Origin: Calliopsis andreniformis
Taxonomy: Eukaryota; Arthropoda; Insecta; Hymenoptera; Andrenidae
DNA length: 64,000 nucleotides
Assembly (NCBI RefSeq): GCF_051401765.1
Contig: NC_135066.1
Coordinates: 24,307,501-24,371,500 of the forward strand
Direction of reading: 5' to 3'
Both the position numbers and the translations under genes were made by a program. Under the pieces are notes generated by a model. The model saw only the letters and a list, made by a program, of their open reading frames with translations. It was not told the origin of the DNA and ran no database searches. Positions 1-64,000 of this stretch are shown here, one piece after another; the first letter of the stretch is position 1; each line of letters opens with the position of its first letter.

Positions 1-141
1 AAGACAGAATACTTTTCACTAGCTGTTTTTTTCACTAGCTTTTCACTAGCTCTGTTAATCGATCATATTCCAATGACAGTAATTTGTAGTAATTTTCTTC
101 TAAGTTGTTATTTACCGCAACCCAGTTAGTTCTTATTGATT

Positions 142-735
142 TTATATTAAAGGTTTTTTTACGGTAGATATTTTTTTCTGCATATATTTTGATAAATATA
201 GAGAAATGATATGATCAGAATCCCATGTGTCATCATTGATTTTAACATTTATTTTATCAGCTATGTTTACTGATGAAAATATTAAGTCGAGATTAGACAT
301 TTTACGATTATTGTTATGAGCGTATGTGATTGATATAGGATTATGAAGAAATAAATTCGAACTATTAAAGCTATTTAGTAATCTAATACCATTAGTATCG
401 GTTTCGCTACAGTTCCAATTGTTATGGTGTGCATTAAAATCACCCATTAGAACAGTGTGGTTATTTAAATTAATACTTTCAAAAATTTCATTCTATTGTA
501 ATTCTGGAAGGATCACACCTGGGGTTCTGTAACATATAATAAGATCGATTACGGGTTTTACATTGGTAATTTTGATGCCAGCCAATTCTACAGAAGCGCC
601 TGTACATTTTACATTAGTTAGCTCTATAAATGCTAAGTTATTTCGTATTAGTCCGCACGGTTGACGATCCTTTCTAAATGTTTTAAAACCAGTAAAGTGG
701 AAGTCCTTACACGAAGGTGCCTTTTTATGAGTCAC
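142..735 (-). pseudogene. ORF2 endonuclease (EEP) fragment of non-LTR element
   Basis: Two open pieces, 493-735 (80 codons) and 142-447 (101 codons). The second begins with MGDFNAHHNNWN, the catalytic GDFNAHH motif of the exonuclease-endonuclease-phosphatase fold that nicks target DNA to start reverse transcription. It ends with WDSDHIIS, the SDH motif. The first piece holds the preceding strand and ICYRTPG. The two are separated by stops and a frame change around 447-493. Only the N-terminal nuclease is inside the window. Confidence 0.7.
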
Positions 736-1118
736 TTTTTAATTCGTGAGCATCTTTCTTTTAGGGTGCGATCGATTATGTGTGGATAAGTTTCCACGAT
801 TGTTTCGATTAAACCAACTATGTCGTTTGTGAATTCTAAGGCAGTGTCTACTATATCGGAACGACCATGAGTTTTTTCTAAAAACGACTTATAATTGGTC
901 ATAATTTTAAACAGTGTTTAGTTGGATCTTTTTCAAATACGTGTTTTGCTGGTAGTAGAATTGCTTCTATTTCCTTATTATCCAATAAAGTTGAATCATC
1001 TGAAAGTTTTGTTTTTTTTGCTTTAGGCTTTTTAAAAATTTTATTTTCATCATCATTTGTTTTATGTACGTGTGAGCTTGTTTGTTCGATTATATCATCT
1101 CTAGTTGTCAGAGAATTG

Positions 1119-1888
1119 TTAGAAGAAAATGATTGTAAGATGTCTTTTTATCCCTTTATTGTTTACTTTTGGCGAGTCTTCAGTAATTATCGAAGTATCA
1201 TCTATAGGTCGCCTTTCATCATTGTTTTGATTTACAGGAAGTATTATCGATATTTCATAGATCCTTTTCGAACATACTTTCGCTAAATGCCCAGTCTGTT
1301 TACAAATGAAACAGCACGTAGAGTTTGTACTCAGATATACCCAATATTGTGTGCCGTCATAACTTATCTGTAGCGATTCTGGAAGAATATTTTCATCTTC
1401 TTCCTTAATATACATTTGTCTTCGAAACGAAAGAATATAGGTACGGCTTGATTTGTTTAATTCAGCTCTAATATAATTGATTTGTGAAAGTGGAGTTACA
1501 CTTTTATTTTGTAAAGCTTCTATTAATATTTCATTTGGTATCACTGGACAAACATTAGAAATAACTACTCTCTTGCTTTTTCCATTAAAGGTCTAATAGG
1601 TAGTACTTGATCTTTTATTTGTACGGTTTTGTTACTTAGTTTTTCTACTAGTGATTTGTTTGACAGGAATATGCAAACTCTTCCTCCTGAGATTTTGGAT
1701 ATAAACAAAATATTGCTGGTATCCGTTATTTTTTCTAGACCGTCGATGCAATCATCAATGGTATTACCTTCAGTTGATTCGATTATAATTGCTTGATCCT
1801 TTTTTGGGCTAAAGCTGTGTGCTGCAACCTTTGCGTACGTTTTGTTAACAGTAGATAGGACTGGACTTTGGATTGCATGAGAAGTCAT
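1119..1888 (-). pseudogene. ORF1 (gag-like, CCHC knuckle) of non-LTR element
   Basis: Two open pieces in different frames, 1565-1888 (107 codons, N-terminal) and 1119-1544 (141 codons). ORF1 proteins of such elements coat the RNA template and help deliver it to the target. The second piece carries C-x2-C-x4-H-x4-C (CFICKQTGHLAKVC, around residue 78). The N-terminal piece contains KKDQAIIIESTEG, matching KEQAIAIDSIEG in the ORF1 at 49.7 kb. A frame break between 1544 and 1565 and a stop after residue 141 make it non-functional. Confidence 0.7.
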
Positions 1889-2065
1889 TTTGTGCTGTCA
1901 CAGAATCACAGAATCACAGAATCACCAAGAAACGAACAATTAGATATTTTTGAATATGGTACTTATACTTTATGTTCACTGATAGATTTCAGATATTCAC
2001 GCAGTGTAAACGTTCGAAGTAAAACAAAAGAAAACACGTCTGCACGCTATGACGTTTTCACGTGA

Positions 2066-2877
2066 ATTCAACACGAAGAGTTCGCGCAAAAATCCACAGC
2101 GTTGTTTCGTTTTATCTTGGATCATCAATCATTCCTGGTAAACTTATGTGTCACGTGTTTTCTCCACGGACACAAAGAAAGATGAAAACTAAACATTTAC
2201 TTCCAAAGCGGTGAATCTAACTTCCCAAAGTTTCATACTCGTAAACGCGAGATTTACGAAGATACTGTTACGCTACGTATTCCTCGTTAAGATCTTAATT
2301 CATCATTTAACTTTAGACAACTTCATTCGTGATATAATCACACTGTTACTGTGCTACGTATGAACACAAAACTTTAATTATGACTAAGATTAATAATTCT
2401 TATGTAAGTATCGCGTAATGAATTGCTATAAAACAGGCTGAGAAAAATAATTATAGCATTAAACGCTGCTTGTACTTTTAAAAGTCAACAAATAATATAA
2501 ACAGATGCAACAGTACATAATGTTTCTTCTTCAGATCACAGAGAAGAGTTAACTTGAAACTAAATTCAAAAATACAAATACTTTTTTACAAACCCAGATG
2601 ACCTACTTCTTATTGTCCAAGTGTTCTTGTATTTTACACAGCTACAAAACAATGATGTTATGCTGTACACGTTCAAAAGCAGGGCTTTCCATGACCCAGT
2701 ATTGAAACTGATATTAGAACTTCTTACGTCTAATTGAATTTTATAACCGATGTGTTTAAGGAGGAAAATCCTCTAAAAGTAGGGGAACACTGTAACGCGT
2801 TGGCAACGAACGAGACCTCAGAGTGATAAGACTATATATTTATTTCAAAGAAAAGATATGGGGTCCAATTTTGTGAC
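2066..2877. other. unassigned AT-rich DNA
   Basis: No supported gene. The short reading frames here lack recognisable motifs. Around 2800-2880 it merges into degraded DNA just upstream of a transposase remnant. Confidence 0.5.
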
Positions 2878-3087
2878 AACCGCGATCACCAGACAACGTC
2901 ATTAGATTTATCTTTATGGGAATATTTAAAAAATAAAGTTTACTCTCGCTCTGTTAAGAATATTGAAGATATTAAGCAACGTATTTTGGAAAAAACATTG
3001 AGAATTACTGACGAAGTCTTGATTCGTGTCTTAAATAATGTGCAAAACAAGTGGAGAAAGTGTTTGAAACAGGGAGTTCTGACCTGA
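2878..3087 (+). pseudogene. C-terminal remnant of a Tc1/mariner-type (IS630) DDE transposase
   Basis: An open stretch of 69 codons ending in TGA at 3085. It reads NRDHQTTSLDLSLWEYLKNK, followed by an RSVKNIEDIKQRI-like helix. This matches the general layout PPRSPDLTPLDFFLWGYLK-x-VY of insect IS630/mariner-like transposases, around the last catalytic aspartate. The N-terminal DNA-binding domain and the first two catalytic acids are absent. The call rests on this one motif block and the helix after it. Confidence 0.6.
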
Positions 3088-3697
3088 CTTCTGACCATTT
3101 ATAACCGCTTACAGATTTCGATTGACTAGAATAAAAATCCTGACCGCTTCTTCTGGTCAGGACATACAGTTGAAAGGAAACCCGCAACCACTCAAACCTC
3201 TCAATAACCTCGAGAGTGACACGACGTGTCATTTTGGTCGACTCACTGACATGACCATGACCGTAACCATAATTCTTTTGGTCTCGACTCCATAGTTCGA
3301 AGTGTGAAGAAAGTTAATTTAAATATTTGTTATAAGTCAACGATATCAAAATTATTTTTGGTAAGTTTAAAATATTTTTCAATTACAATAACTTCTAAAC
3401 TAGTACTTTTAAGGCATGAGTCTCTTGATACTTTCTTGTAGAGAAGAAAAGAGTGCATCAATTAGTGCATTGAAAAGTATGGTGTTCGATATAAAAAGTA
3501 AGTGCATTTTAAGCAGCATTAGTGCATACAATTAATATGAGAACATATTTAATTCTAAACCATTTGACTCTGTTATATGACATTTTTTTCTATCTACAAG
3601 AGTTTTAAAACATAACTTGTCTCCATTGCGTGAGATATCCTGTATAAATTGGGACGACTTATTTTTCATCAATTCTTTTTCTTTAATCACATTTATA
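3088..3697. other. unassigned AT-rich DNA
   Basis: Nothing supported. A short inverted repeat (CCTGACC...GGTCAGG, about 3150-3170) occurs just downstream of the transposase remnant; no TIR of that element was found. Confidence 0.4.
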
Positions 3698-3930
3698 TTA
3701 GGGGAGTGCGGGTACTCAATTAGTCTCGTCAGGCATTTTTAAAGCCGGACGGACTCGAACGGGTACCCGATACATTTAAATTTTCGGGTAGCCCAAAGCA
3801 AAGAGTCAAGAAAGTTAGAGAAAGAATCAGTCTATCTGAAACAATCGGGCTATTTGCCCGAGCCTGATTTTGCGTCTTATTTTTTCGAGTCTGCCCGAAC
3901 CTAAAATTCCAAGTACCCGCACACTTCTAA
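3698..3930. mobile_element. MITE, hAT-like
   Basis: Inverted termini TTAGGGGAGTGCGGGTACT at the left and, read on the minus strand, TTAGAAGTGTGCGGGTACTT at the right enclose 233 bp without coding capacity. The interior repeats gcccgA/cgggT words (ACGGGTACCCGA, CGGGCTATTTGCCCG). TAGxGxTGTGCGGGT-type ends are typical of hAT elements. The flanks (ATTTATAT and ATTTTTAT) could be a decayed 8-bp target duplication, which is weak support. Confidence 0.6.
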
Positions 3931-5850
3931 TTTTTATTATGTAACATATCAGTAACATATAAAAAATTACTTGGTACCGTTATATACACTACACTCATAT
4001 TTTTCAAAGAATTTAGAAAATATAAGTAGTAGTATATACATGTTTACGCAATAAATTTATCGATTAAATGTAGGTAGTAGAGATTGGAATTAATTTTAAT
4101 TAAAAATTCACTGAATTTAAAATCCAAGGTATCTGCAATTGATTAATTGTTATAGGTTCTAATTGCAAGAGAAAATGTATGTAAAAAGCTATATAACGAT
4201 TTATACAATTATTATAATGAATATGGATTAAATATTAAATACACGTAACTGAAGAAACATCTCCAGTACTTATGTGTCGACCAACATAAGTAATCGTTAG
4301 GTTAACCTGTACAAAATAGCTCTAAATTTAATTTTCTCATGCTTTTACGCACGTCATTTAAAAAATTACTAATGCTAATATAGCGACAGATTGATAAAAA
4401 TTCTCGAGCGGTTTCGTGAAAATGGCTGTTCAGTTTTTCCCTCAGACACGTCGCGTAGCCCCAAATTATTGGCACAAGGAGAAAACTCACTGACCGAACG
4501 CATATTGAACGCTACTAAACGTCAGTTCCAAAACAGAATTTATATCCCTCCGAGATGACAAATAATTCATGGCCTGTGTGGTTCCATTGCGAAAAAATCG
4601 TACTTCTATTAAGTCCAGAATACGTGGTTAAATGCAGAAGATGAATCTACGAGCTATTGTAATTTAAAATTGGTGGTAGATTTTATTGGATCGAAATTCA
4701 TGAACTACGTACGAAAATAATCTGGTAATTAGTTCTTATTTCTTCGTAGATTATACTGAAAATTACTTTTTAACGATACTACTTTTTAACGAATAAAGCA
4801 GAAGAATGTATCTACGCAAACACATTTTTCGAGGTTAATGTTTTATTCTTAAAGTTCTGAATCGAACACAGATGGTTTAATACTGGCTTTTAATTTTCCT
4901 TTGAAATACAGTGAAATAAATTCTCCAAATAATAAAGCAAGAAATGAAGGATCGCAACCTTGTAAACGACTTCTGATTTTTTATATTGTACAAGTATATT
5001 AATATAAATAATTAACATTAAAATTGATTAATAGAAAGATCCCCTAAACATTAAATAAATATGTACGTTATTCATTTAAATGATTAGACAACCTACAGTC
5101 ATTAATTACGCTTCTATTTAATAATCAAGAACTATAGGTATTAAATATCAAGTAACTTATTGTAGTCCTAGAAAGATCAGAAATTCATACATAACTTTTG
5201 GTTATGTTTTGCAAACATACTAAAATTAATTGGTAGGAAGATTTCTTTCTCAAACTTTTAAAAAGTATATTATTAATTTGTCAGTTTAGAATAAAATAAA
5301 TAATTACTATTGTATTAATTAATAATCAAAATATATAAATGTTAATAGTCAGTAGTGCCAATTTTAAACCTTCCATGCATAACCTTTGAGTTTCACTACA
5401 AATTTAGCTTTCGAAGTGAAAAGAAAATTTAAATTCCACGAATGACCTTCTTCTGAATTAGAACCGCACATAAAAAAAGATATACTTCGTATTGTCTGCC
5501 GTCACTGTAATTCCCGAATATCAAAAAAATTGTCACTGGGTATACATAATACAACTCGACAGCTGCACAAAAACTGAAAACGTTAATAGAAAGAAATTGT
5601 GAGTTTGCGTATCTACAGTGTTTCATCCGTCCAAAATATAAAAAAAAGACAATTTACCACGCAATGCTGTCATGAATCTATCGCCTATTATCCTACTAAT
5701 AACTGTATTAGACTAACCACGATGAACTCAAATATTCATGGAAGAAGTAAGAATTGCGACGCGACGCAACACATCATTGATATGCACTTACTGTCTAGTG
5801 CTCAGAGTCGCGGCGAAATTTGAAAAGTAGAGCGCGCGCTTTTAGCGTGT
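3931..5850. other. AT-rich intergenic DNA
   Basis: No gene, RNA gene or repeat I can support. Several open frames of 60-70 codons are random-looking and AT-rich. It is probably ordinary unique DNA or unrecognisable old repeats. Confidence 0.5.
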
Positions 5851-6200
5851 ACTCACCTCAGCCGCCAATTCAAACGCAGGTATTCGAAATTCACTTCTGT
5901 TAACTCAATCTGGCACTGATTCAAAAACGCACGTTTTTTATTAGGCTTCAAACGGAAAACACGTGAACAAGGGATGTTCGATCAAGGATCGACACACGTA
6001 GCGAATCGAGTTGCTCTTAGCACAAATGAGACACTGAGGCAGAGGGACACGAGAAAAGCCAACGCATTCAGTATGACGCGCGCGTAGCGACTGAACCACT
6101 GCTCGGAAGTGGAGTTGCTGGGAGCCAGCCGACCGCGGCCGAAAGTCTTCGTGCAAGATCGTAACGATTCAACACGAACACGTTGTGAAATTGTGCTTTG
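5851..6200 (-). promoter_or_regulatory. possible host promoter and non-coding first exon
   Basis: A GC-rich island in AT-rich surroundings. Read on the minus strand it contains several insect initiator-like TCAGT words (within GTTCAGTCGC, CTCAGTGTC and AATCAGTGCC) and ends in a strong 5' splice donor, GCTGAG|GTGAGTAC (GT at 5855-5856). That is what a first, untranslated exon looks like, with the intron running to lower coordinates. No downstream coding exon was recognised, so this is inference; it could also be GC-rich transposon debris. Confidence 0.3.
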
Positions 6201-6685
6201 CAGGAGAAATGATAGTGATGATGTATAGTCAATAAGGTGGAACGAAAAAATTGAAATTGTCTGACTTTTTCCTGGTAGTAAAACAATTTGTCTTTCAGAT
6301 GAAGCTTGTTTAAGCCAGAAAGTTCTGTTAAGACAATGTTTGAGGTACAGGTGAGATCCACATATTTTAATCTTTTCTTTCTTTGAATATAATTTTACAA
6401 CTGTTCTATCTCCTAATCTATTTATACTATTGAAGTTAAAAATGATTCTTCATGTTTCGTTTTGAAATGGAATTCATGTATAAAGACAGTTAAAATCTTT
6501 TGCACATTAATATTCTATATTTATTATCTTTCTCCATCTTTACATTTTACTCTGTACAGTGATTGTGTCATGTGATAAAATGCTATTACAACTTGAAGTG
6601 ACCTTAGAAGATAGACCATAAACTTGTATAAAATCAGAAAAATGAAATAAAAAGAAGTTAATCAAATCAATAAAAATAATTTTTG

Positions 6686-6716
6686 TATGGTATCTCAAAA
6701 AATTTGAGATACCATA
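6686..6716. repeat. perfect 14-bp hairpin
   Basis: Arms TATGGTATCTCAAA and TTTGAGATACCATA are exact complements with a 3-base AAA loop. There is no T-run or GC-rich character to suggest a terminator, and the stem is too short for a typical microRNA precursor. Function unknown. Confidence 0.7.
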
Positions 6717-7222
6717 TTTATACCATTTTTATAAAACAAACGTATTAAAAAAAAGTTCTAGCTTTATAAGCTGTTCAACGACAAGTGTCAGAAATTTGAG
6801 AAGGTGATTCTACATGCTAAAATAAAACGAAAATAAAGATAGACGAAATTGCGTTTCAGATTTCGTTTCAAAATTATTAATTATTGAGAAAACGACTAAA
6901 ATATACTTGGCGTGGTTTTTTTAACCTTTTTAAGATTTTTTGGGTACTTATTATTAATAATACAATTTTTTATCGTAAAAGAAATAAATTGAAAATTAAA
7001 AATAATGCAAAACTTTACAATTCATACAAATTATAATATTAACCTCAAATGTTTTCATCGTTCTGAAGTTCATTATTCAGATCACTGATTTCCGTGTGAT
7101 GTTGAAGCTTGCAGACTTGCAGACTTCCTGTAACCATGTATCTAATAAATACTGTTTGATACATCTGTACATATAACATATGTATAATACATTTCAATAA
7201 AGATTATTATTGAAACTACGTG

Positions 7223-7443
7223 TGTTACGAGCCAAGAGGGAGTGGAGTTCGACCGCGTTGTCGTGGATTGGTTTTTTCTAGTAGATGCTATTAACAGATA
7301 GGCCCGCGTCTTAGACACGGTGGTACCTCTGAGGAGTTTGGAAGCGTGGATAGGCCCGTATCAGAAACACGGCGGTGTCACTAAGGAAGGCCTATGTATT
7401 AAACAGAGAAGTACATCTCAGATTATTAATAAAAGCACGTAAC
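7223..7443 (+). mobile_element. small LTR-like element with two stem-loop units
   Basis: It starts TGTTACGAG and ends GCACGTAAC, with AATAAA at 7430-7435 close to the end, as in an LTR. Inside are two units at 7295-7331 and 7346-7381. Each has a 4-bp outer stem (CAGA/TCTG; GTGG/TCAC with one wobble), a TAGGC loop, an inner stem (CCGcGTC/GACaCGG with one mismatch; CCGT/ACGG), a second loop and then AGGA. This is the architecture of the ten-unit array at 38522-39002. No convincing target duplication was found. Confidence 0.45.
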
Positions 7444-8640
7444 TTACATTTCAAACAACACACTCTGAGCGGCTAGAGTATATTGCTTTCGGTTTGATAT
7501 AAGAGGATTTATATTTGACTCTTGGCTTTTAAATGAACTAATCGTAATTCACATTTATAACTTAATAACTATATTGTTACACAAACAATAGGACTTTTAT
7601 AATTGGTAGTTGTATGAAATTGTTGCGATGCTAAGGCACTCTCAGTTTTGATGAACCGAGAAATGCGAGGGTTTCAGAGTAAAATAATGCATAACAGTAA
7701 CTAATACGTACTGTATGGTTTTTCTATTTGATTCGTAAGGGACTTAAACCTGAACTTGCTTATGACGAGAGACAGCGTAACGTGCTAGTGCCACTCGAAA
7801 ACTCAACCCCGGAAGCCTGATTTCCAGCCTCTTATGTACCAAAAATGAAGCTATTCTATGATTTCGAATTTGGGACGCGGCTTAGAAAATTTCCTCTTCC
7901 ACTACACACACATTCTTATACGAGCCATGTGTATGTGAATCCGACGCTTTAGAAAGTTGAGAAAGAAGGCAGATGTGATTCTTACTCTTTCGCTCATAAA
8001 ACATTGAAATTCAATTGTTCAAGTTGTCAATAAGCGACACGAGCCAAGCACAATCTTTTCATTTGCTCAAATATTTTTTTTTCAATTTGTAAAAGAGAGC
8101 ATTCCAAATTTCTGGAACCCCATTAAAACAAATAAATTATGCAGAATATATGTTCTTTTATTTTTATGTACAATTAAATACACGTAAAATTAAGAATATT
8201 TAGATCAAACATTTGAAAAGACATCTGTTTCACATTTATCGCGATAATAATGTAGCTATACTATTCACATTTTAGGTGTTAAAAGCTAACAACAATTTCG
8301 TAAAATGGCCTAAACTTTCATTCGATTTGGTTAAAGTTTTTGGCAGTGGTTGCTAATACTATTCTGTTCGTTTACACGTATAGAATTTCTGGTTAAATGA
8401 TGTATATTCTTATTGTTGTATGGGAAGCCCCTGTCTTATGGATCACGAGGCAACCACTTAGTGCTTGTATGTAAATTCGTTACTGATGCGGTTATCAGAG
8501 ATTATTATAGAATTTTGAGGGATGAGTCTTAAGATCAAACGATAATATTCTGAGGAATATCTCTATATGAATTTTTTTATGAACAATTAAAACAACTCCA
8601 TATTATATGTCTCCACATATATATGAAGGCTACATGAAGG

Positions 8641-8832
8641 CTTTTGGGTAGCTGCGGGTGTCGATTTCTTTCTAAATTTCAGATTCTATGATCGATACCC
8701 AGTATAGAAAGGATTCTTCTGTTTTTTTTTTTTTTAAATATTTAAATTGTATGTAATATTACTTCACAAATATTGCAATTTTGGTATACAAATTTTCATT
8801 TGTCAATATATATCTAGTATCTATGTTTGAAC
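8641..8832 (+). mobile_element. tRNA-derived SINE, copy 1
   Basis: The head resembles a tRNA: TTTTGGGTAGCTGCGGG (A-box-like) and, about 45 bases on, GATCGATACCC (B-box-like). A T-rich stretch and a conserved tail follow: AAATATTTAAATTGTATG, then GCAATTTTG, then ACAAATTTTCATTTGTCAAT, ending near TTTGAAC. The same head and tail recur at 9321-9510 (opposite strand) and 12066-12245. Such elements are copied by a partner LINE after RNA polymerase III transcription. Confidence 0.6.
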
Positions 8833-9320
8833 TTTTTTCTACGTTAAATACATATGTATTGAGTATATACATATGTACACGTATCATGTGCATGTATTTA
8901 CAGAGAATTAAAATAACGTGGCTGACGTCGCAGCCAGCCGCTCCCTCTAATGCACATAATCTCACACAACAAATAAGAAACAATTGCAATAGATCATGTA
9001 CACACGGAAACGTTATGCGTGTTTCGTCGCTGTATTTATGGCAGAGCTGTCCAAGCGAGGGCTCGCGAACCCTGCTAGCTCTTGCACTCCTCATTTCATC
9101 ATCAGAAAAATTACGCAACGCTAAGAAGACCGACATGATATGTTAGTGTCCCTGCTTATAAGAAAGCTCAAAAACTACGTATAACGTATGTGTTGGTGTA
9201 GCAACAAAACAATAGGAAGGAAAAGCAGGCGAGTGAGGGGCCTCTACGCTGGATAGAGCTGATCTAGGCCCTAGGTAGCGGAAATTCCTCCATAAAATAT
9301 ACAGAAAAAAGCAGAGAAAC
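8833..9320. other. unassigned DNA between SINE copies
   Basis: Open frames of 121 and 125 codons overlap on opposite strands here, with no recognisable motif, and one runs into a SINE. I see no gene. Confidence 0.4.
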
Positions 9321-9510
9321 GTTCAAATGTATGTATTTATGCCCTAGATATGTATTTATAAATGAAAATTTGTACAAAACAGTTACAATATTTGCAAAAT
9401 ACTGTTACATGCAATGTAAATATTAAAAAGAAATAGTTCTTTCCGTACTGGATATCGAACCTGGGACGTGTTACTTATAATGAAACTATGATCCATAGCT
9501 ACCCAACCGC
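9321..9510 (-). mobile_element. tRNA-derived SINE, copy 2
   Basis: On the minus strand it starts GCGGTTGGGTAGCTATGG (A-box-like) and continues to CCCAGGTTCGATATCC (B-box-like, close to GGTTCGAxxCC). The tail is AATATTTACATTGCATG, then ACAAATTTTCATTTATAAAT, then TTTGAAC. It is the best-preserved B box of the three copies. Confidence 0.65.
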
Positions 9511-9917
9511 TTGTTTTGAGGATGTTACTAATTTTTGAACATGTACGATGTGATAGGGCGTGCGATACAATCGGGAAGAGGATGATTCTACATCCATATA
9601 AAACTAAACCGGAAACAAACCATACGATTCTTTTTATAAGGTACTTAGTTTTCGGGAAAACTAAGTTTAAAGATTCGACTAGTATATGTTACCTCATTAT
9701 TTCCGGGCTTCATATATGTATAGCGGTCAAAATGTTTGAATTCCATGGCTGCGAATGGTAGACTCTTGCTCTACTTTGTAGCACTTGTATTACTAAATAT
9801 TAGCAAAATTTCGTTAAATCATGAGTTGACTGCGCTGCGTTGAAATTTTTTTCACTCGAATGAACCCATTTCCAGCTCAAACTATTCTCACATAAGAACG
9901 AAAAGTTACAGGGCGTT

Positions 9918-10057
9918 AACCCATGTTTTTACGTAGTTTGGTCGGTAATGTCACCGCTCTGACATACCTAATCGTACATCTTAAGGGTGTAGACCCGGAT
10001 ATGTCAGGGCGGTGACATTACCGACAAAATTAGGCAAACACAGAGGTTTACGTCGTT
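9918..10057. mobile_element. MITE with 55-bp inverted repeats
   Basis: The left arm contains GGTCGGTAATGTCACCGC and the right arm GCGGTGACATTACCGAC, each continuing outward to AACCC/AGGTT-type ends. The arms enclose a short loop around TTAAGGGTGTAGACCC. One arm of the same element is present alone at 52206-52283. No coding capacity; class unknown. Confidence 0.65.
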
Positions 10058-10065
10058 ACACTGTT

Positions 10066-10350
10066 CGTCCTTACACATGAAGATTTTGAACTCACAAAGA
10101 GCTCATTTGATACAAGAAGGTTCAATTGAGTGTGCTCTGGTGAAGATTTAGCCAGATTCTGCTGATATTCACTAATCTAAGTGTTCAAAGTAAAGCAAAA
10201 ATCAACAAATTCACAGTTATAAAATCAAAGCATTTTTAGGTAATTTAGAGATTGTTCTGAGCAAAATCATGACCAGAGCGCATTCGAGTGAACCTTCTTT
10301 TATCAAATGAACCCCTTCCTAGCTCATAATCTTCTAATATAAGGACAAAA
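10066..10350. repeat. short foldback repeat (family E, copy 1)
   Basis: The left arm GTCCTTACACATGAAGATTT and the right arm AATCTTCTAATATAAGGAC are complementary over roughly 75 bases, with a central AT-rich loop. A second copy lies at 51361-51628 and a right half at 9855-9910. It always adjoins foldback family A, so it may be the outer part of that element. Confidence 0.6.
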
Positions 10351-10399
10351 AATGTAATGGTGTTTCGGCAGAGCTTTTTGCTGGATTAGGGATAAAACA

Positions 10400-11620
10400 G
10401 TAAAAAAGTAATAACTTTAGTTCGGCTGGTACACACACGGCGGCGCTTTATCAAGAGGCTCGTGATACCCAGATTTGGCACGCGAGTTATTGAAAATTTT
10501 CTCTTCTACTACACATACTATCGTACGAGTTGTGTGTCTCGTTCATGTCCCATAAGAAGTCCTGTCAAATATCGTTCCGACCTCATTGTAAGGCTCGAAC
10601 AGAAGGTGAGCTCGGCGGTTCGGGCAGCTTCGCACAGTTTCGGAACGAAACTTGAAACGCTTAGGTCCAAGTCATCAGTCAGCGCTACGAGCCACACGTA
10701 ATCTTTTTGGTATTACAGGTATTTTCACTTTTCAACTCGAAAGGAGACTTTTTAGCGAGATCCCCAAAACGTTTTATAAAATTTTTATGGATGAGCCTAA
10801 AGATCAAATGATGACATTCTGTGGAATATCTCATAAAAATATCTATTTATTTTTATGAACACTTAAATTAAAACAAGTTTATTACAACATGATACAACCG
10901 AAAAAGGGCGATTGTACGTGTAATAATAAACCGAAAATAAACAATGCAATTTTTTAATAATATACTTAGTCTCTAAGGAAATTGAATTTAAAGGTTTGTC
11001 TAGTATGCGTACAGAAAAATAAATAGTGCCAATGTTATGATAAGCACTGATAATAAATTTATTAATAATTGTATTGGTTTACATTTACCATTTTCATTAC
11101 AACATCAATGGTTAAAACTACCATCCTTGTTGATACATACAAATCCTTGTTCTTTGAATCAGAGAATCATGTATTAATATTTCGGTGCTCTGTTGTTTTA
11201 ATTTCTATAAAGCCTGTATTAATTCTTCTAACTGCAGAAGATTTAAAGCGTTGTTTGCGTATACTAATTCTTTTGTGTGACTGGATAAATAGTTTAGCAT
11301 TTGCGAAATTAACGCATCATAATACGGTAACATTATTTCATGATTCTATGATCAGTGAACAAGGATTTGTATTGTATAACAACAAGGATGGCACTTTCAA
11401 TTGTTTATTCTGTAATGTAAATGTAAAACAATACAATTATTAATAAATGATCAATAATATAGAATAATAGATTAAAAAATAATCAAGTGCGCACATAAGT
11501 TAAATTTTCCCGAAAACTAATCGTTTTATAAAAAAATTGTATTCCTTATTTTCGGTTTACATATGGCTACAGATAATAGAATCACCTCCTTCCCGGTTGT
11601 ATGTATCATGCGTCCTCCTA
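10400..11620. mobile_element. foldback transposon, family A copy 1
   Basis: A large imperfect palindrome centred near 11250. The left arm has TTGTATTGGTTTACATTTAC and GATACATACAAATCCTTGTT; the right arm mirrors them with GAACAAGGATTTGTATTGTA and GTAAATGTAAAACAATACAA, then further out with TTTTCGGTTTACAT and CGGTTGTATGTATCATG. The outermost 10400-10880 has no right-hand mirror here, so one end is truncated. A 124-codon open frame at 11069-11443 crosses both arms and is not a gene. Related copies lie at 7790-9700 and 42960-51340. Confidence 0.6.
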
Positions 11621-12065
11621 CATGTTGTATCAGAGTTGGACATTATTCGAATTAACATTTCGAAGAAATTTTTAATCGTAGGATCTTCGAATGAGAATTA
11701 CTAATAGAATGAAATTGTATGAAAATGACGGATGATTTTTTATTCGAAAAAAACTTATTCGAGTAATTTCTCAAATAAATTATTAAACATTTTGCAATGA
11801 TATTTACATGTGCCAAAACTGCTTAGTCTGGAAAGTTATACACCGCGGAACTATTAACAAATAAAGTTCAAAAATTTATTGGCGAATTGTTTTAACAGTT
11901 TTATTTGATGAAAAATTATTCGTTAGTTACGAATAAATTTGTAATGTCATCCGTTACTCGGGAATACACTGTCTGAATTTATTCGTTATGTTTTATCTCT
12001 TATTTTAAACAAAATATGCCTAATTCTGTCTCGTTACAGTTAGAATTTCATAGTATGTATCTTGA
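11621..12065. other. unassigned AT-rich DNA
   Basis: No supported gene or repeat between the foldback element and the third SINE copy. Confidence 0.4.
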
Positions 12066-12245
12066 AGGATGGCGGTTGAATATCTACACATAATAGTTAA
12101 TTTCTAATGACAGATCCTAGGTTCGATACGCTAAACGGAAAGAACATTTTTTTAAATATTTAGATTGCATGCTTTTGCACAAATTTTATAATTTTTTAAA
12201 CCAATTTTTATTTATAAATCCATATGTAACTGATATATTTGAACT
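12066..12245 (+). mobile_element. tRNA-derived SINE, copy 3
   Basis: A divergent head (GGATGGCGGTTGAATATC) is followed by the B-box-like CCTAGGTTCGATACG, then GGAAAGAAC, AATATTTAGATTGCATG, TTTTTATTTATAAATCC and TTTGAAC. Order and spacing match the copies at 8641 and 9321. Confidence 0.55.
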
Positions 12246-12461
12246 TACTATATTTGAACTACAAGAAACATCTAAAAATTAAGCTGTACTAATTATTACG
12301 AAGATGTTGTTACGTGTATTATTGTATACGCTTAAATTGTTTATTGTTAACTTCCAACACCTGTATGTAATTCCAATTCTCCGTAAAACCTACATATACA
12401 TACAGGTATACATATACGATTGTACACAGAGGTCACTGCATTCTGGGCGCATCGACATATA

Positions 12462-14455
12462 CAGGGTGTCCCACACAGGGTGGCGGGGCCGTAAAGCGGA
12501 GATTCTAGAGGTAATTGTAAACAACTTTTACCTGTACAAAAGTGTTCTCTGAAGCATTGTTGACGAGTTATTAACGAAAAACATTGACCAATCAGAGAGC
12601 GCCTACAGCAGACGGACGGGTCATTCCACGCGAAATCGGGCACGTTTCGGAGCAAGTTCTTGTAATTTGCTCAAATTTGAATATGTTGTAGTCTTTAACG
12701 ATATTTAAACGTACCCTAAAGGATTTTTCAAAATTTTGAAAATTGTCGATTTTACAACTGTTTGAAGTTAAGTGCTACCTTTTTTTTAAAAAATTATAGC
12801 TATTGAACTAGTAAGCAGATGGAGATGAGCTTTACGGTGCTTATAGAGAAAACATTGAAGTTTGTAAAAAAAATTATTTCATTTAAAAAAACTTGTTTTT
12901 AATCATCTTTTTTGCAATTATTTTAAATAAATGCAGGTTTTTAAGATGATGCGCGATTTTAAAAATCTGAAAAAAAAGGAGAATATAGTTTGATCCTTCC
13001 CCTTGATGGACAAACTTTCAAAAAGATGGACATTTTAAAATTGGCCCTGTGAAAATTGCTGAAAGTTGACGCTGCGTCGAGTCGCACTGCTGTGGCGGGC
13101 GCGTCGTCGCTGGCAGCCTACTCGTGTCCAGCGGACGAACGTGCGTTATTTGCGATCAAGGCGGCAAATATTGGTAACTCACTCTTTGTCAATGATACTT
13201 ATTGACAAGTTCACATTCATTTTTGCCATGTGAAGTTGCAAAAAAGTGCCATTCTGCATTAATACCAAAATCTTCGAAATGAAAGCTAGGATTTAAGAGA
13301 TTATATTTATGTTTTCAAGAATAAGACGAAGATTGAGTTACCAATATTTATTGATTGCATTAAACCTTGCAAATACTCGGAGATAATGTAGAGTAATGTT
13401 GGGTGAAGTCGCCTTGATTCCAAATAATAACGCACGTTCGCCCGCTGGTGTCGAGTAGGCTGCTAGCGACAACGCGCCCGCCACAGCAGTGCGACTCGAC
13501 GCAGCGTCAACTTTCGGCAATTTTCACAGGGCCAATTTTAAAATGTCCATCTTTTTGAAAGTTTGTCCATCAAGGGGAAGGATCAAACTATATTCTCCTT
13601 TTTTTTCAGATTTTTAAAATCGCGCATCATCTTAAAAACCTGCATTTGTTTAAAATAATTGCAAAAAAGATGATTAAAAAACAAGTTTTTTTAAATGAAA
13701 TAATTTTTTTTACAAACTTCAATGTTTTCTCTATAAGCACCGTAAAGCTCATCTCCATCCGCTTACTAGTTCAATAGCTATAATTTTTTAAAAAAAAGGT
13801 AGCACTTAACTTCAAACAGCTGTAAAATCGACAATTTTCAAAATTTTGAAAAATCCTTTAGGGCACGTTTAAATATCGTTAAAGACTACAACATATTCAA
13901 ATTTGAGCAAATTACAAGAACTTGCTCCGAAACGTGCCCGATTTCGCGTGGAATGACCCGGACGGCCGTCCAGTGTCAGGGCACAAGCTACGCGTAGCGT
14001 TCACTACTTGCTGTGCTCGAGCCTTGTACAAGAAACTCAAGATCTCTACGTTATTGTCCAATTTCCCTTAAACTATTCGATAGAAAGTTATGAAACAAAT
14101 CCGGAACACGTTAGCTATCGCGACGCATATTCTGGAATTATTACAGATTTTTAAATTAATTATCCAAGTTGTAAAAAATAAAAAATGAGGAAAAAGAATT
14201 TAAAAATGGTGATGTAGTATTGTGGCAAAACCGGCTTTACGATCATGTTAATTCAGTACATAAATATTAAATCAATACATAAATATTGTATAACACTTTT
14301 TTCACATTTTGCTACTTGATACGCCATAGTAAAAAATAAAAATCTATGACTTCGTAGTTCCTACGGATTGTACATTATTTTACTGTGTATTGAAACATTA
14401 AAAATTGTACAAAAATACTTATTTCATAAGGAATGAATGAAAATTAGACGTATTA
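12462..14455 (+). mobile_element. foldback element family B, copy 1 (truncated, invaded)
   Basis: It starts with CAGGGTGTCCCACACAGGG after a TA, the terminal form of many Tc1/mariner-type non-autonomous elements. Segments 12462-12618 and 13965-14455 match the left arm of the 54187-57327 copy, sharing GACCAATCAGAGAGCG, GGGCACAAGCTACGCG and TTCGTAGTTCCTACGGATTG. It is split by the palindrome at 12619-13958 and cut short at 14455 by the element that follows. The right arm is missing. Confidence 0.65.
12619..13958. mobile_element. 1.34-kb near-perfect palindromic element
   Basis: The ends are GGTCATTCCACGCGAAAT and its exact complement. The arms, about 560 bases each (12619-13180 and 13395-13958), stay nearly identical through a GC-rich block (GACGCTGCGTCGAGTCGCAC) and a poly-T/A tract; only about 200 bases in the middle are unpaired. 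It is flanked by the direct repeat CGGACG (12613-12618 and 13959-13964), a likely 6-bp target duplication. It sits inside foldback family B. No protein is encoded. Confidence 0.75.
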
Positions 14456-16680
14456 CAGTAATGTTGCGGACGAGGGCCGCTCTTGTGTCTGGTCGCGACT
14501 CTCGTCCGCGACTGGTAGTCGATTCGGCTTCCTTTGCTCTCGGTCGCCGAGGTAATTGGTATAAGACCGGAGAAGCAAAAAAAAAGGTCTCGCTCGACCG
14601 TCGATGCTCGAGCTCGATGCCCGAAATCAATGACGTCAAAAAAGACAAGGATAGCATTAGGGATTTAATAGGAAAAATTGAAGTTCCTTATTTGCAAATA
14701 GATTCTCACGCAAGTAACACCAATCGATTCCTTGTGCTCTCCCGATAAAAATGATATCAAATACGACATGATTCCTATTATTTATAATAAAGATATTTAA
14801 ATAATATAGGTTGGAACCCTGCGACGGTTTCGGAGAATCGTCAAAGTTACTTTTCTATCAGTTCTTTACGAGCTAAAAATGACAGTAAATGAAGATTTGG
14901 CTAACAGAATTTATGTATATTATATTTAATCGATGTCGGAAAGAAGATATTGAAAATAAAAAAATAAAAATTTCTAAACATTTAAAACTGAACTTATATA
15001 CTTTTTGTGTTACGCTTTCATTTTCTTAATAATTTCAGTCATTAAATAATTAAACACAAAAATATAAGGAAATAATACGGAGTTAGCTCTACGACGAGAG
15101 CCGCGCTCGTCGAATCGACTACCACTCACGGACGAGAGCAGCGCTCGGGACTGGTCGTGCTTAAAATCGACTACAGTAATGTTGCGGACGAGAACCGTTT
15201 CGTCTACACGGACGAAAGCCGCGGTTTATCCCCACTACCTCGTTTGATACGTGCCGCCGAGAAACCAATTCTTGGAACCATCGCGTTCGAGCTCGACGCC
15301 CGAGGACAAGGATGTCATAAAAAACAACGATAGCATTAGGGATTTAAATAGGAAAAATTGAAATTTCTTATTCGCAAACGGATTTTCACGCAAGTAACAC
15401 CAATCGATTCCTTGTGCTCTCCCGATTAAAATGATGTCAAACACGACATGATTCCGATTATTTCTAACAAAGGTACATAAAACTTGGTTTGTAGAACGAA
15501 AGGTCATGCTTGTAAACAGACCCGGGCGCGACTCTCGTCCGTGAGTGGTAGTCGATTTTAAGCACGACTATTCCCGAGCGCTGCTCTCGTCCGTGAATGG
15601 TAGTCGATTCTAAGGCACGACTAGATCCGAGCGCGACTCTCGTCTGTGAGTGGTAGTCGATTCGACGAGCGCGGCTCTCGTCGTAGGGCTAACTCCCTAT
15701 TATTCCCTCATATTTTTGTGTTTAATTATTTAATGACTGAAATTATTAAGAAAATGAAAGCGTAATACAAAAAGTATGTATATAAGTTCCGTTTTAAATG
15801 TTTAGAAATTTTTATTTTTTTATTTTTAATATCTTTTTTCCGACATCGATTAAATATAATATACATAAATTCTGTTTATGTCATTTTTAGCTCGTAAAGA
15901 ACTGATAGAAAAATAACTTTGACGATTCTCCGTAACCGTCGCAGGGTTCCAACCTATATTATTTAAATATCTTTATTATAAATAATAGGAATCATGTCGT
16001 ATTTGATATCATTTTTATCGGGAGAGCACAAGGAATCGATTGGTGTTACTTGCGTGAGAATCTATTTGCAAATAAGGAACTTCAATTTTTCCTATTAAAA
16101 CCCTAATGCTATCCTTGTCTTTTCTGACGTCATTGATTTCGGGCATCGAGCTCGAGCGAGACCCTTTTTTTTGCTTCTCCGGTCGTGTACCAATTATCTC
16201 GGCGACCGAGAGCAAAGGAAGCCGAATCGACTACCAGTCGCGGACGAGAGTCGCGACCAGACCCGAGAGCGGCTCTCGTCCGCAACATTACTGTACCACT
16301 TACGGACAAGAGCCGCGCCCGGGTCTGTTTACATAACGCGATGAGCATGACCTTTCGTTCTACAAACCAAGTTTTATGTATCTTTGTTAGAAATAATCGG
16401 AATCATGTCGTGTTTGACATCATTTTAATCGGGAGAGCACAAGGAATCGATTGGTGTTACTTGCGTGAAAATCCGTTTGCGAATAAGAAACTTCAATTTT
16501 TCCTATTTAAATCCCTAATGCTATCGTTGTTTTTTATGACGTCCTTGTTCTCGGGCGTCGAGCTCGAACGCGATGGTTCCAAGAATTGGTTTCTCGGCGG
16601 CACATATCAAACGAGGTAGTGGGGATAAACCACAGCTCTCGTCCGTGTAGACGAAACGGCTCTCGTCCGCAACATTACTG
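14456..16680. mobile_element. Tc1/mariner-type non-autonomous element with interlaced inverted repeats
   Basis: The outer ends are CAGTAATGTTGCGGACGAG and its complement, both next to TA. The same terminus also occurs internally, starting at 15174 (forward) and ending at 16293 (reverse), again next to TA. Two repeat blocks are therefore arranged C1 (14456-15130), C2 (15174-15530), C1' (15660-16293), C2' (16296-16680), so the two arms are circular permutations of each other. Open frames of 60-144 codons here mirror between arms and are not genes. Confidence 0.7.
15534..15680. repeat. three tandem CTCTCGTCCGTGAGTGGTAGTCGAT units
   Basis: About three imperfect units of roughly 55 bases, each with CTCTCGTC(C/T)GTGA(G/A)TGG, then TAGTCGATT, then a GCACGACTA spacer. 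They lie at the centre of the 14456-16680 element. Single inverted units occur at 15110-15165, so the tandem part may be a local expansion of the subterminal sequence. Confidence 0.65.
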
Positions 16681-16904
16681 TATAGAGAGGAAAATCTTGA
16701 AAAATGATATTAAAAGTTACACTTTTCATAATCGCATTATGAAATCTCAGCAGCAGATGCACCAATTTTTATGAGACTAGGTTTAATAAAAAAATCGTAC
16801 CAACATTATATTGCGATAATGTCATTTAATTTTAGATTTGAGCTACGGGTCCAATTAAAATCTTTTGTACAATTACATTACAACAATTACAAGAAAAGTG
16901 TTGA

Positions 16905-17060
16905 GTATCTTTAAAATCGACAATTTTCAAAATTTTTTAAAACCCTTTGACATACGTTTAAATATCACTAAAAATAACAACATATCCAAATTTGAACAAA
17001 ATCCAATGTGGTATTCCAAAAAGTGTCCGATTTCCCATGAAATAACTCATTCTGAGCACT
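16905..17060. repeat. diverged arm of the palindromic element at 12619
   Basis: AAATCGACAATTTTCAAAAT, then a CGTTTAAATATC block, then ACATATCCAAATTTGA and TGTCCGATTTCCCATG parallel the right arm at 13826-13955. It is a much older, single-arm relic. Confidence 0.55.
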
Positions 17061-17639
17061 TAAATTTTGGGTATTATAACAAAAAAAAATATGGACAGAA
17101 AACGGATCATACTTTTTTTTTATTATTATCCTCGAGTCTTTACAATTTGGCCAGATGTGAACATTTGGTAAATTGATTCATCGATGGTGTGACTGTAGCA
17201 TGTAGAAGTTTGTCTTATTGTAGAAACGTCGCTAATAATTGCATAGTTGCGGTTGTGTTATTTGTGTGTTATGGAAGTTGTGTGTACTTTACCGATAATT
17301 AATACAGAAGATAAATCGAGTGTTTTCTTTGTAGTCTTCTGAGTTGGTCAGTTGTGTAAAGTCCCTTGGCTATAGTATTGGAATAATGATCTAATCTGGT
17401 TTTGTAGTTTCTACATAGCCTCTTTATTCCTTCAGAGACTGGTATCATGTTTAAGTCCTTATGAATTTCATCGTGTCTAATGTACCATTAACAACTGTTG
17501 TAATTATTATTGATTGTAATGATTTAAGCTTCGTAATGTAACTTTTGATGGCCATACCTCAAAGTTGAGTTCCATGTGTCCAAATAGGCTTTATAATTGT
17601 TTTTTATAGTAGTAGTTTATTTTCCGATGATAGGTTAGA
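17061..17639. other. unassigned DNA, probably decayed 3' part of the Jockey-type element
   Basis: No supported gene. TG-rich minus-strand-like composition continues from the element at 17640-19790, so the 3' end of that element probably lies here, without a recognisable tail. Confidence 0.35.
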
Positions 17640-17663
17640 GTGTTTACTGGTGATGTATTGTTT

Positions 17664-18071
17664 TCAGGTAAGTTTAGATGTAGTCCAAGATATTTCACTG
17701 TTTTGGTTTGCGGTATGATGTAGTGGTTTAGTGTGATAGGAGTGCGATAGGAGGTGTATTACCTTTTCGTAACCTAAAGGTAATGTGATTATATTATGAG
17801 AGTTGCACTTGCGCAATTGTAGCGTATTTTTTCCGAAAGCCAAATTGATGTGGCGGGATAAGATTTTTTTTTGTGCGACGATGTCCAGTAACCTATTTAA
17901 TATTATTATCTCTAGTATTTTGGACATTATTTGAAGTAATGAAATTGGTCTGTAAGATATGGCAAAGTGAGTATCCCTTTCAGGCTTATGTAGCATAATT
18001 ATTTGTACCAATTTCCATGTAATAGGGAAATATTTAATTTTGATTATGACATTGAATATAATTGTTAGCAT
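17664..18071 (-). pseudogene. reverse transcriptase fragment of Jockey-type ORF2
   Basis: A 135-codon open piece. WKLVQIIMLHKPERD and SYRPISLLQIMSKILEIIIL correspond to the start of the fingers domain (KPGK...SYRPISLL...K..E). The catalytic palm motifs are not preserved; the frame then becomes meaningless and runs into stops. Confidence 0.65.
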
Positions 18072-18563
18072 TCCAATGGCTTTTGAGGGAAGTTCCTTTA
18101 CTATTTTACCATTAATTAAATCGAAGTCTGAGGTCTTTTTAGTTTTCTGTGGTATATAATATGTCTTGTGTATCTTCAGGATACATCTTTTATTTGAGGG
18201 AGAGTTGTTTGTATCATTAATTTGAAAAATACCATCACAGTTTTTGTCTAAATACCATCAGTTTTTTTTTTATAGGTACTAGTAGCAGTATGGGTTTTTT
18301 AAATCTTTAGTGGCTTTCTACAATGAGTAGTTAGTGTCTTCGTAGGGTGAGAGTCTAGATATGTACAAATGGAATTTGTCGTTACAATAATATTGTATTA
18401 ATTGTTTAACTTCTTTGGTGATTGAGTTTAATTTTTTCTTATTGAAAGGAGTTTTCTGCTTCTACCAGATGTATTTTAGTTTATATTTTTGTTTAATTTT
18501 CAGTAAAATATATTCCGGATAGCAGTTTGTGTAGTATTTGGTTATATTATGTCCAGTAGCGTA

Positions 18564-19330
18564 CTATCCTGCTTCTTGAATGAGAGTAGTAAATTTGTTT
18601 ACAGCTGATTTTATTTCAATAGAGTTTTTTAAATTTACATGGCAATCTATGTTTTCATCGATATAGTGTTTAAAGAGTAACCAGTCGGTGGTACTGTTGC
18701 AGAGAGACGGTGTTTTTGCAATATTCACGGGTTTGCCTGTGCAATTTAGAACAATCAAGGTATGGTCGGAGCTGAAGTCAACGCTTGATTTGACTTTGAA
18801 GAATGACTGATTTAGGCCTTTAATTATAGTGAAGTCTGTTAGGTCGGGAATTTTATCACGTGCTGCTGGCCAATAAGTTGGCTCGCCTGTCAAAAGAACG
18901 TTGAGGTATAGTTTTCAGCCCGTGTTTGGCGTTATAGTCTCCACCAACATGAAATCTGTTTCCTAGCGATTTGAAGAATTCGAAGTAGTGTTTTACTGTT
19001 AGCTTGTATTTAGGAGGAAAATAGACAGTGGATATTTTGAATGAGCCATTAGTAGTTTCAAAGTTTACCGTAGTTGCTTCTAAGTATGCGTGGCTAGAGT
19101 TGCTATGGAGTTAATGTTTAGTAGTGTTTTTGATGACTACCGCAGATCCGCCATAGCTTTTACGAGACGGGTGTTTAGTATCGTAAATCGTATAATACAG
19201 AATTTTTGTGTAGTGTTTGTCTGTTAGATGTGTTTCAGAGATAAGAACTGCGTCGATATTATTGGTTTGAAGGAAGAATCTTAGTTCCTGAATCCTTTGT
19301 TATATTCTGTATTTCATATTGGAATCTTTA
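18564..19330 (-). pseudogene. AP-like endonuclease domain of Jockey-type ORF2
   Basis: Fragments in several frames spell out the fold in order: LISETHLTDKHYTKI, GGSAVVIK, VYFPPKYKLTVKHYF, HVGGDYNAKHG, then an open piece of 109 codons (18564-18893) with GEPTYWPAARDKIPDLTDF and SSDHTLIVLN. GGDYNAKH and SDH are catalytic-site motifs of the nuclease that makes the first target nick. The segment normally between NAKH and the GEPT motif is shortened, a sign of an internal deletion. Confidence 0.65.
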
Positions 19331-21515
19331 GTTCGTTAGCCATTTTTATTTGTTATTTGCTAGCATGTTAACTAGTAATTGTAGCATAGTGTTTATTTGT
19401 TGAGTCTGTTGTTGTAGTAGTTTGGTTTATTCATGAAGCATGTTTTTATAAGTTTCGTGTTTTTACTTCATCGTATTAGTAATTTTTTAATTTTCGAAGT
19501 TTCATTGTTTGAGTCATTGTTTTGGTTTGGAAGGTAGGATTGTATTTGTGTTTATGGTAGTAATGTTTGGGCATAGCTTCTATTAGTTGTATTAGTCTGC
19601 CGGATTACGTTTTTTGTTAATAACAGGGCAGAATACAGTACTTGACTGTTTATCGGTTTCCATCCCGCAGTCGATATTAGCATAATTTGTTACGTTAAAG
19701 TTGTCATTCGCTAGATATTTATCATTTAGCAAATTTTATTTTTAACGTATTTTGTTGTTTTGTTTATGCCATTTTAAATGTCTAAACCTAGACTTACTTT
19801 ACGGCTATCTAGACTGAGTTTAGAGTGAGTTTCTACAATCCTTTAAACGGAATTATAATACAGTGATATGGTGACGTAACGTACAATATAAATTTCTTAT
19901 TTAAACGAAAAGTAAATATTTCGTACTCACCAATGTAATCTCAAATTTTGGTTTATATAATTTTACAAATTTTGGTACTTCTCTATTTCCTTCTCTCTGT
20001 TTTTTTCTCTTTTAACTTGGTATACTTGTGGGAAAATAAATTACCACGATTAACAAAAATTGAAATTTAAAAAATTTGTTTAAAATTTTTCAATGATAAT
20101 AAAACTAATACAATAATTATAAGAACTTAGAATTTGCACAAATTGTTATAATGAAAGTTATACAAGCTATAAAAAAAATGAATAATAATAACTATGAACT
20201 GTCGCAGAAAATCAAAGTCCTTTCCTTGAAAAATTTATTTTCATTTTGCGGATTTATGACATACTTCGCTATTTCTCGGCATTGAGTATCGCAGTTTCAC
20301 GCTTTTGAAGGCGTACAAAAGCGGTCTACTCCAAAATTATTTATAGTGCATTTTTTTTTTTGTTTCGTTCAATTAGAAGCGAATCTGCTGCGAGGCGCGC
20401 CCGCTGGAGCCCTGCTATTCGTGTGATTACACATATGTATACACGTATGAGTTTTTTCTTCGTCTCCATCTTGATCCGGCTTCACACATCTCGTCCTTAA
20501 AATATTATATAAAATATTAAGCAAAGAAGCGACCCGAATTACTTAATGCTAGGGATTAGCAAGACATATCAGTACAAAAATTTAGTTCGGTATGTAACAA
20601 ACTCATTGCATTAAATGACTTCCTACATTATTCTAATTAAAGGCGAGACGCCATTACTTAGTCTATAGTCTATGTTTGATTATACACATCAAAGAGTTAT
20701 TAGTTCACGTTGCGTATCGATTTTCTAATACTCTTAAGACATTCAAAATTTCGATGATCAACGGTCGGCGAAAAAATGTGTTCAATTGAACTACATGGTG
20801 TTTAATTAGAATTAAATAGAAGAAAGTAGTCACGGTGAAATGAGCGTTTCTTAATGCACTAGAAACCACAATTCTACGCAGCAACTTTCTTCAGTTTAAT
20901 CTTACTTTCTTCTATTCGATGTAACACGGAATGCTCGTCAATTAGAAATCAGTGTAATTCCAAACTACGGAAAACCTGCGTTAGATTCCGGGTCGTGCAG
21001 AGTATAATACTTTAAAAATTTAATTGGAAGTTTATTCAATTGTACCCTGGTGAAGTTGTATATGAATTCAACATGCAGTGTTTGTGATGAAAGATGAAAA
21101 TATTTAAAAGTATGAGCGGTACTATATCTAACACTTTAAAACCACTAGATGCTGTTTCAAGTAATTTTTAAAGAATATTACAAAATATTTTTTAAATAAA
21201 ATTTTAAGTTGAAATGTAAAGAATCATTTAATAATGTACACTTTGTTAGTCCTATAACTGCAAATTACTACTTTCATTACCACAACTAGACAAGTAGCAA
21301 CTAATTAAAACTTTATTTTACCCTACAAACATTATGAATTATTTTTGTATGTCACTTTCAGTATTTTGTATAATTTTGAATACTGTACTTTTTCGCATAC
21401 TAAAATTTCCCATGCTATAAATGTCTATTTATAAATATACAGTCAGTGACTAACAGATAAAAATTTCGGTATATTTTTGTTTCGTTTGCTTCATTTCCAA
21501 ATTTTTTATATTATG

Positions 21516-21615
21516 ATTCAGTTTTTTTCTGCTTTACAATTCAGTTCTTGTAGTGGCCTTCATTCATGTTTTTCTGCTTCATAATTCAGTTCTTGTAGTG
21601 ACCTTCGTGAATGAC
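21516..21615. repeat. two-unit tandem duplication
   Basis: Two direct copies of a roughly 50-base unit containing TTTTTCTGCTT, then AATTCAGTTCTTGTAGTG and CCTTC. They differ at a few positions. Confidence 0.7.
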
Positions 21616-21889
21616 TTAGTGAATCACTATACTTTTTCAATAAATATTCTAACATTGATTTGTTAATATCTTTTGCTTTCGATCCAGCTTCGAACACAAA
21701 TAATCATAATGTGATAAGTGAAGAATGGGACTTCAGTATATAAAGCGATTTTGAACAAAATGTGTAAATTCATGAGTGATATAGCATTTATTAAACTTTT
21801 TTGAAAAAGAAATTTATAGTTATGAGCAAAAAAGTTTGAAAGGACGAAGAGGAATTAAACAAATTTGCAAGCGTTTACGTGTGGACAAT

Positions 21890-22140
21890 TGAAGAATTGG
21901 AATAAGGTACGATTAACACGCACGAGCGTGTTGGGTTACGTTGAATGACTACGTAAATTGTAGCCGCGATCCAATGCGTAGCAAATCGATAGTACGAGCT
22001 TCGGACCTGTTCGAAATGGTGTACGCACACGTCCCGTGCGTGTAATTAGGGAACATACGTGCCTCGCTTGACAGTTCGTTGTATCTAGCGAAGTGTTTTC
22101 ATGCCGATTCACAAGGGAAGTGACCCTGCAGAGTCCGCAC
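21890..22140. other. GC-richer island of unknown nature
   Basis: Composition rises sharply against the AT-rich flanks, with CACGCACGAGCGTG and ACGTCCCGTGCGTG palindromic words. No open frame or splice pattern stands out. It could be regulatory DNA, a conserved non-coding element or an old transposon; I cannot tell which. Confidence 0.25.
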
Positions 22141-25100
22141 TCATTTGCATAACAAAATGACTGAAATTAATTTTTTAAGGAACGATCTATGCTAATTATC
22201 AATTATTATGTATTCTGGTTCTCAATTTCCACCTCTTTCGACGATAATCATTTCATTTAATTTTGAGCAATCAAACGAATTTTTTTAATGAGTTGTTTAT
22301 TGTTAATTATTATTACTATTATTATTAATCTGTTTACGATAGATATGTGAAGTCAAATGCGGGATAAATGTGTGGTTATAATACAGAATAGTGTTTCACA
22401 ACCAAACATATTTTTATTTCTGAGAAATTTCTGAGAAGTTTCATTTTGCAGATTTTGAATAAGGTTCAGAATCAAACTGTTTGGGTCTAAATGAGTCTAG
22501 AATTTTGTGTCATAGATACAAATATCTTTTTGAAAGAAGACCTGCTTGAACTGTTGAAAATAAAGTTTAAGTGCAATCGATAATCATAAAGTAAAAGTGG
22601 GTCAATACTGGTACAGAATGTCCTCGATTCCAGCATTTCAGTGGTACTTGCGGAGTAACTTTCGTCTGAACTTGTAATAACCTTTACTAAACAGATTCTC
22701 AATACCGTAACCAGGTCTGAGCATTAATTGATAAATCTTGAAGAAAAGTCAATATGTATTTACCACAACTTACAAGATAAGTCACTGAAGTATATTTATA
22801 TACACGAATTTGTCCGAAAATAATACAATATTCTATAAGAGAAACGTTGGTATAACAAAATTATAATTTTTATAATGATATTATACATTTGTAAAGAAGT
22901 ATGACTTCGAAAATTTGTTAACAATAATATATATTAACAATAATATATATATATTATTAAAAAGTATCCTTAAATGGGGATTATGCTAAAAAGCAAGTGT
23001 ACTATTTCGAAATCAGTGAGTTATTCTTTCGTTTTTATTTCGATTTTCTTCAACGCCTCTTTTCCTTCTCGTGATATGTGCACACATAAGTGTGTATTAC
23101 TTTTCAACCGGCCGTATATTACTGTGTATAAGTATTTGGACAGTTTTACATTTTTGTAAATACATAATGTATACTTTAGGCAAAATTCTCTAATATAGTT
23201 TTGATTACAGACCTTCTCTCATATGACTATTGTATACGATTTACAAATACCGATGAGAATATTTGATATGAAATTAATATAAATGAAAAAAAATGTATTT
23301 AATGCATTTACAAGAATGTGAAAGTGTTCCAATACTTATTCATGGTATTTTATATATATGGCATTTTTCGTATTTCTGGCATTTATAGCATCGGTACTTC
23401 TACTTTATAAGTTTTATCGAAATCGACATTTGACAATTATGCGACGTCCCTTCTCATTTGAGATAAACTTCAATAGAAGTAATTAATTTCGTTAATTTCA
23501 AGAAATACATTTCTATTTTTTCTTGTTTTACTTTTATTTACTGTATATCTACTACTTTTATTTCAGATTCGTCGTCGTTCAAGAATGTACAAATGTAAAA
23601 ATTTAGAATATGTTCACTGACTCCATTGAATTGGAAAACATGGGTATGAGAATGTGACAACCGGTTACAAGGTTCATTCGACCTTCATTCCGGCCTTTAC
23701 TATATTCCGACGAGTGCTGTGAATTCCAGTCCTCATTTCGATGTGATCGTATAAACTTAAGAATATCTTCGACCAACAGAATCTGGAAGTTAAGGATCGT
23801 CGTTGCCAGTTAAATAATGGCATTACGTTTGTGAAATTTAATGAAATAACGGGAATGGCAATATTTGTACTTAAATAATGATAACACGGTCATACTGCAT
23901 TTTGTTTTAATAAATGTATTAAGACTTGAATTTTGAGGCAATATTATATTTTATAATGAAAAAAATCTTTTATAAATTTTATTATGTATCAGGAAGCGAA
24001 ACTTCCTAATTCTAATAGATTGAATGTTAAAACTTAATGATTCATTTCAAACTGCCTACAAAGGTGTTCCATTTTCAAATAATGCATTAGTTAAAAAAAG
24101 ACCTATACTCTGTAACAAAGGATTGCTATATGTACATATAACAAATTTGTTTTTTTCTTTGTTGCAGAGTACACTTCTATAATCTGTTCTTTGATTAAAT
24201 GTATGTATTTGTGCTATTGAAAAAAGTTTGTAAAATATTTTGTGTCTTTTCGTAGCATGGTAGCAGCAGCAACAACACCTTATTACTCTATTTGGATTCA
24301 TTCATCTGTTAAATTCGAATTAAGCTTTGACACCAACGTTAAGGTTTGATTTACAATAATTCACAGAGTCATTCACATATAATTAGAACATTATTTAACT
24401 GTGAACATTACTGTACTCTACTACTATTGTACTGGTATATTAAAGCTACTTTGATGTATGTTTTTTTTTCATCTGCGTTATGTGAAATTTACATTTACAC
24501 ATTTTTCGTTTAGCTATCTAATTTCTTTACAAAAAGTAATATGTATATTTTAAATATTTGAACTTGTATATGTATATAATAATTTGTCATGAAAATAATT
24601 TTTAAAATACTGTATATTGAAACTACTATAAATACAAATATACAGGGAGTACCAATTTTTTTCCGTATAACATTGCCAGTATATTTTATAAGCAAAATGA
24701 AAAAAATGTTAAGGAGATATTTTATTCTAGAAACTTTAAAAAATCGACCTTTTTTGAGTTTAATTTTCTGAAAGTATTTGTCTCCGAAAATATTTCTGCA
24801 ATGGGTATTGCAGGTTCGGAAAATTGATGAAGTTATGACCATTTGTTCAGAACTTGCGACGCAGCGTTCTATGGTACTAGATACACATTATATGCGATTT
24901 TTTCGAAACTATATTTTTCCAAATGGTTGTCATGATCGCGAGTTCTAACTGTCCGCTTGGCATCAAATTTGGAGGGAATCCTCAATACATTTGTCTTTAT
25001 CATCCGAACTAAAATTTTGAAAGTCCGATATTTTGCAGTATTTTTGTTATATAAGCAGAAGGGTTGGAATCATGGCAACCGTGAAGGCACTTTCAACAGA

Positions 25101-25589
25101 GGGCGTTGTACTAAAGTAGCCGATCTCCTATAATTTTAAATATCTTTATATGAAAAAATTGTGCATACTCCTTAAATATAGGCGAAAAGTATTTATAGAA
25201 AAAAATCCGATACAAAAATACGTTTAGAAAAAGAACCCCAAAGAACATTTACAAAATTGCGGTTTAGACTAAAATACCTCCTTAAATGTTTTATTAAAAA
25301 GTTATAATAATATGAAATAACAAGGACTAGCTTCTCGATGGATTGTATGTTATTACAAATACAGAACAGACATCTAAAAAACAAATAAGGTTTAACGCAT
25401 TTACCGCGTTAAGCATAACACCACGCAAGGAGGACCTGGAAATACAAAAGGATACCAGGGAAAAAAAGATCAACAACAGATCTATGCAAGAAATGTTGAA
25501 AGCAGCATAAACGAACGAATGTCCAGCGTTTGACAAGATATGTAAACAATATGGAAGAAAGGAAAGAAGAAATAAAACAAGAAAATTTT

Positions 25590-25803
25590 CCAATACCTAC
25601 GACTGATGAGTTGTGCAGCAAACTCACTGTAGCTAACTAGCTGGTAAGGAAATATATTCAGTATTAGATGTGAAGGATGGATTTCATCAAGTAGAGTTAA
25701 CAAAAAAGAGTGCAGAATTGTGCACATTCATAACGCTATTTGGTAAGTATAAATATAAAAGGTTACCTTTTGGTCTATCAGCTGCCCTGGAAGTGTTTTA
25801 AAG
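25590..25803 (+). pseudogene. gypsy element 1 reverse transcriptase, N-terminal part
   Basis: Fragments show NFPIPTTDELCSKL, LDVKDGFHQVELT (first catalytic aspartate of the palm) and KRLPFGLSAALEVF (the LPFG motif). Stops and a frame change occur in between (around 25640). The frame is cut at AAAG 25800-25803, where a TGTAACG terminus begins. Confidence 0.7.
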
Positions 25804-26746
25804 TGTAACGCCCCACGGCTTCCCTCTCACTCTATCTATTACTATCTCTCTCTATCTATCGCCATCTTACTCTTTCTATTACCATCTGTCTCTATCTCAT
25901 TCTATTTATTTCCTTCTCTTTCTACTAATACCTTATTATTATATATTACCGCATATTCTATTATTTTAATACTGATTAATATTTTTGTACTTTATATCAT
26001 ATACTATAGGTTTCAATTATATTTTAATATAAACATAACGTATGTCGTGCGTTTTCATTTACGATTAGAATAAGACCGTCATTAGAATTAAGACATTAGG
26101 CATGCGCGAACTCCGACTGGCAGGTATATAAGGAATTGCGAAAGCAGCAGGAGCTTCTCCATTAATTATTCATTCGTTTCTCAGACTTCGTGCGAGTCAG
26201 GTCATCCAGTCGGTGAAGATGCGTATTAAGGGTACATAGTATTTCTTTCTCCAAATTCCTTCATCGGAGTGCTTGTTCATTCCAACTTTTCATTCTTTTC
26301 CTCCCGCTTGGCACCGCTGTCTCCGCCTTCATTTCTCTCGTGCACGTGATCGCTATACCTTAGGCGGCACATGCCGCCTGGGCAGCCAAGAACTCACAAG
26401 GGAAAAACCCCTTATGATCGTGATACTCTCACTAAAAACGTTCCTGATGACGTCTAAACTGTAGAAATTTCCCCGAAAATTACAACCCAAACTACAGCAC
26501 GGACCCTCAAAGTGCTTCAGCGCGAGATCAGCCATGACTCACCTTCAGTCTCTTTCACACAGTCAGCCTCTCCGATCATAAAGGAGGACCACATACTGTT
26601 CCCTCAACTAACAAACATTAATCTAACAGATTACTTTCCGGTGAGTGACGCAGAATCATATACTAAATTCTTCTTAGTGTTGGAAAAACTCGTCCCCGAT
26701 ACGTGGCGAAGCGAACGCCACGATCGTTCCTGTAATAGCGTCTGTA

Positions 26747-28080
26747 ATGGCGTCTGAGACGGTGACCAACCAAAAAAAGAAAACCAAACCTCCGGTGCGC
26801 TCAAACTCAGCTTCGTTACTTAATGTTAAACACCTTGCTCTTTCAAGTAACCCATCTCCCAGCCTACCAGCAGGGAGAAGCAACCTCCACACACCCAAAT
26901 CTACTCCAGACACTTCTTTACGATCAGATAAAATCCCGGCATTCCTAAACCTTCCCCCTCCCTCCATCCTTAGATCCTACTGACCCGATGGAGGTTGAGC
27001 TGCATCACTCTGTCACCACTAAAAACAGATTTCAGCTTCTTGAATCTTTTCCTGAGAACTCTCCCTCCCTCACTCCTAAAGGTAACCATCCTGCCAAATC
27101 TACTAAACACCCAGAACCTTCTATTAAAAATTCTAACTCCCACACAGGGGATCCTGATAACAACCCTGCCCTACGAGTTTCTAAACCACCGCCCATCTAC
27201 ATACACAACTTCGATGGGAACATCCCAAGGTTAACATAAAACCTCACTGAAACTTATGGCAAAACTTTCAAACTAAAATTTTGTGCTACCGAAGTACGTA
27301 TCCAATTTGAAAATATCGCATGCCATCAAGAGTTGAAATCTAAACTCATTCAGGGCAACAAATAATTCCATACCTACACCCCAAACGATGAAAAAATATT
27401 CTCTGTAGTTCTAAAAGGTCTACCACTAATGGACATACAAGAGCTGATCAGTGAACTATCCTCCCATGGCCTCCTCCTTACTGTCATCATTCCACTCACT
27501 AAAAAAGCTAGCGCATCTACGTCTTCTCGCAGTTTCTGCTCATACACAAATACTCTCCCTTATGGTACCTAACTCTCAGACGTAAGGAGGATAAACCACA
27601 TTTTCTACACCAGAGTCTACTGGGAAAAATACCTCTCACAGAAACCCTACACACAGTGCTTCAGATGCCAAGCATTTGGCCTCTCGTCTTCCAACTGCAA
27701 CATTGCTCCTCGCTGTGTCAAATGTGAACAAGCCCATTACACTCATGAGTGCCGTAAAACCCTAGACGAAACTCCTAAATGTACAAATTGCAGTGGCCCA
27801 CACACTGCCAACTATTCTAAATGCCCCTCCCTCCTCAGGTACCTCAAGAAGAGGTCCAAAATCTCTCCACACTTCAAGTAATGCCTGAAACACCACACAT
27901 AGACAAGCTAAACCCTAACCTCAAATTCCAGGCACCACCTAACAACTCATTCAGACCCTCCTCCTACAGAGATGCACTTCGGGGTCCCCTGAAGACGGGA
28001 GGAAGATGGGAGGTCTCCCTCCCATCCCTCTGCTACTCCACAACCCAACTCTCGGACCTTCGAATCTGAGCTTAAAGAGC
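26747..28080 (+). pseudogene. ORF1 (nucleic-acid-binding, three zinc knuckles) of X-type element
   Basis: Open pieces at 26747-26983 and 26988-27239 in different frames, then a readable stretch to about 27880. Its C-terminal part carries a cysteine-rich block, CFRCQAFGLSSSNC, RCVKCEQAHYTHEC and KCTNCSGPHTANYSKC, which are the CCHC/CHC knuckles of Jockey/X ORF1 proteins that bind template RNA. Proline- and serine-rich N-terminal half. At least one frameshift near 26980 and several in-frame stops (for example near 27237 and 27362). Confidence 0.7.
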
Positions 28081-28638
28081 TCAACAAGTTCAATGAAATC
28101 CAAGACATTTTCTCGCAGATTGGCCAACTTTACGATCTGGACCAACTCCTAAACGCTGCCAAATCTCTTCTTGAAAAGCTGAAACGCTGCAGGACAAAAG
28201 CGGATCAATTCCAAGCGCTAATTCAATCTCTTATCCTTCTTGATCAACCTTAACCTTCAACATGATCGAACTACCCAACATCCTGTTGTGGAACCCCGGT
28301 TTCATATCCAACAAAATAGGAGAACTCAGTCTCTTCCTAAACAAACATAATGCTCACATCTGCCTCCTTGCAGAAACTCGCTCATTCCTCACACTCTCTT
28401 AGCCATTCCTGGCTATGACATCATCAGACGTGACAAATCTAATGGACAATCTGGGGGCGGAGTAGCCATAATCTGCCACCGCTCTCTCAGGTACAATCAA
28501 GTCACAGTTCCACCCATAAACGGCGTAGAAATAGTGGCGATTCGCTTGTCCTCACGAGCAATCACACTGCCTGCGGTTTACGCTCCTCCACCTCCAAATC
28601 CCTCGTTTTCCTGTGAGACTTTCAACAGCCTCATTAGA

Positions 28639-28667
28639 CCCCCCCCCCCCCCCCCCCCCCCCCCCCC
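28639..28667. repeat. C29 homopolymer
   Basis: A run of 29 cytosines inside the endonuclease coding region of the X-type element. It may be a real expansion or a sequencing or assembly artefact. Confidence 0.9.
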
Positions 28668-30908
28668 ACCATACATAATAAGGAGCGATTTCAATGCAAA
28701 GCACTCCTCCTGGAACAATTACAGATCAAACACATCCGGAAGAGCTCTCTATAACCACTCCTTAGCTAATACCTACCGTATATATAACCCGCCTTCCTAC
28801 ATCTTTCACCCTCCCCCACCCGAACGTCCCTCCACTCTAGACCTATTCCTCATTCAATCTAATTCTGACTCCAACTGCTCCATCATAGATGATAGGGACA
28901 CTCAGCATCAATTAGTACTTCTCTCTCCTTCTTCTGAACCACTCAGATCCCCAAACTCCACTCCCGTGATTGACTGGGGAATCTACCACAAACACACTGC
29001 AACCTATCAGCTAAACTCCTCGCTGGGTAACCCAATTGAAATTGACAAAGAAATCCACGCATTAGAAAAATTCTTACACTTATCTTTGAAAAAATCCACG
29101 TCACACGTCCAATCTGACTCAGCATCCCGACTTACAAGAAATCCTATGCTCCTATCACTCATTGCCTGGAGAAGACGAGTCCGGAAATACTACCAGAGAT
29201 CGGGTGTTCCTTACTACAAAGAGCTGTCTAAGTACCTATCCAGTGCCATCCAGCACAGACTCAAAGGAATCAAAATGGATGAATACAAAAACCGACTATT
29301 AAGCATCCGAAAGGCTGACCTCACCTGGGCAAATTACAAAATCTTAAAGCTACTACCTTTACGTCCCACTTTGCCAACATAGACAATGACGTTCAAACCC
29401 GACCATCAATATGCACCTCTGAGGTTAATGACTTCCTTGAACAACTCAACACGTATCAACCATCGCAATTTCTAATCCACGAGTGTTCTCCCAGGCAAAT
29501 TGCTCATCACATTACACAACTTCGCAACAAAAAGTCCCCTGGACCAGACAAAATCTCTGCCCTTATGCTAAAAGAAAGCAGCCAAAAAGATAATCACCCA
29601 GATATACTACATATTTAGAGCATGTTCTTTGAACTACTACTTCCCAAACTCATAGAAACTGGCCAATGTGATCCCAATCCCTAAGCCTGGGAAGCCAAAA
29701 AATAACCCCTCTAGCTACCGCCCGATAAGTCTATTCTCAATCCTAGCTAAGCTCTTTGAAAAGGTCATACTTGCACACATAAACCAACATCTAAAAGATC
29801 ACAATATAATCAACGCACAGTTTGGCTTTCGACAGGGTCATTCCACTACCCAACAACTTATCAGAATCTCACAGATTATCTCGCATGAGATAAATGTTAA
29901 CCGATTCTCTGCTATGGTCGTACTTAATCTAACTCAGGCGTTCGATAGTGTATGGCACTCTGCACTCCTATACAAACTCTTTAAATTTGGTTTTCACCCA
30001 CAGATCATCCTATTAATCAAATCTTACCTCACAACCAGGCGTATCGCAGCCACAGTCAACAACCGTCAGGCGCCACCGATTTTCATCGGCGTCGGCGTAC
30101 CACAAGGTTACATCCTTGGTCCTTGCCTTTTCAACCTGTACATAAACGACATTCCAAATAATCCTAACATCCAATTAGCACCATACGCAGATGACACTGC
30201 CCTCCTTACGTCATCCTAGTCCAAAGCCCCAGCTATTCGAAAACTACAATCTCACCTTAACTTAGTTGCAAACTACTTTCACAACTGGAAACTCACTGTT
30301 AACCCAAAAAAACCCAGGCCATTCTCTTCACGAGACGACACGACTCCTCCCCAACCAACTTACTACAGCTCCGCGACTCCCTCATTCCCTGGTCCAACGA
30401 GGTCAAATACCTTGGAGTAATCCTCGACTCCAAGCTGAACTGGTCCCCTGCTGTACGTGATCGCATTTCAAAGATCAGAGCTGCGGCTGAAGCTCTCCAC
30501 CGCATGCTCAGCTCCCAGTCTTGCTTAACCAAACGTCCAAGATTCATCCTATATAAGTCATGTATTAGACCAGTCCTTGTATACGGTTCTCACGTCTGGA
30601 TGGTTGCACTCCAGACCTCACTAATCAGGCTGCAACAAACCGAAAACAGGTTGCTACACATACTAGCCAACAAAAGTCTAGACTATCCCACTAAAACACT
30701 TCATGATGAACTCAACTCGGACAAGATCTTACACTACATTATGAGAATGGCCGCAAATTACGATGTCTCGGAACACCCTAACCCGCTCGTGAAACTCACC
30801 GGATTGTTCGACAAAAACAAGATCCCGTACCGCGCCAAAGCGCTGTTTCCTCTTAATCCTTTGCATTGCGTGTCAGCTCTCAGGAAAAGAAACCCAAATC
30901 ATTCTTAA

Positions 30909-31058
30909 CACTTTGCCGGCCGCACTATTTTTAAACATTTCTTCGCTTGGCGTCGGCCGGCTGAGCGATACTTTGCGAAGGCCACCACTGTGGTGTCGCC
31001 GGCCGCCGAGCGATACTTTGTGAAGCTCACCACTGTGACGTCGCCGGACGTCATAGTG
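30909..31058. mobile_element. 150-bp MITE at TTAA (piggyBac-like)
   Basis: It is flanked by TTAA on both sides (30905-30908 and 31059-31062). The ends are CACTTTGCCGGCCG and CGGACGTCATAGTG, a short imperfect inverted repeat. Inside are two tandem 45-base units with GAGCGATACTTTG and CACCACTGTG. TTAA targets are the signature of piggyBac-type elements. It lies at the 3' end of the X-type ORF2, so it is younger than that element. Confidence 0.6.
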
Positions 31059-32155
31059 TTAAAACTCATCATTGCACGTCTTATACTTGGAAAGCCTCCT
31101 AAACACTGAGTCTTCCGCCACTTGGGCGGCACTAGCCTCATGCTTGCCTCAAGACCCTCCCCTTTCATCCCTCGCTACCCTGTTCCTCTCCGTCAGCCTG
31201 ACCATCATCTCTTCACTTCTTTTATATTTTCCCCTCCCCATATGACCTTCATTATCTCTTCACTCTCTTCACACTCGTCATTACTCGGTGCACTGCCTAC
31301 TGATTTCCCCCCAATGCATGCTAATGCACGCTATGGCTGAACTATTGATCTGATCTGGCATGTCGCCTTCTTTCAATTGGGGTTTTTTGAAAATTTTCCC
31401 CAAACACTAATCATCATCCCAATCTACAACTCAAATTCAGAAAGGTTTCCCCAGCGCCACAACCTATCAAGAATTTCCGGTAAGGGGGCGCAGCAGCTCC
31501 CAGGGACGGTACACCTCCACTCAGCGAAACAAGGAATAAAAAAAAAAAATAAAAAAAAAGGCAGCAGCTTCTCCCTGGCATCAGGTTTCGAATAGACGAA
31601 GATCTGGGAGAAAGCTGATATACTCGTTTAGTGAGATCGAGGCCGCTCCTTTAGAGGTAGCGACCGTTCTAGCAAATAATAGTTGATGCTTCTTTAATAT
31701 AGAGTTCGTGCTCGCCTGAAGCAGACGAATCGCCTGCCAACAAGCGCTAGAAGCCATTCCTAGTCGGGCACATTTCTAAGACCGCTCCTCAAGAGTCTTT
31801 TCTCCAGGGTAGCGATTGATGTAGAAAAGATAACGAAGGGCTTATAGATGCTTAAGCAAATAAGCAAAAATTACATGTTTCATGAAAACTTGAGACCGCT
31901 CTGAGTTTATGGCCACCTATAACTTTGGCAGCGACCAGGGCATACGAGACAGAATCTATTATCACATACACACAACACACACTGCGCCTCGTATAGAGGA
32001 TCCTCTACCGCGAATAATATAAATGCATAGTCACATAACCTAACTCTCGTTCAAACGATGAATGGCGTAGTTGCATAACCCTTACGTTATTGAAATAAAT
32101 GATTGATAATTATATATTAGATGATAATCACGGTCAATATAACCTCACATTTATA

Positions 32156-33711
32156 CAGGGTGTCCCAAAACTATGGGACAAGCCGAGACATGCATATTCT
32201 TCATGCAAATAGAAATCGAAAAGTCCTGTACCGTTTTGCAATCTGGAGCTTCATCTTCGAGATATCGCTGATTGAAATTCAGGTATTGGACTTCCGGGGC
32301 GCGCTGTTCAAATCCCAGTTAGCCGAACGTGTGACCACACACACGCGAGTTCAAACGCGAGAAGCACGCGTCGGTGAACATATACACGCGTATACTGCTG
32401 ATATTACAGATGTTGATGCATTTCCATGGTATGAACTGAACAGTTACTTAACTTTTTCACTAATTGTAGGTCATAATTCACCTAATGCAAGCATCATATC
32501 GTAGTACTCTTCGTTGGAGAACATTGTTTAACGTTCCAGTTTTTAATTCGACGTAAGTTCAAAACACTAATCTTAGTACACTACAACTTAGAAAATAACG
32601 CACTAAAACCTACACAATGACACACACTAAAATCCACGCACTACTTTAAACTAAAGTCTAAACAATAATTAAGGGTAAAAACTAGATAATAACTAAGCTA
32701 ATAGTTAGTTGGACACCAATAATGTCTGTCCTCAGAAATCTTTTTACGATGCTCTCGGTTTCGCTCAAAGAATGATTCTGACTGTTAGAATCCGCATGTT
32801 AACAGATCAAGTCAAGGGGATACCTCGAAAGAACATTATTGGTTCCTTTAACACTTAAGAAAGCTGGAAAATGAACGAAGATTGGTTGAGAAACTTGAAA
32901 AGAGCAGGCAGAGAAATGGTAAAAATACAGCATAGAAAGTATTAGCTGTTTGTGTGGAAAATTTACGACGGTGCCAAGTGTCTTGGTTCATAGAATCTAA
33001 GAAGGGTACGAGCGAGGTAAAGACCCACTTGTCTCACGACATGCAGTTATTTCTTCTCGAGGAGTGTCTGGAAAATATCAGCTTGCTTCATTTGGAAAAG
33101 CACCCCAATAGGACACCTTTTAAGAGTTCAGACGTCTTCGTTCTGAACAATAAGCTATTTTTTTTTAATCTGTACGTTACTCCGGCGCGTCGGCGGCTAG
33201 TACACGTAGTGACCAGATTCTTATGTTACCCCTGTCCACTGCCGAGGGACAATAGGCGCGTGTACAGTCGGCAGCCAGATACAGCGATTTCGGTAAAACA
33301 GCAGGATATCGGTTCTTCACACTTCTACAGCCAGCCAGGACGTACTTGGAGTTTTTACAAAATGAGCTGCCTTTGCTCTTGGAACATTTATTATGACTTA
33401 CAATTAGTGAAAAAGTTAAGTAACTGTTCAGTTCATACCATGGAAGTGCATTAACATCTGTAACATCAGCAGTATACGCGTGTGTATGTTCACCGACGCG
33501 TGCTTCTCGCGTTCGAACTCGCGCGTGTGTGGTCACACGTTCGGCTGACCGGGATTTGAACAGCGCGCCCCGGAAGTCCAATACCTGAATTTCAATCACC
33601 GATATCTCGAAGATGAAGCTCTAGATTGCAAAACGGTACAGGACTTTTCGATTTCTATTTGCATGAAAAATATGCATGTCTCGGCTTGTCCCATAGTTTT
33701 GGGACACCCTG
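32156..33711. mobile_element. 1.56-kb Tc1/mariner-type element with 321-bp TIRs
   Basis: Arms 32156-32476 and 33391-33711 are nearly identical inverted copies starting CAGGGTGTCCCAAAACTATG, each next to TA. The 914-bp interior is not inverted-repeat DNA and contains an open frame (32954-33454, 166 codons, continuing into the right arm) that I do not recognise. No transposase motifs are seen, so the element is non-autonomous. It is inserted in the solo LTR. The two flanks share a direct repeat of about 30 bases (ATAATCAC, then AATATAACCTCA). Confidence 0.75.
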
Positions 33712-33965
33712 TATAATCACATATAATATAACCTCATATTCTCTTATGATTTTATTAATATTTAACCAGATTAGAATAGATATCAACATTGTATTAACGT
33801 TAGGATTAGAATAAGTTTTTTGATTGAATAAATTATTGTTAAAAAAGATATAAGCCTTGGATTTCAAATCCTCAACCGCACGCCACATGAACCCCCACCT
33901 TTTCGTCCATTACAAAGCCGCTCTTCCATGGATAACGTAGCATAGCATTAGGGACGTTACAAAAG

Positions 33966-35815
33966 GCTAAACTCGGCAATATTTGGTGACATTGACAGTG
34001 TGGGTATCTACTTTGGTGACTTCATTATTGCCGTTAGAGAAAAGAAAGAACATGACAAAATCATGTAGTTAGTGTTGGATAGGGCTAATAAATACAATGT
34101 AAAATTTAATAAGAATCAGCTTCAATATAAAATGCGCGAACTCAAGTACTTAGGATTCGAATTTGACAAAGAAGAGTTAAGATCTGATCAGACACACGTA
34201 GAAGCAATAGTCAAACTCAAGGAACCCATTAATAAAAAGGAGTTATTACAAATTTTGGGGATGGTTAATTTTTTATCAAAATTTATTCTTAATGTGGCTA
34301 AATTAATAAGCTGTCTTAGAGAACTAACAAGAAAAACGTAGAATGGCGTTGACGACCAGAACATGTTACAGCATTATAACAAATTAAAAGTAAAATTGTA
34401 GTGTTTGATAATATGTAAATTATCCATAGTGATACAAGCAGATGGTTCTCAGTATGGACTGGGAGCGTGCAAGAAGGACAACACGCATCTTTTATATCCA
34501 GAAACTTGACAGAGACTAAGCAAAGATACATACAAATAGAAAAAGAGTGTCCAGCAATTTGTTTTGCAGTTGTAAGATTCCATCAGTTTGTGTAGGGGAA
34601 TTAAGTTAAAGTGTGTATAAATCATAAATCATTAGCTTTTATAATAAGTAAGAATATGCACAAAGTAACCGCAAGATTGCAAAGAGTAGTTTAGGATAGC
34701 AAAATATAAAATCAACTTGGAATACTTACCGGGCAGTCAAATACTAATTGCAGATCTACTTTCCAGATTTTATCCAACTAAAACTGATGTTACAGATAAT
34801 TGTAATAATAAAGTCGTTCATTCAATAAACACTTACGTAATAATGAGTCAGCCGAGGGTTGAGGAATTTTAAAAGGTCTCAGCTAATGATACAGAGTTAG
34901 AAGAAATAATTAACTATACTCTAAATGGTTTGGTTACGATGTAGATGTAGCCGTAAGTTAATACCCGATAAATTTTGGGCATTAAGAAATGATGTTATAG
35001 ATTATAATGGTATGTTATTTTCAAATAATGATAAATTATTAGCTCCTAAGGCATTAGGACTAGAAATGTTAAAACTAGCCCATAAGCTTCATTTTGGTAT
35101 TTAAAAAAAAAAAAAAGCATTAAAGCAAATATTCTATCATTCTAAATTAGTTCAGGATGTAAGAAATTACGTATGCAACTGTCGTATATATGAGAAATAC
35201 AGTAGAGTAATGTAAAAGAACCATTAATACCTCACACAGTTCCTTCACTTCCGTCTGAGAAAATAGCAGTAGAATATTTCAACTACGTTGGAAAAGATTA
35301 CATTGCGTTAATAGATTACTATTCTTTCTAAGTAATTAGAAATTACTATTATTTCTAAGTAATTAGAAATAATAAAAACAAAAAGTAAAACGAGAAAAGA
35401 AACTATTAAAATATTAAAACGCATTTTCAATGTGTATGGAATACCTAGGATAATGATATGTGATAACATGCCTTTTAATAGCTTTGAAGTTCACCAGTCT
35501 GCCAAAGAATGGTGCTTTGATATTGTCTAGTCCTGTATATTCAAAGTCATATAGTCTAGCGGAGAAAGCGGTAGGGATAGTAAAAGCAATACTTAAAAAA
35601 ACTGACAGGATTAAGCATTTCACCAGCAGAATTTCTAATGTTAAGAAGACTACGCACTAAATTATCAATTGTTAAACAATTACTGAAACCAAAGGTACAT
35701 ACAGTAACAACTACGTTGCGTGATAAACAATATCGTATTATGATCGTACTGCAAGGGAGCGTAATAAGTTTAAGTAAGGTGATCAAGTAGTAATTCGAAA
35801 TAGGGTAAAACTATA
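33966..35815 (+). pseudogene. gypsy element 1 pol, remainder (RT end, RNase H, integrase)
   Basis: It resumes with IFGDIDSVGIYFGDFIIA, where the usual Y-x-DD box reads YFGD, a lost catalytic aspartate. An open piece of 89 codons (34072-34341) has ELKYLGFEFDKEELRSD and LQILGMVNFLSKFI, the thumb/connection. RNase H follows (QRYIQIEKECPAICFAV), then INHKSLAFII. Integrase remnants: FYHSKLVQDVRNYVCNCRIY (CxC of the zinc domain) and IFNVYGIPRIMICDNMPF (second catalytic aspartate). Numerous stops. Confidence 0.7.
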
Positions 35816-38100
35816 CAATACGCCCCGGTTGGCAAAACGCCTCACTGTTGTATTGCGCATGTAAGTAAGGAGACTCCGTTGCAAACAACACGTTCGAACC
35901 TGCCTCAGTCGCCCACAGACATTGGTAAGGTACAAGCGTAATTTAATAATTTTATCAAAAAATATACAAAACTCTTGATTTTTGGCTTCTGAACAATTTA
36001 TGGTGAGTACTAAACAAATTTAGCTTTTTAAGTCACTATTGCTTGTATGATAAATTAACGTATATGTTTCAAAACTAGAAAAATTAACCTCTTTAAATCA
36101 ATGTTACCCACGCCTCTTGCCAATGCTTTATTGCCAAATTTAGACCGAGGCGTTTTGTATACAAGTACTTGCAAAACGCCCCAACCATTATTGAATAATA
36201 CATTCCACCTTCAAAATCATATTGCTTATACGTTATGACGCATTTTTTTCCGCGAAAATATGTAAGGACTACATTAAGGGCCTAAAAAAGATCTCAATGA
36301 GGCAATGGAAAAAGTAAAAACCAAACAAATGGGAATTAACGAAGCTTCTAGAATGTTCAACATACCTTCAAGATTTCTAAAAAGGCATATTAGTACAGGA
36401 AAATCTAAAGTTCCTCTAGATTGTTCAACAGTTTTTAGCAAAGAACATGAGAAAAGATTGGTTGCCCATATAAGGAAGTTAGAAAAAGTTGGATTTGCAC
36501 TGGATCGTAAGGATGTTAAAAAATTAGCCTACCAATTTGCTGAGAAACTCGAAATGAAACATTAGTTCTGTAATACCTCTATCTCAGCTGGTAATGTTTG
36601 GTTAAGTGGGTTTTTGAGACGTAATCCTGAATTAAGTATTCGTAAATCTGAAAGACTCTAGCTTACCAGTGCCCATGGTATGAATAGAAATGACGTTTAA
36701 GATTTTTTTAATATACTTTTGAAAATATATGAAGAAATGATTTGTTAAATAATCCTGGTAATATATTTAATATGGATGAAACAGGAATCCAAATTAATAA
36801 CAAATCAGGCAAACTTTTGGCCTCAAAAGGAGCTAAAGATGTATAGACCCTGACTAGTTGTGAAAAGGGAGAAAATGTTACTATAATATCCTGTTGTAAT
36901 GCCGAAGGAAATTTTTTGCCATCAATTTTGATTTTTAAAGGTACCTACATAAAACCTTAACTGATAGAAGGACTACTACCACCAGGTTCTGACGTCTATG
37001 TGAACAAGAAATCGTCATCATAACTGCTTAAATATTTTTGCCTAAAAAAGGCTAAGGAAAAGCCTTGATTATACATGGTCATATATGTATAAGATGGTCA
37101 TAGTTCTCATAGCAATAACGTACGTTTGTTAGAATTGGCTGAACAAGATGATGTCATACTACTGTGCTTCCCTAGCCGTACCACGCGCGCACTACAACCA
37201 CTCGACAGAACTTTTTTTAGGCCATTAAAAACATATTTCGGCTAAGAAGCAAAATCATGGATGGTAAACAACAAGGATAAAAAGATAACTCGCTATGATG
37301 TGTCAAAATTGATTGGCAAGGCTTAGAGCAAAGCTGCTTCTATATTTAATAGCATTTCAGCTTTGAAATCAACAGGAATATATCCATATGACCCAAATGC
37401 CATCCCAGACTATTTCTTTGCACTATGTGATACCTTACATGAGCAAAATTTTATAGAACATGGCTAAGAAAATGTTCCAGGTAACAGACAGAATGTTACT
37501 CCAACGAATACTGCACTAACAATTTCAGCGATGGATTCGATTGAAGAAACTTCCCATACATCTGTTGAACCACAACCAGGAACGTCTCGAATGAAGATAT
37601 CACCTTCCGAAGTTTTAACAGAAGTATATCTAGTGCCTAAGTTATCACCTGTGACTTCGAAAAACAAACAAAAAGCTGTCATACTTACATCACCGGATCA
37701 TATTAAAACAAAGAAAAAGCATCCTGAACAGAAACCAAAGACACAAAAATGGTATAAAAATACTAAACCAAAGACAAAACAAAGTAAGAATAGAACATCT
37801 TCTGAAAGTAGCAATGAGATCGAAATGAATACGTATACTTCAAAAGAAGAAATTTTCGATGAAGACACTAATAAATGCGTAGAGTGTACTGAATACTATT
37901 ATTATACTAAATCAACAGAAGACTGGATACAATGTACATCATGTTTAGCTTGGTTACATGAGTTCTGTAAAATGTACAATCCTTTTTGAAATCATTGTGT
38001 TCGAAAAGCCAACAGAGCAGCCCTTAATAAGAAATAATATAATTTCATTAGTTATTATTCTACGTTTGTTCGTAACTATAGTATTTGTTGCATTTGTTTA
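35816..38100 (+). mobile_element. decayed pogo-type DNA transposon
   Basis: Contains the transposase pseudogene at 36305-37989 and, upstream, three copies of a GCAAAACGCC word, one inverted (35829, about 36149 on the minus strand, and 36172), which look like subterminal transposase-binding repeats. The left end near ATACGCCCCGGTTGGC interrupts gypsy element 1. The right terminus was not found; the 3' limit is approximate. Confidence 0.6.
36305..37989 (+). pseudogene. pogo/Tigger-type transposase with C-terminal zinc finger
   Basis: The N-terminal open piece (36305-36565, 86 codons) is a psq-type helix-turn-helix followed by the start of a CENP-B-type DNA-binding domain (GINEASRMFNIPSRFLKRHI). 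The DDE core follows in broken frames: FNMDETGIQ (first D, 36774), DGHSSHSNNVRLLE (second D, about 37096) and LQPLDRTFFRPLKTYF (third D, about 37200). The tail (37531-37989, 152 codons) is lysine/serine-rich and ends in a Cys/His finger, CVECTEYYYY, then WIQCTSCLAWLHEFCK, a PHD-like pattern seen in some insect pogo proteins. At least six stops and one frameshift (36565-36775). Confidence 0.7.
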
Positions 38101-38177
38101 AACTTTTATAATATTTTATTAAGGATAATATACCTAAAGTAGTGAATTACTTATGTATAGGTATATTGTCTGTAACG

Positions 38178-38232
38178 TGCGTAGCGCGGTCGCGTTGGTC
38201 GGCAGAATGTTTTCTGCTCAAACGCTACGCGA
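38178..38232. repeat. two-level hairpin just upstream of the stem-loop element
   Basis: GCGTAGCG (about 38182-38189) pairs with CGCTACGC (38223-38230). Inside it, GCAGAA pairs with TTCTGC around a short loop. It is not part of the ten-unit array and its unit layout differs. Confidence 0.6.
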
Positions 38233-38432
38233 GTTAACAGTACTTCCGACAATGAAGTAGAGCAGTTACTTCACCCTCGATGATAGATTAATTATTGTGG
38301 ATTCGTTTTTGTCTAGTCCTATACAGGCTCCGCAGTGGATGCTTGTTCGAGGGAGGGTGGAGACTTGTTCAAAGGTCTGATTATTAAATATACTGTATTG
38401 TGTTTGCAATATTAAGATAGGTGAATATATTC

Positions 38433-39027
38433 TGTTACGAGATGGGAGGCGAGCAGTGCGAGAGACCGTCGATGATAGGTATATTTCCAAAGAATATAGT
38501 GGTTGATGTATTGGTTGGTACACGGACGAAACTGATGCGAGATCAGTGAGCCGTTGGGATTATTGTAGACGAGGACGAACCTGATGTGAAATCAGGGAGC
38601 CTCTGAGGATAGGTGTGCTTGCGGACGAAACTGATCGGTGATCCGTGAGCCGCAGGAGAGTGAGTTTGTGTGAACGTACCTGATGCGAAATCAGGGAGTC
38701 ACTAGGATCAGTTTTACAGACGAACTCAAATTAAATTAAGGTGCTGTTAAGGAGGTTGGCGAATTCGAACAGACGAGCCTGATGCGAAATCAGGGTGCTG
38801 TAAGGAAGTTGGATAATGTACAGACGAACCTGGTATCAGGTGGCTGTAGGAAGTAGACGAAACTGATGTAAAAATCGGTTAGCTACAGGATAGGTTAGCT
38901 TTCGTGGACAAACTCGAATAAATCGAGGAGCCACTAGGTTGAGTGCAGTTTCTTTGGAAGTAAGGGTATGCGGACGAAACTGATGTAAGATCAGAGAGCC
39001 GCAGGAGATGTTAGTGAGCCTCGTAAC
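38433..39027 (+). mobile_element. LTR-like element carrying a stem-loop array
   Basis: The termini TGTTACGAG and CTCGTAAC mirror each other and match those of the small element at 7223-7443. The interior is almost entirely the ten-unit array (38522-39002), preceded by about 85 bases without units. No open frame of note and no clear target duplication. It could be a solo LTR or a non-autonomous element. If an LTR, AATAAA is missing near this end. Confidence 0.45.
38522..39002 (+). repeat. array of ten co-varying stem-loop units
   Basis: Ten units at 38522, 38571, 38621, 38670, 38716, 38769, 38820, 38853, 38904 and 38970. Each reads: 4-base outer stem, ACGAA (or ACGTA, ACGAG, ACAAA), inner stem of 4-6 bp, loop of 4-8 bases (often G(T/C)GAA or GTAA), GAG/GTG/TGG/TAG, complementary outer stem, then AGGA or close to it. 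Outer stems are ACGG/CCGT, GAGG/CCTC, GCGG/CCGC, GTGA/TCAC, ACAG/CTGT (three times), GTAG/CTAC, GTGG/CCAC and GCGG/CCGC; all ten pair perfectly. Inner stems alternate between ACTGAT/ATCAGT, CCTGAT/ATCAGG and CTCGA/TCGAG; unit 5 is weak and unit 3 has one mismatch. Spacing is about 50 bases. Confidence 0.85.
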
Positions 39028-40051
39028 TTTTAAAATTATTAATTGATACAACTTGAGCGGTTAAGCTGTATCGTGGTGGATCTGTCAACTTCGAATGGGA
39101 TCGCTTAAGGTAGTTATAGGTTTGTAAGCAATCTACGCAAAATTACAATGAATACTTAAATATATTCTAAAATCAGTCTTTACGTACAAGTGTACGGTGT
39201 AGTGTTGTCGCGTAAAGTGTACGATTTTAATGCACGGTGTTAACGCACTGGCGATGCGGGGACTTACAGAGTGGTCGTAGGAATTATCAGATAGAATTTA
39301 TGCCGACTCGCGGATTCTATGAGGTTAACTGTAGACTCGAAAGGGAACTTTAGCCCGATCTAACTGGATAGCAACCCACTTTGACGAACTTGACTATCAA
39401 CGTGACGGTACTGTTCTGAACCCGTTAGGGCTAAAATCTCTGAGTTTATATAGGCCGAAAAATGAGTGGGGGTTCGTTAGAAATTTCCATATAAGGAAAT
39501 TTCTCACGGTTGGTACAGCGTCGTAGTTGCTACCCAGCTGCTCGGAGTCGCGCTTACATTAAAATAACGAAAAAAACCAGTGTGCTAGGGCGTTTTCTCT
39601 TAACAGGCAGAGACTTGAATATTTTGGAGAGTAGACGGAAAATATTCTCCGTACGTAACAATTCTGACGATAAACACATTTTAAAAGAACATTAAAGAGG
39701 AGAGTCAAGTAAAACAAAAATAAAAAAGGGTAAATATATAGATTAGGGGAGCTACCACCGATTTCAATGACGTTGGAATATGTTGTCAGGGTCATCATTC
39801 TGAACAACTTTTCCCTATACATATACCCGGCGGCCTCTTTTAGTTTTCGAGATATTCGCAAAGAAAGTTTTCAATATTGAAAAGAGTGATCGAAATAGGT
39901 CTGGGTTAGATTCGCTAACGAGAGCTTCTGTTTACCTTCCTCGCTGAAACCTATATTGTTGATATTTCTTATGATGTTGAAAGAACTCGAGGGAAGACGG
40001 TTTATTATTATCAGTTTCGAACAAATCGTTGTAACGTAACGTCGTGCATTA
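39028..40051. other. unassigned DNA, possible LTR debris
   Basis: No gene. A TTTATATAGGCCGAAAAATG box near 39448 and the palindromic AGAAATTTCCATATAAGGAAATTTCT at 39479-39504 (given here as its two arms AGAAATTTCC and GGAAATTTCT) look like LTR promoter DNA. GGGTCATCATTCTGAACAA (39789) resembles sequence found in other non-autonomous insect elements. I could not define boundaries. Confidence 0.3.
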
Positions 40052-41276
40052 ATTATTGTAGAAGTCGATGAAGCTAAATTTGAACGTCGAAAGTATAATC
40101 GTTGACGACTTATTAAGGTCGCTTCCCATTGCTGTAAGTTCGGGCCGCGAGCGCGTTCGCGGTCCGCTTGAAAGTGTCAACTCTACGAGCAGGAGGGTCT
40201 GAAGTACCCAGCGAGCCTGCACCGTGATCTGTTTAATCATCAAACGAGCCCGGCATATCCAAAGCGACCATGCACCCCGATCGCTGTCGCCGCCGCAGGC
40301 GGTCAACAAGGGGTAGGGTCTTCCGTCCCACAGTGTGTCGCCTATTGTGGAAATTTGGAACAAAACTCATTGCTCCTAATTTAATCAACTTTCGAACTAA
40401 GACATCCAATACTTTTCTAAAGAGAATACAAAGATGTATCGATTGACGTATTAAAAAAATATTAATTTTCATTAAGAAAATTGAGGTAACCCTGATTATT
40501 GTTGAAATTGCAGCTTTCAACAATAATTAACATGTTTTTGTCTCCTTTTAATGTATGAACTCGTACTGATACGCAATAAGTGCGCATATGCAAGTAATCT
40601 GTAGAAATAGCATACAAAATGAGGCTGAAAATTACAAATTTCACTCTGTTCACTGTGTTCGCGTGCTCGGGTGCTCGGATGCTCGGATGCTCGCGTGGAA
40701 TATAGCCGTGGCTGCTAGCGCCGAACGCCTCTCATGCTCGGACGCTCGTAAAAATCGACCCTTTCGAGTGGCTCGAAGCGTCGTATAGGCGACCTATGCT
40801 CGCCTAGTGGAAACGTCTTTTCGAACAAAATTCGCCGAGCACGCACAATTTATGACCGAACGAGCTCGTTACAGCAATGGGAAGCGACCTTTACGGGACA
40901 ATGGATTTTCGGGGGTATAGACCGTGACACAAAAAAGATATTTGTAGTACCAATTCTGTCCCGTAGAGCAGAAGTATTACTGCCTTTTACTTTAAAAAAG
41001 ATTGCTCCTGGAACAATAATCCATAGTGATTGTTGGAAAGCATATGAACAAATTGATAAAAATGTATATCAACATTTTGTAGTGAATCATTCCAAAAGTG
41101 TCGTTGATCCAATCACAGGTGTCAATATCCAGAATATTGAAAGAGTGTGGAGAGACATTCGTGGCAATACTCCTAGGTATGGTCGTAGAGAATATCATTT
41201 CAACCACTATTTAGCAGAATTTGTATTTAAAAGAACATTAGATCTTGACGAACGACTGGATGCCTTTTTCAAGTAA
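40052..41276 (+). pseudogene. Merlin (ISXO2-type DDE) transposase, split by a MITE
   Basis: The first part, 40052-40115, includes IIVEVDEAKFERRKYNR, the first catalytic aspartate region (V-E-x-D-E-x-K-F). The second, 40891-41276, starts before GQWIFGGIDRDTKKIFVVPI and continues with PGTIIHSDCWKAYEQI (second D), VNHSKSVVDPITG and NIQNIERVWRDIRG (catalytic E). This order is the ISXO2-like domain of Merlin transposases, which cut and paste DNA. The reading frame continues exactly if the MITE and one TTA are discounted. A TGA at 40103 and the absent N-terminal zinc region make it inactive. Confidence 0.75.
40116..40890. mobile_element. 775-bp MITE, PIF/Harbinger-like, inside Merlin transposase
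   Basis: The ends AGGTCGCTTCCCATTGCTG and its exact complement extend to 22 bases, next to TTA on both sides (40113-40115 and 40891-40893). A 3-bp TTA/TWA duplication with GG...CC ends is typical of PIF/Harbinger. The interior is non-coding, with short tandem GATGCTCG/GTGCTCGG words at 40660-40690. Insertion after Merlin is shown by the intact coding register across it. Confidence 0.75.
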
Positions 41277-42214
41277 TACATATAAAAGAGCAGAGACTTA
41301 TATAGATATAGATTCTATACGATAGAAAGGCAGATACATATAAAATAACTGAAGATATAAAGGAATTCAAACAGAATTTCATTTTTAATATTCTAGTACG
41401 AAATCTTTTCCACGTTATTTAAAAAGGTTCAAGCTATCCCTTTATGAGAAAGCAAAATTTTCGCCTTTCTAAGAATGCCAAAGCAACCCCTTAATCGTAG
41501 ATAAATATCAATAGTATTGTGGGATTCTTTTAGATGGTATGATAGGAAACAAATGTCAGTGCGATCAAAATTAGAGTTAATTAAATATATTTGAAATGTA
41601 ACACACCCGCAATCGTACTTATAACCTAATGGTAATCTACCAACAACGCGACAAAAATGGCCTTTCGCCCAATACAACGTGGTTGTTCCTCCTTTCGAGG
41701 TTTTCGGTCAACTGCCCCACGCTTTGCGTTCTTTTTGGCCTCTTGAGTGGGTTTTCCAAACCTAACGACATTTCCCCATCTGGTCGAGGAAAAATGCCTT
41801 GCGCCGTTCGCTTCGCCGGGCCTGCAGTCCTTTAACGTGCGACGCGACCCAGTCGTAAATTATCATACCTAACAATAAGCTTAAAACTAAACGTGTCTAA
41901 CATCCTACAGTATTTTCAATTAGAAAGTATGCTTTCCCATTCGATGAAGTATCTCTCGACACGCGTTGCGAATCGCTAGAGGCTCACTTAGGCCCAGAAA
42001 TGCTTAGATCTTTAAAAACTCGAGGCCTCGTCAAAGCCCGGGCACTGACCTTAAAGGGGATGCGTTACTGTTACATCGGTATTTTACGAAATATAAAATC
42101 GCGTATAACTAACAAACTAAGCGTTTTCGAGAATATTGCATAGGAAGTTTTCGGTTTATTTTCTTGTTTTCTACCTACATCTCCGAGTTTTCCCACGAAT
42201 TTAGAAACACCCTG
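41277..42214. other. unassigned DNA ending in a transposon terminus
   Basis: No gene. The right end (42196-42214) reads, on the minus strand, CAGGGTGTTTCTAAATTCG next to TA, a terminus of the Tc1/mariner non-autonomous kind. The matching left terminus was not found, so this is a truncated element of unknown length. Confidence 0.45.
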
Positions 42215-42216
42215 TA

Positions 42217-42548
42217 TACTCGTTAGTCGGAGTTCGCGCATGCGTAATGTCTTACTTTCTAATGGCGGTCTTATTCTAATCGTGAATGAAATCGGACGAT
42301 ATACGTTATTTTTATATTAACATATAATTGAAACTTATAATATATGGTATAAAGATAAGGTACAAAAATACTAATTAGTGTTAGGATAATAGATTACGCA
42401 GTAATATAATAATAATGTATTAGAAAGATACAAATATAGAGACAGATGGTGATAGATAGAGAGAGATAGCAATAGATAGAGAGAGATAGTAATAGATAGA
42501 GGGAGATAGTAATAGATAGAGTGAGAGGGAAGACCGTGGGTCGTTACA
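42217..42548 (-). mobile_element. partial LTR, second copy of the 25804 LTR, inverted
   Basis: On the minus strand it starts TGTAACG, then runs through the CTATCTATTACTATCTC microsatellite, then CGTATATCGTCCGATTTC, GATTAGAATAAGACCG and GCGCGAACTCCGACTAACG. It follows 25804-26128 in order. It is cut exactly at the TATA box of the LTR by the element ending at 42214. Confidence 0.7.
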
Positions 42549-43051
42549 CTATGTATAACATGAGAAACTAAGAGTATTTGTAAAACTTAAGGAAGGCACG
42601 TGTTATGGGAGACACATAGGTGCGTTTTCAGACAGAAAAGCTTGTACACGTAGTTTTAAATAAATTCTTATTAAAAAAATAATAATAACATCTATTATAA
42701 CAGTATTGTAGTATCATAGTTTTAAAAGAACTTAGTTTTAAGAACAGGAAGAGGGTCGTAAAAGAAAAAGTGTCGATGAACAGAAAACAGACCCAACGGC
42801 TGCGCGATGGTCCGATGTGTCGCCGATAGTGCTAAGAGCGCGGTGGGAGGGGAGAAAAGGGCATTAAGGGTTTTTCCTGGCGAAAAAGCAGGCAGTGTTG
42901 TAAGGAAAGTCGAGAGTGCCGTCGAGAGAGAAAAGACTTGTATTTTAACGTGAACAGTATTGTCACCTAATATAATTCTTAATCTTAATAAATATTATTA
43001 TTATACATTATACTACAGTATATGTGTTCTTGATTATTTTTTATTGATAAT
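42549..43051. other. unassigned DNA, last part probably foldback family A
   Basis: 42549-42960 holds nothing I recognise. 42960-43051 (AATAAATATTATTATTATAC, then TTATTGATAAT) looks like the inner arm of foldback family A, which continues at 44464 after the LTR. Confidence 0.35.
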
Positions 43052-44463
43052 TGTTGTGTCAGACAACACCCATCCGTGTTGTTACGATTCTCGATCGCAT
43101 GAATTGTATCTTATAGACTGAAGGTAGCTATAGCTATCGAAATACCGAGGTTCAATGTAGAGCGAAATTCAAAGTTCCCCTAATAGGAAATAGTATTATT
43201 AAAATGTATTTTGTCGTTATATTATCACGTATACATCGCTTTAAGATAATCTGTGTATGTTCATACGTAACGTTTTTAAAACACTCAATGTAGGTGGCCG
43301 AATAAGAGAAAGCTAATTCTTAAACGACAGGAAACACTTCTTTAGAAAATCTTTATGTTAACAGACCTTAACGAATTGACAATCTCGTCCAAGTCACGTA
43401 CAGTCCTTGAGGACTTCATTATTTCTCACGACGCTCGATCGTAGCTAGCTTACTCTTCAAGAAGGCCATAAATTATCTTAAGGGTTGCTCGCTCGACTCG
43501 GGCTCCTTTTCACTTTCTCTTTTCCTGCGTGGGATTCTTCGTTGCGTAAACGTTACGGCATGCGTCTTCCACCTCCAGCGACTCGGGGGTGGAGTGCAGA
43601 GTAGGAAGGATCATTACCGACGAGGGATGAGCTTTTCCACGATTGGGCCTTTGGGTCCAAAGAGGAGGATTTTGGAGGCGGATGATCTCGCGTGAGAGTT
43701 TTCTTCGACTCAGAAAAATCTCGGAGCGATAAATAGATTTTTTCTCTCATTGGGTGTAAATGGAAAATTATCAGTCACTCTGATTTATTAATAGATCTGG
43801 AACTCTAACTTAACGTTCTTTAGTTTATTATTTTGCTACCCGCACAAATCACACGAGCAGAGCAGTTTAGCGCTCCACGGGCACCCACCTCCCTCTATAT
43901 TCCTACATCGAACATTTTCGCAACAGTGTGTAAGAATCAGTAATTTATATTTAAGTTGGTGATAGTGTGTGGGTGTGTGTGTGTCTCTGGGTTGGCAAGC
44001 TTGAAAACAAAAGCCGGACGCACGACATGGGTTTTACGACAAGAACGACACGTGGTCGTGAAGCGTGCACTTTGACCAGCAAAAAGTTCAACTTATTACA
44101 CGTGTAACATAGTTGCGTCAGCCGAGAATGCTCTAGAAAGACATGCATTCCGCTAAGCACGTTCCGCTAATTCAGCATCGACATGTTAACGTTGTTGCTA
44201 ATAGAACCATATATGGTAATGTACAACCTCACCAAAAAACGCCGAACAGAACTCGAGAGATTTGGAAAGCGAGGAGTTCGAAGTAAACCACGGCCGAGAA
44301 CAGGTCGAAGCGACCACTGTAACCTCCTGAACTGTTCAGCTCTTTGCTCAATAAACGGAGTTTTGTTGAAATCACTCGGTGGATTCTAATCCTTTAACTG
44401 CTCACGGACCCAAAGGCCATATCTCGTCCCTCGTCCTGCGAAGCTACCACGCTGGGCACAACA
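43052..44463 (+). mobile_element. solo LTR, 1412 bp
   Basis: It starts TGTTGTGTCAGACAACACCC and ends GCTGGGCACAACA, with the 4-bp duplication TAAT at 43048-43051 and 44464-44467. AATAAA lies at 44351. A related, internally deleted copy occupies 62984-63370. A GT-rich microsatellite is at 43966-43984. No internal domain is attached. It is inserted in foldback family A. Confidence 0.8.
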
Positions 44464-44738
44464 TAATTGTATTGTTTTACATTTCTACTACAATATAAAT
44501 TGTTGAAAGTGTCATACTTTTTTTTTTTATAATTTATTTATTTTAGGTCGCATCAACATCATAGGTTATTAGCGACCACTATGATTTGTATGAGTTTACA
44601 TTGTTAGCGTATTTCTACTTAATTCTATCTGTATCTTATCTTACTATAATTACATAAATTGGGAAGTATACATTGTTTGTTCATCTTTACTTAATTCTAA
44701 AATTAATTCTGAATGTGAATTTTTGTAGTTTATAACGA

Positions 44739-47700
44739 TCATATTTTATTTCTTAAATTTATATCGGTTATGAAATTAATTGTGTCGTTTGCTTTTTGTT
44801 CGTCACACAATGCTTGTTTTAGGTTGTCGAGAATATTAAATTTAACTCGGCTTGATTGGTACGAAGGGCAGTCAATCAAAAGGTGTTTCACCGTGATGGG
44901 AATATTACAGTGCGAATATATCTCGGGTTGGTTTTTTGTCATCAGGTGTTCGTGGGTCAATCTACAGTGGCCTATACGTAAACGGGTGAGGATTACTTGA
45001 CATCTTCTACTTTTGAGGTGGGGTTGAGGGTTTTCAAATATATGTTTCCTAATTTCGGTGATTTTTGCTGGACTCGATTGGATCCATTTGTTGTTCCAAT
45101 ATTCCTTGTTCTTTTTATGTAGGTATCTCTTTATGTCGTTATGGGTGCATGGCAGGTTATAGTAGAGATATTTCGTAGCTTCTTTAGCAGCTTCATCTAC
45201 GTGGTCGTTTTCGCTTATTCCAACATGTGATGGGATCCATGCATAAACAACTTCTTTATTCATAACGGAAATTTCATAGTTTAGATTTATTATGGATTCA
45301 ATTATTAGATCTTGTACTGAATATGGTTTAATGTTGTTGAGATTTTCTACGTAAATAGGACACATTTGGAGTTATGAGATGATTTGATTGCTTCCAGGGC
45401 TTGTTTTATGGCAAAAGCTTCACAAAAGAAGATAGAAGAGCAGTCATGTAGTCTGTATAGTCTTTTATTATCTGAGATAGTTATAGCGCATCCTTTTCCT
45501 TTATTAGTACATGATCCGTCTGTAAAAATTCTTGTTTAGTTGGAATATTTATCTTTTATACTGTTGAACAATTGTTGGTATATTATGGGATTTGTACACT
45601 TTTTTTCGAATTTATGGAGGGAGATGTCTGTTCTAATAGGTGGAATTTGCCATGGATAGTATTTTGATGTTTGCCTGGTTATTACTTCCGGAAAGGTAGT
45701 ATTTATGTCACTCAGGCAGGTGTTTAGTCGCAAATAAAACGGTTTGGGAAATGTTTGTCTTTTGTTGTATAGCTCGGTATATCTGTTTGAAAAGACATTA
45801 TGGTAGGCCGAGTTGTACGGAGAGAGGGATATCTTTGCTGCATAGGAAAAACATAGTTTTCATCTTCTTACGTATAGTGGTTCTTCATTTGCTTCTGCAA
45901 GGATGCTCATAATAGGACTCGTTCTATATGCTCCTATTGCGTATCTCATTCCTGATGAATGGACTGGGTTTAACATATTAGATGTATGGGGCTTAGCTGA
46001 GTCGTAGACGATAGCTCCATAGTCTAGTTTAGAACGGATTAAATTGTTGTATGTGTTCATGATTATTTTTTTATCTGCGCCCCAGTTGCACGATGAAATC
46101 GATTTAATTATAATCATTTGTCGGTTGCATTCTGCTTTCAAGTTATTAATTTGTGGTTTCCATGTTAATTTATTGTCAAAGGTTAGTCCAAGGATTTTTG
46201 TTGTAATATAAATTTTTAGTTTATGTACTCCCAGTAACAAATGGATTTGGTTGTCTAGATTTTTGGATTTGGAGAAGACTATGAATTCGGATTTTGTTTT
46301 GGAGATTTTAAATCCTGTTTCTGCGTCCATATTTGAATTTTATCTAACAATTCTTGGAGTTGTTTTTGGGTAGTTTTGATTTATTTCCACTGTTTAGAAT
46401 TGTGATATCGTCTGCGAAGATATATATTTTAATTGAGCGGGGAATAATGTAGAATAGTTCATTAATAGCTATTAGGAAGAGTGTTACGCTTATCACCGAT
46501 CCTTGGGGAACTCCGTTTTGTATTGTAAATTTGTCAGATAGATCATTTTTGAATTTGACTCTTATTGTTCTGTCTTGTAGGAAATTTGCAATAAATATGA
46601 GTATTTTTCCATTGATTCCGACATTCAGTAGTATTTTAACAATTCTGTCTCGCCACACCATATCGTAGGCTTTTTCCAAATCTAAGTTTACAGCTACTAG
46701 ATGTTGATTAGTAATAAAAGCATCGCAAATATTACTTTCAATATTTATCAGGTGATCCAGTGTACAACAGTGTTGACGAAATCCACTTTGGTAAGGAAAA
46801 AAGAAATTTATACTGTTTAAGTATCAGGTTATTCTCTTGTTAATAATTTTTTCTAGTAGTTTGCATAATGTTGAAGTGAGTGAGATCGGTCTGTCATTTT
46901 CTGGATTAGTGTGGTCTTTGTTGGGTTTAGGAATTGGGATAACTGTTGCTTCTTTCCATTGGTTTGGAAAATGTCCGGATATCAGAATATCATTGTACAA
47001 GTTTGTGATATATTTTAAAGCTTTTTTTGGAAGTTTCTTGAGGAAAATGTTGAAGATTCCATCCGGTCTAGGGCTTGAATTGTTTGTATTTGAGAGAACT
47101 ACTTCGATTTCTGATAGTTGAATAGGTAAATTAATATCTTCATTTGATTGGGTATTGGATTCGAGGATTTTTTCAATGATTACGTCTGAACTATTTTTGT
47201 AGGTTTGAAATTCTGGTTAGTAGTTGGAATCATTTGAGTTCTTTTGCAAATGTGCGTGCTAATATTTTAGCCATATCTTCAGGTTTGATTACAATAGTAC
47301 CTTCTGCAGTTAGTATTATATTGGGGAGGGATGGATACTTTTCTATTCCGTTAATCTCCTTTATCTTATCCCATACTATGGAGGTGGGAGTAGAGGAATT
47401 CATGGATGAGATGTATCTTTCCCAAGATTTTTTTTTTGTTGCTTTAGTATTTTACGTGAGTAAGCTCTGGAGCGTTTAAAATCACATAAATTATCGTAGG
47501 TTGGGTGCCGTTTATATCTATGGAAGGCATGTTTATATGTTTTAGTTACTTTGCTGCATTCTTCGTTCCACCATGGCAATCTTTTTTTTTGTGGTTTACC
47601 TGATGACCTAGGGATCGAAATTTTAGCAGCATCAAGCATTATGATAGTCAGAGCTTCTACTTTTTCATGAATGTTCGTTTCTGTTTGTTCTGATCGTGGT

Positions 47701-48458
47701 TTAAGATCATCAATTTTGTTGGATATTATTTCTTGATATTTTGTGAAATCACCTTTGTTAAATTTCCATTTTGGTTTATATTTACTGTTGTTTTGGTTTG
47801 GATTTAGGTTATGTTGTAAAAGTATAGGGTAGTGATCACTTCCATATAAATCTTGAGTAGTTATCCAGTTTATAGTATGAGCTATTGAAGGGCTAGCTAT
47901 TGAAAGGTGAATTGAACTGAATTTACTGTAGGAATTATTGAAATGCGTTGGTTGAATGTTATTTAGTAGTATTAGATTTAAATCACTTATAATTTGTTCT
48001 ATTATTTTTCCTCTGTCATCTAATTTATACGATCCCCAAGTGTAGCTGAGGCTATTTAAGTCACTCATTAGTATGAAAGGTTTTGGGAGTTGTTTGATTA
48101 GGTTTGTTATTTCATAATGGGACAGAGAGCGACTGTTGGGGAGGTATATATTACAGATGGTAATTGGTCCTTTAGCAAAGAGAACAGAGGTTGTGACACA
48201 TTCCAGTGATGCGTTTAATATAATTCTGGTTGTTTTGTAATTCTTTTTTGTGTAGATAGCTATACCTCCGCTAGCATGGTCTGGATTTTCTCTATGCTTA
48301 AAGACTTGGGAATAACATTTTAAATATGCATAGTAAGTATTGGTGAAATTCGTTTCTTGCAGACATATCACGTCTGGACTATATTTGTTAATTAGAATAT
48401 GGAGATTTTCTTTTTGAGGTCGATAGCCGTTGATATTCCATTGCAGGATATAGCTCAT
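44739..48458 (-). pseudogene. ORF2 of I-type element (EN, RT, RNase H)
   Basis: Endonuclease, 48458-47400 (352 codons): LQWNINGYRP, CLQETNF, GGIAIYTKK, LMSDLNSLSYTWGS and YGSDHYPI, with all core motifs recognisable. Reverse transcriptase, about 47390-45860, in several frames: a piece at 46344-46679 has EKAYDMVWRDRI (first catalytic Asp replaced or just upstream), NGVPQGSVIS and FADDITIL (catalytic DD). RNase H, 45365-44739: VYAWIPSHVGISENDHVDEAAKEA, then a CCHC-like region (HCRLTHEHL, HCNIPITVKHLLIDCP). Frame breaks near 47390, 46340, 45800 and 45370. Confidence 0.8.
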
Positions 48459-48549
48459 AATTGTTTCGTTACTCGCTAGAATGTTTTAAAATCGTCGTCA
48501 CTATTCTCGGATAGAGTAATGGAGTCTTTATCGGAGGGGTTTTGTTTAT

Positions 48550-49781
48550 TTAGTTTTTTTTTAATATTGTAAATCTTCTTTTGATGTTTTTGTCGATAAG
48601 AAATTTTCGAGTGTTTTCTAGCATAGCAATTAAGGACTCAAAATCTGTCGTATATTCTGATGTGATTTCTAAAATGTTAGGGTTGCCTTTCGTTTTTTCT
48701 AGTAAACTTTTGAATTGTAAATAATTTAGGGGGTAAGAGTTGTCTGGATTAGGCAGAATTTCTTTGATTGGTAGGAGCTGTTTTTTGAGAACGAAATCTT
48801 CTTCTTCAGGATCAGTTTTGGCGGTTTTCATTCTTTTTTGTTTTGCTTTTTCATCAGTCTTCTGTGTCTCTATTGCAGTTAATTTATTTAAGACGTTTTC
48901 ATCGCTGTTCGAGGGATATTCTGTTTTGTCATTATGTACCGTTAAATTGTTTGAGGATACTGATAGAGGACGTTTTGATGGTTTTTGTAGAGGAACCATT
49001 TGTGGAGAATAGAAAGTCTTTTGCAACGGTGTGATTTCAGGAAAATCTTCATTCATGTTGTTTTGTTTTGATAACGTGTTGATTATTGATTGATTTTCAT
49101 TTGGTAATGTATTTGTATCGGTTTCTTGGCAATTTTTAGCTACGTGACCTTGTTGTTTACAGAGGAAGTACGACATTACTCCAGATGAAGGATAAACCCA
49201 ATAGTTAGTGTCTTCAAAATTTATCTTAATTGAAGCTGAAATTTTCTCTAAATCCTCGGGGTGAATGTAGACTTGTCGCCGAAAACTTAGTATATGGGTG
49301 AAGCCAGGTTCTGACATACCTACTCTCAGAAAGGTTATTTCGGATCCCAATCTTATATTCAGTTTCTTAAATTCATTTTCCAAAACGTTATGAGGAATTA
49401 TAGGGCAGACATTAGACAGTATAATCCTTTTGAATTTTGTTAATAAGGGACGGATTTCGAGTGTAGTGTTACCAATAGTTATGTTGATTTGTTAACGGTT
49501 AAATTATTTACAATTTCTTTGTTTGCCAGGTATAGACATATTCGGTTTATAGAAATTCTTGAGACAAATCGTATGTTGTTTGGGTTTACTAATTTACCAG
49601 CCGCTTGGGTGTAATCTTTTAGAGGGATCCCTTCAATTGAGTCGATCGCTATGGCTTGCTCTTTAGTCGGGAAATTGTCCTTTTGAGCTATGGTGGCGTA
49701 ACTAGTTGTGTGTATATTACTTACATTTTGATTAGACGTTGACATATTAACACGGAAATGAACTTCTTGATCAGAAGTCAT
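48550..49781 (-). pseudogene. ORF1 of I-type element
   Basis: Two pieces: 49479-49781 (100 codons, starting MTSDQEVHF, with KEQAIAIDSIEG) and 48550-49383 (277 codons), with a frame break between 49383 and 49479. A knuckle-like stretch, YFLCKQQGHVAKNC, keeps the second Cys, His and last Cys, but the first Cys is Tyr; the relative at 1.3 kb has it intact. The C-terminal half is lysine-rich (KTDEKAKQKRMKTAKTD). It would bind template RNA. Confidence 0.75.
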
Positions 49782-49976
49782 TTCATACGTTGTAGATAGT
49801 GCAGAAACCCTTAGTGGGTCTCAAAAGGAACGCGTAACACAGGTGATAGGCTTGAACTTGTATTCTAGTTGTGTTGATATATTTATGTCTATATAGGCAC
49901 TCGCGAAACTGGTTACCGAGAAACGTAAACACGTCTGACTCCTGTGAAGGTACGTTTGCGACTGAGTGTCATACTT

Positions 49977-51340
49977 ATTGATATATACAAATCCTTGTTC
50001 TTCGAATCATAGTGTTATAGAATGATGTTACCGTATTATGATGCTTTAATTTCTCGAATGCTAAGCTGTTTATCGAGTCATACGAAAAACTTAGTATACG
50101 TGAAAATGTTCTAACTCGTCTGCAGTTAGATTAATACAGGCTTTATAAAAATTAAAATAGCAGAGCACCCTAATAATATCAGCACGCGATTCTCTGATTC
50201 AAAGGATTTGTATCAACAAGCATGGCAGTTTTAACCATACAGTTTGTAATGAAAATGGTAAATGTAAAGTAATACAATGATTAATAAATGTATTATTAGT
50301 ACTTATCATGACATTGGCATTGCTCATTTTTCTGTACGCATATCGAAAAAATTTTTACATTCAATTTTCTCAGAAACTGAGTATCCTATAAAAAATTTGT
50401 ATTCTTTATTTTCGATTTATTATAACATGTAGAATCGTCCCTTCTCGGTTGTATCATCTTGTACATAAACTTGTTTCAATTTAATTGTTCATCAAAACTA
50501 AGCATTGGCACGGGATATTCTGTTGGGAAACTATCCCTGCTTTAGCTGTGACGCACGGAGTTTGCTCAGATAAGCGTGTTTTCGGAGATCGGTAAGCACG
50601 ACAAAATAGATGAGTAAGACTGAAAGTCCAAAAACTAAAGATCGGCTTACTCACGCTACAGCTAAGTGTTAAGGGCTGAAATGATCACTTCCCCACCTAA
50701 TACCCGACAGTTATATATACTCCCATGAAAACCTACAGGGCAGACTAGTATTCAGAGCACTCTCCTGAAGTCAGATTGCGAACATAGCTTCTAAGTTTAA
50801 TTGTTGTACCCATTTGGAAATATATTTGTTAACGTTTTGAACGTGTATTATTCCAAAACCTCTGGGTTCCCAACAATTCCCAGAATGTCATCGTTTGATC
50901 TTTAGATTCATTTCTCAAAATTTCATGAAAATTTTTGGAAGTCTCACCGAAAAATTTCTTTCCGAGCCAGAAAGTGAAAATATCTGTAGTATCAAAAAGA
51001 CTGCGTGTAGCTCGTGCCACTTGCCGTTGGCTTGGACCTTAAACCTAAGCGTTTCAAGTTACTTTCAGAAGCTGTTCGAAGCAACCTGAACCACCAAGCT
51101 GACCTACTGTTCAAGCCCCACAATGTCGCTCGGAATGATATTTCGTAGGGCTTCTGTTGGACATGATCGATACACGCGTCTCGTGCAGTAGTATGAGTAG
51201 TGGAGGGGGATGTTCTCAATAACTCGCGTGCCAAATCTGGATATTACAAACCGTCTGACTAGGCACCACCTGATGTACACCAGCCGAACTAAACTTGTCA
51301 CTTTTTTATTCTGTTCATTCCTAACCTCGTAAAATGCACT
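49977..51340 (-). mobile_element. foldback transposon family A, copy 2 (invaded)
   Basis: Inverted relative to copy 1 at 10400-11620. It shares TTGGCACGCGAGTTATTGA, GTTCGGCTGGT, the GATCAAACGATGACATTCTG block and TACAACCGAGAAGGGACGAT. The inner palindrome is at 49977-50290. Its other arm begins at 44464 and probably at 42960-43051, so this one element has been split by two LTRs and a non-LTR insertion. Confidence 0.65.
50521..50875 (+). mobile_element. solo LTR, 355 bp, copia-like ends
   Basis: It starts TGTTGGGAAACTATCCC and ends GGGTTCCCAACA, flanked by ATTC at 50517-50520 and 50876-50879. A TTATATATACTCCC box lies at 50711. It interrupts foldback family A at a point where copy 1 (10820) is continuous. 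The TGTTGGGAA ends resemble copia elements; the class is a guess. Confidence 0.75.
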
Positions 51341-51360
51341 GTTCACATAGGAATACACTT

Positions 51361-51628
51361 TTTGTCCTTACATTAGAAGATTACAAGCTAGGAAAAGACT
51401 CATTCGATAGAGAAATGTTCAATCGAAAGCGCTTTAAACAATTTGTAAGTTACCTAAAAATGTTTTGATTTTATGGCTGTGAATTGTCGATTTTTCCTGT
51501 ACTATGAATACTCGTATTACTGAGTATCAACAGAATCTGGCTAAATTGTGATCAGAACGTTCTAGATTAACCGTCCTCTATCGAATTTGTCCTTTCCCAG
51601 TTTAAAATCTTCTAATATAAGGACAAAA
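51361..51628. repeat. short foldback repeat (family E, copy 2)
   Basis: The arms GTCCTTACATTAGAAGATTA and AATCTTCTAATATAAGGAC enclose an AT-rich centre. Same element as at 10066-10350 and again next to foldback family A. Confidence 0.65.
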
Positions 51629-51630
51629 GT

Positions 51631-52199
51631 TGTTGCGGATTGGCTACGTGGGTCGGCGGCGGATGCGCACTGAGCCATTGCGCAACCACGCGACCGGCAA
51701 CGTTCGATGGCGAGTGAGCTCTCGAATCGGTTAGCCGTTAGCCAATCGCTGAGTCAGATGTCAGCACCGTCTGGCGGTGATTTGGGCATCGATTATCGAT
51801 TCTGGATTAGCCAACTACTATTAGCTAATCGAAACGTCTCGATCGGTGTTATTGTCGCTCGCTCGGCGAACGGACGGCAACGCTCGCGGAATCGCTCTCT
51901 TGTGCGCGCTCGCTCAGCCGTATCGGATCCTTTTTCTTGCGACGTCGTGCGTCTTTTGACTGGTGGCGACATTAAACTGATTCTCGATTGCGAAACACGT
52001 AATTCAATTAAGTGAGTAAATATTCGCGAGAACAATTCAACTCACACGAATTGTTTTATTAACACTCCTCGTACAGAACCATTGTTTTGATTACAACGTT
52101 TAAGTTTTTTGTACCGTTGATCGTGCGTTAACGAACCCGTTGGGCGAAATAAAGACTTTTATTTTTAAGCCATTTCCTCGAGTCAATCCGTACTAAACA
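51631..52199 (+). mobile_element. LTR-like GC-rich block
   Basis: It starts TGTTGCGGATTGGC and ends TACTAAACA, is GC-rich, and has AATAAA at 52149-52154 near its end. It separates the family E repeat (GGACAAAAG) from the arm of the 9918-type MITE (CCCGTAAACCTC), which are adjacent near 10060, so something was inserted here. The target duplication is unclear, which lowers confidence. Confidence 0.4.
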
Positions 52200-52205
52200 G
52201 TTCTA

Positions 52206-52283
52206 TTCCCGTAAACCTCTGTTTTTGCTTTATTTTGTCGGTAATGTCAGCCTTCTGACATATCCGGGTCTACCCCCTTAAGT
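52206..52283. repeat. single arm of the 9918-type MITE
   Basis: GTAAACCTCTGTTTTTGC, then TTTTGTCGGTAATGTCA, then CTGACATATCCGGGTCTACC match the right arm of 9918-10057 on the minus strand. The second arm is missing. Confidence 0.65.
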
Positions 52284-53088
52284 TTATATTAAATTTAAGT
52301 GCTGCAATTAAAAAAAGTGTGTTTTTGAAGGAAAGCAAAAAACTGTTTATCAGTTTAGGAGAAAATTATTTACTAAATCCATAATATTAACATAGAAAAT
52401 ATTTTTTTAATGTAAATTATCTTGCTTGAATAATTAGTGAACAGATATGTTGCGAAACACCTGCCGACACATGGGCGCTTTTAATACGCCGTTTTTTCGA
52501 AAATACATATACGAGTTTCGCAAATACTTGTATTAATACGTCAAGGAAGGTTCATAGAGTTATAATTAATCAATTTCGGCGAAGAAAACGTCTTCTAAGA
52601 TACTTATTATGTATGTATTTGTCACGCATTGCTGGGATGAATTAACTTATCCGAAGTATATTTTTATTAACATAGCATAAATACAAGCAAATATTTCAGA
52701 AGCGATGAATTTCAGAATAAATGTTCCTTATTACTTTTATATAAAATACCTTATTCCACTGAATGTAGTCATACAAAATCAGACATCTCATTTAGAATAA
52801 GTATATTGCCACTCTGGTATATGAGTTTTAAAACAATACATCTTTTGTAAATAGCATTTTCGTTTATTGCTTGAAGTTATAGGGATCAATATAGGTGATA
52901 GTTTAGTTTTAGTAGTACACTTTGTATATTGGGTGGTATGGTAAGAATATCAGTGCCAGTGTTGTACATTTGTTTCCTACATCCACCGCTCGAAAATCGC
53001 AGTAGACGCTCGAAATCAGTGGCTTTTCGAGAAGTCGATATTTCAGAATTCAGGTCGTAAGACGCGAACATCCATTATATGTCATATA
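52284..53088. other. unassigned AT-rich DNA
   Basis: No supported gene or repeat. Confidence 0.45.
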
Positions 53089-53390
53089 TATCCTGTATAC
53101 TCGTCTGTGGCTTTGCAAATTTTACTATAAAATGCAAAGGATTAACAAATCTCTGCTTAGAAAAATAACATCGATTTAATGTCACTCTAATGGATGTAAT
53201 TAAATGGAGTTATATTTTTAGATAATAAAGAAAATTATAAATAAAATTTAAACCTTAGTCTATACCGTCAAAATGGTACACTATGAATAGCAAAAACATG
53301 AGTTCTTTTACCAATTAAGTCCCACGAACAAAGACAATATGACATTAAAATGAGCCGTATAATACACACCACAAACGAGTATACAGGATA
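53089..53390. mobile_element. about 300-bp MITE
   Basis: Inverted ends TATCCTGTATACTCGTCTGTG and CCACAAACGAGTATACAGGATA (compared as 18-base cores TCCTGTATACTCGT and ACGAGTATACAGGA). The interior is AT-rich and non-coding. The target duplication is unclear. Confidence 0.5.
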
Positions 53391-54186
53391 GACTGGACAT
53401 GCAATACTTCTCCTGTCTTACATCTTTGGAGCTCTAGAGCTCCATTATCATTTTTGTGTCGCGCCCAACGTTAGTGGCTGCGTATGAAATAAGAATGCAG
53501 CACTGTGGACAGTAAGAATTGCAATTATAATATCGATCTGAAATTGAATACAAGGTGCGCTAAAGGTTAGCTAGAGTTAGATTATCAGTTATTAATAATT
53601 GATATACAACCACCGACGAGATATAAAGTATATATTGTCAATGATATAGATAGCATATTTAGGGAGTCAAGACCTAAAACCCCTGTTTTTCGAATTGTTA
53701 CAATTTTCTATCTGAAAACTTTCTTCAGAAATGAATTATTTTCAAATATGAGCTTACATAAACTTCTTCCGAGGGATTCACATAGTACTTTTGTTACGTT
53801 TTACTATATTTGTAACAAATCCTTTAATTCTTCCTATTTTATAGTAACATTTATTACATAGTTTGAATAAATGAAATACTACGAATTTATAATGAAATTA
53901 TTTTAAAAAATTAATAAAATATTTAATCTAAGAATAAATTTTTAAAACTCTTCCTATATACTTATACTTATTTATTAATTTTTATAAATAAAGTACTTAT
54001 TTATAAAGAAAACAATTAAGGTAATTGTTTAGGATTAGGGCCTCCTCGCCAATTTTTTTGCACCTTTGTTACATTGTAGATTTTGATCTGTAGATTAAGA
54101 ATCTGGAAGAAACAATTATCGTTCGCTTCTCGTTTTTGATATATAAATGTTTACGTCATAGTGCGTGCGCCGACGTATCAGATATA
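53391..54186. other. unassigned AT-rich DNA
   Basis: No gene. It contains the 14-base palindrome-like GGAGCTCTAGAGCTCC at 53430-53445. The remainder is low-complexity A/T. Confidence 0.4.
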
Positions 54187-57100
54187 CAATGTGTCTCAAA
54201 TTAAGTGCGGGAGCAGGAAATGGGAGATTCCTGGGGTGATTCTAAACATTTGCAAAAATCCTTTGCAAAAATGTCCTCCGAAGCTTTGTTAACGAGTTAT
54301 TATCGAAAAAAACCCGACCAATCAGAGAGCGTGAATAGCGAGCGCTCGGCCGACCAGCGACAGGGCACAAGCTACGCGGAGCATCTGCTATTCACCGTGC
54401 TCGAGGCTTGTACAAGAAACTCAAAATATTTACGTCAATGCTCAATTTCTTCTAAACTATTTGATGAAAAATTATGAAATAAATTAGGACCACGTTAACT
54501 ATTGAGACATATATTATAGAATTTTTTCAGATTTTTAAATTAATTATCCAAGCCGTAAAAAATAAAAAACGAGAAGAAAGAATTTAAAAATGCCGATTTA
54601 GTAAAGTAATGCCATAGTAAAAAAGATAAAAAACAATGTTTTCGTAGTTCCTACGGATTGTACGTTATTTTACTGTGTATTAAAACATTGAAAACTGTAC
54701 AAGAATACTTATTTCATAATGCATGAACGAAAATTGGACATATTAGTTGCTGTAATTGGTAAAAAGTACGGAAACATTGATTTTTATTTTTTTAATTATG
54801 ACGGACCAAAGCAAAAAATGTTTAATTAAATTGAGATTACTAATATGACTCTAGTAATATGAGTAATTACTATCGGTAAAACTGAACAATTCGGAGAGAA
54901 ATTCACCTACTGCCTGAACACTTCCTCCATTGGGTCACTATGCCGATCCCGGTCATTGGGTGATGATGCCCAGGTAGCGATGATCGCAGGTACAACAGCA
55001 CAAGGAGCCACCTATCATTTACAACACTTCGCGGTCACTAACACTGTATCACTCCACTAAACGAGCGCTTGACCTTTTATTGACCAACAACCGATTATTT
55101 TGAAACGCTCTGCGGCATTCCGTAAATAAAAACAAGATGTTATACAGTTCGGCGGCGAAATTGCAATCCATACTGACGATTTTTTCCGAAGTCTCTTTCC
55201 TGGTGCCCTCGCAACACTCCAGCGCGACTTCTCAGGGTGTAGTTTCATCGAAATACTCGAATTTGATTTATTAGTTGACACCAACGAGGTTGGATCTACC
55301 TCGGTTACTCATCGATGAGGGGAAAATACGGCAATTGCTTTCTCATTCTTTAGTTACTTCAATATCAGAGTCTTGCAACCGGTATGCATTTTATTACGAC
55401 ACACACACAGTGATCATCCGATGTTTGTTTCTGTCTTCCCCAATTTTTGTAAACCTTTTCGACCTATAGGAGAGGCTTACCTATGTATTAAAGATTTGTT
55501 GAATCTTTTACGTGCACGTAAATGCATTTAGGTACATGGAAAATCAGGATCTCCTTTATAAACCACTTGGAAATTAAATTCAATACAATGGCAAACCGTT
55601 TATCTGGTTTTGTCATTTAAATAGAAAATATAAGATAATATACTTTTCCGTATCATTTTCCTGTCCTTCCCACAAGAAAATTTGATCCATACTTTTCCCT
55701 TCGAAATATTTCTACGAATAACTGTTTCTTTCTTCGATTTTGTTTCATAAAAACATTTTGTAAGGTAGCAGGGCAAACAATAAGAATAAATGTACGGTCT
55801 CTACATGTACAGCGTGATAAAAAGCAAAGATCGGTCGCAGGACGCAGCCATTGAAATAGTTATAGGTATTCGAATACAATTGATGTATTTAACCCCTGCT
55901 GCGGCGACGAATTAGTCTCTGCCAGACATTCGTTTACCAAATGTTTAAGGGCAAAAGAGTTTCCCCAACACGGTTTTTAACAACAGGCAATTCCATATTT
56001 CATCCGTCCGAATGCATCGAAAGGACTTCCATGGTAAGCGCGACGCGACCCTCGCGGCCTTCGGTCTCGGATACGGATCGATCCTTCGAACTAGGCAAGG
56101 CAATACCTGTGATCATAAACGGCCACATCTGCAAGACACTCGTTACGGTCTCCTATCCTAATCCGATATGCCTTTGCTTTTCCCCATGAATTTGCTTGTG
56201 ACTTTTTCGACTTGAAGGAGAGACTACCACCTCCACTACAAAAAGTAACCTTGTTGGTCTCAACTAGCAAATGAAGTTCGGATATTCTGACGAAGCTACA
56301 CCCCGAGAAGTCGTGCTGGAGGGATGCAAGGGCATGAGGAAGGAGACTTCGGAAAAAATCACTAGTATCGATCTTAATTTCGCCGCCGAACTGTGTAACG
56401 TTTTTTTATTTACGAAATGGCGCAGAACATTTCAAAATAGTCGGTTGTCGGTCATTAAAAGGTCAAGTACTCGTTTAGTGAAGTGATCAGTGTTAGTGAC
56501 CGCGAAGTGTTGTAAATGCAAGGTGTCTTCTTGTGATCTTGGATACCTGCGATCAGTGCTATCTGGCCATCATTCCCCAATGATCGGGATCGGCACAACG
56601 ACCCAATGGAGGAAGTGTTCAGGCAGTAGATCAATTCCTGTCCGAATGGTTCAGTTTTACCGATAGTAATTAGTCATATTACTAGAGTTATATTAGTAAT
56701 CTCAATTTATTTAAACATTTTTTGCTTTGGTCCGTCATAGTTAAAAGAATAAAAATCAATGTTTCCGTACTTTTTACCGATTACAGCAACTAATACGCCC
56801 AATTTTCATTCATCTATTATGAAATAAGTATTATTGTACAGTTTTCAATGTTTTGATACACAGTAATATAACGTACAATCCGTAGGAACTACGAAAGCAT
56901 TACTTTTTATTTCTTTTACTATGGCATTACTTTACTAAATCAGCATTTCTAAATTCTTTTTCCTCGTTTTTTATTTTTGACAACTTGGATAATTAATTTA
57001 AAAATATGAACAAATTCTATGATATGTGTTGCGATAGCTAACGTATTCCTCATTTTTTTTTCATAATTTTCCATCCATTAGTTTAAGAGAAATTGAGCAA

Positions 57101-57327
57101 TAACATAGATATCTTGAGTTTCTGAAAGTAGTGAACGCTACGCGTAGCTTGTGCCCTGTCATCAGACAGCCGTCCGTCCGCTATAGGCGCTCTCTGATTG
57201 GTCTATGTTTTTCATTAATAATTGGTTGATGAAGGCTGGAAGGAAATTTTGGCTAAGGAGAAAGTTACTTAGAATTACCCCAGGAATGACCCCTTCTCGG
57301 GACTTACACTTATTCTGGGACACCCTG
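54187..57327. mobile_element. giant foldback element family B, copy 2 (about 1.1-kb arms)
   Basis: Bounded by TA, with ends CAATGTGTCTCAAATTAAGTG on the left and, read inverted, CAGGGTGTCCCAGAATAAGTG on the right. Arms are about 54187-55290 and 56245-57327. Both carry GACCAATCAGAGAG, TTTCGTAGTTCCTACGGAT, the TTACTAGAGT/ACTCTAGTAA block, and TTCGGCGGCGAAATT or its mirror. The 950-base centre is unpaired and GC-mixed, with no recognised gene. Each arm holds a homologous open stretch of about 70 codons running outward, ending in RSSxRLVx and a stop at equivalent positions (see findings). Confidence 0.7.
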
Positions 57328-57516
57328 TATACTGTAACAGAATTGAAAATTACTCTCAGTCCATATGATGATAAGCGATTTTTATATCTGATTCAAATGA
57401 TACACTACCTTGGGAGCATTATAAAATAACATTGTAAAGGGTAGAAGTTGTACAATAATGGATTGAAATTATTTTACGAAAATAGATTTATTTACATTTT
57501 TATATTAACATTGTAG
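57328..57516. other. flank of gypsy element 2
   Basis: AT-rich, no feature; ends in GTAG (57513-57516), the target duplication of the retrotransposon that follows. Confidence 0.6.
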
Positions 57517-57865
57517 TGTGGCGGCGACAGACCGACGCCACGTTGCCGTCGAATGTTTAGATTAAGATTTGGAATGAACGATTGAATGTTAGCGGAGTAT
57601 ATAAGGTTCGAGAGGATGTTTGGAAGTGTGTATCGAGTGTCGCGTAGAGTTTAGAGTGCAAGCGAATCAATGAGAAAGAGAAGAGAATGACTGTGGAGAA
57701 TGCGTCAGTGCATGAATGAAAGAAAAAAGTTAGTCTGATTTTGAGAGGCGTAACGAGCGGACACGCGGGCATCGCTAGTCTTGTTACAGCTCGAATAAAC
57801 GGCACCAAATTTCACTCAGTTTATTACTTTCCGTCACTACCATTATCATTCACATCCTCACCAAA
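57517..57865 (+). repeat. 5' LTR of gypsy element 2
   Basis: It starts TGTGGCGGCGACAGACC. Promoter box TATATAAGG at 57597-57605 and AATAAA at 57795-57800 fit U3-R. It ends CACCAAA, directly before the primer-binding site. Confidence 0.9.
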
Positions 57866-57866
57866 T

Positions 57867-57884
57867 TGGTGACCCCGACGTGAT
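57867..57884 (+). promoter_or_regulatory. primer-binding site, tRNA-Trp-like
   Basis: TGGTGACCCCGACGTGAT is the complement of ATCACGTCGGGGTCACCA, which matches the 3' end of eukaryotic tRNA-Trp including CCA. It lies one base after the LTR. Priming by tRNA-Trp is inferred from this match. Confidence 0.75.
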
Positions 57885-58052
57885 TTGACGGGAGTGTGAC
57901 GTGATCGTGATCGTGAGTGCGATATCGGGTATACCGGACATAATAGACTTTGGCGGGTGATTCGCAGAAAGTGCCAAGACACTATAGTTATTCGTAGTTA
58001 AGTGTAGTTTTTAACGGTTAGACTTTAATACAAGGAGACTTAGTGAAAGACA

Positions 58053-58964
58053 ATGTCGGTCGATAATGACAGTGTGCCAGTTATACCGGGCCCATCCGGG
58101 GAGGCGTCCGCGACGGTAGCGCGAGTTTCAGTTCGAATTCCGGAGTTTTGCGCTACAGACCCGGAAATGTGGTTCGCTATGGTGGAAAGAAGCTTTGAAG
58201 CTTCAGGGGTGACCACGGAAGGCACAAAATTCGGTTACGTCCTGGGTGCATTGAGCCCGGTATATGCCGCGGAAGTGCGTGACATAATTATGAACCCGCC
58301 GACGGCCGGGCCCTATCAAAAATTAAAGGCAGAGTTGATTCGAAGGCTCAGTTCGACACAGGAACAGAAGACTCGTCGCCTCCTCGAGTCGGAAGTGATT
58401 GGGGACAGGAAACCATCGCAATTTCTTCGGCATTTGCCAGGATTGGCAGGAACCACCGTTTCTGACAGTGTCTTACGCACTCTGTGGATGGGAAGGTTAC
58501 CCACGAATATGCAAATTATTCTGGCAACCCAGAAGGATGTCGACCTCGACAAGGTGGCAGATTTGGCGGACGCTATAGCAGAGACAACGGGTCCACGAGT
58601 CCACATAGCCGAGTCAGCTGCACCGGTGGGAGCTCTTAAGGCAACGGGTCAACACAATTTGACGCAGGATTTGGAGGCCTTATTAAATTTAAAAATGGCC
58701 CAGCTCGCCGTGTCGTTCCGACAGGAAATTGCAGCGATGCGGCAAGAACTGTTAAGTGAAGGACGATTTTCACGATTTGAGAGGACTTATCGACAGAGAT
58801 CACCCTCTCGTCAACGTACGCGTCAGCGTTCGGTTTCCCGACGACGTGCAGAAGAGAGGCAAGGAAGGTACTTCTACCATTGGCGTTGGGGAGCTGGTGC
58901 ACACAGGTGTGTTCCACCATGCAACTGGAATGACACGGCGGGAAACGAGTCGGGCGGTCGTTAA
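58053..58964 (+). CDS. gag of gypsy element 2
   Basis: 303 codons from the first ATG after the leader (MSVDNDSVPVIPGPSG). The middle (residues about 30-200) is the retrotransposon gag fold: FCATDPEMWFAMVERSFEAS, LIRRLSSTQEQKTRRLLESE and RTLWMGRLPTNMQIILA. An Arg/Ser-rich tract (about 245-270) precedes FYHWRWGAGAHRCVPPC, the atypical Cys/His box of insect gypsy gag, in which the first Cys of the usual C-x-YH pattern is Phe here. The stop at 58964 precedes pol in a different frame, so pol needs a frameshift. It forms the virus-like particle. Confidence 0.85.
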   Translation: MSVDNDSVPVIPGPSGEASATVARVSVRIPEFCATDPEMWFAMVERSFEASGVTTEGTKFGYVLGALSPVYAAEVRDIIMNPPTAGPYQKLKAELIRRLSSTQEQKTRRLLESEVIGDRKPSQFLRHLPGLAGTTVSDSVLRTLWMGRLPTNMQIILATQKDVDLDKVADLADAIAETTGPRVHIAESAAPVGALKATGQHNLTQDLEALLNLKMAQLAVSFRQEIAAMRQELLSEGRFSRFERTYRQRSPSRQRTRQRSVSRRRAEERQGRYFYHWRWGAGAHRCVPPCNWNDTAGNESGGR

Positions 58965-59034
58965 TGACGGCTGACGGGTCTTGCCCGATGCCACGCCGTC
59001 TTTTCGTGTCCGATAAGGAAACAAAAACGCAATT

Positions 59035-61848
59035 TTGGTCGACATAGGAGCCGACCTTTGTGTTTATCCGAGATCGATGACCCATGATCCACGCCAAAAA
59101 TTAAGGGATGTTCTGTACGCGGCGAATGGATCAGTAATATCGACGTATGGTGCGGTTACGTTAAGGTTGGATCTGGGACTGCGTCGGGCGTTTACGTGGC
59201 GATTCGTGGTGGCCGACGTATCGAAACCCATAATCGGGGTGGATTTCCTATACCACTACGGACTTTTAGTGGATATACGTAACCGTCGATTGTTGGACAA
59301 TGTGACGTCTCTGTCGGTACCGAGGCAGCTGGCAGGTCAGAGTGCGGAGTCGATTCCGTGCGTAAAAACGGTTGCGGGCGGTTCTGTGTTCCTGAAAGTC
59401 CTACAGAAATATCCAGAAATTACAAAGCCAGAGGGAATTCCGGCACCGGCGAAGCATTCGACGATGCATTACATCAGGACGACGCCAGGTCAGCCGGTCA
59501 CCTGTAAGCCACGGCGTTTAGCACCTGATCGACTGAAGGCTGCAAAACAGGAGTTCGACACCATGATCAAGTTAGGAATTGTCAGACCGTCGGAAAGCAG
59601 CTGGTCGTCACCTTTGCACGTAGTGCCGAAAAAGGAACCGGGGGAATGGAGACCGTGCGGTGACTATCGGGCACTTAATGCGCGAACATTGCCGGATAGA
59701 TACCCCGTGAGACACATCGAAGATTTCGCACAATCTTTGTCGGGAAAGAAAGTGTTTTCCACGATTGATTTAGTGCGCGCGTATAATCAGATACCCGTGG
59801 CCCCCGAGGACGTGTGTAAAACAGCTTTAACAACCCCGTTCGGATTGTTTGAGTTTCCAGTGATGCCCTTTGGTTTACGTAATGTAGCACAAACATTCCA
59901 ACGATTTATTGATGAGGTGATACGCGGATTGGACTTCGTATATGCTTACATAGACGATATTATTATGGCATCAGAATCGGAAGAAGAGCACCTTGAACAT
60001 TTAAAGGCATTATTCGATAGACTTAAACGGTACGGTGTAGTTGTGAATTCCGGGAAGTGCGTGTTTGGCAAAGAGAAGGTGCAGTTTCTGGGCTACTTAG
60101 TGAATGAAAACGGTACGCAACCTCTAGACAATAAAGTGCGGGCAATTTTAGACTATCCGCAACCGGCTACAGCGAAGCAGCTCAGGCAGTTCCTAGGTAT
60201 GATGAACTTTTATAGACGGTTCATACCTAGGGCTGCACAGATTCAGGCCCCACTAAATAACCTGCTGCGGGAAAATCTGAAGGGTCGCGCACCAATTGCC
60301 TGGACACCGGAAGCGACGGCAGCATTTGAAGAGTCGAAGCGGACGCTAGCGCAGGCTACTCTATTGGCGCATCCACGGATCGGCGCCCCGCTTGCACTTA
60401 CGTGCTATGCTTCGGATTTCTCCGTCGGGACTGTTCTACAGCAACACACGGCCAATGGATGGGAGCTGCTAGGTTTTTTTTTCGAAGAAGCTGACCGCTA
60501 TGGAAGCGAACTATGGTGCTTATGATAGAGAACTTTTAGCGATATATTTAGCAATTAGGTATTTTAAGCATATGGTAGAAGGTCGTAAATTTACCATTTT
60601 TACGGACCACAAGCCGATCACTTTCGCCTTCCAACAGAAACCAGAGAAATGCTCTCCAAGGCAATTTAGGTATCTCGATTTCATTGGACAATTTTCAACC
60701 GATATCAAACATGTGGCCGGTAAGGACAACGTGGTGGCAGATGTTTTATCCAGGATTGACGAGATGGAAGAACTCCTAAAATATGAAGAGCTGGCGAAGG
60801 CGCAGGAGACAGACGAGGAACTCCAAACGTACTGCGCGAAGATGGATCTAGCACACTACGTTTGAAGAAAGTTAGGATTCCTGGTGCAAGCAGTTTGGTT
60901 TTTTGTAATGTGTCGACGGGTTCGGTGAGACCGTTTGTTACGAAAACATTTCGCCGCGCCGCTTTTGACACAGTCCATAGACTTGCGCATCCAGGCATCA
61001 ATGCAACGGTGAAATTAATGTCGGATCGGTATGTGTGGCCGTCAATGAAATCAGACTGTAGACGCTGGGCGCGGGCGTGCATACCGTGTCAACGTTCGAA
61101 AATATCTAAACATGTGCACTCGCCGCTTGGACAATTTTCTTCCTCAGGAAGATTTGAACATATTCATATAGACATTGTAGTATTACCTGTATCGGAGGGA
61201 TACAGATATTGCCTCACCTGTGTTGACCGCTTCACGCGGTGGCCGGAAGCCTTTCCGCTAAAGGACCAGGAGGCACCGACGGTGGCGCGCGCGTTTTACG
61301 ATGGTTGGATCGCGCGTTTTGGGACCCCTTTGCGAGTGACAACGGACCAGGGGAGGCAATTTGAGTCCTACCTGTTTAGGCATTTAAGTGAGTTAACAGG
61401 TACATCACATTTAAGGACAACGGCGTATCACCCAGCAGCGAACGGTATGGTGGAATGGTTTCACCGCCAGTTAAAGGCTGCCATTCGTTGCCACCAAGAG
61501 CTCCAGTGGACAAAGGTTCTTCCCACCATATTGCTAGGCATACGCGCAGCCTGGAGGGAAGATACTAAGTCGACAGCAGCAGAACTAGTGTATGGCGAGA
61601 CGCTACGGTTACCTGGCGAATTTCTAGCGCCACGACCAGCCGAGACCGATCACGAGGCGGCTGAATTCGTTAAGGAACTGCGTCGGCTTTTCCGTGGGGT
61701 TACACCAGTTGCAGGGTTCCAGCATGGGGTAGAGCGGATTTTTATATTTAAAGATTTAGCGGTCACCGACGAGGTTTTCGTCAGGAACGATACCGTAAAG
61801 AGGATATTACAACCACCATACGATGGGCCGTTTAAAGTCGTCTCGTGA
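59035..61848 (+). pseudogene. pol of gypsy element 2 (protease, RT, RNase H, integrase), frame-broken
   Basis: The protease core reads [11 protein letters not shown] (usual D-T/S-G here D-I-G). Reverse transcriptase, 59500-60230: [35 protein letters not shown] and [11 protein letters not shown] (catalytic DD). Frame 1 breaks at a T9 run (60474-60482); RNase H continues in frame 2 (60500-60865: [23 protein letters not shown]). It returns to frame 1 near 60845-60862. Integrase, 60862-61848: HPGINATVKLM, CIPCQRSK (zinc domain), IHIDIVVLPV, VTTDQGRQF and NGMVEWFHR (D, D, E all present). A TGA at 61846 cuts the tail, which continues in the same frame (LKPAYVMAD, TRSGRRVRFP) to 62094. Confidence 0.9.
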
Positions 61849-62094
61849 GGTCCAAAGAATTTTGTCATAGATATTAAGGGCAAATTTGTAACAGTGACGA
61901 TCGATAGATTAAAGCCAGCGTATGTAATGGCGGATACTATTGTAAGGGAAACGATCCCATCACCGCAGGAACCCGCGACAGTACCTGTTCCGCAACAGGA
62001 ATTTAGAACCACACGCTCCGGAAGACGAGTTAGATTTCCGGATATTTTTAATAACGTATACTTCAGCATTTCCAGTATTTATCGTATAGTATAA
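61849..62094 (+). pseudogene. C-terminal tail of gypsy element 2 pol, beyond a premature stop
   Basis: Same frame as the integrase. It contains DRLKPAYVMAD and TTRSGRRVRFPDIF, the usual end of gypsy integrases. A single codon change to TGA at 61846-61848 separates it from the rest. Confidence 0.8.
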
Positions 62095-62166
62095 GATGTA
62101 TTATGTATGGTATTGTAATTTATAGTGATATATGTTTACAGTTTGGTGTCGTGATTTCTCAATCAC

Positions 62167-62180
62167 TGGCGGGGGAGTAT
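62167..62180 (+). promoter_or_regulatory. polypurine tract region of gypsy element 2
   Basis: GGCGGGGGAGTAT lies directly before the 3' LTR start (62181). It is the expected plus-strand primer site; the pyrimidine interruptions make it an imperfect tract. Confidence 0.7.
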
Positions 62181-62529
62181 TGTGGCGGCGACAGACCGAC
62201 GCCACGTTGCCGTCAAATGTTTAGATTAAGATTTGGAATGAACGATTGAATGTTAGCGGAGTGTATAAGGTTCGAGGGGATGTTTGGAAGTGTGTATCGA
62301 GTGTCGCGTAGAGTTTAGAGTGCAAGCGAATCAATGAGAAAGAGAAGAGAATGACTGTGAAGAATGCGTCAGTGCGTGAATGAAAGAAAAAAGTTAGTCT
62401 GATTTTGAGAGGCGTAACGAGCGGACACGCGGGCATCGCTAGTCTTGTTACAGCTCGAATAAACGGCACCAAATTTCACCCAGTTTATTACTTTCCGTCA
62501 CTACCATTATCATTCACATCCTCACCAAA
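62181..62529 (+). repeat. 3' LTR of gypsy element 2
   Basis: 349 bp, near-identical to the 5' LTR. Differences include CGTCAAATG for CGTCGAATG, and GAGTGTATAAGG for GAGTATATAAGG, so its TATA box is weakened. Followed by GTAG. Confidence 0.9.
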
Positions 62530-62639
62530 GTAGTAAAAACATCTTTTTTATGTTTATAATACATTATTTTTCTGTATCCATGAGTTGTGTGAATTATCAA
62601 ATCCTAACCATTTAACATATACTTTATTGTCCTTCTTAC

Positions 62640-63819
62640 CCTATACTTTTTCCACTAAATACACATTGGGGTTGATACCGCGCTGTATTTCTGTACTTTG
62701 ATTATCTTGAACACTTCAGCAGTCCAATTTGGCGTATATCCTTTGTCGAAAACGGTTTTGTATTTGCTGACGCGTACGGAGTCACCAACCTTGAATCTCG
62801 GTGGAGCAGCAATCTTTATATTGCTATATACTGTGTTCAAAAGCTTATCAGCAATTGTAGGGGTAACATCACATGGTCGCATTCCAATAGTTATATGTTT
62901 TCGCATGTTGTATTCAGCCACAAGACTTGGTAATGCATCGATCCATTTATATGTTCCATTGAGTGTAAACAGTTTCCACATATTGTTGTGCCAGACAACG
63001 CCCATCTAAGTAACATAATTGCGTCACCCGAGAACGCTCTAGAAAGACACGCGTTCCGCTAAGCACGTTCCGCTAACTCAGCATCGACACCTCAACATTG
63101 TTACTAACAGAACCATATATGGTAATGTGCGACCTCACCAAAAAACGCCGAACAGAACTCGAGAGAGTCGGAAATCGAGGAGTTCGAGAAAAGCCACGGC
63201 TGAGAGCTGGTCGAAGCGATCACTGTAACCTTCCGAACTGTTCAGTACTTCTGCTCAATAAACGGAGTTTTGTTGAAATCACCCGGTGGTTTCTAATCCT
63301 TTAACCGCTCGCGAACCCTAAGGCCATATCCCATCCCTCGTCCTGCGAAGTCACCACGCGGGGCACAACAATATGATGTCTTAAAGTACGATTAAAACGT
63401 TCCACGATGGGAGTCTTCATCACTGAATATGTTGAGTAGTGATTAATATTGTTTTTTTAAGAATCTCTGTACATCAGTATTTAAAATTCTTGTCCTTGAT
63501 CGATTTGTAAATTTTTTGGACATCGATGTTGAATTATTTTTGCGTATGCTTTGGCTACTTCGAAACCATTTTTAGTTTTGAGTGGTACAACCCATGCATA
63601 TTTGCTTAATGCATCTATAACTGTGACTATGTAATGATGACCTTCATTGAATCGCGAGTGTGGACGCATCTTAACCATATCAGCTTGCCACAGATCATCA
63701 TATCCATGTACGATAACACGTCTGCGGGAGAAATTTCTTCGAGCTGGCGCATGCAACTCCTTTACAAGCTGTTGCTTTTCGAGGCTATGCTTTTCCTTAG
63801 ATTTCATTGATTTGTGCAT
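62640..63819 (-). pseudogene. Polinton/Maverick-type integrase (F54H12.3-like), split by a solo LTR
   Basis: On the minus strand, 63819-63481 (112 codons) reads LVKELHAPARRNF, GYDDLWQADMVKMRPHSR (first D), HYIVTVIDALSKYAWVVPLK and NLQIDQGQEF (second D). After a break, VERFNRTLRHH (catalytic E, about 63400-63430) leads to the LTR; the frame resumes at 62980 with MWKLFTLNGTYKWIDALPSL, then RMRPCDVTP-like wording and PRFKVGDSVRVSKYKTVFDKGYTP, a C-terminal chromo/SH3-like region. This is the retrovirus-like integrase of Polintons and related transposons. Stops near 63480 show decay. Confidence 0.75.
62984..63370 (+). mobile_element. solo LTR, 387 bp, internally deleted relative of 43052-44463
   Basis: It starts TGTTGTGCCAGACAACGCCC and ends GCGGGGCACAACA, with ATAT at 62980-62983 and 63371-63374. 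After CCCAT it jumps to the part matching 44105-44463, so about 1 kb present in the other copy is missing. It sits inside the integrase coding region, and the reading frame is continuous across it. Confidence 0.85.
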
Positions 63820-64000
63820 TGCTGTTGCTATTGTTGTTTGTTATACAATCTTCCTCTTGAGAAAGAGGGTTCAATACTTGCAATACTTATCGAACATCAT
63901 TTTGCAGTATTATTAAGTTGTTCTGAAATGTGCCCAATCTATGTTCAAATTCCTGCTGTATTTGTTGAATATTATTTTGTATTGTTATCACATTGCTTTG
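63820..64000 (-). pseudogene. Gln/Asn-rich, coiled-coil-like coding remnant upstream of the integrase
   Basis: On the minus strand one frame reads NVITIQNNIQQIQQEFEHRL and FQNNLIILQNDV before a stop near 63898. It resembles a heptad-rich linker of the same mobile element, but I do not recognise a domain. It continues past the window end. Confidence 0.35.

Follow-up and report, generated by a model that had tools for sequence, protein, structure and literature searches.

Tandem covarying hairpins in the long terminal repeat of an errantivirus-like element of Calliopsis andreniformis

The packaging signal psi of retroviruses lies beside the primer-binding site in the leader of the gag-encoding RNA and is built of structured hairpins that expose their loops, and the CTE and RTE elements of simple retroviruses are internal-loop hairpins that recruit an export factor. 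In Ty1 and Ty3, RNA structure at the 5' end has been implicated in packaging and reverse transcription (PMC4974528). The 5' UTR of gypsy carries 12 Su(Hw) repeats, which are DNA sites for an insulator protein, together with two internal ribosome entry sites (IRESs), according to a review (PMC4276936). Plant long terminal repeats (LTRs) can contain hammerhead ribozymes, as in retrozymes (PMC4918200).

An array of hairpins that resembles each of these systems in part lies in a 64,000-nucleotide stretch of contig NC_135066.1 of C. andreniformis (hereafter the window). Its ten units, at 38522-39002, are visible on the plus strand of the window and repeat one structural plan. As in psi, structured hairpins that expose their loops would stand beside the primer-binding site in the leader of a gag-encoding RNA; the array differs from psi in repeating one type of hairpin five to ten times, in its position inside the LTR (R-U5), and in its family-specific motifs. 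It shares internal-loop hairpins with the CTE and RTE, but differs from them in location and has no demonstrable loop sequence in common with them. The gypsy 5' UTR is likewise an errantivirus leader region that carries cis-elements in repeated copies (PMC4276936), although no Su(Hw) sites were found here and the stems of the present array covary. Structured RNA at the 5' end is the feature shared with Ty1 and Ty3, for which the sections of the source used here describe no hairpin array (PMC4974528). Retrozymes likewise hold a structured RNA motif within the LTR, whereas the present array has no hammerhead match in Rfam and does not consist of ribozymes (PMC4918200).

Our literature search found no description of such an array. 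Rfam gives no match at the gathering threshold in the window, and none up to an E value of 0.5 in four loci that represent the families treated below (L133, L186, L201, and L202). Three matches below gathering fall within 37000-41000 (algC, mir-208, and sR33); none is a ribozyme, and all were taken as chance. A hammerhead reading based on GGACGAAAC and CUGAUG boxes was rejected, as the order of the boxes is wrong by eye and the CTGAT part belongs to an exchangeable stem. In IMG/VR, a strict pattern of the unit finds nothing and pieces of pol find no relatives; a loose pattern finds at least 80 stretches, with one match each among the matches listed, and the pattern of a sister family finds 13 stretches with a single match each. 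Four stretches with one match each in prokaryote genomes were also taken as chance.

The host element and its leader

The array is contained in a solo LTR of a Ty3/gypsy errantivirus-like element, on the minus strand at 38433-39660 (TGTTACG...CGTAACA). This assignment follows from the sharp repeat ends at 38433 and 39660, which are common to the full-length copies compared, from the TG...CA termini, and from the 4-bp target-site duplication ATTC on both sides (38429-38432 and 39661-39664). The LTR is 94.6-97.2% identical to those of the full-length copies compared. In the genome from which the window comes (1.02 Gb in 489 contigs), 661 bases around the array match at least 40 scored places among 317 first-look candidates, a lower bound that includes the window; the others are 96-98% identical.

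At one locus (C381) two such LTRs stand 12.2 kb apart and flank a full element with gag, a pol frame of 1459 codons, a Baculo_F env split between two frames, and an ORF with a Tudor domain. The pol of L133, a copy of this family (family 1) that is better preserved than the window's, contains in order RVT_1 (369-534), RT_RNaseH (622-725), Integrase_H2C2 (1111-1165), and rve (1188-1280). The env matches PF12259 at L134:295-1404 (3e-29), while the env match at L133:7344-7892 falls under the curated cut-off (18.5 vs 24.1 bits). No Pfam domain was matched in gag, whose translation shows a CX2CX4HX4C zinc knuckle. Three bases past the LTR stands TGGTGACAGCGGTGGGAT, a putative primer-binding site that is common to several families. 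The LTR ends, the order of reverse transcriptase (RT), RNase H, and integrase, and the Baculovirus-F-like env all fit the classification of the element as a high-copy, errantivirus-like member of Ty3/gypsy.

The Tudor ORF of the C381 copy (L134:1861-2451; PF00567, 1.1e-16) lies between env and the 3' LTR. It is possibly a captured host domain; among 135 candidates in the protein collection searched, none reaches E <= 0.001. At another locus (C63), two LTRs are 3.4 kb apart and the sequence between them matches neither L133 nor L134, so no spliced copy was found there. A GTAAGT at position 709 of L133, upstream of the array, is a candidate splice donor as judged from its letters.

Elsewhere in the window, an IS1595/ISXO2-like transposase fragment (PF12762, 3.1e-16) occupies 40752-41276, and 58047-61848 holds a second Ty3/gypsy element with an RT and a frame that matches DUF7041 (PF23055). 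A remnant at 36280-37990, which by eye we take to resemble a pogo/Tigger-type DNA transposon, has a last frame without a Pfam match. A run of 29 C at 28639-28667, which an open frame of a non-LTR retrotransposon reads as a string of prolines, may reflect misassembly or else have expanded recently.

In L133, gag and pol lie downstream of the same LTR and run opposite to the window's plus strand, which makes the window's minus strand the sense of the element. The initial annotation had read the hairpins on the plus strand and thus in antisense. In sense coordinates of L133, the LTR spans 316-1540, with TATATAA at 524 (LTR position 209) and the array occupying 973-1451; TGGTGACAGCGGTGGGAT begins at 1544, and gag has its first ATG at 1677. 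The corresponding TATA box of the window is at 39446-39452 on the minus strand, and the U3/R boundary is expected shortly downstream of it in sense. Because the array falls between the TATA box, from which the transcript start is taken, and TGGTGACAGCGGTGGGAT, it would belong to R-U5 of the sense RNA and hence to the gag leader, 5' of the LTR end and the primer-binding site.

This leader is free of ATG. From L133 553, a start picked from the TATA box, to 1676, the 1124 nt of the sense strand contain none, vs 18 on the other strand; dinucleotide shuffles average 10.1, and none of 1000 is ATG-free. The leader of the sister family also lacks ATG in sense over 1000 nt (L186 215-1214), where shuffles average 11.0 and the other strand has eight; an ATG follows at 1215, 180 nt ahead of the presumed gag start at 1395. 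Such AUG-free stretches would suit an array that tunes the translation of gag, whether by weak hairpins in a scanning-competent leader or as an IRES, of which two are reported for gypsy (PMC4276936). Scanning, however, has no need of conserved loops and an IRES no need of AUG avoidance, and a further group of elements with repeated hairpins (L201) has ATGs there. A translational role is distinctly unlikely.

Pairing and covariation in the ten units

In sense, each unit consists of (U)CCU, a 4-bp outer stem of free sequence, a CUC-type loop, an inner stem of free sequence, a UUCGU-type loop, and the returning outer stem. The ten units, all assigned to the minus strand, are numbered along the plus strand, so that u10 (38970-39002) comes first in sense and u1 (38522-38554) last. 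Between them lie u2 (38571-38603), u3 (38621-38653), u4 (38670-38702), u5 (38716-38747), u6 (38769-38801), u7 (38820-38847), u8 (38853-38886), and u9 (38904-38934), and the ACGAA-type anchors of the ten are found at 38526, 38575, 38625, 38674, 38720, 38773, 38824, 38857, 38908, and 38974. The inner stem of u9 is CTCGA/TCGAG, and that of u5 is CTCAA/TTGAG in L133; in the window copy the latter contains one C.A when read on the plus strand. A covariance model built from the units, as the initial annotation had proposed, recovers nine of the ten in the window and no further site in its 64 kb up to an E value of 10; the unit missed is u7, which has a short inner stem.

Some bases of the unit are fixed. 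The C that opens the 5' loop and the CGU that closes the 3' loop are invariant in all ten units of L133, and in folds of single units that C pairs with the G and leaves the U bulged in eight of ten (the exceptions are u5 and u6). UCCU occurs within 8 nt upstream of nine of the ten family-1 units. The initial annotation had seen AGGA after every unit; it follows eight of ten, u1 and u9 being the exceptions. The linkers between units contain 6.3% G in sense, as if mispairing with the stems were avoided.

The outer stems of u1 to u10 (ACGG, GAGG, GCGG, GTGA, ACAG, ACAG, ACAG, GTAG, GTGG, and GCGG) comprise seven distinct sequences, and all 40 of their 40 cells are paired in the window copy, in full agreement with the initial annotation. 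Its further statement that the inner stem changes in step holds for L133, where 96 of 96 stem pairs are Watson-Crick, and less strictly for the window copy, where five of the 60 inner cells fail to pair when the plus strand is read; two of these are the sixth column in u5 and u9, units with stems of only 5 bp. Outer and inner stems of the window copy together have 95 of 100 cells paired, a value as high in none of 500 shuffles. Both sides have changed in eight of ten pairs (1/500 shuffles), and the covariation score is reached by 0/500. The count of pair types is not raised, with 476 of 500 shuffles as high, nor is it above shuffles in L133 (497/500). Shifting the partner by one to three columns reduces pairing to 18-47%, and when the 3' halves of the outer stems are re-dealt among the units, just 12 of the 10! 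deals pair perfectly (3.3e-6). In the sense alignment of L133 (A6), pairing amounts to 100% in helix 1 and to 96.3% in helix 2, and both unpaired cells belong to the sixth inner column.

Covariation beyond phylogenetic expectation, on which the initial annotation had staked its reading, was assessed by neutral simulations on random coalescent trees or stars at three rates (4000 runs each), which span a range of possible trees for the units. For the nine simulated pairs, L133 has 85 of 85 cells paired and 22 doubly changed cells, so that each of the 44 changed letters has its compensating partner. Both values together are reached in none of the 24,000 simulations, 19,903 of which had as many changes or more. 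Evolution thus seems to protect the folded shape rather than the sequence of the stems, and the original proposal of selection on a folded nucleic acid is upheld by the compensations within the array, by a sister family that combines these loops with other inner stems, and by compensations at corresponding positions in diverged LTRs.

Variation among family-1 copies was followed in 34 further distinct copies, 32 young (the window's included) and two old, after removal of identical copies and of those with fewer than about 430 aligned array bases. Most listed kinds of stem change occur in one copy each, and 9 of the 32 young copies have no unpaired stem cell. The window copy differs from L133 in four pairs, in u3, u5, u8, and u10. 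The u3 and u5 differences recur in no other young copy, and the u5 pair is still G.U in sense; the u8 difference recurs in 2 and the u10 difference in 21 of the 31 other young copies. The two old LTRs, L142 (the same place as in L136) and L176, each have two double compensations in u8. The first inner pair of u10 is mispaired in 22 of the 32 young copies.

Paired changes could arise with no structural selection at all if an inverted repeat templated its own copying, reverse transcriptase switching templates and remaking complementary arms; this would yield compensation devoid of function and would explain the free sequence of the stems. It would not explain loops that are mostly fixed while stems differ between units, and arms made in this way would be perfectly complementary, lacking the strand-biased G.U pairs described below for families 2 and 3. 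In young copies, moreover, the outer stems (0.0059 per site) and the 3' loop (0.0069) vary less than the linkers (0.013), although the 5' loop varies more (0.026) and the inner stems equally (0.0135), being less variable than linkers only when the shared u10 variant is excluded (0.0074). Templated copying is a very improbable source of the pattern.

Extremely improbable is a reading in which the repeats bind a protein as duplex DNA, in the manner of the 12 Su(Hw) sites of the gypsy 5' UTR. The number and position of the repeats do resemble the gypsy insulator (PMC4276936), but compensatory changes in the stems would be left unexplained. Neither Su(Hw)-type sites nor TGCATA cores occur on either strand of the window LTR, the L133 LTR, or L186 1-985.

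Related families and the strand that folds

A protein search with 401 pol residues gave 104 matches, and the upstream stretches of 19 of these loci, all outside family 1, were viewed. The sister family (family 2; C207/L186), with 83% RT identity to family 1, has five units, rather than ten, of the form GTGG-CUC-...-UUCGU-CCAC. Their outer stem and loops are those of family 1, while the inner stems are longer and of different sequence (7-9 pairs as tabulated, 7-11 by scanner), and UCC lies within 10 nt upstream of four of the five. Two of the five units are identical, and the same five are present in nine of nine further copies, one of which has an extra mismatch.

Family 3 (L202), at 66% RT identity, has five 29-nt hairpins with another motif at L202:161-363: a free 7-bp outer stem, a G, and AGCGG-ACCR-CCGCU. 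Of their 60 cells 96.7% are paired (0/500 shuffles), and the number of doubly changed pairs, six, is not unusual (54/500). The array is inside a 1156-bp repeat, the two copies of which are 11.6 kb apart and are taken as LTRs. Parts of this repeat occur in two diverged relatives, L232 and L234 (72% and 77%), where seven units keep 10-12 of 12 pairs with changes compensated. The sole TATA-like site of the shared repeat sits after the array, and the family-3 array may therefore be in U3. In a fourth group (L201/L187), inspection shows GACCGCU...AGCGACC repeats around different hairpins, downstream of a TATA box (L201:210-690).

Five loci have a clear primer-binding site (L188, L189, L190, L203, and L205), and at these, the only loci where absence was counted, no copy of the family 1/2 motif is present; packaging thus does not generally require that motif. 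L188:596-672 and L189:243-370 hold two-copy repeats of another kind, hairpin-like and with stems compensated by eye, the former directly ahead of the primer-binding site. L190 has an AT-rich repeat, L203 and L205 have no such repeat, and the 166-bp tandem repeats of L204 show no hairpin pattern by eye.

The strand that folds can be read from wobble pairs, as a G.U on one strand is an A.C mispair on the other. Families 2 and 3 in sense have 12 G.U vs 1 A.C (0.003 in a two-sided binomial test that enters the duplicated unit a single time), a ratio that may carry some bias since the stem limits were drawn by eye in sense, and that becomes 8:1 once the terminal pair of unit a is left out together with the three wobbles in the final hairpin of family 3. 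Outside this count, L232 and L234 add seven G.U and one A.C, the latter in L234; their G.U pairs are in one hairpin each and are in part inherited in common with L202. Among decaying copies of family 1, G.U outnumbers A.C by 32 to 19, which is only suggestive of sense. The mean probability of the target pairs is higher in sense than in antisense for family 2 (0.513 vs 0.374) and family 3 (0.760 vs 0.466), and equal for family 1 (0.765 and 0.766). Folding of whole arrays against dinucleotide shuffles gives z values of -5.6 in sense and -6.3 in antisense for L133, of -2.08 and -0.17 for L186, and of -2.14 in sense for L202.

Strong-stop DNA is a copy of R-U5, and the folded molecule could be the window's plus strand, either as minus-strand strong-stop DNA or as an antisense LTR transcript. 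All ten single hairpins of family 1 are indeed predicted to be more stable as antisense RNA, and their antisense apical loops are purine-rich and GNRA-like by eye. Against this stand the 12:1 excess of G.U in sense and the weaker antisense folding of families 2 and 3, as well as an AUG avoidance confined to sense, and folding of the plus strand is quite improbable. The sense RNA is most likely the strand that folds. The recombination or cruciform substrate once considered for these units has become less likely as well, given that strand-biased G.U pairs point to RNA.

A candidate packaging signal

Stems of free sequence combined with fixed loops and a constant single-stranded tag, all repeated many times, have the look of a multivalent protein-binding RNA. 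The reading we favor, tentatively, is that the array is such an RNA and probably a packaging signal bound by Gag in the R-U5 leader. As a cis-acting RNA element of an errantivirus-like Ty3/gypsy leader, it would use its stems as scaffolds that present conserved loop bases (the invariant C, CGU, the probable C-G pair, and the bulged U) to a protein, and the many copies of the hairpin would provide avidity. The likeliest reader would be the element's own Gag with its zinc knuckle, in which case the array would mark full-length RNA for packaging. Of the explanations put forward in the initial annotation, the class that still serves best is that of a protein-binding RNA acting as a signal for packaging or transport, although the LTR setting and the likely opposite polarity of the folded strand had been missed.

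A host RNA-binding protein might read the array instead, for nuclear export or oocyte localisation of the unspliced RNA, in the manner of an export element or of an array of localisation hairpins. Such a factor would be well served by several small hairpins whose loops are fixed and which, in 9/10 units, have a single-stranded UCCU close upstream, and the signal by which unspliced gypsy RNA is exported is stated to be unknown (PMC4276936). A host factor, however, should pick one motif, and families 1 and 2, family 3, and the L201/L187 family differ, which makes this reading unlikely. The motif is kept at 83% RT identity and replaced by another or missing in the relatives viewed at 61-68%, as expected of coevolution with a protein of the element, and this favors Gag over a host protein. 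A broader view, possible if doubtful, is that the LTR arrays of the errantivirus-like elements in this genome form the long-sought packaging (or export) code, in which stems of free sequence display a family's own loop motif many times over, related families swap that motif, and each recognises no RNA but its own.

For gypsy, neither the psi element nor the export signal was known as of a 2014 review (PMC4276936), and a short, strongly covarying, high-copy element now sits where the packaging or export signal of an errantivirus could be. The related families amount to a natural experiment, one with the same loops on new stems and another with the motif replaced. The array is therefore a directly testable candidate, with neutral and disruptive variants ready-made.
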